Program-made: the position numbers and the translations under genes | The notes under the pieces: model-generated | Databases searched by the model: none | The model's input: only the letters and a program-made list of their open reading frames with translations | What the model was told of the DNA's origin: nothing | Assembly: GCF_000017505.1 (NCBI RefSeq) | Contig: NC_009675.1 | Location: 1,860,001-1,924,000 of the forward strand | DNA length: 64,000 nucleotides | Source of the DNA: Anaeromyxobacter sp. Fw109-5 | Lineage (GTDB): Bacteria > Myxococcota > Myxococcia > Myxococcales > Anaeromyxobacteraceae | Reading direction: 5' to 3' | Shown here: one piece after another, positions 1 to 64,000 of the stretch | Numbering within the stretch: position 1 is the stretch's first letter | Layout: the number at the start of each line of letters is the position of its first letter

Positions 1-807
1 GCCTTCTACCTCTTGCGCGGGCGCCACGAGGAGTTCGCGAAGCGCAGCTTCTCGGTGGCGCTCCCGTTCGCGGCGGTGTTCTCCCTGCTCCTCCTCGTCA
101 CCGGCGACATGAGCGCCCGGGTGGTGGCGGAGCACCAGCCCGCGAAGCTCGCCGCCATGGAGGGGCACTTCGAGGACGGGCCGGCGGACCTGCACCTGTT
201 CGGCGTCCCGCGGCCGGAGGAGGGCCGCGTCGCGCTCGGCGTCGCCATCCCGGGTGGCCTCTCGCTGCTCGTCCACCGCGACCCCGACGCCCCGATCCAG
301 GGGCTCGCCTCGGTGCCGCCGGACGCGCGCCCTCCGGTGACGGTGCCTTTCCACGCGTTCCACCTGATGGTGGCGCTCGGCACTGCGTTCATCGCCGTGA
401 CCCTCGTCGGCCTCTGGCTGAAGCGGAAGGGGACGCTCTTCCGCACCCGCTGGCTCCTCTGGATCTTCGTGTTCGCGGTGCTCGGCACCTACGCGTCGAA
501 CCAGCTCGGCTGGATCGTCGCGGAGGTGGGGCGCCAGCCGTGGACCGTGTGGAACCTGCTGCGCACCGAGCACTCCTTCTCGCCCTCGGTCACCGCGGGC
601 CAGGTGCTCCAGTCGGTGATCCTCTTCGGCCTCGTCTACTTCGGGCTGCTCCTCGTGTGGCTCTACGTGATGAACGCCAAGATCCAGGCCGGCCCTCCGC
701 CCGCGGCGCCGCCTCCCGGGAAGACGAAGGGCAAGGAGCTCGTGGACGTGGCGGCCACCTACGAGGAGCCGGGCGGCGGTCACCTCGCCGGCGAGGGGAG
801 GCACTGA
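1..807 (+). CDS. cydA: Cytochrome bd ubiquinol oxidase subunit I, C-terminal part (gene begins before the window)
   Basis: The reading frame is open from base 1 and encodes the last 268 residues of CydA, the haem-bearing subunit that oxidises quinol and reduces oxygen in the cytoplasmic membrane. The family signature is visible near the left edge (GDMSARVVAEHQPAKLAAME), followed by a periplasmic loop and three hydrophobic segments. The C terminus (FSPSVTAGQVLQSV, then a last membrane helix) is typical of CydA. The TGA stop at 805-807 overlaps the ATG of cydB by one base, so the two are translationally coupled. The N-terminal haem b595/d region is outside the window. Identification is firm; only the start is missing. 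Confidence 0.96.
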   Translation, partial: AFYLLRGRHEEFAKRSFSVALPFAAVFSLLLLVTGDMSARVVAEHQPAKLAAMEGHFEDGPADLHLFGVPRPEEGRVALGVAIPGGLSLLVHRDPDAPIQGLASVPPDARPPVTVPFHAFHLMVALGTAFIAVTLVGLWLKRKGTLFRTRWLLWIFVFAVLGTYASNQLGWIVAEVGRQPWTVWNLLRTEHSFSPSVTAGQVLQSVILFGLVYFGLLLVWLYVMNAKIQAGPPPAAPPPGKTKGKELVDVAATYEEPGGGHLAGEGRH

Positions 808-1835
808 TGGACCTGCAGGTGCTCTGGTTCGCCCTCCTCGGCGTGCTGCTCGCGGGCTACGCGGTGCTCGACGGGTTCGACCTCGGGGTCGGCACGCTCT
901 ACCTCCTCGCCCGCCGCGACGAGCAGCGGCGGGTGCTGCTGAACTCCATCGGGCCGGTGTGGGACGGGAACGAGGTGTGGCTCGTCACGTTCGGCGGCGC
1001 GCTGTTCGCGGCGTTCCCGCGCGCCTACGCGACGACCTTCAGCGCGCTCTACACCCCGTTCATGCTGCTCATCCTGGCCCTCATCTTCCGGGCCGTCGCC
1101 ATCGAGTTCCGCAGCCGGCGGCCGTCGAGGGCGTGGCGCACGACCTGGGACGTCGCCTTCTTCGCGGCGAGCGCGCTCTCGCCGCTGCTGTTCGGCGCGG
1201 CCATCGCGAACCTCATGCGCGGCCTGCCGGTGCGGGCGGACGGCGAGGCGCAGATCGCGCTGCTCGGGCTCCTCTCCCCGTACGCGCTGCTCGTCGGCGC
1301 CTTCACGCTCTCCCTGTTCGCCCTGCACGGCGCGACCTGGCTGCTCCTCAAGACCGAGGGCGAGCTGCACGAGGACGTGCGCCGCTGGGCCTGGACCGCG
1401 GCGGGGGTGTTCTCGACGCTCTACCTGCTCACCACCATCTTCACGCTCGTGGCCATCCCGCGCGCCACCGCGAACCTCGCCGAGCTCCGCTGGGGGTGGG
1501 TGGTGGTGGTGCTGAACGTGCTCGCCGCCGGCAACGTGCCACGCGCCGTGTACCTGCGGCGGTACGGCCAGGCGTTCGTGTCGTCCGCGGCGACCATCGT
1601 CGCGCTCGTCGTGCTGTTCGGCCTCGCGCAGTGGCCGAACCTCGTGACGTCGACGCTGGATCCAGCCTTCTCCATCACCATCCGCAACGGCTCCTCCACC
1701 GCGCCGACGCTCCGCAACATGGCCATCATCGCGGCCATGGGGATGCCGTTCGTCCTCGGCTACACCGGCCTCATCTACTGGGTGTTCCGCGGGAAGGTCC
1801 GCGAGGGCGAGCACCGCGGCGGGCACGGGTACTGA
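807..1835 (+). CDS. cydB: Cytochrome bd ubiquinol oxidase subunit II
   Basis: A 342-residue polytopic membrane protein, the usual length for CydB, partner of CydA in the low-oxygen terminal oxidase. The N terminus ([21 protein letters not shown]) and the following [11 protein letters not shown] segment are hallmark CydB motifs, and about eight or nine hydrophobic helices follow. The ATG overlaps the cydA stop, and no cydX-like small gene follows it. A 9-bp inverted repeat spans its stop codon, and a long hexanucleotide array begins about 70 bp downstream. Confidence 0.96.
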
Positions 1836-1844
1836 CCCGCCGCG
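1815..1844 (+). terminator. Possible terminator hairpin over the cydB stop
   Basis: Perfect 9-bp arms, CGCGGCGGG (1815-1823) and CCCGCCGCG (1836-1844), with a 12-base loop that contains the cydB stop region. There is no T tract, so intrinsic termination is uncertain. It may instead act as a 3' stabilising stem. Confidence 0.4.
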
Positions 1845-1903
1845 CTCACGTGAACGCGCCGAGGAGTACCGCCTCCGTCTGTCGAGGGCGAGGGCGGGGT
1901 CAG

Positions 1904-2441
1904 GGTCGCGGTCGGGGTCGGGGTCGCGGTCGCGGTCGGGGTCGCGGTCGGGGTCGCGGTCGCGGTCGGGGTCGCGGTCGCGGTCGGGGTCGCGGTCGGG
2001 GTCGCGGTCGCGGTCGGGGTCGCGGTCGGGGTCGCGGTCGGGGTCGCGGTCGGGGTCGCGGTCGGGGTCGCGGTCGGGGTCGCGGTCGGGGTCGCGGTCG
2101 GGGTCGCGGTCGGGGTCGCGGTCGGGGTCGCGGTCGTGGTCGCGGTCGTGGTCGCGGTCGTGGTCGCGGTCGTGGTCGCGGTCGCGGTCGCGGTCGGGGT
2201 CGCGGTCGCGGTCGGGGTCGCGGTCGGGGTCGCGGTCGGGGTCGCGGTCGGGGTCGCGGTCGGGGTCGCGGTCGGGGTCGCGGTCGGGGTCGCGGTCGGG
2301 GTCGCGGTCGGGGTCGCGGTCGGGGTCGCGGTCGGGGTCGCGGTCGGGGTCGCGGTCGGGGTCGCGGTCGGGGTCGCGGTCGGGGTCGCGGTCGGGGTCG
2401 CGGTCGGGGTCGCGGTCGGGGTCGCGGTCGGGGTCGCGGTC
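1904..2441. repeat. GTCGNG hexanucleotide array 1
   Basis: About 90 tandem hexamers. Most alternate GTCGCG and GTCGGG to give a 12-bp higher-order unit. A block near 2131-2172 carries GTCGTG instead. No stop codon occurs in most frames, so long spurious ORFs cross it. It is the longest of eight related arrays in the window and lies between cydB and an S23-like gene. Confidence 0.97.
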
Positions 2442-2570
2442 ACTAGTCGTGAACGGCGCTCTCATCCCGGGCAGGCTCGTGCCACCGGTGGGTGGCACTG
2501 CCCCTGCGGCTCTCGGGTCCACGCGCCGTTCGGGGGGACGGCCTTCGTCCGGGGGCTCACAGTCGTTGGT

Positions 2571-2614
2571 CATGGGGCGGCTCCTTCTCCGGGGGTGAAA
2601 GGAGCCGCCCCATG
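2571..2614 (+). promoter_or_regulatory. Perfect 16-bp inverted repeat hiding the Shine-Dalgarno and ATG of the next gene
   Basis: Left arm 2571-2586 and right arm 2599-2614 are exact reverse complements (CATGGGGCGGCTCCTT / AAGGAGCCGCCCCATG) around a 12-base loop CTCCGGGGGTGA. The right arm contains the ribosome binding site AAGGAG and the ATG at 2612, so in RNA both would be base-paired. A second, sequence-different hairpin with the same layout and nearly the same loop precedes the paralogous gene at 3474. Translational control or a mobile-element end are both possible. Confidence 0.85.
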
Positions 2615-3022
2615 GCCAACACCCTCGCTTCCCTTGCAGACGCAGCCCGCTCCACCGTCCCCTCCTCCCGCTCCCGCAATTCTTCCCCCGTCCGCGTCCT
2701 CCCTCACCACAAGCTCCACGCGTTCGCCGTCGCCCGCGACCTGCTCCTCGCCGTCCTCGGTTCGCCCATCCGCGACGCGAAGCTCCGTGACGAGGCCATC
2801 CGCTCGGCCAAGTCGGCCTGCCTCAACACGGCGGAGGGCGCCGGGCGAGTGACGAGGGGCGACAAAGCCCGCGCGTTCGCCATCGCCCGCGCCGAGACCG
2901 TCGAGGCCGCGGCGGCGGTCGAGATCGCGGCGCTGTGCGGGGACACCTCCGCCGCCCACGCGGAGGAGGTGGCTCGGATCGCGGACCGCCTCGTGGCGAT
3001 GCTGACGGGGCTGGTGCGCTAG
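2612..3022 (+). CDS. Four-helix-bundle protein, S23/23S-rRNA-intervening-sequence family
   Basis: A 136-residue, mostly helical protein. The core (KLHAFAVARDLL, then RDAKLRDEAIRSAKSACLN and TAEGAGR) matches the family of stand-alone four-helix-bundle proteins related to ORFs within 23S rRNA intervening sequences and to Avd of diversity-generating retroelements. Molecular function is unknown for the family. The start is taken as the ATG at 2612, preceded by AAGGAG; both lie in a perfect inverted repeat. It converges on a paralogue (3073-3474), with a strong hairpin between the two stops. Hexamer arrays lie on both sides of the pair, which suggests an accessory module. Confidence 0.82.
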   Translation: MANTLASLADAARSTVPSSRSRNSSPVRVLPHHKLHAFAVARDLLLAVLGSPIRDAKLRDEAIRSAKSACLNTAEGAGRVTRGDKARAFAIARAETVEAAAAVEIAALCGDTSAAHAEEVARIADRLVAMLTGLVR

Positions 3023-3030
3023 ACCGGAGC

Positions 3031-3061
3031 GGCGCGGTGACCTCGCTCGGGTCACCGCGCC
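3031..3061. terminator. Bidirectional hairpin between convergent S23-like genes
   Basis: Perfect 12-bp arms GGCGCGGTGACC (3031-3042) and GGTCACCGCGCC (3050-3061) with a 7-base loop, placed between the stop codons at 3022 and 3073. No U tract on either side. By position it probably ends both transcripts. Confidence 0.65.
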
Positions 3062-3072
3062 TCGTGCTGCGT

Positions 3073-3474
3073 TCAGCGCGTGGGGGCCCTGCGGAGCAGC
3101 CCTCGCAGCATGGCCCGGAGCCGGTCGGCGAGGGCGAGGATCTCGGCTGCGTCGGTCTCCTGGACCGCCCCGATGGCGGCTGCGAGGTCCACCGCCGCGA
3201 CGACCTCGTGGAGCGAGCCGTCGGAGGCGAGGAAGTACTTGCGCCGCATGGCGACGCGATCGTCGGGGAGTCCCTCGCTGAGGTTCAGGAACGCGCTCTT
3301 GGCCGCGCGGGTGGCGTGATCGCGGAGCTCCGCGTCGGAGAGGTGGGCGCGATGAACGCGCACCGCGAGCTCTCGGGCGCAGCGGTAGACGTCGAGGGTC
3401 TGGAAGGGGAAGGGTGTGGGGGAGGGAGTGGAAACGGAACCGGGCTTCAGCTGGACGAGAACGGTGTTTGGCAT
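3073..3474 (-). CDS. Four-helix-bundle protein, S23/23S-rRNA-intervening-sequence family (paralogue)
   Basis: A 133-residue helical protein with the same core plan as its convergent neighbour: DVYRCARELAV, then DAELRDHATRAAKSAFLNLSEG and a C-terminal helix (ILALADRLRAMLRGLLRR). The shared AKSA-LN-EG block marks the S23/IVP-like family; its function is not known. The ATG at 3474 was chosen because AGGAGG lies just upstream and the preceding in-frame sequence has no family similarity. The RBS and start are inside a perfect 19-bp inverted repeat. Sequence divergence from the partner gene is considerable, so this is an old pair and not a recent duplication. Confidence 0.82.
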   Translation of the reverse strand: MPNTVLVQLKPGSVSTPSPTPFPFQTLDVYRCARELAVRVHRAHLSDAELRDHATRAAKSAFLNLSEGLPDDRVAMRRKYFLASDGSLHEVVAAVDLAAAIGAVQETDAAEILALADRLRAMLRGLLRRAPTR

Positions 3475-3514
3475 CGCGCCTCCTTCACCCCGGACAGGAG
3501 GCGCGATGCCAAAC
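3466..3514 (-). promoter_or_regulatory. Perfect 19-bp inverted repeat hiding the Shine-Dalgarno and ATG of the minus-strand S23-like gene
   Basis: Arms 3466-3484 and 3496-3514 are exact reverse complements (plus strand left arm GTTTGGCATCGCGCCTCCT) with an 11-base loop. Read on the gene strand the loop is GTCCGGGGTGA, nearly the loop of the first hairpin, whereas the stem sequence is different. The AGGAGG ribosome site, the ATG at 3474 and two further codons lie in the stem. This is the second example of the same leader layout within 1 kb. Confidence 0.85.
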
Positions 3515-3629
3515 GCCCAAGCTCGAACCCGTCCCCCATTCACGAGGACCACGCGCTGCAGCCGCCGTGACGGGCGAAGCCCGGCGCGGCGGCTGATCGA
3601 GCGGTTCACGTCCTCGCGGTCGGGGTCGC

Positions 3630-3690
3630 CCCTCGACTCCGCGCCGTCCTTCGCCAGGCTCAGGACGGCGCTACGCTCGGGACGAGCGGA
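3630..3690. repeat. REP-like palindromic element, copy A (beside array 2)
   Basis: Runs CCCTCGACTCCGC, an internal stem GCCGTCC/GGACGGC, then CGCTACGCTCGGGACGAGCGG. A copy with the same ends but a different internal stem lies at 51070-51123, and a shorter inverted copy at 63415-63450. All three lie beside a GTCGNG array. No protein-coding signal. Confidence 0.6.
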
Positions 3691-3700
3691 AATTTCTAAC

Positions 3701-3884
3701 GGTCGCGGTCGGGGTCGCGGTCGCGGTCGCGGTCGACGTCGCGGTCGAGGTCGCGGTCGGGGTCGCGGTCGGAGTCGCGGTCGAGGTCGAGGTCGCGGTC
3801 GCGGTCGAGGTCGCGGTCGAGGTCGCGGGTCGAAGTCGGGGTCGCGGTCGAGGTCGAGGTCGAGGTCGAGGTCGAGGTCGAGGT
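3701..3884. repeat. GTCGNG hexanucleotide array 2
   Basis: About 30 hexamers, a mixture of GTCGCG, GTCGAG and GTCGGG, with one interruption near 3827-3841. It lies about 60 bp from the stop of the minus-strand gene at 3946 and about 190 bp upstream of the S23 leader. Confidence 0.95.
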
Positions 3885-3945
3885 GGCCCGCCGAGCGAGG
3901 ACATCTCCCGCTCGAAGGGCGCAGCCCGGCCGTCGTGCGCCGAGC

Positions 3946-4341
3946 TCAGCGGAAGCGCGCGGCGGCGTCCGCCAGCCCTTCCCGCTCGCACCACCCTGCG
4001 AAGCGCCGGGGCAGACCCTCGTCGCTCACGGTCTGGACCGCCTGCGCCACGAGGTGCTCGGCCTCCTCCAGGTCGCCGGAGAGGCAGTGGAGGAAGGCGA
4101 GCCGGACCGTCTCCCGCTCCGAGTGTGGCTCGCCGAGTCCCGCCTCCGCGAGCTCCGAGACTTCGTCCCAGCGCTGCGCCCGGGCGGCCGCGAGGGCGCG
4201 CCACCACCGGAGCTCGGCGGCGAGCTCCGGAGGCGGGCTCGCGCCGGCGTCCCTCTCGAAGCGGGCGGCGTCGGCCGGGGTAGGGGACCAGAGGGGCTCC
4301 CGGGCGAGGAGCGTGGCGAGGGGCTGGCAGTCGTGGTGCAC
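3946..4341 (-). CDS. Hypothetical helical protein
   Basis: About 131 residues if the GTG at 4341 is the start (VHHDCQPLATLLA). An ATG at 4479 would add 46 Arg/Gly-rich residues that look non-coding. The protein is Ala/Glu/Leu-rich and predicted helical, with repeated units of the kind RWWRALAAARAQRWDEVSELAEAG and LAFLHCLSGDLEEAEHLVAQA, which resemble paired tetratricopeptide helices. No enzyme motif was seen and no Shine-Dalgarno is clear at either start. It is divergent from the gene at 4511. Function unknown. Confidence 0.55.
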   Translation of the reverse strand: MHHDCQPLATLLAREPLWSPTPADAARFERDAGASPPPELAAELRWWRALAAARAQRWDEVSELAEAGLGEPHSERETVRLAFLHCLSGDLEEAEHLVAQAVQTVSDEGLPRRFAGWCEREGLADAAARFR

Positions 4342-4510
4342 GCAGCAAGCGTAACGCGGCGCGGGACGCGCCAGGCACCCGTCGCGCGACGGAGGGCCCG
4401 CGCAACGCTTGCGCTTGACGCGACGATGCCCTTTCCCCGATTCCTCCGACCGTCCTCCCGTGGGGTCGGAAGCCCGCAAAGTGGCTCCGGGTCCGCGCCG
4501 AGTTCATAAA

Positions 4511-6322
4511 ATGCCCGCGCCTTCCGAACCCGTGAGCCCTCCGGAGACCCCCGTGCAAGACATCGACAAGCGCAACCTCATCGCCCAGTGGGCTTTCGAC
4601 ACCCGCCCGGTGCTCCTGCGCTTCCACCTCTGGCTCGAGGACGTGGAGGTCGAGCGGGCGCAGCCCGACCCGGTGTCGGCGCACGCCTTCACGCCGCGCG
4701 GGATCGCGCGCTGCCTCGCCATGACGTCGGCGGCCACCGCGCTCGGCACGAAGCTCTTCGGCGGGTACGGCGCCGGCGCCGGCAAGGACAAGGCCGCCTA
4801 CAACCAGGTGAAGAAGGAGGCGGACGCGATCAGCGCGTATGTCATGAGCGAGGGGCTCTGGCACCTCACCCGCACGCTCCCCGAGAACCACGCCATCATG
4901 GTCTCGCTCGGCGAGGGGCTCATGCCCAAGGCCGGGGAGACGCCGGAGATGGGCGCGAACCCGCTGCTCGGCTTCGGCCGCGTCTACGCGCGGCCCGAGG
5001 TGGCGAGCATCGTGGACCGCCGCGTCCGCCGCCTGCTCAACGAGCCGGACCACACGTTCGAGCAGTTCTACGGCTGGCTCCAGGACCGGGGCATCACGGT
5101 GTGGGGCGCCGCGGTGGACACCCTCGAGAACACCTCCCGCTTCGCCGAGGGGAAGCCCACGGGCCCGATGGCGGTGTTCCACCTGTTCGACTCGCCGCTC
5201 ACGGTCTCGCGCCCGTACGAGTCGTACATGGGGTGCCTCACGCTCCCGCGGAAGGTCGCGGCCTCCGCCGAGCGCGACTCGGTGCTGCTCGACTACCGCA
5301 CCCCGCGCAAGCAGGTGATGGAGGCGATCGAGGCGACCTACCCCGGCATCCGGCGCGAGCACGTCCACGTCTGGACCCTGCGCGGGAAGAGCCGCGTCGG
5401 GCGGCTCGGGAAGCTCTGGGAGGAGTGGAGCTCGCTCGGTGCCCACCTCGTGGAGGACGGCTGGAAGGCGCCCTCCGGGCTCGAGGTGTTCACCGACTCC
5501 GGCACCTACGCGCCGACCTTCCTCGTGGGGAGCTGGATGGACGGGGCCGGGGCCACGCACGTCTTCCTGTGCGACGGCTACGCCGCCACCGCCGAGGCGA
5601 TGCAGGCCGCGAGCCTCTCGTCGGTGCTCGACGTGGACGCGACCATGGCCACCTTCTCGCCGGCGTTCACGCTGCCGTGCGACGCCGAGGGCAAGCTCAT
5701 GCAGCTCGACCCGCGCGCGCCCGACTTCGCGCGCCGGCTCGGCGAGCTCTTCGGCGGAAAGGTGCTCGAGGCCGGAGAGGTGAAGACGTACGCGGAGGCC
5801 ATCGAGGACGCGGAGGCCGCGGGGATGCCGCTCAAGCAGCGCGTCATCCGCGCCGACGACTTCCTCCCCGAGAAGAAGTGGGGCGTGCTCGCGAGCCTGG
5901 GGTACATGAGCGACGATCCGTACACCGGCGCGCCCGGCGTCACGCAGGTGGGAGAGGGGCGCTACGAGGTGACCACCCGGCTCGCGACGAGGAAGGCCTC
6001 CGCGAAGATGAAGTTCACGTTCCGGCTCATGGAGTCCCTCGACGAGACCCGGCTCATCTTCAGCCCGCTCCTCTCGCGCTTCGTCTCCGGGGTGGATCCG
6101 GCGAGCCGCGCCGTGAAGATCTCCGACTCCGGCCGCCTCCGGAACGAGCTGCAGACCATGCTCTCGCAGGCCCTGGAGCACGACGGGGAGCGGATCCGCG
6201 TCCACTTCGACCGGGTGGACGAGAAGGTCATGCCGAAGGACAAGCAGGCTGCCATCCGGAAGGTCCTCCACTGGTACAAGGCGAACCACCCGGTGTGGTT
6301 CTCCTGGCTCGAGATCGCCTGA
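4511..6322 (+). CDS. Large protein of unknown function
   Basis: 603 residues from the ATG at 4511. A GTG at 4553, with GGAG six bases upstream, is an equally likely start and would remove 14 Pro-rich residues. The product looks soluble, with no signal peptide or membrane helices and balanced charged residues, and is clearly coding by codon use. I do not recognise a catalytic motif. The middle contains several Trp/Tyr-rich stretches (LQDRGITVWGAAVDTLENTS, HVHVWTLRGKSR) and the end is WYKANHPVWFSWLEIA. It is followed after about 205 bp by the adenosine-specific kinase gene, possibly separately transcribed. Real gene, unknown role. Confidence 0.85.
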   Translation: MPAPSEPVSPPETPVQDIDKRNLIAQWAFDTRPVLLRFHLWLEDVEVERAQPDPVSAHAFTPRGIARCLAMTSAATALGTKLFGGYGAGAGKDKAAYNQVKKEADAISAYVMSEGLWHLTRTLPENHAIMVSLGEGLMPKAGETPEMGANPLLGFGRVYARPEVASIVDRRVRRLLNEPDHTFEQFYGWLQDRGITVWGAAVDTLENTSRFAEGKPTGPMAVFHLFDSPLTVSRPYESYMGCLTLPRKVAASAERDSVLLDYRTPRKQVMEAIEATYPGIRREHVHVWTLRGKSRVGRLGKLWEEWSSLGAHLVEDGWKAPSGLEVFTDSGTYAPTFLVGSWMDGAGATHVFLCDGYAATAEAMQAASLSSVLDVDATMATFSPAFTLPCDAEGKLMQLDPRAPDFARRLGELFGGKVLEAGEVKTYAEAIEDAEAAGMPLKQRVIRADDFLPEKKWGVLASLGYMSDDPYTGAPGVTQVGEGRYEVTTRLATRKASAKMKFTFRLMESLDETRLIFSPLLSRFVSGVDPASRAVKISDSGRLRNELQTMLSQALEHDGERIRVHFDRVDEKVMPKDKQAAIRKVLHWYKANHPVWFSWLEIA

Positions 6323-6527
6323 AGCCGCCGCTCCGCGCGGTTCGCCGCGGCCACGGCCGCTCGCCCTTCGACAGGCCCGGGGCGCGCGGATGCGGTGGCG
6401 TCCGGGCGCGGGAGGCCCCCGGCTTCGCGCCTTCCGCCAAGAGCGTCCGAGGGAGGCAACCCGCCGCGCGGCGTGCGCTCGCCCAGCGCGGCGCGATGAT
6501 CGGGCCGTCCCGTCCCGGGAGGCCTCC

Positions 6528-7010
6528 ATGGAGCTCTCTTCCGTCCGCATCGACAAGCCCGACGACCTGAACGTGATCGTCGGCCAGGCGCACTTCATCA
6601 AGACCGTGGAGGACCTGCACGAGGTGCTGGCCGGTTCCTCGCCGCACCTCCGCTTCGGCCTCGCGTTCTGCGAGTCGTCTGGGCCGCGCCTCGTGCGCCG
6701 GTCGGGGAACGAGCCCGAGCTCGTCGAGCTGGCGGTGCGGAACGCCGAGGCCATCGGCGCCGGCCACTCGTTCGTGGTGTTCCTCCGCGACGGCTTCCCG
6801 GTGAACGTGCTGAACGCGCTCAAGCTCGTGCCGGAGGTGTGCACGATCTTCTGCGCTACCGCGAACGCGGTGGAGGTCCTCGTCGCCCAGACCGACGGCG
6901 GGCGCGGGATCCTCGGCGTCGTGGACGGCGGGGCGCCGCTCGGCGTGGAAGGCGAGGGGCAGGTCGCCGAGCGCAGGGAGCTGCTCCGGCGCTTCGGCTA
7001 CAAGCTGTGA
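6528..7010 (+). CDS. Adenosine-specific kinase family protein
   Basis: 160 residues, the full length of the small family described from Pyrobaculum as an adenosine-specific kinase. Diagnostic blocks are present in order: GQAHFIKTVEDLHEVL, FGLAFCESSGPRLVR, GNEPELVELA, GHSFVVFL, VCTIFCATANAVEVLVAQ and GRGILGVVDGGAPLGVE, ending in LLRRFGYK. The predicted role is phosphorylation of adenosine or a related nucleoside in the cytosol; in vivo function is poorly known. The ATG at 6528 has GGGAGG upstream. A long stem-loop follows the stop, so the gene appears monocistronic. Confidence 0.88.
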   Translation: MELSSVRIDKPDDLNVIVGQAHFIKTVEDLHEVLAGSSPHLRFGLAFCESSGPRLVRRSGNEPELVELAVRNAEAIGAGHSFVVFLRDGFPVNVLNALKLVPEVCTIFCATANAVEVLVAQTDGGRGILGVVDGGAPLGVEGEGQVAERRELLRRFGYKL

Positions 7011-7035
7011 ACGTGGTCGTGGCGAGCACGCGGGC

Positions 7036-7073
7036 GCTCCCCCGGCGCGTCGCTCATGACGCGCCGCGGGAGC
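7036..7073 (+). terminator. Stem-loop downstream of the adenosine-kinase gene
   Basis: 16-bp arms with one mismatch (7036-7051 and 7058-7073) and a 6-base loop GCTCAT, 25 bp after the stop codon and before the ABC operon. No T tract. It probably separates the two transcription units. Confidence 0.5.
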
Positions 7074-7157
7074 CCCCTCGGACCCGTGCCGGCTCCGGCG
7101 GCGACGTTAGGGCCATCCCCGACGTCACTGTTCGTGTGACGGCGGCGGGGAGGGAGC

Positions 7158-8489
7158 ATGGCCAAGGACGGATCGCGCGGCCTGACGCGCAGGGATCTCT
7201 TGAAGGCGGCCGGAGCGGGCGCCATCGCGGCGGCGGCGGGGAGTGCCGGGCGCGCGCGCGCGCAGCCGAAGACGCTCAAGATCGTGCAGTGGAGCCACTT
7301 CATCCCAGCCTACGACAAGTGGTTCGACGGCGTGTTCTGCAAGCGGTGGGGGGAGAAGAACGGCACGCAGGTGATCGTCGATCACATCGCGATCGGCGAG
7401 ATCAACGCGCGGGCGGCGGCCGAGGTGTCGGCGCAGCGCGGTCACGATCTGTTCATGTTCCTGTCGCCGCCCGCCGCGTACGAGAAGCAGGTCATCGACC
7501 ACTCGGAGATCTACCAGGCGGTGGAGAAGAAGTGGGGCAAGGTCATCGACCTCGGCCACAAGTCCACCTTCAACCCGAAGACGAAGAAGTACTTCGCCTT
7601 CTCCGACAGCTACGTGCCGGATCCGGGCAACTACCGTCAGGACCTCTGGTCGCAGGTCGGGTTCCCGAAGGGACCCGACACCTGGGAGGACGTGCGCAAG
7701 GGCGGCAAGGCCATCAAGGACAAGTTCGGCAACCCCGTCGGCATCGGGCTCTCGCAGGAGCTCGACACGAACATGGCCATGCGCGCGCTGATGTGGTCGT
7801 TCGGCGCGTCGGAGCAGGACGCCGAGGGGCGCGTGACGATCAACTCGCCGCAGACCATCGAGTCGCTCAAGTTCATGCGCGCGCTCTTCAAGGAGGCCGA
7901 GACGAGCGAGGTCTTCACCTGGGACCCTTCGTCCAACAACCGCGGGATCCTCGCGGGCAAGCTGTCCTTCGTCTGCAACGCCATCTCGGTGACGCGCACC
8001 GCCGAGAAGGAGAACCCGGACATGTCGAAGAAGCTCCAGATCGTGCCCGCGCCGAAGGGTCCGGTGCGCCGCATGGCGGCCGAGCACGTGATGGACTGCT
8101 ACGCGATCTGGAAGTTCGCCGAGAACAAGGAGGGCGCGAAGCAGTTCCTGGCCGACTACATCGACGCGTTCGGCGAGGCGTTCAAGCAGAGCGAGTTCTA
8201 CAACTTCCCGTGCTTCCCGAAGACCGTCCCCGACCTGAAGCAGCAGATCGCGAACGATCCGAAGGGCGTCCCGCCCGACAAGTACAACGTGCTCGGCGAC
8301 GTGCTCGAGTGGGCGACCAACGTCGGCTATCCCGGCTACGCGTCCGCCGCGGTGGACGAGGCGTTCAACACGTTCGTCATCCCCACCATGTTCGCGAAGG
8401 TGGCGCGTGACGAGCTGTCGCCCGAGGACTCGGTGCGGGCGGCGGAGAAGGAGCTGAAGCGCATCTGGGACAAGTGGAAGACGGCCTGA
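7158..8489 (+). CDS. ABC transporter substrate-binding protein, Tat-exported
   Basis: 443 residues. The N terminus has a twin-arginine signal (TRRDLLKAAGAG, residues 10-21) followed by an Ala-rich stretch ending in ARAQ, so it is probably exported folded. The mature part is a family 1-type extracellular solute-binding protein (KIVQWSHFIPAYDKWFDG, later GNPVGIGLSQ and FVCNAISVTRT). ATG at 7158 has GGGAGGG upstream. It opens an operon with one ATPase and two permeases of the sugar/polyamine import class and an acylating aldehyde dehydrogenase. The substrate cannot be read from the sequence; carbohydrate, polyol or polyamine are all possible. Confidence 0.88.
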   Translation: MAKDGSRGLTRRDLLKAAGAGAIAAAAGSAGRARAQPKTLKIVQWSHFIPAYDKWFDGVFCKRWGEKNGTQVIVDHIAIGEINARAAAEVSAQRGHDLFMFLSPPAAYEKQVIDHSEIYQAVEKKWGKVIDLGHKSTFNPKTKKYFAFSDSYVPDPGNYRQDLWSQVGFPKGPDTWEDVRKGGKAIKDKFGNPVGIGLSQELDTNMAMRALMWSFGASEQDAEGRVTINSPQTIESLKFMRALFKEAETSEVFTWDPSSNNRGILAGKLSFVCNAISVTRTAEKENPDMSKKLQIVPAPKGPVRRMAAEHVMDCYAIWKFAENKEGAKQFLADYIDAFGEAFKQSEFYNFPCFPKTVPDLKQQIANDPKGVPPDKYNVLGDVLEWATNVGYPGYASAAVDEAFNTFVIPTMFAKVARDELSPEDSVRAAEKELKRIWDKWKTA

Positions 8490-8535
8490 GCAGGCTTCGT
8501 GAGCGGGCGAGCGGGGGCGCGGGCTTCATGGAGGG

Positions 8536-8607
8536 GAACGGTCGCGAGCCCGCGCGGGCGCGACCGTTCACGGGCCCCGCCGAGCGGGGGCGGGGGCGCA
8601 GCCCCCG
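8536..8607 (+). promoter_or_regulatory. Two intercistronic hairpins after the binding-protein gene
   Basis: First stem: GAACGGTCGCG (8536-8546) with CGCGACCGTTC (8559-8569), and an inner CCCGCGCGGG palindrome. Second stem: CGGGGGC (8591-8597) with GCCCCCG (8601-8607). They lie in the 137-bp gap between the binding-protein and ATPase genes. Such stems often protect the binding-protein mRNA and lower expression of the downstream genes; that role is inferred here. Confidence 0.6.
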
Positions 8608-8626
8608 TGTGTGATCGGGAGGTCCC

Positions 8627-9670
8627 GTGGCCGTCGTCGAGACGCGCAAGCTCACGAAGGTGTTCAAGAAGGGGGAGGAGGGCGCCGTCAACGACGTAGA
8701 CCTGGTCACGCGGGACGGCGAGTTCCTGGTGTTCCTCGGCCCCTCGGGCTCGGGCAAGTCGACGCTCCTCAGGATGATCGCCGGGCTCGAGGAGCCGACG
8801 CGGGGCGAGGTGCTCATCGGAGGCAACGTCGTCACGGAGCTCCCGCCGCGGGCGCGCGGCATCGCGATGGTGTTCCAGAGCTACGCGCTCTACCCGCACC
8901 TCTCGGTCGAGCAGAACATCGGCTTCCCGCTGAAGGCGCACGGCGTGGCGAAGGAGGCGCGCCGCGAGCGGGTGGGCTGGGCCGCGGAGCTGCTCGGCAT
9001 CCGGCACCTCCTCGCGCGCAAGCCGCGCGAGCTCTCGGGCGGCGAGCGCCAGCGCGTGGCGCTCGCGCGCGCGCTCGTGCGCGAGCCGACCGTGTTCCTG
9101 CTCGACGAGCCGCTCTCCAACCTGGACGCGAAGCTCCGCGCCTCCGCGCGCGAGGAGCTCACCGCCTTCCACAAGCGCGTGCGCACCACCACCATCTACG
9201 TCACGCATGACCAGGTCGAGGCGATGGCGATGGGCAACCGGATCGTGGTGCTGGACAAGGGCGTCGTCCGCCAGATCGGGACCCCGCGCGAGGTCTACGA
9301 CGAGCCAGCCGACACCTTCGTCGCGACGTTCCTCGGCTCCCCGCCGATGAACCTGGTCGAGGACTCGGACTTCGTCGCCGGGTTCCGGCCGGAGAGCGTC
9401 GTCCCCGCCGCGATGGTCCACGGCCCGAGCGCGCCGGTCCGCCTCCGCGTCCGGCTCGTCGAGTACCTGGGCTCCGAGCGGATCCTGCACGGCGTCATCG
9501 AGGGTGGCCGCTTCGACGGGCGCAAGGTCGTCTCTCGCGTCGCCACCGCCGCGAGCGGCGAGCTCGGAGAGGGGGCGGTCCACGACTTCGCCGTGCCGGC
9601 GAGCGAGGTGAAGTTCTTCGACCGGGCGACCGGCAAGCGCTGCCCCCCGCGGGAGCTCTCGTGGCGGTGA
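8627..9670 (+). CDS. ABC transporter ATP-binding protein (MalK/UgpC/PotA type)
   Basis: 347 residues. Walker A GPSGSGKST (about 38-46), Q-loop MVFQSYALYPH, signature LSGGERQR, Walker B FLLDEPLSNLD and the switch His in VTHDQ are all intact, followed by a C-terminal OB-like regulatory domain (MNLVEDSDFVAGFRPE). It energises the importer encoded around it. The GTG start at 8627 is supported by GGGAGG. Its last 10 bases overlap the next gene. Confidence 0.93.
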   Translation: MAVVETRKLTKVFKKGEEGAVNDVDLVTRDGEFLVFLGPSGSGKSTLLRMIAGLEEPTRGEVLIGGNVVTELPPRARGIAMVFQSYALYPHLSVEQNIGFPLKAHGVAKEARRERVGWAAELLGIRHLLARKPRELSGGERQRVALARALVREPTVFLLDEPLSNLDAKLRASAREELTAFHKRVRTTTIYVTHDQVEAMAMGNRIVVLDKGVVRQIGTPREVYDEPADTFVATFLGSPPMNLVEDSDFVAGFRPESVVPAAMVHGPSAPVRLRVRLVEYLGSERILHGVIEGGRFDGRKVVSRVATAASGELGEGAVHDFAVPASEVKFFDRATGKRCPPRELSWR

Positions 9671-10593
9671 CGGGCGCGGCGCTCGAGCGGGCGGCGCCGC
9701 GGCGGCGGCGGCGGGTGAGCGGCGCGACGCGGCTCGGGGTCGCGCTCTTCTCGCCGGCCGTGATCTACATCGCGGCCCTGCTCGGGCTGCCGCTCGCGCT
9801 GGCCTTCCTCTACAGCGTCGGAGACGTGACCGTCGGCTCGGTCGGGTACGGGTTCGTCGGCCTGGAGAACTTCCGGAGCGTCCTCGAGAGCCCGAGCTTC
9901 CGGCGGGCGCTCGCGAACTCCTTCGTCTTCACCATCGCGTCGCAGGTCGTCGTGATCGTCTGCGCGAACGCGCTCGCGCTCGCCCTGCGCGACCGGTTCC
10001 GGGGGCGCGGCCTCGTCCGCTTCCTCGTCCTGCTCCCCTGGGTCGCCCCCATCAGCCTGGGGGCCATCGGATGGAAGTGGATCCTCGACTCCATCTACTC
10101 GGTCGTGAACTGGGTGCTCGCGCAGCTCCACCTGGTGAACCTCTTCGACCCGCCGATGTGGCTCGGCGAGCCCGGCCTCGCCATGGCCTCGGTCGTCGCG
10201 GTCCACTCCTGGCGGATGATCCCGTTCTCGACCGTGATCCTCCTCGCCGGGCTCACCTCCATCCCGAAGGAGATCCCCGAGGCCGCCGCCGTGGACGGCG
10301 CCGGGTTCTGGCGCACGCACTTCGAGATCACGCTCCCGATGATGCGGCCGATCATCAACGTCGCGGTCCTCTTCGGCGTGGTGTTCACCTTCACGGACAT
10401 GACGGTGGTCTACATCCTGACCCGTGGCGGTCCCTACGACACGACCCAGGTCCTCCCTTCGCTCGCGTTCCAGACCGGCGTGCTCGGGTCCGATCTGGCC
10501 GAGGGCGCGGCCATCTCCATGTTCCTCGTCCCGATCCTCGTGGCGGTCGCCGCGCTCATGCTGCGCGTCGCGCACCGCGCCGAGGTGGCCTAG
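9661..10593 (+). CDS. ABC transporter permease (MalF type)
   Basis: 310 residues with six hydrophobic segments and the EAA loop (EAAAVDGAGFWRTHFEITLP) that docks on the ATPase. The GTG at 9661 overlaps the ATPase stop, consistent with translational coupling. The Arg-rich N terminus (PRRRRRVSG) precedes the first helix. Together with the next permease it forms the membrane channel for the Tat-exported binding protein. Confidence 0.92.
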   Translation: MAVTGAALERAAPRRRRRVSGATRLGVALFSPAVIYIAALLGLPLALAFLYSVGDVTVGSVGYGFVGLENFRSVLESPSFRRALANSFVFTIASQVVVIVCANALALALRDRFRGRGLVRFLVLLPWVAPISLGAIGWKWILDSIYSVVNWVLAQLHLVNLFDPPMWLGEPGLAMASVVAVHSWRMIPFSTVILLAGLTSIPKEIPEAAAVDGAGFWRTHFEITLPMMRPIINVAVLFGVVFTFTDMTVVYILTRGGPYDTTQVLPSLAFQTGVLGSDLAEGAAISMFLVPILVAVAALMLRVAHRAEVA

Positions 10594-10610
10594 CGGAGGG
10601 AGGCGCGGCC

Positions 10611-11456
10611 ATGGCAGGCCCGCGGAGATCACCGCTCACGCGCGCCGGGCGCTGGGTCATCGTGCTCGGGTTCGCCGCGCTGCTCGCGTTCCCCTTCTAC
10701 TGGATGGGGATCACCGCCTTCAAGCAGACGGGCGATCTCTACAACGTCGAGCACAACCCCTTCATCTTCAACGCCGCGCCGACCCTCGTGCACCTGAAGC
10801 TGCTCTTCGAGGAGACGCTGTTCCTGCGCTGGTTCTGGAACACGACCCTCGCCGGCGCGGCGGTGGTGGCCATCACGCTCGTGCTGGCGGTCCCGGCGGC
10901 CTGGGCGCTGGCGCGGCTCACCGGACGGTGGGGGCAGCAGCTCGGGATCGGGATCTTCCTCACCTACCTCGTCCCGCCCACGCTGCTCTTCATCCCGATG
11001 TCGCGCGTGGTGGCGGAGCTCGGCCTGCAGGACACGCTCTGGGCGATCATCGTGACCTACCCGACGTTCACCGTGCCGTTCTCGATCTGGCTGCTCATGG
11101 GGTTCTTCAAGGCGATCCCGCGCGACCTCGAGGACGCCGCGCTCGTGGACGGGCTCACCCGCTTCGGCGCGTTCGTGAAGCTCGTCATCCCCATCTCCGT
11201 CTCGGGGATCCTCACCGTCGTCATCTTCTCCTTCACCCTCGTCACGCAGGAGTTCGTCTACGCGCTCACGTTCATCTCCTCCGCGGAGCACCAGACGGTG
11301 GGCGTGGGGGTTCCGATCTACCTCGTGCGCGGCGACGTCTACTACTGGGGCTCGCTCATGGCGGCCTGCCTCATTACGAGCCTCCCGATCGCCGTCGTCT
11401 ACAACCTGTTCCTCGACCGCTTCATCGCCGGCTTCACGGTCGGCGCGGTGAAGTGA
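10611..11456 (+). CDS. ABC transporter permease (MalG type)
   Basis: 281 residues, six predicted helices, with an EAA-loop equivalent (LEDAALVDGLTRFGAFVKLVIP). ATG at 10611 follows GGAGGGAGG. It lies 17 bp after the first permease and 17 bp before the dehydrogenase gene. The C terminus (FLDRFIAGFTVGAVK) is the ending typical of this subfamily. Confidence 0.92.
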   Translation: MAGPRRSPLTRAGRWVIVLGFAALLAFPFYWMGITAFKQTGDLYNVEHNPFIFNAAPTLVHLKLLFEETLFLRWFWNTTLAGAAVVAITLVLAVPAAWALARLTGRWGQQLGIGIFLTYLVPPTLLFIPMSRVVAELGLQDTLWAIIVTYPTFTVPFSIWLLMGFFKAIPRDLEDAALVDGLTRFGAFVKLVIPISVSGILTVVIFSFTLVTQEFVYALTFISSAEHQTVGVGVPIYLVRGDVYYWGSLMAACLITSLPIAVVYNLFLDRFIAGFTVGAVK

Positions 11457-11473
11457 CGAGAGAGGAGTCGCAG

Positions 11474-12952
11474 ATGGCCAGCAACGTCTCCCCAGCGCGG
11501 GGCCAGCCCCCGGCGCCGCTCCCGCTGCTCGTGGACGGCGCGGCCCGTCCCGCCGAGGCCGCCGAGGCGGCGCCCGTCCTCGAGCCGGCCACCGGCAGGA
11601 CGCTCGCGCAGGTCCCGCTCTGCGGCCCGGCCGACGTCGACACGGCGGTCCGGGCCGCCGCGGCGGCGTTCCCGGCCTGGCGCGCCACGCCCGTGCCGGA
11701 GCGCGTCCAGGTGCTGTTCCGCTACAAGGCGCTCCTCGAGCGGGAGCAGGACGCGCTCGCGGCGTCGGTGTCGCGCGAGAACGGCAAGCTCCTCGCCGAC
11801 GCGCGCAACGAGGTCCGCCGCGGGATCGAGGTGGTCGACTTCGCCTGCGGCATGCCGACGCTCGCGCAGGGCCGGACGGTGGAGGGGATCGCCCGCGGCG
11901 TCGACTCGCACACCTGGCGAGTCCCGGTCGGCGTGGTCGCGGGGATCTGCCCGTTCAACTTCCCGGCGATGATCCCGCTGTGGATGTTCCCCATCGCCAT
12001 CGCGGCGGGGAACACCTTCGTCCTGAAGCCGTCCGAGCGGACGCCCATGACCGGGCTGCGGCTCGCCGAGCTGCTGCACGAGGCGGGGCTGCCCCCCGGC
12101 GTCCTCGACGTCGTGCACGGGGGTCGCGACGCGGTGGACGCCCTGCTCGATCACCCGCTCGTGCGGGCCGTCTCCTTCGTCGGCTCGGAGGGGGTGGCCC
12201 GCCACGTCTACGCCCGCGCCGCCGCGAACGGCAAGCGCGTGCAGGCGATGGCGGGCGCGAAGAACCACCTGCTCGTGCTGCCCGACGCCGATCTGGAGCT
12301 CACCGTCGCGGCGGTGATGGGCTCCGCGTTCGGCGCGGCCGGCCAGCGCTGCCTCGCGGGCAGCGTGCTCGTCGCGGTCGACGGCGCCGCGGAGCCGCTG
12401 CTCGAGCGGCTCACCCGCGAGGCACGCGCGGCGCGCGTCGGAGATCCGTTCGCGGCCGACTCCGCCATGGGTCCGGTCATCCGCGAGGACGCGCGCGACC
12501 GCGTGCGGCGCTTCATCGAGACCGGGCTCGCCGAGGGCGCCGCGCTCCTCGTCGACGGGCGCGAGGCGGCGGCCGTCGGCGACGGGTACTTCATCGGGCC
12601 GACCCTCTTCGACGGCGTGCGGCCGGAGTCGGCGCTCGCCCGCGAGGAGATCTTCGGCCCGCTCCTCGCCACGGTGCGGGCGGGGAGCGTCGAGGAGGCG
12701 GTCGCGCTCGCCAACCGCGCGCGCTACGGCAACGCCGCCAGCATCTTCACCTCGAGCGGCCGCGCCGCCGCCTACTTCCGCCGCAACGTCGAGGCCGGGA
12801 TGATCGGCGTGAACGTGGGGGTCGCCGCGCCCATGGCGTTCTTCCCGTTCGCCGGCTGGAAGAGCTCGTTCTTCGGCGACCTGCACGCCACCGGCGAGGA
12901 CGCGGTCCGCTTCTACACGGAGACCCGGGTGGTCATCGAGCGATGGGCCTGA
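11474..12952 (+). CDS. mmsA: CoA-acylating methylmalonate-semialdehyde dehydrogenase
   Basis: 492 residues, the size of MmsA/IolA. It converts methylmalonate or malonate semialdehyde, CoA and NAD to propionyl- or acetyl-CoA. The catalytic Cys lies in GQRCLAG (about Cys293). The position of the general-base Glu in ordinary aldehyde dehydrogenases is AKNH, as expected for the CoA-dependent group. NAD-binding region PFNFPAMIPLWMFPIAIAAG and the C-terminal GVNVGVAAPMAFFPFAGWK also fit. ATG at 11474 has AGAGGAG upstream. Co-transcription with the importer suggests the imported compound is degraded through a semialdehyde. Confidence 0.92.
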   Translation: MASNVSPARGQPPAPLPLLVDGAARPAEAAEAAPVLEPATGRTLAQVPLCGPADVDTAVRAAAAAFPAWRATPVPERVQVLFRYKALLEREQDALAASVSRENGKLLADARNEVRRGIEVVDFACGMPTLAQGRTVEGIARGVDSHTWRVPVGVVAGICPFNFPAMIPLWMFPIAIAAGNTFVLKPSERTPMTGLRLAELLHEAGLPPGVLDVVHGGRDAVDALLDHPLVRAVSFVGSEGVARHVYARAAANGKRVQAMAGAKNHLLVLPDADLELTVAAVMGSAFGAAGQRCLAGSVLVAVDGAAEPLLERLTREARAARVGDPFAADSAMGPVIREDARDRVRRFIETGLAEGAALLVDGREAAAVGDGYFIGPTLFDGVRPESALAREEIFGPLLATVRAGSVEEAVALANRARYGNAASIFTSSGRAAAYFRRNVEAGMIGVNVGVAAPMAFFPFAGWKSSFFGDLHATGEDAVRFYTETRVVIERWA

Positions 12953-13010
12953 TGCGGATCGCCCGTCGTCACGCAGGCGACGGCGCGTCCGGCGCGCCGG
13001 GGAGGGATGC

Positions 13011-13661
13011 ATGAGAGTGCTCGCGTTCGCGGGTTCGCTGCGCAAGGAGTCCTGGAACCACAAGCTCGTCGTGCTCGCGGGCGAGATCGCGCGGCGGGAG
13101 GGCGCGGAGGTGGACGTCGCGCGCTTCTCCGAGTTCGACATGCCGATCTACGACGGCGACCGCGACCGGGCGGAGGGGCTGCCCGCGGGCGCGCTCGAGC
13201 TGAAGCGCCGGGTCGAGGCCGCGCAGGCGATCCTGCTCGCCGCGCCGGAGTACAACTACTCCATCGCGGGGCCGCTCAAGAACGCCATCGACTGGGTGTC
13301 GCGCGCCCGGCCCATGCCCTGGCGCGGGCGGAGCGTGTTCCTCCTCGCCGCCGCTCCCTCCCCGATGGGCGGGATCCGGGGGCTCTGGCAGACCCGCATC
13401 CCGCTCGAGGGCTGCGGGGCGCTCGTCTTCCCGGACATGTTCGCGCTCGCCCGGGCGAACGAGGCGTTCGACGAGGGCGGCCGCCTCCGCGACGCGGCGC
13501 TCGCCGAGCGGCTCGAGCGCGACGTCGTCGGCTTCGTCCGCATGGCCGAGGCGGTCGCGCCGGTTTGCGAGGGCGCCCGCACGAAGGACGAGAAGGCCCG
13601 CCAGGAGGAGATCGCCGCCGCGCTCGAGGACGAGTCCAGGATCCAGCCTCCTTCGCGCTGA
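13011..13661 (+). CDS. NAD(P)H-dependent FMN reductase family flavoprotein
   Basis: 216 residues of flavodoxin-like fold. The phosphate-binding loop GSLRKESWN is at residues 8-16 and the flavin motif PEYNYSIAGPLKNAIDWVSR is in the middle, as in NADPH-dependent FMN/azo/chromate reductases. ATG at 13011 has GGAGGG upstream. The last 35 or so residues are charged and helical (KDEKARQEEIAAALEDES). It is 58 bp after mmsA and could be read through from it. It converges on the JAB-E1 gene, with only 16 bp between stops. Confidence 0.87.
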   Translation: MRVLAFAGSLRKESWNHKLVVLAGEIARREGAEVDVARFSEFDMPIYDGDRDRAEGLPAGALELKRRVEAAQAILLAAPEYNYSIAGPLKNAIDWVSRARPMPWRGRSVFLLAAAPSPMGGIRGLWQTRIPLEGCGALVFPDMFALARANEAFDEGGRLRDAALAERLERDVVGFVRMAEAVAPVCEGARTKDEKARQEEIAAALEDESRIQPPSR

Positions 13662-13677
13662 TGATCGGCCTGGCGCG

Positions 13678-15474
13678 TCAGGGGTCCTCGCGCAGCGCCT
13701 GCTGGAGCGCGTCGCGGCGCGGCCCACGGAGCGGCACGTCGCGGGGATCGACGCGCCCGGCAGGATCGCCGCACACCGGGCAGTCGGCGCGCGGGGAGGG
13801 CGTGAGCCAGACGCTCTGGTAGGCGTGCTGCCCGGGCGTCTCTCCGAAGACCTGCGGGTAGAACCAGTACTCCGCGACGGTGGAGAGGGTGAGGTACGGC
13901 GTCCCCGCTGCGAGCGCGCCCTCGGCGACGCCGGCCAGGGGGGCGTCGCTCCCGGCGAGGAGCAGCGACAGCCCGAGCTTCACCGCCGCGCTCGCCACGT
14001 GGTGGACGTCCGCGCCGAGGGCGATCTCGCCGCGCAGGCGCGCCGTGCCGTAGTCGACCTCTCGCGCGACGCCGCCCGCGCGCTCGAGGGCGCCGCGCGT
14101 GCGCGTCGCGCACAGGTAGCAGGGCGTGCGGCCGGGCACCGTCATCACCACCTCGCCGCCCTGCGCGCCCGCGTAGAGGCCGACGAGGACCGCAGGCCGA
14201 CCCCGGCCGTAGGCGAAGCGATCGAGGGCGCGCTGCGCGGCGGGATCGTCGGTCGCGGCGACGACGAGGTCGGCCGCGCGCACCTGCGCGTCGAGCGCCT
14301 CGGGTCCGAGCGCGTCGACGGCGCAGGCGAGGACCTCGATCTGGAGCGCCGGCTGGACGGCGAGGAGGCGGCGCGCGAGCGCCTCGACCTTGAGGCGGCC
14401 GACATCGCCCACCTCGTACGACGTCCGCGAGAGGTTCACCGCCTCGACCGTCTCGGGATCCACGAGGGAGAGCGCGCCCACCCCGCTCCGCGCGAGTTGC
14501 TCGGCGACGTACGACCCCACCGATCCGCACCCCGCGACGAGGACGCGCCGCTCCCGCAGCGAGTCCCCGGCCGTACCCGCGCCGCGCGCGAGCAGCGCGG
14601 TGCGCAGCCCCTCCGCCACCAGCGCCGGCTCGCCGCCGGCGAGCCGCCGAGCCCACCCGGCCAGCCTCGCCCGCTCCGGATTCGAGGTGAGCCCCGGCCC
14701 GCCGGGCGGACCGTAGACGGGGCGATACGGCCCGGGCGGCTCGACGGCGGTGCGCACCGCGGTGCAGAGCCGGACCTCCTCCGGCGCCCCGAGCGGCCAG
14801 GGGATGGAGAGCTGCTCGGTGTCGCCCCCTGCGCGCGTGGCGAGCACGAGCGGCGGCAGCGTGGGATAGCCGTCGCCCACGACCACGAGGAGCTCGAGCT
14901 CGTCCGCGCGCACCCTCGCCGCCGGAAGGGCGGCGTCACCCACGTCCACCACCGTCACGCCCGCGGCGACGCCGTCGAGCTCGCGCGCGAGCCGCTCGGC
15001 GTCGCGGAGGAGCGGCACGATCGCGACGCGCAGGGGGCTCACCTCGGGGCCGTGCGCCGTCCGCCTGGCGGCGAAGAACGAGATCTTCCCGGAGGGGAGG
15101 GCGAGCTCGTGCGGGCCGAGCGGGCCAGGCCCGCGGGTCACGATGGGCGCGAGGTAGATCGCGATGTGGCCGTTGCGCGCCAGCCCCTCCGCGAGCTCCG
15201 CGACGTCCTGGGCCGAGGGCGCGTCGAGCAGCGCGGGGTGGGAGTGGACGAGGCCCTTCAGCTCGAGCCCCTCGTCGCGCTCGAGCGCCTTGACCCGCGC
15301 GTCGAGCGCGCGCGAGGGGCGGTAGGTCGAGGGCGTCGCCGCCGCCTGAGGATCGGGGACGAGCTCGGTGACGAGCGGCACGCCGCGCGGGCCGACGAGG
15401 GCGCCGCCGCGCTCGGGGGCGTGTGCCGCGAGCTCCGCCTCGATCGCGCGGACGACGGCGTCGAGGACGCGCAC
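13678..15474 (-). CDS. JAB metalloprotease-E1 (ThiF/UBA-like) fusion protein
   Basis: 598 residues. The N-terminal domain (about 1-135) is a JAB/MPN peptidase: ERGGALVG near residue 21 and the full JAMM signature HSHP-x6-S-x2-D (His77, His79, Asp90). The C-terminal domain (about 305-570) is an E1-like adenylyltransferase: VLVAGCGSVGSYVAEQLA (311-328), acidic LVDPETVE, Asn-Arg NLSR, VVAATDD, and two Cys pairs (CYLC near 452, CPVC near 565) that should bind zinc. The family role is to activate a ubiquitin-like protein and to cleave it. A middle region of about 150-300 is unassigned. GTG start 10 bp after the 63-residue gene; third gene of an E2-like/small/JAB-E1 operon. Confidence 0.9.
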   Translation of the reverse strand: MRVLDAVVRAIEAELAAHAPERGGALVGPRGVPLVTELVPDPQAAATPSTYRPSRALDARVKALERDEGLELKGLVHSHPALLDAPSAQDVAELAEGLARNGHIAIYLAPIVTRGPGPLGPHELALPSGKISFFAARRTAHGPEVSPLRVAIVPLLRDAERLARELDGVAAGVTVVDVGDAALPAARVRADELELLVVVGDGYPTLPPLVLATRAGGDTEQLSIPWPLGAPEEVRLCTAVRTAVEPPGPYRPVYGPPGGPGLTSNPERARLAGWARRLAGGEPALVAEGLRTALLARGAGTAGDSLRERRVLVAGCGSVGSYVAEQLARSGVGALSLVDPETVEAVNLSRTSYEVGDVGRLKVEALARRLLAVQPALQIEVLACAVDALGPEALDAQVRAADLVVAATDDPAAQRALDRFAYGRGRPAVLVGLYAGAQGGEVVMTVPGRTPCYLCATRTRGALERAGGVAREVDYGTARLRGEIALGADVHHVASAAVKLGLSLLLAGSDAPLAGVAEGALAAGTPYLTLSTVAEYWFYPQVFGETPGQHAYQSVWLTPSPRADCPVCGDPAGRVDPRDVPLRGPRRDALQQALREDP

Positions 15475-15484
15475 GGATCCAGGG

Positions 15485-15676
15485 CTACGCGAAGACCGCC
15501 TGGTGGACCTCGGAGAGCGACTGTCCCTCGTCGCCCCGCGGCAGCCGGTCGCCGATCACGATCCGTCCGCCCGGATCCACGAACACGCGGCGCCGCTTGT
15601 CGCGGGGCGTCACGTCCCCCGTACGCCGGTTGTCGAACAGGACCTCACGAAGCTGGGCGAGCGCTGCATCGGACAT
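15485..15676 (-). CDS. 63-residue protein in the ubiquitin-like cassette, function unknown
   Basis: Starts at ATG 15676 with a strong AAGGAGG site, so it is very probably translated. The sequence reads as an N-terminal helix (ALAQLREVLFDN), a basic turn (TPRDKRRR), a beta hairpin (RVFVDPGGRIVIGD) and a short helix ending SEVHQAVFA. It lies 16 bp after the E2-like gene and 10 bp before the JAB-E1 gene. By position it could be the modifier, an adaptor or a substrate. It is short for a beta-grasp fold and does not end in Gly-Gly. I do not recognise its family. Confidence 0.75.
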   Translation of the reverse strand: MSDAALAQLREVLFDNRRTGDVTPRDKRRRVFVDPGGRIVIGDRLPRGDEGQSLSEVHQAVFA

Positions 15677-15692
15677 GGTGATCCTCCTTCGG

Positions 15693-16082
15693 TCAGAACG
15701 GGAACGTTCCCGTGCGCTGGTAGACGCTGAAGCCGTTCGCCCACAGGACGCTCTTCGCGTAGGCGCCCTCGAGCGTGGGCATCCCGCCGCCCTCGTCGGA
15801 GGAGAGGCAGATGCGGGCGTGCGGGAACAGGTGGCAGGCGTGCGGATCGTGGCGGGACACGTCTGGATTCGCGACGGCGACCTGGTAGGCGGCGCCGTCG
15901 AACCAGAGGAAGAGCTGGAGCCGATCGCCCGCCTCGGTGATGACCGGGTACAGCCAGCCGCGCACGCCGTCCACGACGATCGCCCGCGTGGCCGAGGGGA
16001 GGCTCTGCTCGACGGCGGCGCGGTCGCGGAGCGCGTCGTGCACCGGCCCCGCGCCGAGCTCGCCGCCGAACAGCCGCCTCAT
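15693..16082 (-). CDS. E2-like ubiquitin-conjugating-fold protein (predicted)
   Basis: 129 residues from ATG 16082, which has GGGAGG six bases upstream; a TTG at 16103 would add only Arg-rich residues. The segment HDPHACHLFPHARICLSSD (about 79-96) resembles the E2 active-site region, where His residues precede G/R-ICL and the Cys forms the thioester (here Cys92). Next comes LEGAYAKSVLWANGFSVY, like the Trp-containing helix after the Cys in bacterial E2-like families. The preceding strands (LQLFLWFDGAAYQVAVANP) fit the E2 sheet. It is the first gene of the cassette with the 63-residue protein and the JAB-E1 fusion, which supports the call. Fold search not done. Confidence 0.72.
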   Translation of the reverse strand: MRRLFGGELGAGPVHDALRDRAAVEQSLPSATRAIVVDGVRGWLYPVITEAGDRLQLFLWFDGAAYQVAVANPDVSRHDPHACHLFPHARICLSSDEGGGMPTLEGAYAKSVLWANGFSVYQRTGTFPF

Positions 16083-16282
16083 CCCCCGCCTCCCGCGCGC
16101 CAACGCGCGCTTGCCCCGAGATCGAACCGTAATGGCGCCGAGCGCGCGCGGCAGCCTGTCGCGGCCACCGTCATCGCGGTGCGAGCGACAACCGCGGGGC
16201 GGTGCGCCAGCAGGGTCGTGCTCGGAAGCGCTGGGATCCCGGGGACTTGGCGCTGGCCAGGACCTTGCTCTCAGGTCGCCGC

Positions 16283-17869
16283 ATGAGCGAGCTCATCGAG
16301 ACCGGCGCACCGCCCCGGAAGGACCTTCTCAAGCACCTCATCCTCCAGCTCCATGGCGGCGTCGCCCCCGACGCGGTCCAGCGGCAGCTCGTTCGCCTGC
16401 TGGGGCAGGTTCCGTACGGGCTCGTGGTGGAGGTGGAGCAGGAGCTTCTGGCGGACGGCATGCCCGCGGCGGAGGTGACGCGACTCTGCCACCTCCACTC
16501 GGCGGCGCTGCAGGGCGCGATCGACCTCTCGGGAGTGCGCACGCCGCCCGCGGGTCACCCGGCCCGCGTCTTCTCCGAGGAGAACGCCGCGCTCGCCAAG
16601 CAGGTCCAGGCGCTCGAGCACGCCGCCGACGCGCTCGATGCGGTCGTGTCGGAGGGCGGCGCGGGCGTGCACCTCCTGCAGGCGCGCGTTCGCGTCAACG
16701 CGCTCACCGACGTCGAGAAGCACTACCTCCGCAAGGAGCACCTGCTCTTCCCGTTCCTCGAGCGGCACGGCATCACCGGCCCGCCGCAGGTGATGTGGGG
16801 CAAGCACGACCAGACTCGCGCGCTGCTGCGCGCGGCGCACGCGGCGCTCGCGTCCGCCGCCGGCGATCCCGCCGCGGCGCGAGCGCTCTCGGACGGCGCG
16901 CTGCGGCCGCTGGCGAGCGCGATCCGCGACATGGTGGACAAGGAGGAGAACATCCTCTTGCCCATGGCGCTCGACGTGCTCGACGAGCGCGAGTGGTGGG
17001 AGATCGCGCGGCAGAGCGACGAGATCGGCTACTGCCTCGTCGAGCCCGAGGCGAGCTGGCGCCCCGACTCCGTGGACGCGACCGAGGCCGCCGCGCCGGC
17101 CGCGCGCGTGAAGCTCCCCACCGGCAGCCTCGCGCCCGCGGAGCTCGAGGCCATCCTCGGCGCCCTGCCGCTCGACGCCACGTTCGTGGACGCCGAGGAC
17201 CGCGTCCGCTGGTTCAGCCACGGCAAGGAGCGCGTGTTCTCGCGCAGCCGCGCCGTGATCGGCCGCAAGGTGCAGTTCTGCCACCCGCCGTCTTCCGTCG
17301 GCACGGTCGAGACGATCCTCGCGGGCTTCCGGGCGGGGACCCAGGACCGCGCGTCGTTCTGGATCCAGCTGCGCGGGCGCTTCGTCCACATCGAGTACCG
17401 CGCCCTGCGGGACGTCTCCGGAGCATATCTCGGCTGCCTCGAGGTCACGCAGGACCTCACCGAGAAGCGCGCGCTCGCCGGCGAGCAACGGCTCCTCTCG
17501 TGGGAGGCCACCGCGCAGCAGGCCAGCGCGCCGGTGCAGGCGTGCCCGGCGCACCCAGGGGCCCCGTCCGCCGCCGCGCCGCACCCGGCACGGGCCGAAT
17601 CGGCGGCCGCGAGGCCTGCCTGGCTCGAGGGCGCACGCGTCTCCAGGTCGCTCGACGCGCGCCCGCTCCTCGCCGCCGGCGCGCACCCGGTGCAGGAGGT
17701 GATGCAGGAGCTCGCCACGCTCGCCCCGGGCGCCGTCTTCGAGCTCGTCGCTCCGTTCGTGCCCGGCCCGCTCCTCGAGCGGGCGCGCGCCGCCGGCTGC
17801 CTCGCGCACTCGGAGCAGGAGGCGCCGGGGCTGGTGAGGACGTGGTTCACGCGGGGTGGGGCGGCGTAA
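16283..17869 (+). CDS. DUF438-hemerythrin-PAS-DUF2249 multidomain protein
   Basis: 528 residues from ATG 16283. Order of parts: DUF438 (about 10-75, KDLLKHLILQLHGG); hemerythrin-like di-iron bundle (about 95-250, with KEHLLFPFLERHG, WGKHDQTRALL and DKEENILLPM supplying His/Glu ligands); PAS domain (about 285-390, ATFVDAEDRVRWFSHGK); Ala/Pro linker; DUF2249 (about 445-520, SLDARPLL). It probably senses or binds oxygen or nitric oxide in the cytosol. It is divergent from the E2-like gene. A hexamer array begins one base after its TAA stop. Confidence 0.86.
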   Translation: MSELIETGAPPRKDLLKHLILQLHGGVAPDAVQRQLVRLLGQVPYGLVVEVEQELLADGMPAAEVTRLCHLHSAALQGAIDLSGVRTPPAGHPARVFSEENAALAKQVQALEHAADALDAVVSEGGAGVHLLQARVRVNALTDVEKHYLRKEHLLFPFLERHGITGPPQVMWGKHDQTRALLRAAHAALASAAGDPAAARALSDGALRPLASAIRDMVDKEENILLPMALDVLDEREWWEIARQSDEIGYCLVEPEASWRPDSVDATEAAAPAARVKLPTGSLAPAELEAILGALPLDATFVDAEDRVRWFSHGKERVFSRSRAVIGRKVQFCHPPSSVGTVETILAGFRAGTQDRASFWIQLRGRFVHIEYRALRDVSGAYLGCLEVTQDLTEKRALAGEQRLLSWEATAQQASAPVQACPAHPGAPSAAAPHPARAESAAARPAWLEGARVSRSLDARPLLAAGAHPVQEVMQELATLAPGAVFELVAPFVPGPLLERARAAGCLAHSEQEAPGLVRTWFTRGGAA

Positions 17870-17870
17870 G

Positions 17871-17988
17871 GGACCCCGAGCCCGACCCCGACCTCGACCC
17901 CGACCCCGACCGCGACCTCGACCCCGACCCCGACCGCGACCTCGACCGCGACCTCGACCCCGACCGCGACCTCGACCTCGACCTCGAG
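17871..17988. repeat. GTCGNG-type array 3 (opposite orientation)
   Basis: About 19 hexamers of GACCTC, GACCCC and GACCGC type, i.e. the complement of the other arrays. It begins directly after the TAA stop (17867-17869) and ends about 40 bp before the stop of the minus-strand lipoprotein gene, thus filling most of the convergent gap. Confidence 0.95.
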
Positions 17989-18028
17989 CCCACCGCGACT
18001 CTCATCCGGGTTGCCGCGGAGCCCGCTC

Positions 18029-18508
18029 CTACCTCCTCTCGAGCCCCCGCGGCGTCTGCACGACCTCTTCCCCCACCTGGAAGGTGAGGGGCGGACCGGA
18101 CGCGAAGGTCTCGCTGCCGCCGTCCTCGAAGCGGACGAAGATCTCGTAGGTCCGCTGCTCGGCACCGCCCTGGCTCGCGGCCGCGCCCACCACCGCGCCG
18201 CCGATCGCGCCGGCCACGGCGCCCGCCCCGCTGCCGTGGTGGTGGACCCGGCCGTAGCGGTCGTAGTGCGCCCGGCCGCCGATCGCGCTGCCGAGGAGCC
18301 CGCCCACGACCGCCCCCGCGACGGCGCCCGCGCCCGGGTTTCCCTGCTGGCGCGTGACGGTCTCGCGGATGGAGGCGACGTAGCCGACGCGCGCCCACTC
18401 TGGCGAGGAGCCCTCGCCCCACGTGGTCGAGGTGGTGGTCGTCGTCGCGCACGCTGTCGACAGGAAGGCGGCCAGGGTGGCGAGCGAGGCGAGGCGGCCG
18501 GGCTTCAT
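18029..18508 (-). CDS. Glycine-zipper lipoprotein
   Basis: 159 residues. Signal peptide with lipobox LSTAC followed by a Thr-rich stretch. Two glycine-zipper blocks (AGAVAGAVVGGLLGSAIGG and AGAVAGAIGGAVVGAA) are separated by a His/Tyr/Arg-rich turn. The C-terminal part (TYEIFVRFEDGGSETF, then FQVGEEVVQ) is like the end domain of SlyB/OmpA-associated 17-kDa proteins. Probably an outer-membrane lipoprotein with an envelope-integrity role. ATG 18508 has GGAGG upstream. Upstream 18509-18777 is non-coding and shared with the divergent kinase gene. Confidence 0.82.
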   Translation of the reverse strand: MKPGRLASLATLAAFLSTACATTTTTSTTWGEGSSPEWARVGYVASIRETVTRQQGNPGAGAVAGAVVGGLLGSAIGGRAHYDRYGRVHHHGSGAGAVAGAIGGAVVGAAASQGGAEQRTYEIFVRFEDGGSETFASGPPLTFQVGEEVVQTPRGLERR

Positions 18509-18777
18509 GGAGCACCTCCGAGCGGTCGTCCGGGGGAAGGGTTGGCGGACGACCGTTCGTAGTGCACACCGCGGACCAGCGGTCACAGCTCCAGAACCGG
18601 CCTGATCCGGAGAGATTGCGGGAGCCAGGAGGGGGCGACGGCGTGACGCCACCGCACACGTGGCGCGCGCCGGAGTCGGGTGGGGCGTTCTCCCACGGTC
18701 CCGGGTTCCGCCTGGCATGCGCGACGCCGCGGCGCCCCTCCCGAGGGTTGGAGGGTCCGCCTGACCGCTGATAAGCA

Positions 18778-21045
18778 ATGCGCGCGACGTCGACGATGTC
18801 CGCCCCCGCCCATTGGCCGCGAAGGCCTATCGCGCTGCGGCGGCTCCTCGTTGCGCTCGCCCTCGGCTCGCTCCTCCCGATCGGCGGCTTCGCGGCCATC
18901 GTCGTCTGGCGCCTCACCGGGGAGGAGCGCGCCAGCATCGAGCGGCGGCTGATCCACGCCGCCCGGCTGCTGGCGGGCGACGTCGACCGCGAGATGATTG
19001 CCACGTTCCGGACGCTGCGCGCCCTCGCCGAGTCGGACCGGCTGGACGCCGGGGCGCTGGGCGCCTTCGACGGCGACGCGCGGCGCGTGCTCGCGACGCA
19101 GCCGTCCTGGCGCGCCGTGCTGCTCAGCACGCCGGACGGCGTTCACCTGCTCAACACGCTGCACCCGCCGGGCGCCGAGCCCGAGCACACGTTCGATCGC
19201 GCGAGCCTCGCCCGCGTCGTGGAGACCCGCGCGCCGGCGGTGGGCGACCTCGCGAGGCGTCCGGAGGGCTGGTCCGTCGCGCTGCGCGTCCCGGTGATCC
19301 GCGACGGCCAGGTGAAGTACGTGCTGACCGCGCTCATGTCCCCGGCGGCCTTCGCCGACCTCGCCGGCCGGGCCCAGCGGCCCGAGGAGGAGTGGACGCG
19401 CGTCATCACCGACTCCGCCGGCGTGGTCGTGGCGCGGACGCGCGACCCCGAGCGGTTCGTCGGGGTGAGCGCCACCGCCACGTACCAGGAGCGCACGCGC
19501 GGCGCGGCGGAGGGCGTGTACCGGGACACGACGCTGGACGGCGCGGAGGTGTACCTGGCGTTCGCCCGCGCCGCGGTCTCGGGCTGGACCGCGGGCATCG
19601 CGGTGCCGAGCCACCTCATCGAGGGTCCGACGCGGCACTCCTCGCTCGCCATCATGGCGGCAGGCCTCGCGCTCCTCGTGCTCAGCGTCGGCGGCGCGAT
19701 CGTCATGTCCCGCCGGCTGTCGGCCGGCATCGCCTTGGCCGCCACGGCCGCCGAGACGCTCGCCCGGGGCGGTCGGCCGCGGCCGGCGCCCTCCCGGGTC
19801 GCGGAGCTCGAGCGCCTGGGCGAGGCGCTCGAGCGATCCGCGGCGCTCCTCCGCTCGCGCGAGGCGGAGCGCGACGAGCACCTCGCGCGCGCCGAGGCCG
19901 CGCGGGCCCAGGCCGAGACCGCCAGCCGCACGAAGGACGAGTTCCTCGCCATGCTCGGGCACGAGCTCCGCAACCCGCTCTCGCCGATCGTGACCGCCCT
20001 CCAGCTCATCAAGCTGCGGGGGGACGGCCAGCCGCGGGAGTACTCGATCATCGAGCGGCAGGTGAGCCACATGTCGCGGCTGGTCGAGGACCTGCTCGAC
20101 GTCTCGCGCATCACGCGCGGCAAGATCGTGCTCCAGCCGGAGCTGCTCGAGCTCTCCTCGGTGGTGGCGAAGGCGCTCGAGATGGCGGGGCCGCTGCTCG
20201 AGGCGCGCGCGCACCGGCTCGCCGTCGACGTCCCCGCCGAAGGGCTCCCCGTCCGCGGCGATCCCGTGCGCCTCGCGCAGATCGTCGCGAACCTGCTCAC
20301 GAACGCAGCGAAGTACACCCCGCCCGGCGGACATGTCGAGGTGTGGGCGGGGCGCCACGGCGCCGAGATCTCGCTGACCGTGAGCGACGACGGCCAGGGG
20401 CTCTCGCCGGAGCTGCTCCCGCGCCTGTTCGATCTGTTCGTCCAGGGGCCGCGTGCCCCCGATCGCCACGAGGGGGGCCTCGGGCTCGGCCTCGCGGTGG
20501 TGAAGAGCCTGGTGACGGCTCACGGCGGCACGGTCGAGGCGCAAAGCGCGGGGCTCGGGCGAGGCAGCACCTTCACCGTCCGGCTGCCCGCGGCGGCTGC
20601 CGAGGCCGCCCCGCCGGCGCTCGGGCCGCGGCCGGGGGCCCTCCGCCGCGCCGCCCGGCCGCTGCGGGTGCTCGTGGTGGACGACAACGCCGACGCCGCC
20701 GAGCTGCTCGCGGCGGTGCTCTCGGCGGCCGGGCACGCGGTGCGGGCGGCGCACGACGGCGTCGGCGCGCTCGCCGCGCTCGACCAGTTCACCCCCGAGG
20801 TCGCGGTCCTCGACATCGGCCTGCCGGTGATGGACGGGCACGAGCTCGCCGCGCGCATCCGCGACCGGATGGGCGCGGCTCCGCCCGCGTTCATCGCGCT
20901 GACGGGGTACGGACAGGCGACCGATCTCGCGCGCAGCCGCGCGGCCGGATTCGAGCACCACCTCGTGAAGCCCGTCGACGCCGACGCGCTGCTCGCCGTG
21001 CTGGAGGCGCTCGCGGCGGACCGTTCGGCGCCGCGCGCCAGCTAG
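18778..21045 (+). CDS. Hybrid sensor histidine kinase/response regulator
   Basis: 755 residues (ATG 18778; Met7 is an alternative start). Membrane helix about 22-46, an extracytoplasmic Cache-like sensor to about 280, second helix about 288-310, HAMP-like linker and coiled coil, HisKA with phospho-acceptor His in MLGHELRNPL (about His395), HATPase with NLLTNAAKYT, DDGQGLSPE and GGLGLGLAVVKSL, then a receiver domain with VVDDN, phospho-acceptor Asp in VLDIGLPVMDG (about Asp679) and LVKPVDADAL. The ligand is unknown. No output regulator is adjacent. Its TAG stop overlaps the stop of the convergent PAP2 gene. Confidence 0.93.
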   Translation: MRATSTMSAPAHWPRRPIALRRLLVALALGSLLPIGGFAAIVVWRLTGEERASIERRLIHAARLLAGDVDREMIATFRTLRALAESDRLDAGALGAFDGDARRVLATQPSWRAVLLSTPDGVHLLNTLHPPGAEPEHTFDRASLARVVETRAPAVGDLARRPEGWSVALRVPVIRDGQVKYVLTALMSPAAFADLAGRAQRPEEEWTRVITDSAGVVVARTRDPERFVGVSATATYQERTRGAAEGVYRDTTLDGAEVYLAFARAAVSGWTAGIAVPSHLIEGPTRHSSLAIMAAGLALLVLSVGGAIVMSRRLSAGIALAATAAETLARGGRPRPAPSRVAELERLGEALERSAALLRSREAERDEHLARAEAARAQAETASRTKDEFLAMLGHELRNPLSPIVTALQLIKLRGDGQPREYSIIERQVSHMSRLVEDLLDVSRITRGKIVLQPELLELSSVVAKALEMAGPLLEARAHRLAVDVPAEGLPVRGDPVRLAQIVANLLTNAAKYTPPGGHVEVWAGRHGAEISLTVSDDGQGLSPELLPRLFDLFVQGPRAPDRHEGGLGLGLAVVKSLVTAHGGTVEAQSAGLGRGSTFTVRLPAAAAEAAPPALGPRPGALRRAARPLRVLVVDDNADAAELLAAVLSAAGHAVRAAHDGVGALAALDQFTPEVAVLDIGLPVMDGHELAARIRDRMGAAPPAFIALTGYGQATDLARSRAAGFEHHLVKPVDADALLAVLEALAADRSAPRAS

Positions 21046-21776
21046 ACGCCGTCGGACCGGCCGCGGCGATCGAGGAGATCCACGGCGAGCCAGCACGCCA
21101 CCGCCCAGCTCGCGCCGACGGTCCAGCCGGCGAGGACGTCCGTGGGCCAGTGCACCCCGAGGTAGACGCGGCTCGCGCCGGCGAGCGCGGTGAAGAGCAG
21201 CGCCCACCCCAGCACGAACGCCTTCAGGCGCCGGCGAGGCAGCACCCGGGCCACGAGCGCCCCGAGGGTCAGGTACGCCACCGCGGACAGCATCGAGTGT
21301 CCGCTCGGGAAGCTCGCCGTGTAGACCGTGGTCTCGTGAGGCACGAGCGACGGGCGGGGCCGGTCGAAGCCGCGCTTCAGCGCGAGCGAGAGGAGCGCGC
21401 CCGAGACGACCGCGAAGACGAGCAGGGTCGCCGAGCGCCGCTGCCCCACGAGCCAGAGCGTGGCGGCGACCGCCGCCACGACGCAGCCGATCAGGGTGAC
21501 GCCGCCCAGGGCGGTGAGGTCGCGCGCCGTCTCCTCGACCCACGGGGGCCCGATGGGATCCGCCGGGTCGCCCGGGTTCCGCATCGCGAGGAGGATCGCC
21601 TCGTCGAGCGCGCGCGTCTCTTCCTCGCGCACGGCCTCGGCGATCTCGACGAAGGCGAAGAGGCCTCCTGCGAGGGCGGCGACGAGCCCGAGCGTGCGGA
21701 GCTCGCGGGCGGCGATCCAGCGGCGGACGGTCCCCGTCGCCGCGCCGAGCCGGGCGTACCATCGCGGGCCGTGCAT
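21042..21776 (-). CDS. PAP2-superfamily membrane phosphatase
   Basis: 244 residues with about six hydrophobic segments and the three acid-phosphatase motifs: KRGFDRPRP (C1), PSGHS (C2) and SRVYLGVHWPTDV (C3). Members dephosphorylate lipid phosphates such as undecaprenyl pyrophosphate or phosphatidic acid at the outer face of the membrane. ATG at 21776. Stop shared in a CTAG with the convergent kinase gene. The precise lipid cannot be inferred. Confidence 0.9.
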   Translation of the reverse strand: MHGPRWYARLGAATGTVRRWIAARELRTLGLVAALAGGLFAFVEIAEAVREEETRALDEAILLAMRNPGDPADPIGPPWVEETARDLTALGGVTLIGCVVAAVAATLWLVGQRRSATLLVFAVVSGALLSLALKRGFDRPRPSLVPHETTVYTASFPSGHSMLSAVAYLTLGALVARVLPRRRLKAFVLGWALLFTALAGASRVYLGVHWPTDVLAGWTVGASWAVACWLAVDLLDRRGRSDGV

Positions 21777-21833
21777 GGCGCCGGAGTCTATCCGGCGCGC
21801 GGGGCGCGGGCGCGGGAAGGGCGGGGCGGCGCG

Positions 21834-21935
21834 CTACTTGCGCGGGAAGTCGGGGGTGGGGCGGAGCGCGCTCCGCCGATCGGCCTCGAGGAGGCCGTTC
21901 CAGAGTCGCACCAGGAGCGAGGTGAGCTGCTTCAT
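21834..21935 (-). CDS. Possible 33-residue small protein
   Basis: An ATG at 21935 opens a short frame (MKQLTSLLVRLWNGLLEA, then a basic tail ending DFPRK and TAG). It lies in the 213-bp gap between the cupredoxin lipoprotein gene and the PAP2 gene. The Shine-Dalgarno is weak. The amphipathic start is plausible for a small protein but could be chance. Confidence 0.25.
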   Translation of the reverse strand: MKQLTSLLVRLWNGLLEADRRSALRPTPDFPRK

Positions 21936-21989
21936 GCCGGTGAAACCATCGGCGGGAGGCTGCCATTCCGGTGCCGGCGCGGTGGCTCG

Positions 21990-22496
21990 TCACTCCGTGT
22001 CGTACGGGCCCGGGGAGCCGCCCGGCGTCGACGGCGTCGCCGGCGTGCCGGAGGGGTTCGCGGGCGTGGCCACGATCGCGATCTCGCCGGTCGGGGTCAC
22101 CATCGTCTGCAGGTGGGACGAGCAGTAGTACGGGACGCTCGCGCCGACCGGCGCGTTCGCCGGGATCGTGAACGTCGTCACGCCGGTGAAGAGGCCGGTG
22201 TCGAACGAGACGCCGCTCGCCGCGCCCGGGCGGAACGTGCCGGGAGCGCCCTCGCTCGTCACCGAGTGCACCATGTCGTCGAGGTTCCGCACCGTCACGG
22301 TGCCGCCGGGGGTCACCTCGAGCCGAAGAGGGCTGAACGCGTTGCCCTGGATGGTGATGACGGACGAACCGCCCGGATTGGCGGCGGGCGTTCCGTCCGG
22401 CGTGCCGTCCGTGGACGTCCCCCCACCCCCGTACGACGACCCGCCCCCGCATGCCACCAGCGCCGCGATCAGCGGTCCCCACGTCGCCCCGCGCAT
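21990..22496 (-). CDS. Cupredoxin-like lipoprotein
   Basis: 168 residues. Lipobox LVAC with a Gly/Ser/Thr-rich linker, then a plastocyanin-like domain: VITIQGNAFSPLRLEVTPGGTV, His ligand in DDMVHSV, and YYCSSHLQTM, which supplies Cys, His and Met ligands of a type 1 copper site. The tail is Pro/Gly/Thr-rich. Likely a surface or periplasmic electron-transfer or copper-binding protein. ATG 22496 has GGGAGG upstream. Confidence 0.86.
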   Translation of the reverse strand: MRGATWGPLIAALVACGGGSSYGGGGTSTDGTPDGTPAANPGGSSVITIQGNAFSPLRLEVTPGGTVTVRNLDDMVHSVTSEGAPGTFRPGAASGVSFDTGLFTGVTTFTIPANAPVGASVPYYCSSHLQTMVTPTGEIAIVATPANPSGTPATPSTPGGSPGPYDTE

Positions 22497-22624
22497 ACCT
22501 GCGACCTCCCGACTTGCTTTGACGCCGGAGCGGTCGGCGGAGTGACGCCGAGCCCCCTCGGGGACGCTCAGTGGGCGGGTGGGAGGCAGGCGCTCTAGCG
22601 CCCGGGCGTGAGGCCCCTCCGGAC

Positions 22625-22733
22625 GGTCGCGGTCGAGGGTCGCGGTCGAGGGTCGCGGTCGAGGGTCGCGGTCGAGGGTCGCGGTCGAGGGTCGCGGTCG
22701 AGGGTCGCGGTCGAGGGTCGCGGTCGAGGGTCG
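22625..22733. repeat. Tandem array 4 with a 13-bp unit
   Basis: About eight copies of GTCGCGGTCGAGG, i.e. two GTCGNG hexamers plus one extra G, so this array alone changes reading frame from unit to unit. It ends on the base next to the TAG stop of the 3-hydroxybutyrate dehydrogenase gene (22734-22736). Confidence 0.95.
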
Positions 22734-23519
22734 CTACTGCGCGGTGTATCCGCCGTCGATCACCGCCGCCGCGCCGGTGATGCCGGCGGCGCCGTCGCCC
22801 GCGAGGAACAGCGCGTAGTCGGCGACCTCGCGCGCGGTGAGGAGCCGCCGGAGCGGGACGAGCGGGTAGATGACGTCCTCGAGGACGCGTTCGAGCGGGA
22901 CGTCGCGGGTGCGGGCGAGGTCCGCGAGCTGGTTGCGGACGAGGGGGGTGTCCACGTAGCCAGGGCAGAGCGCGTTCACGGTGATGCCGTGCGGCGCCCC
23001 CTCGAGCGCGGCGGCCCGCGTGAGCCCGATGAGCCCGTGCTTCGCGGCGTTGTAGCCCGACTTGCCGGCGAAGCCGACGAGGCCGTTGATGGAGGCGAGG
23101 TTGACGATGCGCCCGAAGCGCTGCTGCTTCATCACCGGGAACGCGTGCTTGATGGCCAGGAAGGGCGCGACGAGCATCACCCGCAGGAGGAGCTCGAACC
23201 GCTCGGTCGGGAACTCGTCGATGGGCGCGACGTGCTGGAGCCCCGCGTTGTTGACGAGGACGTCGAGGCGGCCGTCCTGGGCGACCACCTCGGCCAGCAC
23301 GGCCTCGATCTCCGCCTCGTGCGTGACGTCGCACGCCACCCCGCGCGCGCCGAGCCCCTCCCCCGAGAGGGCGGCGGCGGCGTGCGCGGCGGCGGGCCCG
23401 TCGAGGTCGGCCAGCGTCACGCGCGCCCCCGCCCGGGCGAGCTGCCCGGCGATCTCGAGGCCGATCCCGCTCGCGGCCCCCGTCACCACCGCGATGCGTC
23501 CCTGGATCTCCACGGTCAT
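22734..23519 (-). CDS. bdhA: 3-Hydroxybutyrate dehydrogenase (short-chain dehydrogenase)
   Basis: 261 residues. Cofactor motif TGAASGIG (about 14-21), NNAG (about 90-93), catalytic Ser in NLASINGLVGFAGKSGYNAAKHG with the Tyr-x3-Lys pair, and the long C-terminal segment (TPLVRNQLADLARTRDV) typical of 3-hydroxybutyrate dehydrogenase. The predicted reaction is (R)-3-hydroxybutyrate + NAD to acetoacetate. The start ATG overlaps the stop of the permease gene, so it is the last gene of a Liv-type importer operon. A 13-bp tandem array abuts its stop. Confidence 0.87.
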   Translation of the reverse strand: MTVEIQGRIAVVTGAASGIGLEIAGQLARAGARVTLADLDGPAAAHAAAALSGEGLGARGVACDVTHEAEIEAVLAEVVAQDGRLDVLVNNAGLQHVAPIDEFPTERFELLLRVMLVAPFLAIKHAFPVMKQQRFGRIVNLASINGLVGFAGKSGYNAAKHGLIGLTRAAALEGAPHGITVNALCPGYVDTPLVRNQLADLARTRDVPLERVLEDVIYPLVPLRRLLTAREVADYALFLAGDGAAGITGAAAVIDGGYTAQ

Positions 23520-24460
23520 GGCTTCCCTCCGATGAAGGACCGGCGCACGATCGCCCGCACCTCGCCGACGATGCCGCGGCGGAAGGCGAGGACGCACGCC
23601 ACGAACACGGCCCCGGTGATGACCGTGACCCAGGAGCCCATGTCCGCGAGGTAGTTCTCGAGCGTGAGGACGAGCAGCGCGCCGACGGAGGGGCCCATCA
23701 CCGTCCCCATGCCGCCGAGCAGCGTCATGAGCACGACCTCTCCGGAGCGGTGCCAGTGGACGTCCGAGAGGGACGCGAACTGGAGCACCACCGCCTTCAG
23801 CGACCCGGCGAGCCCCGAGAGCCCGGCCGAGAGCACGAACGCGAGCAGCTTGTAGCGAGGCACGTCGTAGCCCAGGGAGAGCGCGCGCGGCTCGTTCTCC
23901 CGGATCGCGCGCAGCACGTGCCCGAACGGTGAGTGAATGGCGCGCTGGACGAGCCAGAAGCCCGCCAGGAACGCGCCGAACACGAAGTAGTACATCGTGA
24001 GCGGCCGATCGAGCGCGATCAGGCCGAGCGCCCGGCCGCGCGGGATCCCCTGCAGCCCGTCCTCCCCGCCGGTCCACGGCAGCTGGACCACCAGGAAGTA
24101 GACGAGCTGGGCGAAGCCGAGCGTGATCATCGCGAAGTAGATCCCGGAGCGGCGGATCGCGAGCGCGCCGAACACGAGCCCGAGCAGCGTCGCGACCGCC
24201 GTCCCGGCGAGCACCCCCAGCTCCGTCGGCAACCCCCAGCTCCGCAGCGCGTACCCGGTGACGTACGCCGCGGAGCCGAGGAACGCCGCGTGGCCGAAGG
24301 AGAGCAGGCCCGCGTAGCCGAGCAGGAGGTTGAACGCGCTCGCGAACAGCGCCAGGCAGAGCACGTTCATCGCGAACACGGGGTACACGAGGTACGGCGC
24401 GACGAGCCCGAGGAGGACCAGGCCGGCCCAGGCCCACCGCCGCAGCGCGCGCCCGCTCAC
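23516..24460 (-). CDS. livM: Branched-chain-type ABC transporter permease (LivM family)
   Basis: 314 residues, about nine hydrophobic segments. LivM features include the N-terminal NVLCLALFASAFNLLLGYAGLLSFGHAAFLG block, the LVVQLPWTGGEDGLQGIPRG region and LGGMGTVMGPSVGA near the C terminus. The GTG start overlaps the livH stop (GTGA), and the stop overlaps the bdhA ATG. Confidence 0.92.
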   Translation of the reverse strand: MSGRALRRWAWAGLVLLGLVAPYLVYPVFAMNVLCLALFASAFNLLLGYAGLLSFGHAAFLGSAAYVTGYALRSWGLPTELGVLAGTAVATLLGLVFGALAIRRSGIYFAMITLGFAQLVYFLVVQLPWTGGEDGLQGIPRGRALGLIALDRPLTMYYFVFGAFLAGFWLVQRAIHSPFGHVLRAIRENEPRALSLGYDVPRYKLLAFVLSAGLSGLAGSLKAVVLQFASLSDVHWHRSGEVVLMTLLGGMGTVMGPSVGALLVLTLENYLADMGSWVTVITGAVFVACVLAFRRGIVGEVRAIVRRSFIGGKP

Positions 24461-25320
24461 CGCTGCCTCCCGAAGAGCCCGGCCGGGCGGACGAGCAGCA
24501 CGAGCGCCATCACCACGAACACCACCACGCTCGAGGCCTCAGGGTAGAGGTAGCGCGTCAGCCCCTCCACCAGCCCGATGCCGATCCCGGTGACGATCGA
24601 GCCCGCGATGGACCCCATCCCGCCGATCACCACCACCGCGAACACCACCATGATGACCGAGCTGCCCATGAGCGGCGTCACCTGGTACACCGGCGCCGCC
24701 ATGACCCCCGCGAACGCGGCGAGCGCGACGCCGAAGCCGTAGGTGAGCGTGAACATGAGCGGGACGTTCACGCCGAACGCCTGCAGGAGCTTCGGGTTCT
24801 CCGTCCCCGCCCGCAGGTACGCGCCGAGCTTGGTCCGCTCGATCACGAACCAGCTCGCCGCGCAGACCGCGATCGACACGACCACCACCCAGCCGCGGTA
24901 GATGGGCAGGTACATGAAGCCCAGGTTCACGCCCCCGCGCAGCGCGGCGGGGACGGCGTAGGTGTTCCCCGAGTTCCCGTACGCGTGGTGGAAGAGCCCC
25001 TCGGCGATGAGCGTGAGGCCGAAGGTGAGGAGGAGGCCGTACAGGTTGTCGAGCCCGTACAGCCTCCGGAGCAGGAGCCGTTCGACCGCGACGCCGACGA
25101 GCCCCATCGCCGCGGGGACGAGCAGCAGCGCCCAGAAGTACCCGACGCCGAGGTACGTCGCCGCCATCCAGGCGGCGAAGGCGCCCATCATGTACTGCGC
25201 GCCGTGCGCGAAGTTCACGACGTTGAGCAGCCCGAAGATGACCGCCAGCCCCAGCGACAGGAGCGCGTAGAACGACCCGTTGATGAGGCCGACGAGGAGC
25301 TGCCCGAAGAGCGCCTGCAT
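24457..25320 (-). CDS. livH: Branched-chain-type ABC transporter permease (LivH family)
   Basis: 287 residues with eight or so helices. LivH blocks NGSFYALLSLGLAVIFGLLN, FAHGAQYMMGAF and IGGMGSIAGSIVTGIGIGL are present. ATG 25320 lies six bases after the binding-protein stop. Forms the channel with LivM for hydrophobic amino acid-type or small organic acid substrates. Confidence 0.92.
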   Translation of the reverse strand: MQALFGQLLVGLINGSFYALLSLGLAVIFGLLNVVNFAHGAQYMMGAFAAWMAATYLGVGYFWALLLVPAAMGLVGVAVERLLLRRLYGLDNLYGLLLTFGLTLIAEGLFHHAYGNSGNTYAVPAALRGGVNLGFMYLPIYRGWVVVVSIAVCAASWFVIERTKLGAYLRAGTENPKLLQAFGVNVPLMFTLTYGFGVALAAFAGVMAAPVYQVTPLMGSSVIMVVFAVVVIGGMGSIAGSIVTGIGIGLVEGLTRYLYPEASSVVVFVVMALVLLVRPAGLFGRQR

Positions 25321-25326
25321 CGGGGA

Positions 25327-26541
25327 CTACTTCTTGGCGAGCGGGCAGGCCTGCTGCTCGACCGAGGGGAACGCCTCGGCGGCCGGGATCGTCTTCACGA
25401 TCTCGTAGTAGTCCCAGGGCTTCTTGGACGCGCCGGGCGCCTTCACGCGCGCGAGGTACATGTCGTGGCGGAGCAGCCCGTCCGGCCCGATGCGGGCGTT
25501 CTTCGCGAAGAAGTCGTTCACGGGCGTCGCCTTCATCTTCGCCATCACCGCGTCCGCCCCGTCCGTCCCGGCCGCCTTCACCGCCTGGAGGTAGTGGGTC
25601 ACCGCCGAGTACACCCCGGCCTGGACCATCGTCGGCATCTTCTTGTGCTTCTCGAAGAAGCGCCGCGACCACTTGCGCGTCTCGTCGTTCAGGTCCCAGT
25701 AGAAGGCCGTCGTGAGGTACATGCCCTGCGCGGTCTCGAGGCCGAGGCTGTGGACGTCGGTGATGAACACGAGCAGGCCCGCGAGGCTCTGCTTGGGCGT
25801 GATGCCGAACTCGTTCGCCTGCTTGATGCAGTTCACGGTGTCGGCGCCCGCGTTGGCGAGCCCGACGATCTTCGCCCCCGAGGACTGGGCCTGGAGCAGG
25901 TAGCTCGAGAAGTCGGTCGTGCCGGGCGACGGATGACGGGCGAACCCCTGCACCTTGCCGCCGGCGGCCTTCACGACCTTCGTGGTGTCCTCCTCGAGCG
26001 AGCGGCCGAAGATGTAGTCGGCCGTCACGAAGAACCAGCTGTCCCCGCCCTGGCGCACCACCTCGCGGCCGGTGCCGTTCGCGAGCGCCCAGTTGTTGTA
26101 CGTCCAGTGCACGTTGTACGCGGTGCACTTCTCGCCGGTGAACGCGGTCGTGCCGGGCCCGGAGAGGAGGGTGATGCGCTTCTTCTCCGCCGCGACCGGC
26201 ATGACCGCGCCCGCGGTGGACGACGACACGAGATCGACGATGGCGTCCACCTGATCCTGGTCGAACCACTTGCGCGCGGTGTTGGAGGCCACGTCGGCCT
26301 TGAGCTGGTGGTCGGCCGAGACGAGCTGGACGGGCTTGCCGAGGACCTTCCCGCCGAAGTCCTCGATGGCCATCCGGGCGGCGAGCACCGATCCCGGCCC
26401 GGCCAGATCGGAGTAGTAGCCCGTCATGTCGGTGAGGACGCCGACCTTGACGACGCCGTCCGAGACCTCGTCGGCGGCGGGGGCGGAGCCCGCCGCGAGC
26501 AGCGCGGCGAGGCAAGAGGCGAGGCGGATCGACTGGCTCAT
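25327..26541 (-). CDS. Liv-type ABC transporter substrate-binding protein
   Basis: 404 residues with a cleavable signal peptide (LASCLAALLAAGSAPAADE). The mature protein is a type I periplasmic binding protein of the leucine/amide class (VVKVGVLTDMTGYYSDLAGPG, VSSSTAGAVMPVAAEK, FVTADYIFGRSLEED). ATG 26541 has AAGGAG upstream. Family members bind branched-chain amino acids, amides, urea or aromatic acids. The operon's 3-hydroxybutyrate dehydrogenase hints at a short hydroxy-acid ligand. Confidence 0.88.
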   Translation of the reverse strand: MSQSIRLASCLAALLAAGSAPAADEVSDGVVKVGVLTDMTGYYSDLAGPGSVLAARMAIEDFGGKVLGKPVQLVSADHQLKADVASNTARKWFDQDQVDAIVDLVSSSTAGAVMPVAAEKKRITLLSGPGTTAFTGEKCTAYNVHWTYNNWALANGTGREVVRQGGDSWFFVTADYIFGRSLEEDTTKVVKAAGGKVQGFARHPSPGTTDFSSYLLQAQSSGAKIVGLANAGADTVNCIKQANEFGITPKQSLAGLLVFITDVHSLGLETAQGMYLTTAFYWDLNDETRKWSRRFFEKHKKMPTMVQAGVYSAVTHYLQAVKAAGTDGADAVMAKMKATPVNDFFAKNARIGPDGLLRHDMYLARVKAPGASKKPWDYYEIVKTIPAAEAFPSVEQQACPLAKK

Positions 26542-26563
26542 GTGCGCTCCTTGGTGGTTGGGC

Positions 26564-27283
26564 TCAGACGCCCAGGAAGCGGTGCAGCGACTCCATCCGT
26601 CCGGGCAGCTCGTCCCGGGTGATCGCGTCCACCACCCGCCCGCGCTCCAGCAGGAAGTGGCGGTCCGCGAGCGGCGCGACGAAGCGGAAGTTCTGCTCGA
26701 CGAGGATCACCGTGAAGCCGCGGTCACGGAGGGCGCGCACGGCGCGCCCGAGCGCCTGGACGATCACCGGCGCGAGCCCCTCGGTGATCTCGTCGAGGAG
26801 GAGCAGGCGCGCCCCGGTGCGCAGGATCCGCGCCATGGCGAGCATCTGCTGCTCGCCCCCCGAGAGGCGCGAGCCCGGGCTCTTCCGGCGCTCGCGCAGG
26901 TTCGGGAACATCTCGTAGAGCTCGTCGAGCGACATGCCGCCCGAGCGGACCGCCGGCGGCAGCGTCAGGTTCTCCTCCGCGGTGAGGCTCGCGAAGACGC
27001 CGCGCTCCTCCGGGCAGAAGCCGACGCCGAGCTGCACGATCCGGTGAGTGGGCATCCCCATCGTCTCGCGGCCGCTCACCACGATGGACCCCGTGCGGCG
27101 GCCGACGAGGCCGAGGATCGCCTTCAGCGTGGTCGTACGGCCCGAGCCGTTGCGGCCGAGGAGGGTGACGAGCTCGCCGGCGCCGACGGCGAGGTCCACC
27201 CCGTGCAGCACGTGCGACTCTCCGTAGAAGGCGTGCACGTTGGCGAGGCGCAAGAGCTCCGGGCGTGCCGCGGGCTCGGTCAC
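26564..27283 (-). CDS. livF: Liv-type ABC transporter ATP-binding protein (LivF family) with a variant Walker A
   Basis: 239 residues. LivF blocks: LANVHAFYGESHVLHGVDL, LSGGEQQMLAMAR, LLLLDEITEGLAP and LVEQNFRFV. Walker A reads GRNGSGRTT (about 43-51), with Arg in place of the nearly invariant Lys. The codon is CGT, so this is not a simple misread of AAG. All other motifs look intact. The GTG start at 27283 overlaps the livG stop. Confidence 0.9.
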   Translation of the reverse strand: MTEPAARPELLRLANVHAFYGESHVLHGVDLAVGAGELVTLLGRNGSGRTTTLKAILGLVGRRTGSIVVSGRETMGMPTHRIVQLGVGFCPEERGVFASLTAEENLTLPPAVRSGGMSLDELYEMFPNLRERRKSPGSRLSGGEQQMLAMARILRTGARLLLLDEITEGLAPVIVQALGRAVRALRDRGFTVILVEQNFRFVAPLADRHFLLERGRVVDAITRDELPGRMESLHRFLGV

Positions 27284-28032
27284 GGCGTCGCTCCGAGGTA
27301 CGCCTCGAGCACGGAGGGATCGCGCGAGACCTCGGCGTAGCTGCCCTCCGCGAGCACCGCGCCGCGCGCGAGCACCGTCACGCGCCGCGCCAGGTCCTGC
27401 ACCACCGACAGGTTGTGCTCGACGAGCAGCACCGTGCGTCCCTCCGCGACCCGGCGGATGAGCGCCACCACCCGGCCGACGTCCTCGTGGCCCATGCCCT
27501 GGGTCGGCTCGTCGAGCAGGAGCAGCTCGGGATCGAGCGCGAGGGTGGTCGCGAGCTCGAGCGCGCGCTTGCGCCCGTAGGGCAGCTCGACGGCGACGGT
27601 GTCCCGGTCGCGCTCCAGCCCGACCGCCGCCAGCAGCTCGACCGCGCGCGCGTCGAGCGCGTCCAGGGTCCGCTCCGAGCGCCAGAAGTGGAACGAGGTC
27701 CCGAGCGGCCGCTGCAGCGCGACGCGCACGTTCTCGAGCGCGGTGAGCGCGGGGAACACCGCGGACATCTGGAAGGAGCGAACGATGCCGCGCCTGGCCA
27801 CGTCGGCGGGGCGCGCGTGCGTCACGTCGTCGCCCTTGAACAGGATGGCGCCGCGGGTCGCGGGGAGGAACCGGGTCAGGAGGTTGAAGACCGTGGTCTT
27901 CCCGGCGCCGTTCGGGCCGATGACCGCGTGGATACTGCCGCGCGCCACGCGGAGCGAGACGCCGTTGACGGCCACGAAGCCGGCGAACTCCTTCACGAGG
28001 TCGCGCGTCTCGAGGATCGTCTCCTCGGGCAT
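27280..28032 (-). CDS. livG: Liv-type ABC transporter ATP-binding protein (LivG family)
   Basis: 250 residues, first gene of the operon. Walker A GPNGAGKTT is canonical, the Q-loop region RGIVRSFQ is present, Walker B is LLLLDEPTQGMG, and the switch His is in LLVEHNLSVV. The usual LSGG signature is replaced by LPYGRKRALELA, a form common in LivG proteins. ATG 28032 has GGAGG five bases upstream. The promoter should lie in 28033-28225. Confidence 0.92.
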   Translation of the reverse strand: MPEETILETRDLVKEFAGFVAVNGVSLRVARGSIHAVIGPNGAGKTTVFNLLTRFLPATRGAILFKGDDVTHARPADVARRGIVRSFQMSAVFPALTALENVRVALQRPLGTSFHFWRSERTLDALDARAVELLAAVGLERDRDTVAVELPYGRKRALELATTLALDPELLLLDEPTQGMGHEDVGRVVALIRRVAEGRTVLLVEHNLSVVQDLARRVTVLARGAVLAEGSYAEVSRDPSVLEAYLGATP

Positions 28033-28225
28033 CCGGCCTCCGGTGGGGGACCCAGGTGAGAAAGGATCCTTTACAGGTCGTCGAATGCGACGAAACGCCC
28101 CAGGGGGAGCGGGGACCACTGCGGGAACTCCAGGCGCGCCGCCCAGCGGACCGTGCGGCGCGCCGGAGGCGGTCCCGCGCCGCGCGCGCGGTGCTCCGCG
28201 AGCGTCTCCCGACGCCCGCAAAAGA

Positions 28226-28259
28226 ACGCACGCGCGGCCCGGCAGGCCCGCGCGTGCGT
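28226..28259 (-). terminator. Intrinsic terminator for the giant lipoprotein gene
   Basis: Perfect 12-bp arms ACGCACGCGCGG (28226-28237) and CCGCGCGTGCGT (28248-28259). Read on the minus strand, the stem is followed by TTCTTTT, a U tract. It lies 43 bp after the stop of the gene at 28302. Confidence 0.8.
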
Positions 28260-28301
28260 GAGGGGACGAGCCGGACGGCCGGCCCGCGGGTCACGGCATG
28301 A

Positions 28302-31300
28302 TCAAGGAGCGCAGAGCGGGTCTCCCGACTTGCCGAAGGCCGCCGTCACGGTCTTCGCCATCGTCATCGTCACGTTGCAGGGACCCGTACCGGAGCACGA
28401 GCCGCCTCCCCATCCCGTGAAGGTGTCGCACGCCGTGCGGGGCGTCGCGGTGAGCGTCACGGTCGCGCCCGCCTCGACCGACGCGGTGCAGCCGGCGGTG
28501 GCGCCGGTGGAGCACGCGATGCCCGCTCCGTCGACGCTGCCCTGGCCCGTCCCGCTGGTCGTCACCGTGAGCTGGTACGTGTCCGGCTGGAAGGCGGCGG
28601 TCGCGCTCCTCGCGGCGGTCATGGTGATGGAGCAGACGGCGCCGCTCGTCGAGGAGCATCCGGTCCAGCTCTTGAAGACCGAGCCCGGCGCGGGCTCCGC
28701 CACGAGCGAGACGGTGGCGCCGTTCGCGACGGCCGTGGTGCAGCCCGTCGACGCGCCCGGCGTACAGCTGAGGCCGGGCCCGGTGATGGTCCCGTTCGCC
28801 CCGTAGATCGCGGAGGCGGTGACGGTCAGCGTGAACTCGCTGGGCGCGAACGAAGCGGTCACCGTCCGCGGGCTCGACAGGGTGACGGTGCACGCCGCGC
28901 CGCTCGTCGACGAGCAGCCCACCCAGCTCTTGAAGATCGAGCCGGGCGCGGGCTCGGCCACGAGCGTGACCGTGGCGCCGTTCGCCACCGCGGTGGAGCA
29001 GTCGCTGGCGGCGTCGGCCGTGCAGCTGATGCCCGGGCCGCTGACGGAGCCGCTCGCGCCGTAGGTGCCGGAGAGCGTGACGGCCAGCGGGTACTCGCTC
29101 GGCATGAAGGTGGCCGTCACGGTCCTCGGCGTCGAGAGGGTGACGGTGCAGGACGCGCCGCTCGTCGAGGAGCACCCCACCCAGCTCTTGAAGAGCGACC
29201 CCGGGGCAGGCTCCGCCACGAGCGTGACGGTGCCGCCGTTGGCGACGGGGGCGGAGCAGCCGGTGGTGGCGCCGGGGCTGCAGGCGATGCCCGGGCCGGT
29301 GACCGTCCCGGTTCCGCCGTAGGACTCGGTCGCGCTGACGGTGAGGGCGTACTCCGCCGGCTCGAAGGCGGCGGTGACGCTCCTCGCGCTGCTCATGGAG
29401 ACCGTGCAGGTGGCGCCGCTGTACGAGCTGCACCCGGTCCAGCGCTTCAAGATCGCGCCCGCGTTGGGAGTCGCCGTGAGCGTGACCGTCTCACCGTTGG
29501 CGATGGGCGCGGAGCAGCCGGTGGTCGCGCCGGGGCTGCAGGCGATGCCCGGGCCGGTGACCGTGCCGGTCCCGCCGTAGACCTCGGTCGCGCTGACGGT
29601 GAGGGCGTACTGCGCCGGCTCGAAGGCGGCCGTGACGCTCCTCGCGTTGGTCATCGAGACGGTGCAGGTCGCGCCGCTGTACGAGCTGCACCCGGTCCAG
29701 CGCTTGAAGATCGAGCTCGCGTTGGGGGTCGCCGTGAGCGTCACCGTGGCGCCGTTGTCGATCGGGGCGGAGCAGCCGGTGGTCGACCCCGTCGTGCAGT
29801 CGATCCCCGGACCGGCGACGGTGCCCCCTCCGCCGTACGTCCCGGCCGAGCTCACGGAGAGCAGGTACTTGCTCGGCTGGATCGAGGCGGTCACGTTCCT
29901 CGGGCCGGAGACGGTGATCGTGCAAGCGTTCCCCGACGTGCTGGAGCACCCGTACCAGGCCTTCAGGATCGAGTCGGCGTCGGGCGCGGCCGTCAGGGTG
30001 AGCACCTTGTACGGCGTCGTGTTCGCGACGGCGGTGGCGCAGATCGTCGTCGTGCCGGTCGTCGTGCAGGAGATCCCCTCGCCGGCGACCGAGCCCGCCC
30101 CGCCTCCAGAGAGGGTCACCTTCACCTCGTAGGTCGCGGGCTGGAAGCTGGCGGTGACGTTCTTCGCGGAGCTCATCGCGAACGTGCAGTCGCCGAGGCC
30201 GGTACACCCGCCGGTCCAGCCCTTGAACACGGCGTCCTGGCCGGGCGCGGCGCGCAGCGTGACGCCGTCACCGGTCGCCACGACCGCGCTGCAGCCCGCC
30301 GTGGAGCCTGCGCTGCAGGAGATCGTGCCGGCTCCCACCGGGCCCGTGGATCCGCCGCTCACCGTTCCGGCGGAGCCGCCGGTGGTGGACACCGCGAGGC
30401 GATAACCGGGGAGGAAGCTCGCGGTGACGTCCTGCGCCGCGTCCATCGCGACGACGCAGGTCTCCATGCCGGAGCACGCGCCCGACCAGCCGGCGAAGAC
30501 GGAGGTCCCGCCCGGCGTCGCGGAGAGGGTCACGAGGGTCCCCTCCACGAGCTGCGCCGTGCAGGTCGCGCCGCAGACGATGCCCGCCGGATTCGAGATC
30601 ACCTCCCCGGTCCCGAGCCCCGTGCGCGCGACCGTGAGCGGGTACAGCGGAGAGAACCTGGCGATGGCGAGCCGCGACTCGTCCACCGTGAGCGTGCAGG
30701 GCCCGAGTCCCGCCTGCGAGCAGGCGCCGGACCAGCCGACGAACTCCGATCCGGGCGCCGCGGAGGGGGTGAGCGTCACGACGGTGGGCGCGTCGAACAT
30801 CGCTGCGCAGGCGTCGCCGCAGGCGATGCCTGCCGGCTCGGAGGCGACCGAGCCCGCGCCGTTCCCGATGAGAGAGACGGCGAGCTCGGCCCGGATGGTG
30901 ATCGCCTGGGTCCGGACGCGCGTCACGGTGGTGAGGGCGTCGAGCGAATGGAGACCACCGAACGCGACGAGCACGCGGCCCGCGCCGTCGGACGCGACCG
31001 ACGTCCCGGTCCCGGCCGCGCCGGTGCCGACGAGGAAGCCGGACGGATCCACCACCGCGCCGGCGGGAGTCACCCGCGCCGCATGCGCGTCGAACGCGAC
31101 GCCGCTCCGCCGATCGTGCCAGGCGACGACGTAGTAGGCGCCCTCGAAGGCGACCTCCGGGGACTGCTGCGCGTCCGCCTCCGCCGTGATCGCGAGGCCG
31201 GAGAGATCGAGGATCTGGCCGTCCGCGCCGACGCGGGAGCCGTACACGTCGCTCGTCCCCGAGCGCGTGTCGTTCCAGACCACGAGGTAGCCGCTGCCGT

Positions 31301-32093
31301 CCGAGGCGACGGCCGGCCGCCCCTGGCTGCTTCCCGCCCGCGAGATCGGCAGCCCGCCGGCGTCGACCACGCTCGCACCGGCGACGCGGGCGCCGTACAC
31401 GTCGGGTCCGCCCGCGCGACCGTCCCGCCAGGCGACGAGGCACGCGCCGGATGCGCACGCGACGGCGGGCTGCGTCTGGTGCAGAGGGGCCCCGGAGATC
31501 AGGAGCTCGGAGGCGAGCACCGAGCCGTTCGGGCTCACGCGTGCGCCGCGCACGTCGGCGAGGCCGCCCCGGCGATCCTCCCACACGACGAGGTAGCTCG
31601 TCCCGTCGAACGCGACCGCCGGCTCGACCTGGTGCTCGGCCGCGGTGCTGATGGCGATCCCGCCCGGATCGAGCACGGTGCCGTCGGGGCTCACGCGTGC
31701 CCCGTAGACGTCACGTCCCGTGCTGCCGCGCTGGTCCTGCCAGACGACGAGGTAGTTCGTGCCGTCGAACGCGACCGCCGCGGTGATCTCGTCGCCCGGG
31801 CCCGCGGAGATGACGAGCGGGGCGGGGTCGAGCAGGACGCCGGCGGCGCTCACGCGCGCGCCATGCAGGTCCTGGCCCGCGCCACCCCGCGCGTCCGACC
31901 ACACGACGAGATGGCTCGTCCCGTCGAATGCGACGGCCGGGCTCGACTGGGAGCCGGTGGGAGGCGGGAACACGCTGGCCTGGTTGCCGTTCACGACGGC
32001 GGAATCGGTCGATTCCAGGGTGACGCGTTCCGGCGAGCCCGCCCCTTCGCAGGCGAGCAGCATCGTCAGCAGCACCAGCGAAGGCTTCCTCAT
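28302..32093 (-). CDS. Giant repeat lipoprotein (propeller-like repeats plus InlB B-type repeats)
   Basis: 1263 residues from ATG 32093 (GGAGG upstream), with lipobox LLAC near residue 15. Residues about 45-390 hold seven units of the type PAVAFDGTSYLVVWEDRRGG, each followed by a GARV/G-x-L-D segment; seven such units could close a beta propeller. Residues about 395-1260 hold ten divergent InlB B-like units (Y-L-V-SGTG-V-GPGI-C, then VTLTATP, FK-W-GCS-G--C-V-M, VTA-F), each with a pair of conserved Cys. Likely displayed on the cell surface for adhesion or binding. A terminator follows, and a 16-bp palindrome lies upstream. Confidence 0.85.
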   Translation of the reverse strand: MRKPSLVLLTMLLACEGAGSPERVTLESTDSAVVNGNQASVFPPPTGSQSSPAVAFDGTSHLVVWSDARGGAGQDLHGARVSAAGVLLDPAPLVISAGPGDEITAAVAFDGTNYLVVWQDQRGSTGRDVYGARVSPDGTVLDPGGIAISTAAEHQVEPAVAFDGTSYLVVWEDRRGGLADVRGARVSPNGSVLASELLISGAPLHQTQPAVACASGACLVAWRDGRAGGPDVYGARVAGASVVDAGGLPISRAGSSQGRPAVASDGSGYLVVWNDTRSGTSDVYGSRVGADGQILDLSGLAITAEADAQQSPEVAFEGAYYVVAWHDRRSGVAFDAHAARVTPAGAVVDPSGFLVGTGAAGTGTSVASDGAGRVLVAFGGLHSLDALTTVTRVRTQAITIRAELAVSLIGNGAGSVASEPAGIACGDACAAMFDAPTVVTLTPSAAPGSEFVGWSGACSQAGLGPCTLTVDESRLAIARFSPLYPLTVARTGLGTGEVISNPAGIVCGATCTAQLVEGTLVTLSATPGGTSVFAGWSGACSGMETCVVAMDAAQDVTASFLPGYRLAVSTTGGSAGTVSGGSTGPVGAGTISCSAGSTAGCSAVVATGDGVTLRAAPGQDAVFKGWTGGCTGLGDCTFAMSSAKNVTASFQPATYEVKVTLSGGGAGSVAGEGISCTTTGTTTICATAVANTTPYKVLTLTAAPDADSILKAWYGCSSTSGNACTITVSGPRNVTASIQPSKYLLSVSSAGTYGGGGTVAGPGIDCTTGSTTGCSAPIDNGATVTLTATPNASSIFKRWTGCSSYSGATCTVSMTNARSVTAAFEPAQYALTVSATEVYGGTGTVTGPGIACSPGATTGCSAPIANGETVTLTATPNAGAILKRWTGCSSYSGATCTVSMSSARSVTAAFEPAEYALTVSATESYGGTGTVTGPGIACSPGATTGCSAPVANGGTVTLVAEPAPGSLFKSWVGCSSTSGASCTVTLSTPRTVTATFMPSEYPLAVTLSGTYGASGSVSGPGISCTADAASDCSTAVANGATVTLVAEPAPGSIFKSWVGCSSTSGAACTVTLSSPRTVTASFAPSEFTLTVTASAIYGANGTITGPGLSCTPGASTGCTTAVANGATVSLVAEPAPGSVFKSWTGCSSTSGAVCSITMTAARSATAAFQPDTYQLTVTTSGTGQGSVDGAGIACSTGATAGCTASVEAGATVTLTATPRTACDTFTGWGGGSCSGTGPCNVTMTMAKTVTAAFGKSGDPLCAP

Positions 32094-32179
32094 GGCGTAC
32101 TCCTCCCGGCGAGGCGTCGACCGAGATCCCCTCCTACGGGTGATCTCGTGTCGGTCGGGGCGCACCGTAGGTGGACCAT

Positions 32180-32195
32180 TCACGACATGTCGTGA
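32180..32195. promoter_or_regulatory. Perfect 16-bp palindrome, probable operator
   Basis: TCACGACATGTCGTGA, exactly self-complementary, centred about 95 bp upstream of the ATG of the giant lipoprotein gene. It has no spacer, so a symmetric dimeric repressor site is more likely than an RNA hairpin. The cognate regulator is unknown. Confidence 0.55.
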
Positions 32196-32415
32196 TCCCG
32201 GATGGGGCGAGTCTACTCTGACCTGCGACCCATAGGGAAGAGTGCCCGCTTGCCGCGCGGTTGCTGGCCCATGGATCGCATGAGTGATATCGCCCAGCGA
32301 CCCAGGGTGAACGTCCTGGACCTGGAACGTGCGCGCGGACGGACGATCCCGCCGACGGGTGCGCTCGTCCCCCGGCGCTGCCGGCGGCCGGGCTGCTCAC
32401 CGCTGGTGATGAGTG

Positions 32416-32445
32416 TTCGAGCCGGCTCGGCGCGCCCGGCTCGAA
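32416..32445 (-). terminator. Stem-loop just after the aldo-keto reductase stop
   Basis: Arms TTCGAGCCGG (32416-32425) and CCGGCTCGAA (32436-32445), loop of 10. It starts one base beyond the stop of the minus-strand gene at 32447. No U tract. Confidence 0.55.
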
Positions 32446-32446
32446 T

Positions 32447-33397
32447 TCACGGATAGTGCGATACCGGTCCGTCGAAGGCGGCGTCGATCCGGCGCAGCAC
32501 GTCCGCCGAGAGCTTCACGCCGGACGCCTGCGCGTTCTCCACCACCTGCTCCGGCCGCGACGCCCCGATGATCGCCGAGGCGACCTCCGGCCTCCGCAGC
32601 ACCCACGCGAGCGCGAGCTGCGAGAGCGTGATCCCGAGCTCGGCGGCGATGGGGCGGAGGGCCTGCACGCCCGCGAGGACGCGATCGTCGAGCCGCTTCT
32701 GGATGAAGACGCCCATCGACTCGCTCGTCGCGCGCGAGCCCGGCGGCGGCGCGGCGCCGGGCCGGTACTTGCCCGTGAGGATCCCCTGCGCGAGCGGGGA
32801 CCAGACGATCTGCCCGATCCCGGCCGCCTGGCAGACGGGGAAGACCTCCGCCTCCGGCGCACGCCAGAGGATCGAGTATTGCGGCTGGCTCGAGACGAAG
32901 CGCTCGCCGGGCAGCGCGAGCGCGGCGCGGATCTGATCGGGGCTCCACTCCGAGAACCCGACGTAGCGCGTCTTCCCCTGGCGCACCGCCTCGGTGAGCG
33001 CCTCCATCGTCTCCTCGAGCGGGGTCTCGGGATCGTAGCGGTGGCACTGGTAGAGGTCGACGTGGTCCAGGCGCAGCCGCCGGAGCGAGCCGTCGAGCTG
33101 CTTGCGCACCTGCGCGGCGGAGAGGCCGCGGTCGTGCTGCGACATGGGGAAGTAGAGCTTCGTCGCGAGGACGTACCGGTCGCGGGGCATGCCCCTCAGC
33201 GCCTCACCGAGGAGCTCCTCCGCGCGGCCGCCGGAGTAGACGTTCGCGGTGTCGATGAAGTTGATCCCCGCGTCGAAGGCCGCCTGGACGCAGGCCTGCG
33301 CCTGCTCGCGCGCGACGCCGCCACCGTAGGTCAGCCAGGAGCCGAGCGAGATCTCGGAGACGACGAGGTCGCTGCTGCCGAGCTTGCGGTACTCCAT
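32447..33397 (-). CDS. Aldo/keto reductase
   Basis: 316 residues, TIM-barrel aldo/keto reductase of the YghZ/potassium-channel beta-subunit-like group. The catalytic tetrad is visible as Asp and Tyr in FIDTANVYSGGRAEE, Lys in VLATKL, and His in LYQCHRYD. Cofactor-binding segments SPLAQGILTGKY and IIGASRPEQVVEN are typical. ATG 33397 with GGGGA upstream. It should reduce aldehydes or ketones with NADPH. No pathway partner adjacent. Confidence 0.9.
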   Translation of the reverse strand: MEYRKLGSSDLVVSEISLGSWLTYGGGVAREQAQACVQAAFDAGINFIDTANVYSGGRAEELLGEALRGMPRDRYVLATKLYFPMSQHDRGLSAAQVRKQLDGSLRRLRLDHVDLYQCHRYDPETPLEETMEALTEAVRQGKTRYVGFSEWSPDQIRAALALPGERFVSSQPQYSILWRAPEAEVFPVCQAAGIGQIVWSPLAQGILTGKYRPGAAPPPGSRATSESMGVFIQKRLDDRVLAGVQALRPIAAELGITLSQLALAWVLRRPEVASAIIGASRPEQVVENAQASGVKLSADVLRRIDAAFDGPVSHYP

Positions 33398-33612
33398 CGG
33401 TCTCCCCGTCTCCGGCCGCCAGCCGGCGCGCCCGTCGGGCGCGGCCCTGTCCATACGCCGGAGAGCCCGGGGATGCACGCACGGATGGTCGTCCCTCGAC
33501 TGAGCGACGCCGCCAGGTCGGCGTCGCCACGGTCGAGGTGAGCGCCGTTCGATCGATCGGGCTGCGGGTCGAGGTCGCGGCTCCCCTCGACCGGGGCTCC
33601 ACCACGACGGTC

Positions 33613-34185
33613 CTAGAACGCCGCCCTCACCCCGAGCGCGACGCTGACCACGTCGTCCGCGTCGAGCGCCTCCGGGTTCTTCGCCCAGAAGAACAGCATG
33701 GCGTCGAGCGCGACGAGCTCGCCGTAGAGCGACAGCTCGGGGAGTCCCCACGCCGGCCGGCCGACGCTGGCGCCGACCGCGAGCCCGCCGCGGAGCGCGC
33801 TCGGGATCGAATAGTAGCGCCTAGGATACTGGTCGGGGAGGCGCAGGACGTACTCCTCGCCGAACGTGTACGTGAGCTGCAGCGCCGCGGTCAGCGGGCG
33901 CAGCGACCAGCCGGCGCCCGGCCGCAGCCGCCAGGGCGCGAACGTGAGCTTCCCGGTCAAGGCCCAGATCGACTCGCCGCCGATTCCCGGCGGGACCCAT
34001 CCCAGGAAGAGATCGGTCTCGAGCCGCTCTCCGAGCCACGCCCAGCCCACGCCGGGCGAGAGAAAGCCGACGTTCCCCGCGAGCTGGACCTTGGCGTGAT
34101 CCGGGACCGCCCAGTGGCGCTCGCCCTCGGCGCCCGACGCCGGCGCGGCGGCCGAGAGCAGCGCAGCGGCGAGGATGGCGCGCAT
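33613..34185 (-). CDS. Putative outer-membrane or secreted beta protein
   Basis: 190 residues with a signal peptide (ILAAALLSAAAPASGAEG). The mature part alternates aromatic and hydrophobic residues in the manner of short beta strands (FLSPGVGWAWLGERLETDLFLGWVP, ALQLTYTFGEEYVLRLP) and ends in VALGVRAAF, an outer-membrane-like C-terminal Phe. The start overlaps by one base the stop of the metallophosphoesterase gene (TGATG), so the two are coupled. No family recognised. Confidence 0.7.
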   Translation of the reverse strand: MRAILAAALLSAAAPASGAEGERHWAVPDHAKVQLAGNVGFLSPGVGWAWLGERLETDLFLGWVPPGIGGESIWALTGKLTFAPWRLRPGAGWSLRPLTAALQLTYTFGEEYVLRLPDQYPRRYYSIPSALRGGLAVGASVGRPAWGLPELSLYGELVALDAMLFFWAKNPEALDADDVVSVALGVRAAF

Positions 34186-34976
34186 CAGAACCCCACCCGC
34201 TCGACGTCGAGCCCGCCGTCCTCCCGCTCCGACACGAGCAGGTACTCCCGATCGTTCACGTGCGCCGCGAGGTAGTAGCGGACCCCGTCGCGCTCCTCGA
34301 GGCCGTAGCGATGCTCGTGCGCGTGGAAGGACGCGGCCACGCCGCCGTCGCGCAAGAGCGCGTGGAAGCCGTCTCGCAGGCGGGGATCGAACGCGTCGCT
34401 CGCCGGCTCGACGTGGGCGAAGACGAGGGCGCGGTCGTGCTCCGCGGACGGGGCGAGGCTCGCGGCCAGCCACGGCAGGTTCGGGACCTTCCCGTCGTAC
34501 GCGCTCTCCATCGAGCAGGTGTTGAGGACGACGAAGCGCGTCCGTCCCCAGGTGAAGGCGAAGTCCCGGGGGCCGAACATGCGGTCGTAGATGTCTCCGC
34601 CGTTGGCCAGGTGGTCGTGGTTCCCGATGGCCACCAGGTACGGGACGGGGAGGCGCCGGAAGAGGTCGTTCATCGCCTCGTACTCCGGCGCGAGGCCGAG
34701 GTCGGTGAAGTCGCCGACCTGCACGACGAAGGAGAGATCGCCTCGCCTCGACAGCGCCTCGATGGCGCGCGCCGCGTCGTCGAAGGCGGTCTGGGTGTCG
34801 CCCAGGACCGCGAACCTCAGGCGGGAGGGCGGGGGCTCGGCCACTATCCGCGCGAGGTTCTTCCGGTTCACGTCCCGGTGGCGGTCCTCCGACGGCAGGG
34901 CGTGGGGGCTGTACTCCAGGCACGAGGTGGCGAGCACCAGCGCCGCGGCGGCGACGACCCGCATCCGCACAAACAT
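34185..34976 (-). CDS. Metallophosphoesterase lipoprotein
   Basis: 263 residues from ATG 34976; ATG 34964 is also possible. Both give a short signal with lipobox LATSC, whereas the upstream ATG at 35039 would spoil it. Calcineurin-like motifs occur in order: VLGDTQ, GDFTD, GNHDH, FAHVEP and FHAHEHRYG. The first motif has Gln where His is usual. Expected to hydrolyse phosphoesters in the periplasm. Gene pair with the beta protein downstream. Confidence 0.82.
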   Translation of the reverse strand: MFVRMRVVAAAALVLATSCLEYSPHALPSEDRHRDVNRKNLARIVAEPPPSRLRFAVLGDTQTAFDDAARAIEALSRRGDLSFVVQVGDFTDLGLAPEYEAMNDLFRRLPVPYLVAIGNHDHLANGGDIYDRMFGPRDFAFTWGRTRFVVLNTCSMESAYDGKVPNLPWLAASLAPSAEHDRALVFAHVEPASDAFDPRLRDGFHALLRDGGVAASFHAHEHRYGLEERDGVRYYLAAHVNDREYLLVSEREDGGLDVERVGF

Positions 34977-35388
34977 GCGGACCGCGTCGGCGGCTGTCAG
35001 CCGCGAGATGGGGGCAGGGAGGCGCGGCCGTGAATTCACTCATCGTCATGATGCGAGCCGCGGCATCCCCAAGACGCCCGCGCCGCTCGCCTTGACGTTT
35101 CGGCCCGCCGCCGCTATGCGAGGAGGCGACGTGTCGTCACTCGCCTGCCAGCGCCCGCGCCCGAACCGCGCGCCATCGGGTCCCCGGTCCCCGACGCGGC
35201 GGGCCGCGGCGTACCCGCTGCGCGCGCGCGAGCCGGCCTGCCTCCTCGCAGGCGCCTCGCGCTCCCTGCCGTAACGAGCGCGAGGCGCCTCCACGTCACG
35301 ACCCGCCGCGCCGCGGCGGTTCCCGCGCAGCTTCGCTCTCACCCAAGGCCTCCCGCCGCGTCACCGGCCGGCCTCGCCAGGAGTCTCC
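34977..35388. other. Intergenic region upstream of rnk
   Basis: About 410 bp. No gene is supported: a frame from GTG 35131 to 35274 would encode a 47-residue Arg/Pro/Ala-rich peptide but looks like GC-frame noise. A TTGACG at 35092 and TATGCG 17 bp later resemble a vegetative promoter. A 14-bp perfect stem is at 35251-35289. Confidence 0.5.
35251..35289 (+). promoter_or_regulatory. 14-bp perfect stem-loop in the rnk leader
   Basis: Arms GGCGCCTCGCGCTC (35251-35264) and GAGCGCGAGGCGCC (35276-35289) with an 11-base loop CCTGCCGTAAC, 100 bp before the rnk ATG. No U tract follows, so it may be a leader structure and not a terminator. Confidence 0.55.
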
Positions 35389-35805
35389 ATGTCCGCCCGC
35401 AAGCCCATCCACGTCACTCACGCAGATCTCGACCGGCTCCGCGCGCTCGTGGACCAGCACCTCGCCGGACGGGACGCCCGGGCCGCCGAGCAGCTCGACG
35501 CGGAGCTCGATCGTGCGGTGCCCATCGAGGTCGCGCCCCCGGACCTCGTCACCATGAACGCCCGCGTGGCCTTCGTGGATCTGGCGAGCGGCGTGCGCCG
35601 CGAGCTGGTGCTCGTCTATCCGCGCGACGCGGACGTGGCGGCCGGTCGGGTCTCCGTGCTCGCGCCCATCGGCGCGGCCCTGCTCGGCCTCTCGGTGGGG
35701 GAGGAGATCGACTGGCCGCTCCCGGACGGCCGCGTGGCGCGCCTTCGGATCCTCTCGGCGGCGGCCCCGAGCCCCGAGGAGCCGCGGGAGCGGCCGGAGG
35801 CATGA
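35389..35805 (+). CDS. rnk: Rnk/GreA-C-terminal-type nucleoside diphosphate kinase regulator
   Basis: 138 residues. N-terminal short coiled coil (THADLDRLRALVDQHLAG), then the GreA/GreB C-terminal-like fold: VTMNARVAFVDLASGVRRELVLVYP, VSVLAPIGAALLGLSVGEEIDWPLPDG. Rnk proteins bind RNA polymerase and influence nucleoside diphosphate kinase levels. ATG 35389 follows AGGAG. A hairpin over the stop codon ends the unit. Confidence 0.88.
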   Translation: MSARKPIHVTHADLDRLRALVDQHLAGRDARAAEQLDAELDRAVPIEVAPPDLVTMNARVAFVDLASGVRRELVLVYPRDADVAAGRVSVLAPIGAALLGLSVGEEIDWPLPDGRVARLRILSAAAPSPEEPRERPEA

Positions 35806-35826
35806 GGGCGCCGAGGGGCGCCCTCA
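35803..35826. terminator. Hairpin at the rnk stop, between convergent genes
   Basis: Arms TGAGGGCGCC (35803-35812) and GGCGCCCTCA (35817-35826) with a 4-base loop; the first three bases are the rnk stop codon. It lies 14 bp from the stop of the convergent hemerythrin gene and may serve both. Confidence 0.65.
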
Positions 35827-35839
35827 CGGCGCGCCGCCA

Positions 35840-36304
35840 TCAGCGCGGCGGGTCGCCGACCTGCGCGCGGCAGGCGTCCCCGCCCAGCGTCCGGTCGAGG
35901 ATGGGGAAGAGGACGTGCTCCTCGAGCTCGAAGTGCGCGAGCACCACCCCGAGCAGCCGGTCCGCCTGACGCGCGAACGCGCGCGGGTCGTCCCCGGCCA
36001 GCCGGGCGAGCTCGGCGCTCCAGCGATGGATGATCTCGTGCTCGTAGCGCATCGACGCGCTGAACGCGGCGGGACCCTCGCACGCGTACTTGTCGACCAC
36101 GGGGTGCAGCGTCCGTTCCTCCCACGCGAGGTGGGGGCGGAGGATTCCGTCGAGCCCGGACACGAGCGCGAGCATCTCGCGGCGCGCGGCGTCCTCGGTC
36201 AGGGACGGGAGGGCTCCCACGCGCTCCGACAGCACCGCGAGCACCTCGCGGAGGTGGGCGCGCTGCGCGCGCAGCGGAGCGGTCACCGGATGCGAGCTCA
36301 GCAC
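35840..36304 (-). CDS. Hemerythrin-like di-iron protein
   Basis: 154 residues from GTG 36304, with GGGAGG upstream. Helical bundle with His and Glu ligands in RPHLAWEERTLHPVVDKY, SMRYEHEIIHRWSAEL and LAHFELEEHVLFPIL. The start overlaps the stop of the RIC gene by seven bases, so the two are coupled. By context it binds O2 or NO, or handles iron, during nitrosative stress. Confidence 0.86.
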   Translation of the reverse strand: MLSSHPVTAPLRAQRAHLREVLAVLSERVGALPSLTEDAARREMLALVSGLDGILRPHLAWEERTLHPVVDKYACEGPAAFSASMRYEHEIIHRWSAELARLAGDDPRAFARQADRLLGVVLAHFELEEHVLFPILDRTLGGDACRAQVGDPPR

Positions 36305-36993
36305 CTCGCCTCCCGGCCCGCGGCGAAGCGCGGCATGAGGACGTGGTTCTCGAGGTGGACGTGGCGGAGCACGTCGCCCTCGAGCTGCTCGAGCTCGCTC
36401 ATGAGGACCCGGTAGCTCGAGCAGCCCCACTCCGGGGTGACGTAGCCGTCGGCGGCGCCCCGCAGGCGCGCGAGCAGCTGCCCGACCGCGAGGTGATCCT
36501 CGTACATGGCGGCGAGCTCGCGCCGGACGAGGGCGAGGTCCGGGGTGCGCGACATGAGCGCCGGGAAGAGCACCTCCTCCTCCTCGTCGAGGTGCGGCTC
36601 GAGCGCGTCGGCCAGCTCGAGGAGCGTTCGGCGCAGCTCGGCGAGCTTGCCGTTGTGGGAGCCGTGGACGCGGGCGACCTTGTCGGCGAGCGGCGCGATG
36701 AAGGGGAGGGCGCGCCGCAGATAGCCGTGGTGGTGCTCGATGATATGGGCGACCAGGGCGGGGATCGGCAGCGAGCGCGGATCCGCCTCCAGCGAGGACT
36801 CGCCGCTCGCGGGGAGGGCCGCCTCGAGCTCGGCGAACACGGCCTCCGGGTCGAGGCGTCCCCCGCAGGCCTCCGGCACCGTCACGTCGCCGTGACAGCA
36901 GAAGTCGATCTGGAGCCGCTGGAAGACACGCGCGGCGACGGCGTGGTCGGAGACGAGCTGGGCGACGGTGGCGCTGCGGTCGAGCTGGGGCAT
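36298..36993 (-). CDS. ric: RIC family iron-sulfur cluster repair di-iron protein (YtfE/ScdA/NorA)
   Basis: 231 residues, typical RIC length. The N-terminal ScdA domain has the Cys pair in DFCCHGD (31-36). The C-terminal hemerythrin-like domain has ligands in IIEHHHGYLRRALP, LEPHLDEEEEVLFPAL, MYEDHLAVGQLL and HVHLENHVLMPRF. It repairs iron-sulfur clusters damaged by NO or oxidants. ATG 36993 has AAGGA upstream. Divergent from a sigma-54-type activator gene 111 bp away, the usual layout of NO-responsive regulation. Confidence 0.92.
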   Translation of the reverse strand: MPQLDRSATVAQLVSDHAVAARVFQRLQIDFCCHGDVTVPEACGGRLDPEAVFAELEAALPASGESSLEADPRSLPIPALVAHIIEHHHGYLRRALPFIAPLADKVARVHGSHNGKLAELRRTLLELADALEPHLDEEEEVLFPALMSRTPDLALVRRELAAMYEDHLAVGQLLARLRGAADGYVTPEWGCSSYRVLMSELEQLEGDVLRHVHLENHVLMPRFAAGREARC

Positions 36994-37104
36994 TCTGGGT
37001 TCCTTTCGGGCACCCCAGGAGCACGCGGCATGCCGCCGGGAAAATCGCCGTCCCGCGCGGTTGTGCCGCGGCGACGGCGGCGCTAAGCACCAGGATGGAA
37101 CACC

Positions 37105-38106
37105 ATGGAACAGCGGCGGAAGCTCCCCGTTCACGAGCCCTGCGACGTCTGCGGCCTGGGCACCGTCGTCCCGCGGACCTCGCGGACGGCCCACCTGGTC
37201 GCCGGCAGCCCCGGCATGCAAGCAGCCCTTCGCCGGGCGCACGACTTCGCCGACTCCGACGCCCCGGTGGTCATCCTCGGGGAGAGCGGGACGGGCAAGG
37301 AGGTGGTGGCCCGGGCGCTCCACGCGGCGAGCCCCCGCGGCGCCCGCCCGTTCGTCCCCGTCAACGTCGCCGCGCTCCCGGCGGAGCTGCTCGAGTCGGA
37401 GCTGTTCGGCCACGTGCGCGGGGCCTTCACCGGGGCCACCGGGGACAAGCAGGGCCTGCTCGAGGCGGCCGACGGCGGGACGCTGTTCCTGGACGAGATC
37501 GCAGAGATGCCGCTCGCGCTCCAGGCGAAGCTGCTGCGCGCGCTGGAGGACGGCGAGATCCGCCGCGTCGGCGACACGCGGTCGTTCGGGGTGGACGTCC
37601 GCTTCGTCTGCGCCACCCATCGCGACCTCGCGCAGCGGGTCACCGCGGGCCAGTTCCGCGAGGACCTCTACTATCGCCTGAAGGTCCTGGTGCTCCGCCT
37701 GCCTCCGCTCCGGGAGCGCGTCGAGGACATCCTCCCGCTGGCGAGGCAGTTCCTCGCCGCCGAGCGACGCCCGGCCGCCGGCCTGTCCGCCGAGGCCGAG
37801 GAGAGGCTCCTCGCGCATCCCTGGCCCGGCAACGTGCGCGAGCTCCAGAACGTGATGCGGCACGCGGCCGTGCTGGCGCGCGGCGCGGAGGTCCGGCCCG
37901 AGCACCTGCCCGAGGAGCTCCAGCGGCCCGCCCGCCGCGCGGAGGGGCCGGCGCGGACGCTCGCGGAGGTCGAGCGCGAGCACGTGCTCCGCGTGCTCGA
38001 GGTCTGCGGCGGCTCGCAGGTCGAGGCCGCGCGCGTGCTCGGGATCGGCCGGAACACCCTGTGGCGCAAGCTGCGCTCGTATCGCGCCGGCGAGGCGGGA
38101 GGGTAG
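37105..38106 (+). CDS. Short sigma-54-dependent transcriptional activator without a classical sensor domain
   Basis: 333 residues. Almost all is the AAA+ sigma-54 interaction domain: Walker A GESGTGKE (59-66), GAFTGA loop (106-111), Walker B GTLFLDE (125-131), [19 protein letters not shown], and a Fis-type helix-turn-helix at the end ([18 protein letters not shown]). The N terminus is only about 30 residues and contains a CDVC pair (Cys13, Cys16). NorR has a GAF domain there; this protein has none. By context it probably controls the divergent ric-hemerythrin genes. Start ATG 37105; an ATG at 37095 is out of frame. Confidence 0.88.
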
Positions 38107-38156
38107 CGGGCCGTAGCCTTGACGCCGGGACCGGAGTCGCTCATCTTGCGCGGCCC

Positions 38157-38795
38157 ATGCCCGTCCTCGGTGGTGCAGTCACGTTCGCCCGGTTTCGCTC
38201 GGAGCCCGGCAAGAAGATTCCCTCGGACACCCGCCGCTGGCTCGCCAGGGGGCTCGCCTCCGGCGCGTTCGAGCCGCTCGACCCTTCCAAGGGCGACGAG
38301 GAGCGCGCCGCCGGCTTCGTCGAGCTCGAGGACCACGACGCGACCGAGTTCGCGTCGGTGATCCAGGGCGAGTACGCGCTCTTCGCGTTCCGCGTCGACA
38401 CGCTGAAGGTGCCGGGCCCGGCGGTGCGCGCCGAGCTCGAGCGCTGGCGCGTGGGGTTCGAGAAGGAGCACGGCCGCGCGCCGTCGAAGCGCGAGAAGGC
38501 GGAGCGCAAGGAGGCTGTCCACCACCTCCTGCGGCAGCGCGCGACACCCACCACGCGCGTGCACGACGTGAGCCTGAATCTGAAGGCCGGACAGGTCCAG
38601 ATCTGGGCGGCCTCTCGCAAGGCGGTGGACGAGGTGGTCGCCGCGCTCGAGGGCGCGCTCGACCTGAAGCTCGCGCCGCTCACGCCGGCGGCCGTGGCCG
38701 CCAGGGCCGGGACCCCGGAGGGTGCGCTGGCGCCGACGGCGGAGCTCGTGGGGCTGGAGACGTCCAGGCGGGAGGTGGCCGATGTCGAGGCGTGA
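38157..38795 (+). CDS. RdgC-like protein, N-terminal part
   Basis: 212 residues. The start (MPVLGGAVTFARFRSE), the segment AFEPLDPSKGDEERAAGFVELEDHDATEF and the later PSKREKAERKEAVHHLLRQRATPTTR match the arrangement of recombination-associated RdgC proteins, which bind DNA as a ring. E. coli RdgC is about 300 residues, and here the frame ends early and overlaps a second gene by 14 bp. Assignment rests on recall of these motifs, so moderate confidence. Confidence 0.68.
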   Translation: MPVLGGAVTFARFRSEPGKKIPSDTRRWLARGLASGAFEPLDPSKGDEERAAGFVELEDHDATEFASVIQGEYALFAFRVDTLKVPGPAVRAELERWRVGFEKEHGRAPSKREKAERKEAVHHLLRQRATPTTRVHDVSLNLKAGQVQIWAASRKAVDEVVAALEGALDLKLAPLTPAAVAARAGTPEGALAPTAELVGLETSRREVADVEA

Positions 38796-39420
38796 GCGGG
38801 CGCGGGCGGACGCGGCGATCCAGCGCGGCGACGCAGGGGTGGATGGGCTCCCCACCGAGGAGGAGCGCCGCGACGAGGCGGAGCTCGAGAAGGACAAGGC
38901 GCGCGAGCAGCTGCTCCGCGGGCGGACGTACCTCGGCCGCGAGTTCCTCACCTGGCTGCTCTGGCGGTCCGAGTCCACGGACGCGGTGACCGAGCTCGAC
39001 GGCGCGGGGATCGTCGCCGTGTTCACTGGCCGGCTCACGCTGCGCGGGGTGGCGGGCGACGTGACCGAGCTCGTCGCGCGAGGGGCGCTCGCGCCGTACT
39101 CGGCGCAGGTGCGGCGCGCGCTCGACGCGGGCCTGCTCGTCCACCAGGCGCGCCTGCGCCTCCAGCACGCGGAGCGCGTGTACGAGGCGACCCTCGACGC
39201 GGAGTTCCTCGACGTGCGCGCCGCGAAGCTCCCCGAGCTGCTGACCGAGGAGGAGGACGATCGGCTCCTCGAGCGGCTGGAGCTCACGGAGCGGCTCTCG
39301 GAGCTCGTGGATGCGCTCGTCGGCGCGTTCCTCGAGGTCCGGACGAGCCGCGTCTGGCGCAAGCGGGTCGCGACCCTCAAGGCGTGGATGCGCGCGGACG
39401 GAGAGTCTAGCCTCGGCTAG
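38782..39420 (+). CDS. Partner of the RdgC-like protein, possibly its C-terminal half
   Basis: 212 residues, charged and helical. LGREFLTWLLWRSES (about 51-65) resembles a segment of longer RdgC-like proteins in related bacteria, so this may be the separately encoded second half. ATG 38782, with GGAGG upstream, lies inside the previous gene. The rest (ELTERLSELVDALVGAFLEVRTSRVW) has no recognised motif. Function unknown; co-translation with the RdgC-like gene suggests a complex. Confidence 0.6.
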   Translation: MSRRERARADAAIQRGDAGVDGLPTEEERRDEAELEKDKAREQLLRGRTYLGREFLTWLLWRSESTDAVTELDGAGIVAVFTGRLTLRGVAGDVTELVARGALAPYSAQVRRALDAGLLVHQARLRLQHAERVYEATLDAEFLDVRAAKLPELLTEEEDDRLLERLELTERLSELVDALVGAFLEVRTSRVWRKRVATLKAWMRADGESSLG

Positions 39421-39514
39421 AGCCGTCGCCGGCCGAAGCGGTTCGCCCACGCCCCATCGGCGTCGGGAGAGATCGCAGCCGAAACTTTTCACGCGATGAC
39501 GGCTCGCATCGCGT

Positions 39515-40861
39515 GTGAAACGACATCCGAGAACGTGGAAGAGGCTCGCCGCCGCGCTCGTCGCCGCCGCGGCGGTGCCCGCCGGCGCCGCCGCGCCGCC
39601 CGTCACGATCGCGGAGGCCATCCGCGCCGCCTGGGCCGAGAACGCCGGCTTGCGCGCGTCCTCCGCCCAGGTCGAGGCCGCCCGCGCAGAGGCGGCGCGT
39701 GCGCGCGCCGGTCACCTCCCGACCGTGTCGCTGTCCGTCCGCGGCGTCCGGACCGACGAGCCGATGATGGCCTTCGGGCTGAAGCTCGACCAATCGCGCA
39801 TCACCCAGGAGGACTTCGCCCCCGCGCGCCTCAACGATCCCCAGGCGATCGGCGGCTGGGGGGCGGGGGCCACCCTCAACCTCCCCGTGTACATGGGGGG
39901 GCGCGTCTCGGCCGGATCCCGTGCCGCGGGGGCCATGGCCGGCGCCGAGGCGGCGAGCCACGAGCGCCGGCGCCTCGAGACGGCCGTGGCGGTCGTGGAG
40001 GCGTACTTCGGCGCGCAGGCCGCGGAGCAGGGGGTCCGCTACGCGGAGGACCTGCTCGCGCAGGCGAAGGAGACGGAGCGCTTCATGCGCGAGCGCGGAG
40101 CGCAGGGGCTCGCGCTCGACGCCGACGTCGCGCGCGCCGCCGCGTTCCGCGCCCAGGCGGAGGCGGAGCGGGCCACCGCGCTCCAGCGGCGCGCCTCCGC
40201 CCGCTCCGGGCTCGCCCTCGTCGCCGGCGACGCCGTGGCCGAGGCGGACCTGACCACGCCCATCGGCGAGCTGCCGCCGCCGCCGGCCGTGGCGCCCGAT
40301 GCGCCGCCGCCCCCGGAGCGGCCGGACCTCGTCGCCGCGCGCCTCCAGCGAGACGCCGCCGACGCCGGCGTCGGCGTGGCCCGCGGGAGCCTGCTGCCCT
40401 CGCTGTTCGCGCAGGCCAGCGCCGAGACCTTGCGAGAGGGCGACGATCTCTCGAGCGGCGGGAGCTGGACCACGCTCGGCCTCATGCTGCGGTGGGATCT
40501 CTCCATCGCCGACGCGCGGGCGACGCGCGCGGCCCAGGCGCGCGTCCGCGCGGCCGAGGAGGCCCTCCGCTGGCGCGAGCGCGAGGCCGCCCGCGAGGTG
40601 GGGGAGGCGCGCCGCGCCGTCGAGACGGCCGACGCGCGCACCCGCTCGGCGGAGGAGGCGGTCACCGCCTCGGAGTCGGCGCGGCAGCTGCGCCGCGCTC
40701 GCCACCGCCAGGGCCTCCTCCCGCTCACCGACGTCCTCGACGCGGAGGCCGGCCTCGCCGGCGCCCGCGCCCTGCTCCTCGGGAGCCGGCTCGAGGCGCG
40801 CGTCGCGCGCGCCCGCCTCGCTCTCGCGCTCCATCAGCCCATCGAAGGGATCACGCCATGA
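39515..40861 (+). CDS. TolC-family outer-membrane efflux protein
   Basis: 448 residues from GTG 39515. Signal peptide (LAAALVAAAAVPAGAAA), then two long heptad-rich helical-hairpin repeats typical of the outer-membrane efflux protein family, including VTIAEAIRAAWAENAGLRASSAQVEAA and LRRARHRQGLLPLTDVLDAEAGL. It forms the outer-membrane duct for the RND pump downstream. Its stop overlaps the ATG of the adaptor gene (ATGA). Confidence 0.9.
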   Translation: MKRHPRTWKRLAAALVAAAAVPAGAAAPPVTIAEAIRAAWAENAGLRASSAQVEAARAEAARARAGHLPTVSLSVRGVRTDEPMMAFGLKLDQSRITQEDFAPARLNDPQAIGGWGAGATLNLPVYMGGRVSAGSRAAGAMAGAEAASHERRRLETAVAVVEAYFGAQAAEQGVRYAEDLLAQAKETERFMRERGAQGLALDADVARAAAFRAQAEAERATALQRRASARSGLALVAGDAVAEADLTTPIGELPPPPAVAPDAPPPPERPDLVAARLQRDAADAGVGVARGSLLPSLFAQASAETLREGDDLSSGGSWTTLGLMLRWDLSIADARATRAAQARVRAAEEALRWREREAAREVGEARRAVETADARTRSAEEAVTASESARQLRRARHRQGLLPLTDVLDAEAGLAGARALLLGSRLEARVARARLALALHQPIEGITP

Positions 40862-41861
40862 AGACCGCTTCGCTCGCCGCGCTGGCGCTGCTCGCGCCCG
40901 CGCTCGCCCTCGCCACGCCCGACGCCCCGACCGAGCAGGGCGCGCCCAGGCGCGTCCGCGCCATCCGCGGCGAGACGCCGTCCGGCGGCCACCTCGTCCC
41001 CGCCAACGTCATCGCCGCGCGGCGGGCCACCCTGTCCACCCGCATCGCGGCGCACGTGTCATCGCTGCACGTCGAGGAGGGCCAGAAGGTGAAGCAGGGG
41101 CAGCTGCTCGTGTCCCTCTCCGATCCGGACCTCCGCGGAGCCCTCTCCGCCGCGCAGAGCGCCCAGGCCGCCGCCGCCGCCCACGAGCGGCGCATCCGCG
41201 CGCTGATCCAGGAGCGGGCCGCGACCGCCTCGGAGCTGGAGATGGCGACCTCGCAGCGCGCCCAGGCCGACGCGGCCGTGGCCGCGGCCCGCGCCAACCT
41301 CGCGTACGCCCAGATCCGCGCGCCGTTCGCCGGGACCATCCAGGCCCGGCGGGTCTCGGCGGGCGACATGGTCGGCCCCGGCCAGCCGCTCCTCGAGCTG
41401 GAGGGGGACGCGCTCGAGCTGCAGGCGAGCCTCACCGAGGCGGAGGCGCGAGGCCTCGCGGTGGGCACCTCCCTCCCATTCCTCGCGGGCGACGTCCGCG
41501 GGACCGCCGAGATCACCGCGCTCACTCCCGGCGGAGATCCCGTCTCGCACCGGCGCGGGCTGCGCGCCCGCGTGCGGAAGTTGGAAGGAGGCGAGCTGCG
41601 CTCGGGGGCGTTCGCGCGCCTCGAGCTGCCGGGCGGCGCCGAGGCGGCGGGCGGGGCGTGGGTGCCGCGCAGCGCGCTCGTGCGCCGGGGGGATCTCACC
41701 GGGGTGTTCGTGGCATCCGGTGGCAAGGCCGTCCTGCGCTGGGTGTCCCTGGGCGAGCCTGCGGGCGACGGTTTCAACGTGCGCGCCGGGGTCGGATCGG
41801 ACGAGACGGTGATCGACGAGCCGCGCGCGCTGCGGGACGGCGACGTGGTGGAGGTGCAGCC

Positions 41862-41865
<4 letters not shown>
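40858..41865 (+). CDS. RND efflux periplasmic adaptor (membrane fusion protein)
   Basis: 335 residues. Signal peptide at the start, lipoyl half-motifs HVSSLHVEEGQKVKQGQLLVSL and IRAPFAGTIQARRVSAGDMVGPGQPLLEL flanking a short coiled-coil hairpin (HERRIRALIQERAATASELEMA), then the beta-barrel and membrane-proximal domains. Links the inner-membrane pump to the TolC-like duct. Overlaps both neighbours by 4 bases. Confidence 0.91.
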
Positions 41866-45218
<3,353 letters not shown>

Positions 45219-45241
45219 GCGCCGCCGCGCACCCGCGTCAG

Positions 45242-45306
45242 GGCGGCTCGTCCCGAGCACGGCCCCGCAGCGACCGCTGCGGGAGCTGGTCGAGGGACGA
45301 GCCGCC
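45242..45306. terminator. Nested hairpin between convergent genes
   Basis: Outer arms GGCGGCTCGTCCC (45242-45254) and GGGACGAGCCGCC (45294-45306) enclose an inner stem CCCGCAGCG/CGCTGCGGG (45264-45283). It lies 24 bp after the RND stop. The CGTCCC/GGGACG arms resemble the REP-like element near the arrays. Terminator role inferred from position. Confidence 0.6.
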
Positions 45307-45363
45307 GCGTGCGGGGGCGCTCGTCTCCGGGGCGATCGGCGCCGCCGTGCGGATGGGCGGCCG

Positions 45364-45687
45364 CTACTCCTCCTCGCCGGCGAGGTCGTCGACCCAGCTC
45401 ATGGCGGCGAGCGCCGAGGGCCAGCCGATGGTGGTGATGGCGAGCCGGACGACGTGCGCGAGATCCTCTCGCGAGCAGCCGCCCGCGGTGGCGAAGCGCA
45501 CGGCGGAGTGGACGCCCCCCTCCGTCCCGAGCCCCACCGCGATCCCGAGCTTCACGAGCCTGCGTTCGCGCTCGGAGAGCGGGCCGCTCTCGTGGAGCCG
45601 CCGCCCCAGCTCCTCGAAGGCGGCGTAGATCTCGGGGTGGGTCTTGGTGAAGCGCAGGAAGTTCTCGGGGAGCTTCTTCTGGGACAT
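45364..45687 (-). CDS. Carboxymuconolactone decarboxylase/AhpD-like protein lacking the usual cysteines
   Basis: 107 residues. The helical core (LSERERRLVKLGIAVGLGTEGGVHSAVRFATAGGCSREDL) matches the CMD/AhpD fold. The ExxCxxC active-site motif reads EGGVHSAVR, so both redox cysteines are absent, as in the decarboxylase-type branch. ATG 45687, with a short leader. Function uncertain; gene stands alone. Confidence 0.82.
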   Translation of the reverse strand: MSQKKLPENFLRFTKTHPEIYAAFEELGRRLHESGPLSERERRLVKLGIAVGLGTEGGVHSAVRFATAGGCSREDLAHVVRLAITTIGWPSALAAMSWVDDLAGEEE

Positions 45688-45817
45688 CGGTCACCTCGTG
45701 AGCGGGGTCTTTCGCGTGTCGTACACCGCCGCGACGGCCTCCGCGCGGCGGCGCCGTCCGAAGCCCCCTCATGGGAAGCGCGGCGGGGGTGCGGGCGGGC
45801 GCCGGGAGCCATCGCGC

Positions 45818-46843
45818 TCAGACAAAGGTCGACCGCCGCCCCGTGGCGCGGTCGAAGCGGTGCAGGCGGGACGGATCGAACGCGATCCGCACCGGCGCGC
45901 CGGGCGGCGCGTCGAACGCGGCGTCGCAGCGCGCGACGAGGCGCGTCCCGGCGCGCTCCACGGTGACCCAGGTCTCGGAGCCGATGGGCTCGACGAGCCA
46001 GACGCGCGCGTCGAGCCCGGGCGCCTCCGCGCGCGAGACCCGCAGGTCCTCGGGCCGCAGCGCGACGTCGAAGGCGCCCGGAGGGAGGCCGAGCACCTCC
46101 GGCGCGACGAGGTTCACGGGAGGGGTCCCGACGAAGCGCGCCACGAACGCGGTGGCCGGCGCGCCGTAGATCTCGCGCGGCGTCCCCACCTGCTCGAGCG
46201 CGCCGTCGCGCAGCACGGCGATGCGGTCCGCGAGCGTCATCGCCTCCGCCTGATCGTGCGTCACGTACACGAAGGTCGCGCCCAGCCGCTCGTGCAGCTT
46301 CTTCAGCTCGGCGCGGACGCCGAGCCGCAGCGCCGCGTCGAGGTTCGAGAGCGGCTCGTCGAGGAGGAACACCTTCGGGCGCCGGACCAGCGCGCGGCCC
46401 AGCGCGACGCGCTGGCGCTGACCGCCGGAGAGGGCCGCCGGGCGGCGCTCGAGGAGCGGGCCGAGGCCGAGCAGCGCGGCCACCTCCTCGACGCGCGCCG
46501 CGCGCTCCCGGCGCGGGACGCCCGCCACCTCGAGCGGGAAGGCCAGGTTCCGGCGCACCGACATGTGTGGGTAGAGCGCGTAGCTCTGGAACACCATCGC
46601 CACGTCCCGCTCGCGCGGGGAGAGCTCGTTCACCACGCGCCCGTCGATGCGCACGACCCCGGCGGTGGGCGCGTCGAGGCCGGCCACGAGCGAGAGCAGG
46701 GTGGACTTCCCGCAGCCGGACGGGCCGACCACCGCGAGCAGCTCGCCGTCGGCGACGGAGAGGGTCACGTCGCGGAGCGCGGCGACCGCGCCGTACGACT
46801 TCGAGAGCGACTCGAGGGAGAGGCGGACCCCGGCCACGCTCAC
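45818..46843 (-). CDS. ABC transporter ATP-binding protein (MalK/UgpC type)
   Basis: 341 residues. Walker A GPSGCGKST, Q-loop VFQSYALYPHMSV, signature LSGGQRQR, Walker B FLLDEPLSNLD and switch His in VTHDQAEAMTLADR are intact, with a TOBE-type C-terminal domain (FDVALRPEDLRV, VWLVEPIGSETWVTV). Last gene of a four-gene sugar-type importer operon; the GTG start overlaps the permease stop. Confidence 0.93.
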   Translation of the reverse strand: MSVAGVRLSLESLSKSYGAVAALRDVTLSVADGELLAVVGPSGCGKSTLLSLVAGLDAPTAGVVRIDGRVVNELSPRERDVAMVFQSYALYPHMSVRRNLAFPLEVAGVPRRERAARVEEVAALLGLGPLLERRPAALSGGQRQRVALGRALVRRPKVFLLDEPLSNLDAALRLGVRAELKKLHERLGATFVYVTHDQAEAMTLADRIAVLRDGALEQVGTPREIYGAPATAFVARFVGTPPVNLVAPEVLGLPPGAFDVALRPEDLRVSRAEAPGLDARVWLVEPIGSETWVTVERAGTRLVARCDAAFDAPPGAPVRIAFDPSRLHRFDRATGRRSTFV

Positions 46844-47643
46844 CCCTTCACCGCGCCGGCGGTGAGGCCGGCGACGACCCGCCGCTGGAACAGGACGGCG
46901 ACCGCGATCACCGGGACGGTCGCGAGGGTCGAGGCCGCGGCGAGGACGACCCATGGATCTCGGAACTCCCCTCCGAAGAGCGCCAGCGCGACCGGCACCG
47001 TGCGCCGCGCGGGCGACGTGACGAAGGTGACCGCGAAGAGGAGCTCGTTCCAGGCGAACACGAACACGAGGAGGCCGGCCGTCGCGACGCCGGGCGCGGC
47101 GAGCGGGAGCAGCACCCGGCGGAACGCGCCGAGGGGCGTGCACCCGTCCACGCGGGCGGCGCGGTAGAGCTCGGCGGGGAGGGCGCGGAACGTGCCGGTG
47201 AGGAGCCACAGCGCCAGGGGCAGCGAGAAGCTCGCGTACGGGAGGATCAGCGCGGGGAGCGTGTCGAGGAGCCGGATCGCGCGCAGCGCGCCGTAGAGCG
47301 GCGCCGCGGTGGCGATCGGCGGGAACATGGAGATCGCGAGCGCGACGCCGAGCAGCGCGCGGCCGCCGCGCACGCCGAGCCGCGCGATGGCGAAGGCGGC
47401 CGGGGCGGCGAGCGCGAGGGCGAGGGCCGCCGTCGCGCCGCTCACGAGCAGGGAGTTCGCGACGGCGCGCGCCAGGCCGCCGTCCTCGAGGGCGGCGACG
47501 TGGTTCGCCAGGGTCAGGTGGGAGGGCAGCGGGCGTGCCAGCTCCGCGTCGGGCCAGAGCGAGGTGAGGGCGAGCCAGCCGAGCGGCAGGAGGAAGAACG
47601 CCAGGTACGGTACGGCGACGGCCCAGGCCGTGCGCGGGCTCAC
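46840..47643 (-). CDS. ABC transporter permease (MalG/SugB type)
   Basis: 267 residues, six helices. EAA-like loop YRAARVDGCTPLGAFRRVLLPLAAPG and the C-terminal FQRRVVAGLTAGAVKG are typical of carbohydrate permeases of the MalG class. GTG start and TGA stop each overlap the neighbouring genes by four bases. Confidence 0.92.
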   Translation of the reverse strand: MSPRTAWAVAVPYLAFFLLPLGWLALTSLWPDAELARPLPSHLTLANHVAALEDGGLARAVANSLLVSGATAALALALAAPAAFAIARLGVRGGRALLGVALAISMFPPIATAAPLYGALRAIRLLDTLPALILPYASFSLPLALWLLTGTFRALPAELYRAARVDGCTPLGAFRRVLLPLAAPGVATAGLLVFVFAWNELLFAVTFVTSPARRTVPVALALFGGEFRDPWVVLAAASTLATVPVIAVAVLFQRRVVAGLTAGAVKG

Positions 47644-48515
47644 GGCGGCGGCTCCCGCGGGCTGCGCTCGCCCAGCGCCCGCAGCCAGGCGAGCCCGATC
47701 GCGACCACGCACAGGAACGTGACGAGCGAGATCGCCGCGCCCAGCCCGAAGCTGCCGGCGCGCAGGAGCGTCTTGTACGCGTAGAGCGAGAGCGGCTCGG
47801 TGGTGTGGCCGGGACCGCCGCCCGTGAGGACGAAGACCACGTCGAAGACCCGGAAGGCGTCGAGGCTGCGGAACAGGAGCGCGAGCAGGACGGCGGGGCG
47901 CAGCAGGGGGAGGGTGATCGAGCGGAAGGTGCGGAGCGGCGAGGCGCCGTCCACCCGCGCCGCGCGGGCGAGGTCCTCGGGGATGGACTGCAGCCCGGCG
48001 AGCAGGAGCAGGGCGACGAACGGGGTGGTCTTCCAGACGTCCACGAGGATCGCCGCGTGCAGCGCCAGCGCGGGGCGGGCGAGCACCGCCGCGGCGCCGC
48101 CGGGCCACAGCCGGGCGACGAGGCCGAGGTCGGGCTGGAGGAGGAGCGCCCATAGCTTCGCCGCCACGACGGTGGGGAGGATCCACGGGACGAGCACGGC
48201 GGCGCGCAGCGCCTCCCGGCCCCGGGAGACGTGGTGGAGCGCGAGCGCGAGCGGCACGGCGAGCAGCAGCTCCAGCGTGACCGCCAGCGCGGTGAAGTAG
48301 GCGGTGTTCTCGAGCGCGCCCCAGAAGCGCGCGTCTGCGGCCAGCGCGCGGTAGTTCGCGAGGCCGACGAAGCGATCCTGGCCGAGGACGGGCACGCGGT
48401 GCCGTAAGGACAGCCAGGCGGTGGCCACGAGCGGGAAGAGCGCCACGACCGCGAGCGCCGCGCCCGCCGGCGCGACGAGGGCGGCGCCGAGCCGGCGCTC
48501 CGCGGTCCCGCTCAC
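47640..48515 (-). CDS. ABC transporter permease (MalF/SugA type)
   Basis: 291 residues, six helices, EAA loop LARAARVDGASPLRTFRSITLPLLRPA. The sequence TGGGPGHTTEPLSLYAY is a common permease motif in trehalose/maltose and related sugar importers. GTG start overlaps the binding-protein stop. Confidence 0.92.
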   Translation of the reverse strand: MSGTAERRLGAALVAPAGAALAVVALFPLVATAWLSLRHRVPVLGQDRFVGLANYRALAADARFWGALENTAYFTALAVTLELLLAVPLALALHHVSRGREALRAAVLVPWILPTVVAAKLWALLLQPDLGLVARLWPGGAAAVLARPALALHAAILVDVWKTTPFVALLLLAGLQSIPEDLARAARVDGASPLRTFRSITLPLLRPAVLLALLFRSLDAFRVFDVVFVLTGGGPGHTTEPLSLYAYKTLLRAGSFGLGAAISLVTFLCVVAIGLAWLRALGERSPREPPP

Positions 48516-49771
48516 CGCGTCACCCCCGCGATCGCGTCCAGCTGCGCCTGCGCGCGCGCGAGCGCCTCGGTGGGCGGCCGGAGCCCGGACACCGCAGCGG
48601 AGAGCTCGCCCTGAAGCGCGTCCGCCGCCAGCATGTAATAGGGCGTGACCGGCCGCGGACGGGCGTCCTCCACGCGGGGGAGGAGCGCCGCGATGAACGG
48701 CGCCTCGCCGCGGACGCGCGCGTCGTCGTAGGCCGTACGCCGAGCGGGGTTCCGGCCGTAGGCGATCGCCAGCACCGCGTTCGCCTCGGGCGAGGTGAGG
48801 TGCGCGACCAGCCGCTCCGCGGCGGCGCGGCGCGCGGGGGGCGCCCCCGAGGAGATCCCGAGCTGCCAGCCCCCCAGCGCACCGGGCGACGGCCCCTGCG
48901 CACCGGGGAGAGGCGCGACGCCGACGCGGCCGCGCACCGGGGAGGCCGGCTCCTGCAGCAAGGGCCACGCGTACGGCCAGTTGCGCATGAACGCCGCGCG
49001 GCCCTCCTGGAACGCGCGCCGCGCCTCCTCCTCCGCGGCGGTGGCGACCCACGGCGGCGAGAGCCCCTCCGCCACGAGCCCCCGCAGCCACGAGAGCGCC
49101 GCCCGCGCCTCGGCCGTGTCGAGCCGCAGCCGCTCGCCCTCGAGCGCGGCGCCGCCGTGCCCCCACAGCGCCTCGAAGAAGACGCAGGAGAGCCCCTCGT
49201 ACTGGCGGCCCTGCCACAGGTAGCCGGCGATTCCGGGCGAGCGGGCCTGCGCGGCGCGGATCGCCGCCGCGAGCGCCGCGTAGGTGCGCGGCGGCTCCGG
49301 CACGAGGTCCGTCCGGTAGTAGAGGAGCCCCACGTCCACGTACCAGGGCACCGCGAAGGTGCGCTCGCCCTGCACGACCGCGGCGGCGGCGCCTCCGAGA
49401 AAGTCGGCGCGGACGCGAGCGGGCGGGAACGCCCCCGAGACGTCGGCGAGCCACCCGGCGCGTGCGAGCTCCGCCACCCAGACGACGTCGAGGACGAAGA
49501 CGTCCAGATCCTCGCCCCCCGCGCCGAGGGAGGTGACGAGGAGCTGATGGGCCAGATCGGCCGCGTTCGGGAGCGCCTGCAGCGCGACCTCGAAGCCGGT
49601 CTCGCGCTCGAAGGCGGCGACCAGCGCACGCAGCGGCTCGGGATCCGGCCCAAGGGGCTGGTAGCGGAAGACGAGGCGGGTCTTCGCTGCCGGAGCGCTC
49701 TCGTGCGTCCGGCACCCCGCCACGAGCGCAGCGGCGGCCAGGAGCGGGACGAGCGCGCGGGATGAAGTCAC
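48512..49771 (-). CDS. Sugar-type ABC transporter substrate-binding lipoprotein
   Basis: 419 residues from GTG 49771. Lipobox LVAGC. Mature domain is a family 1 solute-binding protein (AAFERETGFEVALQALPN, VFVLDVVWVAELARAGWLADV, FAVPWYVDVGLLYYRTDL, AFMRNWPYAWPLL), close in plan to trehalose/maltose-binding proteins of the ThuE/LpqY type. First gene of the operon. A hexamer array lies about 140 bp upstream, in the place of the promoter region. Confidence 0.9.
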   Translation of the reverse strand: MTSSRALVPLLAAAALVAGCRTHESAPAAKTRLVFRYQPLGPDPEPLRALVAAFERETGFEVALQALPNAADLAHQLLVTSLGAGGEDLDVFVLDVVWVAELARAGWLADVSGAFPPARVRADFLGGAAAAVVQGERTFAVPWYVDVGLLYYRTDLVPEPPRTYAALAAAIRAAQARSPGIAGYLWQGRQYEGLSCVFFEALWGHGGAALEGERLRLDTAEARAALSWLRGLVAEGLSPPWVATAAEEEARRAFQEGRAAFMRNWPYAWPLLQEPASPVRGRVGVAPLPGAQGPSPGALGGWQLGISSGAPPARRAAAERLVAHLTSPEANAVLAIAYGRNPARRTAYDDARVRGEAPFIAALLPRVEDARPRPVTPYYMLAADALQGELSAAVSGLRPPTEALARAQAQLDAIAGVTR

Positions 49772-49910
49772 GCCGGGAGCGTAACGGGGTCGCAGCGCGC
49801 GGGAGCCGTTTCCGGCGGGTGCGGCCCGGGTCGGGGCCACGGAGAGGCCACGCAAGGGCCGGACAAATCTCCGCGGGCTCAGGGGGCCGGCGCTCAGGAG
49901 CTCCGGCGAG

Positions 49911-50118
49911 GGTCGAGGTCGAGGTCGAGGTCGAGGTCGAGGTCGAGGTCGAGGTCGAGGTCGAGGTCGAGGTCGAGGTCGAGGTCGCGGTCGCGGTCGC
50001 GGTCGAGGTCGAGGTCGAGGTCGAGGTCGAGGTCGAGGTCGACGTCGGGGTCGCGGTCGACGTCGCGGTCAGGATCGGGGTCGCGGTCGCGGTCCAGGTC
50101 GGCGTCGAGGCCGCGGTC
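49911..50118. repeat. GTCGNG hexanucleotide array 5
   Basis: About 35 hexamers: a pure GTCGAG block (about 49912-49984), a GTCGCG block, GTCGAG again, then a degenerate part with GTCGAC and GTCAGG variants. It ends two bases from the TAG stop of the minus-strand YCII gene (50121-50123). The degenerate end suggests older repeats there. Confidence 0.95.
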
Positions 50119-50120
50119 GT

Positions 50121-50402
50121 CTACCCGATCGCCCCCACCACCACCTTCCACTCGCGCACGCGCCAGGAGGTGACGAGCCCGTTCCGGACGTACGGGTCCT
50201 CCCGCGCGAACGCCTCGGCGTCCTGCGGACCCTCGCCACGGAACACGAGGAGCGCCGCGTCCGGCGGATCGAACGCGCCGGCGAGGACGAGCTTGCCCTC
50301 GCGCTGCGCGCGCTCGGCGAGGGCCAGGTGCTCCGCGCGGAGCGGCTGGCGGCGCGCGAGGTAGTCCGGCACGGTGTCGTAGACGAGGGCGTAGAGCGGC
50401 AT
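50121..50402 (-). CDS. YCII-family protein
   Basis: 93 residues from ATG 50402. A YCII ferredoxin-like fold is suggested by [14 protein letters not shown], the conserved His in [11 protein letters not shown], and [10 protein letters not shown] with [10 protein letters not shown]. Such proteins are small cytosolic putative enzymes, some with dehalogenase-like or hydrolase roles; the function here is unknown. Lies 17 bp after the pdxH stop and probably shares its transcript. Confidence 0.82.
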
Positions 50403-50419
50403 GGAGCCTCCGGTCACCT

Positions 50420-51004
50420 TCACGGGTTGAGGAGCGAGGCCGTCCACCCCGCCCCGAAGCGCTCGAAGAGGGTGCGGTGGTGGAGCCGGCCTTCGCCGCT
50501 GGTCCAGAACTCGATCCGCTCGGGGCGCAGCAGGTAGCCGCCCCAGAACGGCGGCCGCGGCACCTCGCGGCCCGCGAACCGCGCCTCGACGTCGCGTACG
50601 GCCGCCACGAGCGCGGCGCGGGACTCGAGCGGCCCGCTCTGGCGAGACGCCCACGCCCCGAGCTGGCTCTCCCGCGGCCGGGTCGCGAAGTAGGCGTCCG
50701 ACTCCGCGTCGTCGAGCAGCACCACCGCGCCCTCCGCGCGGACCTGCTCTCCGATCGCCGGCCAGTGGAAGCAGAGCGCGGCGCGCGGGTTCCCCGCCAG
50801 CTCGCGGCCCTTGCGGCTCTCGCGGTTCGTGAAGAAGGCGAAGCCGCGCGCGTCCACCGTCTTCACGAGCACGATCCGGACGGAGGGGCTCCCGCTCGCG
50901 TCCGCCGTGGCGAGGGCCGCGGCCGTCGCGTCGAAGCTCGACGCCGCGGCGGCGCGGGAGAGGGCCTCCCGGAAGCGCGCGATGGGGTCGTCGTGGAGGG
51001 TCAT
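50420..51004 (-). CDS. pdxH: Pyridoxamine 5'-phosphate oxidase
   Basis: 194 residues. FMN-binding split barrel with [47 protein letters not shown], the [19 protein letters not shown] block and the C-terminal [13 protein letters not shown]. Converts pyridoxamine/pyridoxine phosphate to pyridoxal phosphate with O2. A little shorter than the E. coli enzyme at the N terminus. ATG 51004. Confidence 0.91.
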
Positions 51005-51069
51005 GGGATGGATTGAGCATAACGGACGTTGGGCGCGGGCGCGGCGGCGGGGTCCGGGGTCGGGGTCGT

Positions 51070-51123
51070 CCCTCGACTTCGCGTCTCCGCTGCGGCGGAG
51101 ACACTACGCTCGGGACGAACGGA
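51070..51123. repeat. REP-like palindromic element, copy B
   Basis: Same ends as copy A (TCGTCCCTCGACTTCGCG and CTACGCTCGGGACGAACGG) around a different internal stem GTCTCCGC/GCGGAGAC. Outer arms TCGTCCC/GGGACGA can pair. It is followed by GTCGCGGTCGAGG and, 107 bp on, by array 6. Confidence 0.6.
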
Positions 51124-51144
51124 AACCGATCGGTCGCGGTCGAG

Positions 51145-51201
51145 GCCCTTCGACTTCGCCTGTCCTGAGCGCAGCGGCCGAAGGCCGCGGAGTCGAAGGG
51201 C
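51145..51201. repeat. Palindromic intergenic element
   Basis: Perfect 11-bp outer arms GCCCTTCGACT (51145-51155) and AGTCGAAGGGC (51191-51201), with an inner GCGGCC/GGCCGC stem. Resembles widespread REP-type elements with a CCCTTCGACT core. Non-coding. Confidence 0.6.
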
Positions 51202-51230
51202 TCAGGGTGGTCGGCCTCAGCAGTGGCGGC

Positions 51231-51493
<263 letters not shown>

Positions 51494-52002
51494 CTCTCGA
51501 TTCATCACATCCCACGGCGACAGCACCCGCATGCCGGCAGGTCGTGTGCCGTCGCCCGTACGCAGACGGGGCTCGGGCATCGAGGGGAGAAGCGCTCGGT
51601 TCCCGGCGCGCCTGTGCCCATCATGCGGTGCGTCTTCACCGGCGTCGGCGGTGACTGGGCAGCGGGCAGAGCAGGTCCGAGAAATTGCGCGCACGCTCGG
51701 CCAACGGCGGCATTCACTCAAGGTCCTTGCTATCTCCAGCGATAGCTCTTGCGAGCCACGCGAGTCCCAGTTGCGGTGGGTGAACGTTGCCCTCTTGACG
51801 AGGTTCGAGGCGAAACGCGCTTCGACGTCCGCGGTACGTCGAGAGCACGCTCCTCGCGAGCGCAGGCAGGTCGCACCGTGCGCGTCCGGCGCGCCGCGTG
51901 GATGGCGAAGGGGCGGGCCCGGAAAACGGCGCAGGCGCGATCCTGGTGCGTTTCCGAAGGGGCCGACATCGCGTGTTACGAAGGGTGCACAGGAGGTGCA
52001 CC
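51494..52002. other. Intergenic region upstream of the DUF222-HNH gene
   Basis: About 510 bp after array 6. No ORF here has convincing codon use or a ribosome site. The last 15 bases provide AGGAGG for the gene at 52003. No terminator-like stem or repeat seen. Confidence 0.5.
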
Positions 52003-53169
52003 ATGCCCGCGATCGCCCCTTCCGCCCTCGACTCGACCCTCCTCGCCCAGCGCCTGCGCGAGCTCGCCGGCCAGGAGCGCGACGTCCAGGTCGAGTTCCT
52101 CCTCCACCTCGAGGTGTTCGATCGCCGCCGCGCGTACGTGGACGCCGGGTACCCCTCGCTCTGGGCGTATTGCCTGGAGGTGCTCCACCTGCGTGAGGGC
52201 GCTGCCGGGCGACGCATCCAGGCGATGCGGGTGCTGCGCCGGTTCCCCAGCCTCGAGGACGCCCTGCGAGATGGCCGCCTTTGCATCTCCACCGTCCAGC
52301 TGCTCGGCCAGGTGCTGACCGAGGAGAACCTGCCCGACCTCGTCGCCCGGGCCGCGTACCGCACCAAGGCGGAGGTGGATCACCTCGTCGCCTCGCTCCA
52401 GGCGCGCACCGCTCCGCGGACGGGCGTCCGCAAGCTGCCCGACCGCGCTCCAGCCGCGAGCGCCCCGGCGCTGCCGCTGGCGGCAGTGGATGCCGGACCT
52501 GCCGAGCCGCAGGAGGCGATCCCCGCGCCGGCGGCGGCTGGTGGGTCGCTGCCGCCCACGGTCTCTGCGCTGCCCGACGTGGCTCGCCAGAAGGCGCGGG
52601 CGGAGACCCGCGCCGTGAGCGAGAGCGGCTGGTCGCTGCGGGTCACCATCGACCGGGGCTGCAAGGAGGACCTCGAGACGCTCACCGCGCTGCTCTCGCA
52701 CAAGATCCCGGACGGCGATCTCGCGGCGGTGCTCCGCGAGGCCATCCGCTGCGCCGTCGAGAAGCACGGCAAGCGCAAGGGCGCGATCGCGCCGGAGCGG
52801 CAGCGGAAGGCCGACCGGGAGACACGTCCCTCCGCCGAGCCCGCCGCGCCCACGAGCACGATCCCGGCGATAGTGCGGCGCGAGGTCTGGAAGCGCGACG
52901 GCGGACGCTGCGCCTGGGTCGCTCCGGACGGGCGGCGCTGCAACAGCCGCTGGCAGCTGGAGCTCGACCACATCCACCCGCAGGCCCTGGGCGGACCCTC
53001 GACGGTCGAGAACCTCCGGGTGGCCTGCAGGTCGCACAACCTGTTGCACGCCGAACGGACCTACGGGCGCGAGCACATGGACCGCTTCCGGCGCGGAAAC
53101 CTCGCCGAGCGGACGGGGCATGCCGGCACCGCGCCAGCTGCCATTCAGCAGGGCTTGTGGGCAACGTGA
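52003..53169 (+). CDS. DUF222-type HNH endonuclease domain protein
   Basis: 388 residues from ATG 52003 (AGGAGG at optimal distance). Helical N-terminal half (AQRLRELAGQERDVQVEFLLHLEVFDRRRAYVDAG and the GRRIQAMRVLRRFP region) resembles the DUF222-like part of such proteins. A Pro/Ala linker of about 60 residues follows. The C terminus is an HNH nuclease: WKRDGGRCAW, a Cys pair partner in DGRRCNS, ELDHIHPQALGG, and NLRVACRSHNLLHAE. These are often multicopy genes of unknown role. Flanked by repeat arrays on both sides. Confidence 0.87.
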   Translation: MPAIAPSALDSTLLAQRLRELAGQERDVQVEFLLHLEVFDRRRAYVDAGYPSLWAYCLEVLHLREGAAGRRIQAMRVLRRFPSLEDALRDGRLCISTVQLLGQVLTEENLPDLVARAAYRTKAEVDHLVASLQARTAPRTGVRKLPDRAPAASAPALPLAAVDAGPAEPQEAIPAPAAAGGSLPPTVSALPDVARQKARAETRAVSESGWSLRVTIDRGCKEDLETLTALLSHKIPDGDLAAVLREAIRCAVEKHGKRKGAIAPERQRKADRETRPSAEPAAPTSTIPAIVRREVWKRDGGRCAWVAPDGRRCNSRWQLELDHIHPQALGGPSTVENLRVACRSHNLLHAERTYGREHMDRFRRGNLAERTGHAGTAPAAIQQGLWAT

Positions 53170-53368
53170 CCGCGGTCGGCGGAACGGGAGCAAAGCCGAC
53201 CGCAGCGTCTTCCGGCGACGCGGCGGACGCGCGGCGACGCGGGCCCTCCGGCCCCCTCGTAGGCCGCTTTCCCTCGCTCGTACTGCTGCCTCGTGCGTGC
53301 CCACCGCGGTCGCGCGGTCGGCACCTCGTCCCGACTCCAGCGCGAGCCGATGTGACGAATGACAATGG

Positions 53369-53395
53369 GTCGAGGTCGAGGTCGAGGTCGAGGTC
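53369..53395. repeat. GTCGAG mini-array 7
   Basis: Four and a half copies of GTCGAG, in the 292-bp gap between the HNH gene and the DUF454 gene. Rest of the gap shows nothing notable. Confidence 0.9.
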
Positions 53396-53461
53396 TGCTC
53401 GCACCCCGCCCGACCGCATCCCCCTTGCGGATCCTCCTCCCCGCGACCTAAAGAACCCGCC

Positions 53462-54007
53462 GTGCCCGACCTCCCGCCCCGTCCCGTCGCGACGCCCAGC
53501 CAGCGCGCCCACCGGCGCTGGCTGCTGCTCGCGCTCGGGTGGAGCTGCTTCGCCCTCGGCGCCGTCGGCGCGGTCCTCCCCCTCATCCCCACGACCCCGC
53601 TGATGCTGGTCGCCCTGTGGGCGTTCTCCTCCAGCTCGGAGCGGTTCCACGACTGGCTCTATGGACACCGCGTGTTCGGGCCGCCGCTGCAGCGCTGGCA
53701 GCGCGAGCGGGTCCTGCCGCTCTGGGTGAAGCTCGTCGCCGTGACTTCGATGGCGGCGAGCTTCGCGTACGCGGCGCTGGGCGCGCGCGTCCCCTGGTAC
53801 GCGCTCGTCACGATGGGCGCGGTGATGCTCTTCGGCGTCGCTTACATCTCGCGGATCCCCAGCCGGCCGCGGACCGACCTGCCCGGCGAGCGCGGCCTGC
53901 ATGCGCCGCCCGACCGTGTGGCGGTCAGCGGGCGGGAGCAGGGGCAGGGGCAGGGCGCACCGGCGGAACCGGCGCCGGAGCGGGCGGGGCGCCCGCGATC
54001 TGCGTGA
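53462..54007 (+). CDS. DUF454/YbaN-family inner-membrane protein
   Basis: 181 residues from GTG 53462. Core of the family: WLLLALGWSCFALGAVGAVLPLIPTTPLMLVALWAFSSSSERFHDWLYGHRVFGPPLQRW, then two more hydrophobic segments. The C-terminal 35 residues are Gly/Gln/Pro-rich (SGREQGQGQGAPAEPAPERA) and overlap the 3' end of the convergent lipoprotein gene by 83 bp, so one of the two tails may be an artefact of read-through evolution. Function unknown. Confidence 0.85.
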   Translation: MPDLPPRPVATPSQRAHRRWLLLALGWSCFALGAVGAVLPLIPTTPLMLVALWAFSSSSERFHDWLYGHRVFGPPLQRWQRERVLPLWVKLVAVTSMAASFAYAALGARVPWYALVTMGAVMLFGVAYISRIPSRPRTDLPGERGLHAPPDRVAVSGREQGQGQGAPAEPAPERAGRPRSA

Positions 54008-55400
54008 GCCCCCTCGCCGTCCCCTCCGGCTGGTCGGCGACGTCCGCCTCGAGCCGGAGCTCGGCGACGGCACCGCCGGCGACCGCGAGCTCGCCGCGGG
54101 CCACCAGGTCCGCGACCCGGAAGGCGAGCAGGCCGACGTCGGTCATCCGCCCGCCGCCTGCGTCGTGCACCACGCGGACCGAGATCGTGCGCTCGTCGTA
54201 AGCGTTGGCGGAGACGACGAGGCTCCCCTCGAGGAGCGCGTAGACGCCGCGGCGCGGCTCGCTCTGGTAGGCGCGGCCATCGGGGAGGGCGAGGGAGACC
54301 ACGAGGTTGGGCTGGTTCTCCTGTGGGATGCGGCGCGCGAGGTCGAGCGCGACGCCGATCGGGGCGGGCGCGCTGCCCTGCGTGTACGAGGCGAGCCGCG
54401 CCACCGCGCGGTCGAGCCGGTGCGAGCGGCTGCCCACCCACGGCCAGCCGTCCGGCCGCGTCGGGCTCACGAGCACGGAGCGGAGCCGCACCGCGTAGGG
54501 GCGGACCTTCACGCGATCGAGCTCGGCGAGCGCGATCCCGCCGTCCACCTCGAGCCGCGCCGCCTCGGAGAACGCCCGCTCGGCGGCGGGGAAGTCCCGG
54601 CGGCGGAGCGCGTCGTCGCCCTGGGCGAGCAACGCGGCGCAGCGCGAGAGCGGCTGGGCGCGGCCGTTCGGGCGGAGCCGGAGCGCCGCGTCGTAGCTCG
54701 CCTTCGCGTCGGCGAACCGCCGCTGCGCGAGGTGCGCGTCCCCTTCTGCCACGTACCGCTCGGCCTCGGCGTCCTTCCAGCGCTCGTGCTCCGCGCGGAC
54801 CGCCTCGAGCCGGGGGGACAGCGCCGCGTCGAGCCGCGCCGCACGGGCGAGGAGGTCGATCGCCTCCGGGAACTGTCGCGCCGCCCGGTGGCGCTCCGCC
54901 TCGTCGACCGCGCCGCGGACGACGCCGGGCTCCACGCGTCGGCCCTCGGCGGCGACGCCGGGATCGTCGGTGGCCGCGCGCGCGCCCTCCAGGAGCTGGA
55001 GCGCGGCGGCCCACTCGCGCCGGCCAGCCGACTCCTGAGCGCGCCGGAGGCGAAGGTGGCCGACCTCGCGGCCGGCCTCGCGGCGCAGCGTCGCGAGCTG
55101 GGCGCTGGTCGGGTCGAGCGCCAGCGCGTAGTCCGCCTCTCCGAAGGCGCACTCCCAGTCGCGCGCCGCGGTGCAGGCCTGCGCCCGCTTCGTCGCGTCG
55201 TCCAGCGCGGCGGCCTTCGCCTGGCGGTACTTCTCCTGCAGCTCCTTCTTGTCGGGGTCCTTCGCGACCGCCGCCGCGTACTCGCGCTCGGCGGTGCGCC
55301 AGTCGCCCAGCGCGGCGGCCCGGTCGCCCGACTTCTCGTGCGCGGCGCAGGCCAGGGCGAAGGCGAGGGCGAGGAGGAGGGGGAGCGGGCGGCGCGTCAT
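53925..55400 (-). CDS. Tetratrico-like repeat lipoprotein
   Basis: 491 residues from ATG 55400. Lipobox LALAC. About the first 270 residues are helical repeats of TPR type (DWRTAEREYAAAVAKDPDKKELQEKY, DWECAFGEADYALALDPTSAQL, RFADAKASYDAALRLRPNGRAQPL). The second part is beta-rich (VKVRPYAVRLRSVLVSPTRPDGWPWVG, ISVRVVHDAGGGRMTDVGLLAFRVADLV) and may be C2-like. The tail is Pro/Ala-rich and overlaps the convergent DUF454 gene. Probably an envelope scaffold; function unknown. Confidence 0.8.
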   Translation of the reverse strand: MTRRPLPLLLALAFALACAAHEKSGDRAAALGDWRTAEREYAAAVAKDPDKKELQEKYRQAKAAALDDATKRAQACTAARDWECAFGEADYALALDPTSAQLATLRREAGREVGHLRLRRAQESAGRREWAAALQLLEGARAATDDPGVAAEGRRVEPGVVRGAVDEAERHRAARQFPEAIDLLARAARLDAALSPRLEAVRAEHERWKDAEAERYVAEGDAHLAQRRFADAKASYDAALRLRPNGRAQPLSRCAALLAQGDDALRRRDFPAAERAFSEAARLEVDGGIALAELDRVKVRPYAVRLRSVLVSPTRPDGWPWVGSRSHRLDRAVARLASYTQGSAPAPIGVALDLARRIPQENQPNLVVSLALPDGRAYQSEPRRGVYALLEGSLVVSANAYDERTISVRVVHDAGGGRMTDVGLLAFRVADLVARGELAVAGGAVAELRLEADVADQPEGTARGLTQIAGAPPAPAPVPPVRPAPAPAPAR

Positions 55401-55556
55401 GCGTTTCTCCGGGAGCGGGCGACCGGACGATCGGTCGGGCTCACGCTACGAAGAAGGCGTGTGGGTGAGCAAGCTCGCGACCGCCATCGGCGCCGCGTCC
55501 GGATATCGGGTACGCGCCGCGACCACCCTGCGCCGCCCGCCTCGCTCGGCGGCGCC

Positions 55557-56465
55557 TCACGCCCAGTCGCGCGGCGCGCGCAGCACCTCGACGAGCGCCT
55601 CCTCGCGGCTGCCCGGCTCCGGGGCGTGCCCGTACACCCATCGCACGCTCGGTGGCAGCGACATGAGGATCGACTCGGTCCGTCCGCCCGTCTCCAGCCC
55701 GAAGACGGTGCCGCGATCGAGGACCAGGTTGAACTCCACGTAGCGGCCGCGGCGGATCTCCTGCCAGCGCCGCTCCGCCTCGCCGTAGGGGAGGTCGCGG
55801 CGCCTCGCCACGATCGGCAGGTAGGCGCGCGCGAACGCGGCCGTCAGGTCCTTCGCGAACCCGAGCTCGCGCTCGAGCGGACGGCCGGTGTCCTCGAAGA
55901 AGATCCCGCCCACGCCGCGGTGCTCGCCGCGGTGGCGAAGGTGGAAGTAGGCGTCCGCCGCGCGCTTGTGGCGCGGATAGCTCCCGGGCTCGTGCCGCTC
56001 GCAGGTCTCGCGCAGCACGCGGTGGAAGTGGAGGCAGTCCTCCTCGAACAGGTAGTACGGGGTCAGGTCCGCGCCGCCGCCGAACCAGGCCGCGTCGCCG
56101 CGCCGGATCATCCGGACGTTCATGTGCGCGGTCGGCACCAGGGGGCTGCGCGGGTGGACGACGACGGAGATCCCCGTCGCCGCGAAGGTCACGCCCTCGC
56201 CCCCCACCTTGCGCGCGAAGTCGGGGGAGAGCGCGCCGTGCACGTCCGAGAAGCTGACGCCCGCCTTCTGGAGGACGGCTCCCTCCTGCAGCACGCGCGA
56301 GATGCCGCCCCCGCCGCCCGGCCGCTCCCACGCGTCCTCCCGGAAGCGCGCGGCGCCGTCGGCGCGCTCCAGCTCGGCGCAGAGCGCGTCCTGCGCGGCA
56401 CGGGCGAACGCGACCATGTCGGCGTAGAGGCGATCGAGCGTCTCGGGCTGGGCGGGGGTGGGCAC
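55557..56465 (-). CDS. hemF: Oxygen-dependent coproporphyrinogen III oxidase
   Basis: 302 residues from GTG 56465, the normal length. Family blocks: WERPGGGGGISRVLQEGAVLQKAGVSFSDVHG, TAHMNVRM, WFGGGADLTPYY, KRAADAYFHLRHRGEHRGVGGIFFED, and RGRYVEFNLVLDRGTVFGLETGGRTESILMSLPP. Converts coproporphyrinogen III to protoporphyrinogen IX with O2 in haem synthesis. Divergent from the RF3 gene. Confidence 0.95.
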   Translation of the reverse strand: MPTPAQPETLDRLYADMVAFARAAQDALCAELERADGAARFREDAWERPGGGGGISRVLQEGAVLQKAGVSFSDVHGALSPDFARKVGGEGVTFAATGISVVVHPRSPLVPTAHMNVRMIRRGDAAWFGGGADLTPYYLFEEDCLHFHRVLRETCERHEPGSYPRHKRAADAYFHLRHRGEHRGVGGIFFEDTGRPLERELGFAKDLTAAFARAYLPIVARRRDLPYGEAERRWQEIRRGRYVEFNLVLDRGTVFGLETGGRTESILMSLPPSVRWVYGHAPEPGSREEALVEVLRAPRDWA

Positions 56466-56652
56466 GGTGGACGAGATGCCGGCCGCGCGGCGCGGCTGCC
56501 ACTTCCAGGCGGGGTCGGCGGGCGGCGTGCCCCGGCGCGAGCCCGTCCGCGGGGAGCGGGCAGCCCGGGGCGCGGGGGTTCCCTTGACGGGGCGAAGCGC
56601 GGGCTGTTACGACCCGCCGGCGCGCGGGCCGCCCGGTCGCGCGCCCCCGACC

Positions 56653-58281
56653 ATGACCGTCCCGCACGAGACCGCCCGCAGGCGCACCTTCGCCATCATC
56701 TCCCACCCCGACGCGGGCAAGACGACGCTCACCGAGAAGCTCCTCCTCTACGGAGGGGTCATCCAGCTCGCGGGCGCCGTGAAGGCGAAGCGCGGCCGGG
56801 CCAACGCGGTGAGCGACTGGATGGAGATGGAGCGGGAGCGCGGCATCTCCATCACCACGAGCGTCCTGCAGTTCCCCTACCGCGGGATGCAGATGAACCT
56901 GCTCGACACGCCCGGCCACGCCGACTTCAGCGAGGACACCTACCGCACGCTCCACGCGGTGGACGGCGCGGTGATGCTCCTCGACTCGGCGAAGGGCGTC
57001 GAGGCGCAGACGCGCAAGCTCTTCCGCGTCTGCCGCCAGCGCGCCATCCCCATCTTCACCTTCGTGAACAAGATGGACCGGCCGGGCCGCGAGCCCTTCG
57101 AGCTCATCGGGGAGGTCGAGAGCGTGCTCGGCATCGGCGTCTACCCCATCACCTGGCCGGTGTTCCGGGGCGGGACCTTCGCCGGCGTGTACCACCGCCT
57201 GGCGCGGCGCGTGTACCTGTTCGAAGCGGCGCACTCGGGGTCGAGCTCCGGCGTCGGCGCGGAGCGGCCGCCGGTCGAGGTCACCGGCCTCGACGATCCG
57301 GCGGTCCGCGAGGCGCTCGACGAGGAGGGCTACGCGCGGCTGCGCGAGGACGCGGAGCTGCTCGAGGCCGCCGGCGACGACTTCGACCGGGAGCGCTTCG
57401 AGGCGGGAGAGCTCTCGCCCATGTTCTTCGGGAGCGCCGTCAACAACTTCGGCCTCGAGGCGTTCCTCGACACGTTCATCGAGCTCATGCCTCCGCCGCG
57501 CCCGCGCGCCTCGGATCAGGGGCCGGTGCCGCCGGCGCAGGACGAGTTCAGCGGGTTCGTCTTCAAGATCCAGGCGAACATGGACAAGGCGCACCGCGAT
57601 CGCGTCGCGTTCGTGCGCATCTGCTCCGGCAGGCTCATCCGCGGGATGAAGGTGTTCAACGTCCGCTCGGGCAAGGAGGTCCGGCTCGCGACGCCGACGC
57701 AGTTCATGGCGCGCGACCGGACCATCGTGGAGGAATCCTATCCGGGCGACGTCGTGGGTATCCACGACACCGGCGCCCTCGAGATCGGCGACACGCTGAC
57801 GGGCGGCTCGCGCTTCCTGTTCGAGGGCATCCCCAGCTTCGCCCCCGAGCACTTCCGCCGCCTCGGGCTGGTGGACCCGCTCCGCCGCAAGCAGTTCGCC
57901 CGCGGCATCGAGCAGCTCGCCCAGGAAGGTACCGTCCAGCTCTACCGCCCGCCGGCGGGCCGCGCCGGGGATCTCGTGCTCGGCGCGCTCGGGCAGCTCC
58001 AGTTCGAGGTGGTGAAGTACCGGCTCGAGGCGGAGTACGGCGTGGAGGTCCGGGTGGAGACGGTGCCCTACCAGCTCGCCCGCTGGGTCAGCCGCGCGGA
58101 CGGGGAACCCCTCGAGGTCGAGGACTTCCCGTCCGGCGTCGAGGGGCTGCTGGTGCTCGACGTGCGCGACCGCCCCGTCGTGCTCTTCGACCGGGAGTGG
58201 GCGCTCCGCACGGCGGAGCGGTTCCACCCCGAGCTGAGCTTCGCGGAGACCGCGAGCGGCGTGGTCGTGCGGGCGGCCTGA
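56653..58281 (+). CDS. prfC: Peptide chain release factor 3
   Basis: 542 residues from ATG 56653. GTPase G1 HPDAGKTT (18-25), G2 region RGISITTSVLQF, G3 DTPGHADF, G4 NKMD. RF3-specific features include the SDWMEMERERGISIT block, KLFRVCRQR and the C-terminal QLQFEVVKYRLEAEYGVEV. It recycles RF1/RF2 from the ribosome. An intrinsic-type stem follows. Confidence 0.95.
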   Translation: MTVPHETARRRTFAIISHPDAGKTTLTEKLLLYGGVIQLAGAVKAKRGRANAVSDWMEMERERGISITTSVLQFPYRGMQMNLLDTPGHADFSEDTYRTLHAVDGAVMLLDSAKGVEAQTRKLFRVCRQRAIPIFTFVNKMDRPGREPFELIGEVESVLGIGVYPITWPVFRGGTFAGVYHRLARRVYLFEAAHSGSSSGVGAERPPVEVTGLDDPAVREALDEEGYARLREDAELLEAAGDDFDRERFEAGELSPMFFGSAVNNFGLEAFLDTFIELMPPPRPRASDQGPVPPAQDEFSGFVFKIQANMDKAHRDRVAFVRICSGRLIRGMKVFNVRSGKEVRLATPTQFMARDRTIVEESYPGDVVGIHDTGALEIGDTLTGGSRFLFEGIPSFAPEHFRRLGLVDPLRRKQFARGIEQLAQEGTVQLYRPPAGRAGDLVLGALGQLQFEVVKYRLEAEYGVEVRVETVPYQLARWVSRADGEPLEVEDFPSGVEGLLVLDVRDRPVVLFDREWALRTAERFHPELSFAETASGVVVRAA

Positions 58282-58292
58282 GGCCGAAAAAG

Positions 58293-58326
58293 AGAGCCGC
58301 CCGCCCGTCTCCGGGCGAGCGGCTCT
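58293..58326 (-). terminator. Terminator between convergent prfC and MFS genes
   Basis: Arms AGAGCCGC (58293-58300) and GCGGCTCT (58319-58326) with further pairing of CGCCCG and CGGGCG inside. Read on the minus strand the stem is followed by a CTTTTTC tract, fitting an intrinsic terminator for the MFS gene. On the plus strand only GTATT follows. Confidence 0.75.
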
Positions 58327-58334
58327 GTATTCCG

Positions 58335-58361
58335 CTCGTGGTGAGCCTGTCGAACCACGAG
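58335..58361. repeat. REP-like palindrome
   Basis: CTCGTGGT (58335-58342) and ACCACGAG (58354-58361) around GAGCCTGTCGA. The sequence resembles a common interspersed intergenic palindrome. Lies between the terminator and the MFS stop. Confidence 0.5.
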
Positions 58362-58395
58362 GCCGCTCGCGCTCCCGCGAGCGGGCCCCCGTGAT

Positions 58396-59724
58396 TCACA
58401 TGGAGCGTGCGTCCGCGCCGGCCACCGCCCTCGCCTGCGGCGGGAACATGGCGGGGGCCTCCTCGCGCTTCGCCTCGCGGCGGCCGATCCGGATGCGGAC
58501 CTCCTTCTCCGGGATGCTCACCGAGATGCTCACGTAGCTGAACATGGCGAGCACCACCGCGACGAGGAGCAGGACCGCGGCCATGCCGTAGGCGCCCGCG
58601 TAGGAGCCGGTCTGGTCGGCGATCCGTCCGGCCAGCGTCGGCCCGAGCACGCCGCCGACGCCCCAGGCGGTGAAGAGGATGCCGTAGTTGAGGCCGAGGT
58701 TCTTGGTGCCCCAGTTGTCGGCCGCCGTCGCCGGGAAGAGCGAGAGGCAGGCGCCGTAGCTGAAGCCGACCACCGCCGAGCCGAGGATGAACGTGGCGAT
58801 CGTCGAGAAGTTCGCGAAGAACATCATCGCCACCGCCTGCATGACGCAGACGAGCCCGATGGTCACCACGCGGCCGATGTAGTCCGAGATGATGCCGGCG
58901 ATGATGCGCCCGCTCGCGTTGAACACGGCGAGCAGCGCGACGAACACGAAGCCGGCCTGGATGGAGTTCCCGGACTGGACCGCCACGATCTTCGCCATGT
59001 GGCCGATGATCATGAGGCCAGCGGTCGCGGCGCAGGCGTACTGGACGTAGAGCGACCAGAACGCCGGGGTGCGGATCATCTCCCGCCAGGTGCGGTCGGG
59101 GCCCACGCCCGCCTTGGCGGCGGCCTTCGCCGGGGAGAGGGGCGCGGCCGGGTTCGCGACGAGCTGGGCGCAGATCGTCGCGGTCACGAGGAACGCGACG
59201 CCGAGGATGCGGAACGCGCCGGAGACGCCGTAGGCGGCGATGAGGTTCTTGGAGAGCGGCGCGATGTAGACCGGCGCGATGCCGAACCCGCCGACCACGA
59301 TCCCGGTGATGAGCCCCTTCTTCGCGGGCGGGAACCACTTCACCGCGGCCGGCGTCGTCGCGGAGTAGCCGAGGCCGAAGCCCGTGCCGCCCATGAGCCC
59401 GAAGCCGACCAGCGCCGGCCAGGTCTGCTCGGCGGTGGCGAAGCTCGCCACGACGAGGCCGAGCCCGGTGAGGACGGCGCCGGCGGAGGCGATGATGCGC
59501 GGGCCGAGCTTGTCCTGCAGCCTGCCGGCGGGGACCATCATCAGCGCGAAGCAGGCGATCGCGACCGTGTAGGGCAGCGTGGCGGCGGTCTTCGACCAGC
59601 CGTAGCCTCCGCGCTCCACGGTCTCGACGAGCTGCTTCGAGAAGACGCTCCAGGCGTAAAGGATGCCGAGGGCGAGGTTGAGGCCCGTTCCGGCGAGAAC
59701 GACGATCCATCCGCGGCGTGACAT
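58396..59724 (-). CDS. OFA-family MFS transporter (oxalate/formate antiporter-like)
   Basis: 442 residues, twelve predicted helices. Starts RRGWIVVLAGTGLNLALGILYAWSVFSK, the classic OFA N terminus, followed by GYGWSKTAATLPYTVAIACFALMMVPAGRLQDKLGPR. Mid-protein GGFGIAPVYIAPLSKNLI and AWGVGGVLGPTLAGRIADQTGS also fit. Family members exchange oxalate/formate or carry other monocarboxylates. ATG 59724 has AAGGAG upstream. Single gene. Confidence 0.9.
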   Translation of the reverse strand: MSRRGWIVVLAGTGLNLALGILYAWSVFSKQLVETVERGGYGWSKTAATLPYTVAIACFALMMVPAGRLQDKLGPRIIASAGAVLTGLGLVVASFATAEQTWPALVGFGLMGGTGFGLGYSATTPAAVKWFPPAKKGLITGIVVGGFGIAPVYIAPLSKNLIAAYGVSGAFRILGVAFLVTATICAQLVANPAAPLSPAKAAAKAGVGPDRTWREMIRTPAFWSLYVQYACAATAGLMIIGHMAKIVAVQSGNSIQAGFVFVALLAVFNASGRIIAGIISDYIGRVVTIGLVCVMQAVAMMFFANFSTIATFILGSAVVGFSYGACLSLFPATAADNWGTKNLGLNYGILFTAWGVGGVLGPTLAGRIADQTGSYAGAYGMAAVLLLVAVVLAMFSYVSISVSIPEKEVRIRIGRREAKREEAPAMFPPQARAVAGADARSM

Positions 59725-60126
59725 TGGGGTCTCCTTCAGTCGTCGGCCCGAGCGACCGCGGGATCGCTGCTCTCCGCGCCGCAGGCGCGTGCAAAAGAAC
59801 ACGGCCCGTGCGCGCGTGTCACCTTGCGCGACGGGTTCATGTCGACCGGTGCGGTGCACCATATGCGCGCAGAGTGAGAGGCCGTGGACTGCGTGTGCGA
59901 CACCATGGCGCGCTCGCGTCGGGCGAGGCGCCCTCGGCGCGCACCTCTTTCGCGGACCGCGCAATGCGCGCGCAATGGCTCCGTTCAGCGGCGCAGATCG
60001 TTCGAGGCGCGCGCAGAATCTTCTGGCGGCGCAGATCGTTCGCCGGGCGCCGCGCGACGGTCCGCCGCGGCTCGGTTGGAGCGCGCGACTCTGCGGCGCA
60101 CCCCGTCGCGGGCGCTCAGCGGGCGG
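59725..60126. other. Intergenic region upstream of the MFS gene
   Basis: About 400 bp between the MFS start and the stop of the minus-strand NAD-binding gene. No credible ORF. Two direct copies of GGCGCAGATCGTTCG begin at 59990 and 60028 (38-bp spacing). No terminator or known motif. Confidence 0.5.
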
Positions 60127-60831
60127 TCAGCGGAGCGCGTCCGCCCCCACGACGCGCCGCTCCGCCGCGGGATCGAGCGCGAGCCGCACGAGCGCGGCCG
60201 CGAGCTCCGCGGCGGTGATGGACCGCCAGCGCGCGGCGAGGCGGCGCGCGCCGAGCCGCGCCGCGATCCCGAGCACGGCGTCGGCCGCGACGGCGGCGGT
60301 GCGCTCGAGCGGCCGGCGCTCCTCGCGATCGGGCCCGGTGACGAAGGACGGCCGGGCGATGGTGTACGGGAGCCCGCTCCCGCTCAGCTCGCGCTCGAGC
60401 CGCGCGCGCGCCGCGAGGTAGGCGCTGGGCGTGCCCTCGCGGACTCCGGCGGCGGACAGGTACACGAAGCGTGGACGCCCGCCGCTCGTCAGCGCGGCGT
60501 CGAGCAGCAGGCGCGTGAGGCCGTGATCGACGGAGGCGTAGCTCTCGGAGCGTCCGCGGCGGGCGGCCTCGCGCCCGCGCCGGCGCGTCGTGCCGAGCAG
60601 CGCGAACACCATGGTCGGGCGCACGCGCGCGAGGGTGGTCGCCATCGCCGCCGCGTCCCACGGCGTCGCGTCCACCTGCGCGCCGAGCGCCCCGAAGCGC
60701 GCGCGCCACTCCTCGAGCCGCGGCGAGTCGGGCCGGACGTGCGCCACGGTCGCGATCCCCGCAGCGCGAAGCGCACGGACGACCTCACGGCCGGTGTAGC
60801 CGGTCGCGCCGGCGACGAAGGCGGTGTGCAT
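60127..60831 (-). CDS. NAD(P)-binding Rossmann-fold protein (NmrA/atypical SDR type)
   Basis: 234 residues. N-terminal cofactor loop GATGYTGREVVRAL (8-21), then VFALLGTTRRRG, FVYLSAAGVREG with the family's Ser, YLAARARLERELSGSGLPYTIARPSFVTGPD. The layout is that of atypical short-chain dehydrogenases acting as NAD(P)H sensors or reductases, similar to HTATIP2/NmrA-like proteins. Substrate unknown. ATG 60831; divergent from lemA. Confidence 0.85.
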   Translation of the reverse strand: MHTAFVAGATGYTGREVVRALRAAGIATVAHVRPDSPRLEEWRARFGALGAQVDATPWDAAAMATTLARVRPTMVFALLGTTRRRGREAARRGRSESYASVDHGLTRLLLDAALTSGGRPRFVYLSAAGVREGTPSAYLAARARLERELSGSGLPYTIARPSFVTGPDREERRPLERTAAVAADAVLGIAARLGARRLAARWRSITAAELAAALVRLALDPAAERRVVGADALR

Positions 60832-60961
60832 GGCGGCGACCTCCGCGGTGTGGAGACGACATCATGCCTCCCCGCGGCGTGGGACGGCGCGGCCCGTGCG
60901 CGGTCACCCCGTTCGTGCCATCCTGGCAGCTCCCGCGCGCACGTCGCGCGGAGGAGGGAAC

Positions 60962-61540
60962 ATGATCGCGCTCTTCCTCGTCGCGCTCGTCGCCGCGGTC
61001 GCCGTCGCCTGGGTGGTGCTGCACAACGGCCTCGTCACGCGCCGTAACGGCTTCCGCAACGCGTTCGGCCAGATCGACGTCCAGCTCCAGCGCCGCTACG
61101 ACCTCATCCCGAACCTCGTCGAGGCGACCCGCGCCTACCTCACGCACGAGCGGTCCACGCTCGAGGCGGTGATCGCGGCGCGCAACCAGGCGGCGGCCGC
61201 CGCGCGCGTGGCGGCCGCGCACCCGGGCGACGCAGCCTCCATGGAGCGGCTCGCGCAGGCGGAGGGCGTCCTCGCGGGCCCGCTGTCGCGCCTCCTCGCC
61301 GTGGCCGAGGCGTACCCGGACCTCAAGGCGAGCGACACCGTCGGGCGACTCGTCGAGGAGCTGACCTCGACGGAGAACCGCGTCGCGTTCGCGCGGCAGG
61401 CCTATAACGACGCGGTGATGAGCTACAACAACGCCCGCGAGACGTTCCCGGGCACGCTCGTGGCGGGCGGCTTCCCGGAGGCCCGCCCCCTCGAGATCGC
61501 CTCGCCGCAGGTTCGCGAGCCGGTGCGCATCGCCCTGTAG
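60962..61540 (+). CDS. lemA: LemA-family protein
   Basis: 192 residues. One N-terminal membrane helix, then the LemA signature VTRRNGFRNAFGQIDVQLQRRYDLIPNLVEATRAY and the long helical hairpin, ending YNNARETFPGTLVAGGFPEARPLE. ATG 60962 has GGAGGG upstream. It overlaps the M48 peptidase gene by one base, a common pairing. Confidence 0.92.
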   Translation: MIALFLVALVAAVAVAWVVLHNGLVTRRNGFRNAFGQIDVQLQRRYDLIPNLVEATRAYLTHERSTLEAVIAARNQAAAAARVAAAHPGDAASMERLAQAEGVLAGPLSRLLAVAEAYPDLKASDTVGRLVEELTSTENRVAFARQAYNDAVMSYNNARETFPGTLVAGGFPEARPLEIASPQVREPVRIAL

Positions 61541-63435
61541 TGCGCTCCACCCTCGACTTCTTCGGCGCGCAGGCGGCCGCCAGGCGGCGGACCGCCCTCC
61601 TCGCCTTCCTGTTCGCCCTCGCCTGGCTCGGCACGATCGGCGTCGTGCACCTCCTCGTCTCGGGCGTCCTCGGGCTGCACCCCGAGCTCGCCCTCGGGGC
61701 GCTCGGTGACCAGCGCGCGCGCGACCTGCTCGGCGTCGCCGGGATCGTCTCGCTCGTCACGGCGGGCGGCGCCCTCGTCCACGGCGTCCGGCTCGCCGCC
61801 GGAGGCGGCGGGGCCGTCGCGGAGCTCCTGGGGGGGGTGCGGATCGCGCAGGGGACGGGCGACGCCGCGGAGCGCCAGCTCCTGAACGTGGTCGAGGAGA
61901 TGGCGATCGCGGCGGGCGTGCCGGTGCCGGCCGTCTACGTGCTCCAGGGGGAGGGGGGCATCAACGCGTTCGCGGCCGGCTTCGCGCCCGACCGGGCGGT
62001 CATCGCCGTCACCCGCGGCGCGCTCGAGGCGCTCACGCGCGACGAGCTGCAGGGCGTGATCGCGCACGAGCTCTCACACGTCGTCAACCTCGACACGCGG
62101 CTGAACCTGCAGCTCATGGCGCTCGTCGGAGGCCTGTCCTCGCTCGCGCTCGTCGGCCGCTACGTCCTGCGGATGGGGCTCGGCGGCGAGGGGCGGCGGC
62201 GGAGGCCCGCGCTCGCCCCCGGCCTCCTCGGCGCCCTCGTGTGGGCGGCGGGCTCGGTGGGCGCCTTCTTCGGGCAGCTCATCCGGCTCGCCGTGTCGCG
62301 CACGCGCGAGCACCTCGCCGACGCCTCCGCGGTGCAGTTCACCCGCAACCCCGACGGCCTCGCCGGCGCGCTCGCCAAGATCGCGCGCGAGGGGTCCGCG
62401 CTGCACAGCCCGGCGGCGCCGGAGGCGGCGCACCTCTTCTTCGCCGACGGGCTCGGCTCACGGCTCCTCGCGACACACCCCCCCATCGAGGAGCGGATCC
62501 GGCGGATCGCGCCGCAGCTCGCGCCGCGGCTGCTCGGAGCGACGCGGACCCTCGCCGCGGCGGAGCGCGCGGGCGACGTCGCGCGGCTCGTCCCGGCGGT
62601 GGCCTCCGGCCGGACCGCCGACGTGGAGCGCGCCCGCCTGCTCCTCGCGACCCTCCCGGCGGCCGCGGTCACCGCGGCGCGGGCACCCCCGACCGTGCCC
62701 GCCCTCGCGCGCGCCCTCCTCGCCGATCGCGACGCGGCGGCGCGCGCGCTCCAGCTCTCCGCGATCGGCGACGGCGCGCTGCGGGCGGAGGTCGATCGGC
62801 TCGGCGGGCTGCTCGCCGGCGTGGATCGCGAGGGGCGCATGGCGCTCCTCGATCTCGCCGCGCCGGCGCTCGCGCTCCTCGGCCCCGAGGGCGGCTCGCG
62901 CCTCGTCGGCGACCTCCGGTCGCTCGCGGCCGCCGACGGGCGCACGACCGTGTTCGAGTGGGCGGTGGAGCGCATCGTCGCGCGGCGCGTGGCCGCCCGC
63001 GCGCCGCGACCCGGGGGCCGCGCGCGGCGCCTCGAGGACGTCGAGGTGGAGTGCCTGGAGCTGCTGTCGCTGCTCGCGTGGCTGGAGGCCCCCGACGCCG
63101 CGTCCGCCCAGGCGGCCCTCGACGCCGGCGTGGCCGCGCTGGGAGTCGGCGGCTCGTGGCGGGTCCTGCCGCGCGGCCGCGTGGGAGCGGCCAGGCTCGA
63201 GGCGGCGCTGGACGCGCTCGACGCGACGCCCCCCATCGTGAAGGCGCGGGTGCTCGCCGCGTGCGAGGCGTGCGCCGGAGCGGACGGGAGGGTGCTGCCG
63301 GCGGAGGCCGAGGTGCTCCGCGCGGTGGCGGCGTCACTCGGAGTGCCCGCGCCGCCGGTCGTCCGGGAGGACGAAGGTGGGCAGGGGAGGGCACCCGAGG
63401 AAACGCCGGCGACGGGCCGCTCGTCCCGAGCGTAG
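61540..63435 (+). CDS. M48-family membrane metallopeptidase with a long C-terminal extension
   Basis: 631 residues from GTG 61540. Two membrane helices near 20-75, HELSH zinc motif (176-180), a third and fourth hydrophobic segment near 190-255, and the downstream Glu region SRTREHLADASAVQF. Peptidase similarity ends near residue 330 (HPPIEERIRRI). The remaining 300 residues are Ala/Leu/Arg-rich helices, and the last part (ACEACAGADGRVLPAEAEVLRAVAASLG) resembles a TerB-like domain. Likely degrades membrane proteins together with LemA. Confidence 0.88.
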   Translation: MRSTLDFFGAQAAARRRTALLAFLFALAWLGTIGVVHLLVSGVLGLHPELALGALGDQRARDLLGVAGIVSLVTAGGALVHGVRLAAGGGGAVAELLGGVRIAQGTGDAAERQLLNVVEEMAIAAGVPVPAVYVLQGEGGINAFAAGFAPDRAVIAVTRGALEALTRDELQGVIAHELSHVVNLDTRLNLQLMALVGGLSSLALVGRYVLRMGLGGEGRRRRPALAPGLLGALVWAAGSVGAFFGQLIRLAVSRTREHLADASAVQFTRNPDGLAGALAKIAREGSALHSPAAPEAAHLFFADGLGSRLLATHPPIEERIRRIAPQLAPRLLGATRTLAAAERAGDVARLVPAVASGRTADVERARLLLATLPAAAVTAARAPPTVPALARALLADRDAAARALQLSAIGDGALRAEVDRLGGLLAGVDREGRMALLDLAAPALALLGPEGGSRLVGDLRSLAAADGRTTVFEWAVERIVARRVAARAPRPGGRARRLEDVEVECLELLSLLAWLEAPDAASAQAALDAGVAALGVGGSWRVLPRGRVGAARLEAALDALDATPPIVKARVLAACEACAGADGRVLPAEAEVLRAVAASLGVPAPPVVREDEGGQGRAPEETPATGRSSRA

Positions 63436-63450
63436 CGAACGGTCGAGGGT
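63415..63450. repeat. REP-like palindromic element, copy C (inverted)
   Basis: Contains CCGCTCGTCCCGAGCGTAGCG followed by AACGGTCGAGGG, the reverse complement of the ends of copies A and B without an internal stem. It covers the M48 stop codon and touches array 8. Confidence 0.55.
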
Positions 63451-63455
63451 GACCC

Positions 63456-63555
63456 CCACCGCGACCGCGACCGCGACCGCGCCCTCGACCTCGACCTCGA
63501 CCGCGACCTCGACCGCGACCTCGATCCCAGCCCCGACCTCCGACCCTCGACCCCT
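63456..63555. repeat. GTCGNG-type array 8 (opposite orientation)
   Basis: About 16 hexamers, GACCGC, then GACCTC types, then degenerate CGACCTC/CGACCC. It lies about 20 bp past the M48 stop and 60 bp before the topoisomerase gene. Confidence 0.92.
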
Positions 63556-63612
63556 GACCCGGACCCCACCGCTCCGCTGGCGCCCCGCGCCCGCAGTGCC
63601 TACGGGTGATCG

Positions 63613-64000
63613 GTGAGCGCGATCGACCGGCTCCGCCGCGGCGGCATTCGAAGGTTGGGAACCCCCGCCTCGGGGTTCCGCTACGTGCGGGCGGACGGGC
63701 GAGCCGTCGGCGCGGCCGACCTCGCGCGGATCCGGGCGCTGCGCCTGCCTCCCGCGTGGAGGGACGTCCACGTGAGCCCCGCGGCCGGCGCGAAGCTTCA
63801 GGCGATCGGGCGCGACAAGGCGGGCCGCTGGCAGTACCGCTATCACCCGGAGTTCGTGCGGCGGCGGTCCGCGGCGAAGTACCGCCGGCTCGTGCGCTTC
63901 GCGGAGGCGCTGCCGCGGGTCCGCGCCCGCGTCGAGCGCGACTTCCGGCGGCGCGGGCTGGGCCGCGAGCGGGTGCTCGCGGGGATGACGCGGATCCTCG
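63613..64000 (+). CDS. Type IB DNA topoisomerase, N-terminal part (runs off the window)
   Basis: The frame is open from GTG 63613 to the window edge, giving 129 codons. It encodes GFRYVRADGRAV, LPPAWRDVHVSP, GAKLQAIGRDKAGRWQYRYHPEFVRRR and KYRRLVRFAEALP, the start of bacterial/poxvirus-like topoisomerase IB. The catalytic Tyr would lie beyond the end. Start choice is tentative, with a weak ribosome site. It should relax supercoiled DNA through a 3'-phosphotyrosyl intermediate. Confidence 0.85.
   Translation, partial: MSAIDRLRRGGIRRLGTPASGFRYVRADGRAVGAADLARIRALRLPPAWRDVHVSPAAGAKLQAIGRDKAGRWQYRYHPEFVRRRSAAKYRRLVRFAEALPRVRARVERDFRRRGLGRERVLAGMTRIL

Follow-up and report, generated by a model that had tools for sequence, protein, structure and literature searches.

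Bub systems use a beta-grasp ubiquitin-like protein (Ubl) and oxyester intermediates. Structures of Bub proteins have been solved (PDB 9ea4, 9eae and 9eav; Citrobacter BubCD, BubB and BubA, by PDB titles). Operon type 6e (Iyer 2006, PMC1779556) comprises a polyUbl, an inactive E2/RWD-like domain, a JAB-E1 fusion and a Zn protein, Y; the polyUbl lies beside JAB-E1 and is sometimes fused to the E2-like domain (PMC1779556). In the table of that study, A. dehalogenans is listed solely in row 4b, with a ThiS/MoaD-JAB-E1-rhodanese operon. The probable counterpart of this operon in the genome analyzed here is the second ThiS/ThiF/JAB cluster, at about 4.223–4.227 Mb.

The window, i.e., the whole 64,000-nucleotide stretch that was analyzed (positions 1,860,001–1,924,000 of a complete 5.28-Mb chromosome), contains a cassette of three genes on the minus strand, encoding an E2-like protein of 129 aa (16082–15693, ATG start), a 63-aa protein, hereafter SM (15676–15485, ATG start), and a JAB-E1 fusion protein of 598 aa (15474–13678, GTG start). 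The initial annotation had described this trio as tightly spaced, with gaps of 16 and 10 bp, and had named in its products a JAMM motif, an ICL cysteine and two E1 cysteine pairs; all of the open reading frames were found at these coordinates, and all of the motifs are present in the translations. It had seen no modifier, cyclase or effector beside the cassette, and the window neighborhood indeed contained none that is known, nor any defense gene. The ABC-type matches in the defense look-up of this neighborhood were generic.

Conservation and distribution of the cassette

On the two sides of the cassette lie an FMN reductase gene, in convergent orientation, and a DUF438/hemerythrin/PAS gene, in divergent orientation. 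The trio occurs in identical order in nine other genomes from Anaeromyxobacter and one sister genus (ten with the window), with identities of 54–81% for E2, 45–75% for SM and 59–75% for JAB-E1. Analysis of close pairs revealed purifying selection on all three genes (dN/dS 0.08–0.32; 0.08–0.16 for SM). Since the flanking genes vary between species, the cassette itself is the conserved unit. A scan for sigma-70 promoters and terminators found nothing. In A. oryzae, which was examined for an empty insertion site, DUF438 is encoded elsewhere and FMN reductase was not within 1.5 kb of it; therefore, this genome offers no clean empty site.

A scan of 85,000 species genomes for full-length relatives revealed members in Cyanobacteriota (L057, L058, L063), Chloroflexota (L059, L069) and Actinomycetota (L066, L068), as well as in Planctomycetota (L062) and Alphaproteobacteria (L064, L065), where JAB and E1 are separate genes; an additional search yielded one more actinomycete relative (L085). 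JAB-E1 (or its halves), E2 and SM were found together in 21/21 genomes from six phyla, and the two small partners adjoin JAB-E1 in each of its full-length relatives, in line with the earlier view of the three genes as one system. Three E1-only loci (L051, L052 and L070) were excluded from the relatives. The cassette is rare, being present in 1 of 367 cyanobacterial genomes, 1 of 350 Chloroflexota genomes and 3 of 346 genomes of one actinomycete class, and within its home family it was absent only from one 66%-complete Anaeromyxobacter genome and from 13 genomes of four other genera. Plasmids and phages contained no SM-E2, and the JAB-E1 hits on plasmids were matches to the E1 domain only; viral contigs contained no relatives of the cassette. 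In the JAB-E1 tree, Anaeromyxobacteraceae formed one clade (100/100) and a Chloroflexota member grouped with cyanobacteria; this topology fits sporadic horizontal transfer. No consistent association with a defense island was observed across the loci; the cassette is patchy and unlinked to known defense genes. Among individual neighbors, an IetA-like AAA ATPase adjoins L057, an E2-like–ClpB AAA fusion adjoins L069, and resolvases adjoin L064 and L065.

Domains and catalytic residues of the JAB-E1 chain and the E2

Pfam recognized both ThiF (E=3.7e-33) and Prok-JAB (E=2.2e-11) on the one JAB-E1 chain, whose AlphaFold2 model had a mean pLDDT of 83.8. The JAMM/JAB peptidase domain (residues 1–137; 15064..15474, minus strand) carries the motif H77-S-H79-P-x6-S87-x2-D90 with an upstream E21, fitting the pattern Glu + H-x-H-x7-S-x2-D, and all five residues (E21, H77, H79, S87 and D90) are invariant across an alignment of 13 full-length homologues drawn from four phyla. 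The earlier two-part picture of JAB plus E1 lacked a conserved middle domain at about residues 143–262 (14689..15048, minus strand), which is marked by an invariant YPxxPP motif and by its predicted secondary structure. Its predicted alpha-beta4-alpha order resembles that of RWD/UBC domains, and motif and strand order together suggest a putative RWD-like fold; Pfam RWD matched only in one homologue, at E=0.36. Profile comparison of the middle domain with E2 gave no significant match, and a relationship of this domain to E2 is not supported by it.

The E1 adenylyltransferase domain (residues 283–587; 13714..14628, minus strand) is MoeB/ThiF-like with a complete catalytic set. R297 (Arg finger), G315, G317, S318, D339, N347, R350, K362 and D409 are invariant in the 13 homologues, and the nucleotide site is made up of GxGS, D339, N347, R350, K362 and D409. 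The two E1 cysteine pairs noticed earlier, C452/C455 and C565/C568, are present and invariant in the 13 homologues from four phyla; they look like zinc ligands, and no catalytic E1 cysteine is conserved among these homologues, the nucleotide-loop C316 being variable. Because no cysteine beyond the two pairs is conserved, transfer probably bypasses the conventional E1 thioester. The VIA matches of the JAB-E1 model lay mainly within residues 282–587, and those listed for the E1 domain included MoeB (Z 26.0; 2.0 A over 229 residues), ThiF (25.2) and UBA5 (24.8). BubCD and Atg7 could be aligned with nearly all of the JAB-E1 chain (Z about 23), the large rmsd reflecting domain arrangement; since BubCD (about 450 aa) aligns in this way, it apparently consists of two domains arranged in the same order.

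The E2-like protein carries the motif H84...I91-C92-L93 within 15693..16082 (minus strand; His84 codon 15831–15833, Cys92 codon 15807–15809). Both His84 and Cys92 are invariant in 21/21 homologues from 21 genomes, which upholds the conservation expected of Cys92; Cys83 is invariant within Anaeromyxobacteraceae, but not across the 21. The fold was analyzed in a model of the SM-E2 fusion from L059, built with a 22-row alignment (mean pLDDT 88.4). Residues 62–183 of this model matched UBC folds in VIA, and nearly all of the top 50 rows were E2/UEV/RWD-type chains, the best listed being CdnG-E2 (8yjy_B, Z 8.8) and the Tsg101 UEV (8.8), with Cap2 (7.9), UBE2W (7.9) and UFC1 (7.6) among further rows. 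Z values near 8 are modest. Foldseek by itself gave a weak result (E 0.11), and the best match of the SM-E2 profile among PDB sequences was an E2, likewise weak (E 0.083) with the catalytic cysteines aligned. None of 22 members matched any E2 model of the prokaryotic E2 families in Pfam at E<=10, and the window E2 had no match in Pfam, PADLOC or NCBIfam. Lectin matches of the E2 among PDB sequences, extending over 30 residues, were taken as spurious. The orthologue model and the invariant His/Cys thus predict that the 129-aa protein is an E2 (UBC-fold) enzyme, in agreement with the initial annotation, although this E2 and SM match no family model and are new. The catalytic sets, folds and gene set support the earlier view of an intact E2/E1/JAMM conjugation cassette with predicted activity, the individual enzyme activities being read from invariant residues and predicted folds.

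The 63-residue protein as a candidate modifier

SM had initially been left unassigned, with no modifier seen; this needs correction, as it is a conserved domain that is fused to E2 in relatives, and it is therefore the best modifier candidate. It features a helix, a V-x-V-D-x-x-G-x-I hairpin and a conserved C-terminal tail, and is conserved as its own gene in 10 Anaeromyxobacteraceae genomes. The tail, LSEVHQAVFA in the window (15488..15517, minus strand), is the proposed activated end, and alignment of homologues revealed LSxVxxxxF[A] as the most conserved block of the domain. In the stand-alone genes, the stop follows directly after VFA in 6/10 loci and 2–4 residues later in 4/10, where the extensions are AP, APLR, APRS and AGQG, each beginning with Ala. 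In all 11 non-Myxococcota loci (five other phyla), the SM-coding part stands at the N-terminal end of E2, and the junction of these 11 fusions falls right behind the LSxVxxxxF[A] block. The SM part was identified from the alignment, not by the SM profile, in L068 and L069, and the SM and E2 parts lie in different frames in L065. The actinobacterial L066 carries the hairpin and LSQVTxETFY twice in tandem, the second copy being 9/10 identical; an identity of at least 7/10 arose in only 2 of 20,000 shuffles, and the tandem may be likened to a poly-modifier. L086 is an orphan SM-E2 relic in a 17-kb locus that contains no JAB-E1, and it has lost both the E2 active-site (Cys) region and the F[A] end.

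On account of the fusion to E2 behind the tail block, the stop 0–4 residues behind the same block and the L066 tandem, we propose SM as the modifier. A fixed end, an optional short pro-extension, a precursor fusion, tandem copies and joint loss with the enzymes suggest a modifier tail, and we consider it nearly an even chance that SM is a modifier which the JAMM domain sets free and whose C-terminal alanine is then activated. Wherever SM arises as an SM-E2 fusion or carries a short extension, the JAMM domain would cut after ...VF[A], freeing the C-terminal alanine; in the window genome, SM would be synthesized already ending at that alanine. The E1 domain would then adenylate this alanine with ATP, and SM would move to Cys92 of E2; as no E1 cysteine other than the zinc-type pairs is conserved, this transfer would take place either directly from the adenylate or via a non-cysteine E1 intermediate. 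E2 would transfer SM onto an amine of target proteins, from which the JAMM domain on the E1 chain would remove it. Which protein is the modifier, where it is cut and what it is attached to are inferred from gene architecture. The full combination, in which SM is a non-beta-grasp modifier whose ...F-Ala end is activated by a Cys-less E1 and carried by a cysteine E2, and whose mostly E2-fused precursor is cut by the JAMM on the E1 chain, is a reasonable possibility that we hold tentatively.

Several observations weigh against the modifier reading. SM ends in Ala rather than Gly, and L064 and L066 have Glu and Tyr, respectively, at this position. Mature Atg8-family modifiers end in an aromatic plus a small residue (LC3 ends in ETFG), and because these ends are similar, an F-Ala end is not absurd as an E1 substrate. 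In the L059 fusion model, the SM part is predicted to consist of a helix (10–23) and strands at 35–37, 43–45 and 56–58 (pLDDT about 62–86), followed by a helix at 61–80 that is shared with E2; this predicted alpha-beta-beta-beta-tail order differs from the beta-beta-alpha-beta order of the beta-grasp. In the predicted fusion, the first turn of E2's first helix (61–80) contains the F-A junction, which is not obviously exposed as a cut site. Strong conservation of the tail would be equally expected of a docking peptide.

The main rival is a docking adaptor, in which SM is an N-terminal docking/regulatory domain of E2 that was split off in Anaeromyxobacteraceae and bridges E2 to E1/JAB, the actual modifier being the C-terminus of some other protein encoded elsewhere, as the CD-NTase is for Cap2. 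The SM-E2 fusion in non-Myxococcota by itself predicts physical association, and the conserved SM tail runs into the first E2 helix in the predicted fusion; moreover, SM is unlike a beta-grasp Ubl, and three ThiS/MoaD-family proteins elsewhere in the genome could serve as modifier. Since the fusion is equally expected of a docking domain, SM stays a candidate modifier. However, a cis-docking element made as an independent protein would have no purpose, yet ten genomes retain a stand-alone SM whose end stays at the F-A block, the second L066 tail sits away from the E2 junction, and no alternative modifier was recognized in the inspected loci. The docking adaptor therefore fits the fusions equally, but neither the fixed-end stand-alone SM nor the L066 tandem tail, and we regard it as somewhat less likely than the modifier reading.

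It is unlikely that the cassette instead modifies a peptide or small molecule, with E1 adenylating the SM tail in the manner of MccB or of ThiF/MoeB for sulfur carriers. The E1 is closest to MoeB and ThiF, MccB is among the matches listed (Z about 23), no catalytic E1 cysteine is conserved, and SM is peptide-sized; however, an E2 with a catalytic His/Cys in 21/21 genomes would have no role in sulfur-carrier or MccB chemistry, and no sulfurtransferase, rhodanese or export gene consistently accompanies the cassette. Least likely, and quite improbable, is a plain Bub/6e system with SM as a degenerate beta-grasp Ubl missed by sequence and low-depth structure prediction, for although the Ubl(-E2) plus JAB-E1 gene plan matches 6e (PMC1779556), JAB-E1 can be aligned with BubCD from end to end and SM is near ThiS in length, the predicted order of SM is not that of the beta-grasp, and SM and this E2 have no match in Pfam, NCBIfam, PADLOC or PDB sequences.

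If SM is the modifier, it would be a tag of a different build from ubiquitin; E1/E2/JAMM chemistry would then not depend on the beta-grasp ubiquitin fold, and fusing modifier and E2 would be a compact means to keep the tag with its carrier. With three small genes from a cultured genus, in vitro reconstitution is possible, so that a minimal conjugation cycle would be directly testable.

Comparison with known systems

The JAB-E1 architecture is unlike Cap2, as the initial annotation held, but it is not unprecedented, since an N-terminal JAB-E1 is known from type 6e (PMC1779556) and BubCD aligns with the chain. The cassette shares with 6e this N-terminal JAB-E1, a (candidate) modifier gene adjoining or fused to an E2-like domain, and a sporadic spread over proteobacteria, cyanobacteria and actinobacteria. 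In contrast to 6e, the catalytic His and Cys of E2 are conserved and this E2 forms its own sequence family, the 63-aa SM takes the place of 70–75-aa Ubl repeats, an extra middle domain is present, and the three-gene window operon has no protein Y (C-x3-C-x35-38-H-x2-C). No sequence relation of SM to any Ubl was found, no Ubl model matching in Pfam over 22 members or among PDB sequences; because of this and the absence of protein Y, membership in 6e/Bub is not claimed. Compared with Bub, the chain is longer, at 598 aa with the middle domain, the E2 has its cysteine, and no Ubl is recognizable.

The best solved match of the E2 domain was CdnG-E2 of type II-short CBASS (8yjy/8hsb; Z 8.8), with Cap2 (7to3) at 7.9, and CBASS provides a precedent for the conjugation of a non-ubiquitin-like protein; however, the cassette has no CD-NTase or effector, its E2 is separate rather than part of an E2-E1 fusion, and its JAB is fused to E1. 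Bil (BilABCD) likewise has E1, E2, a JAMM peptidase and a modifier in one operon (PMC11354881), whereas BilA contains a pair of Ub-like domains and all four Bil proteins are separate chains; in the present cassette, JAB is fused to E1 and SM is not recognizably Ub-like. The E1 adenylation domain resembles MoeB, ThiF and UBA5 (Z 25–26), with the JAMM and middle domains and the partner E2 as additions. The enzymes represent a variant of bacterial systems already known, whereas the SM domain, which eleven genomes from five other phyla encode in fusion with E2, is new.

A relic and apparently split SM and E2 genes in relatives, and an E1 segment similar to the SM tail

In an actinomycete, an orphan relic of the SM-E2 gene, in which the candidate modifier SM is encoded at the E2 N-terminus, was found at L086:8310-8735; it has lost the F[A] end and carries a deletion of the active-site segment, and no JAB-E1 was present in the 17-kb locus around it. 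In the sister-genus genome G009, a frameshift splits the E2 gene (L036:7742-8133), reflecting either a pseudogene or a sequencing error; SM and JAB-E1 are both intact there. In a Hyphomicrobiales MAG (L065:2880-3463), SM and E2 do not share a reading frame (2880-3158 and 3017-3463), which reflects either a real split or an assembly error.

Residues about 529-540 of JAB-E1 (window 13850-13890) form an E1 segment, LS[TM]V-x2-Y-[WL]-F-Y, similar to the SM tail LSxVxxxxF[A]; it is possibly an internal mimic of that tail, or possibly a chance likeness.

Genes and repeats flanking the cassettes

In each of the two alphaproteobacterial loci, a serine resolvase gene (L064:3533-4033 and L065:1258-1752) sits just upstream of the cassette, which suggests that a mobile element carries it. 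In an Anaerolineaceae MAG, the gene just upstream of SM-E2 (L069:4157-5524) encodes a ClpB-type AAA+ ATPase fused to another E2-like domain, one that lacks the His/Cys motif; this hints at an unfoldase partner for conjugates. A simple repeat at window 17850-18150, just downstream of the DUF438/hemerythrin/PAS gene, encodes (PR)n, (DP)n or (RS)n depending on which frame is read.

A second ThiS-ThiF-JAB cluster

The genome that holds the window contains, outside it, another ThiS-ThiF-JAB cluster (G000:C1:4223353-4227045), which probably represents the sulfur-carrier operon classed as type 4b in Iyer 2006 (PMC1779556).
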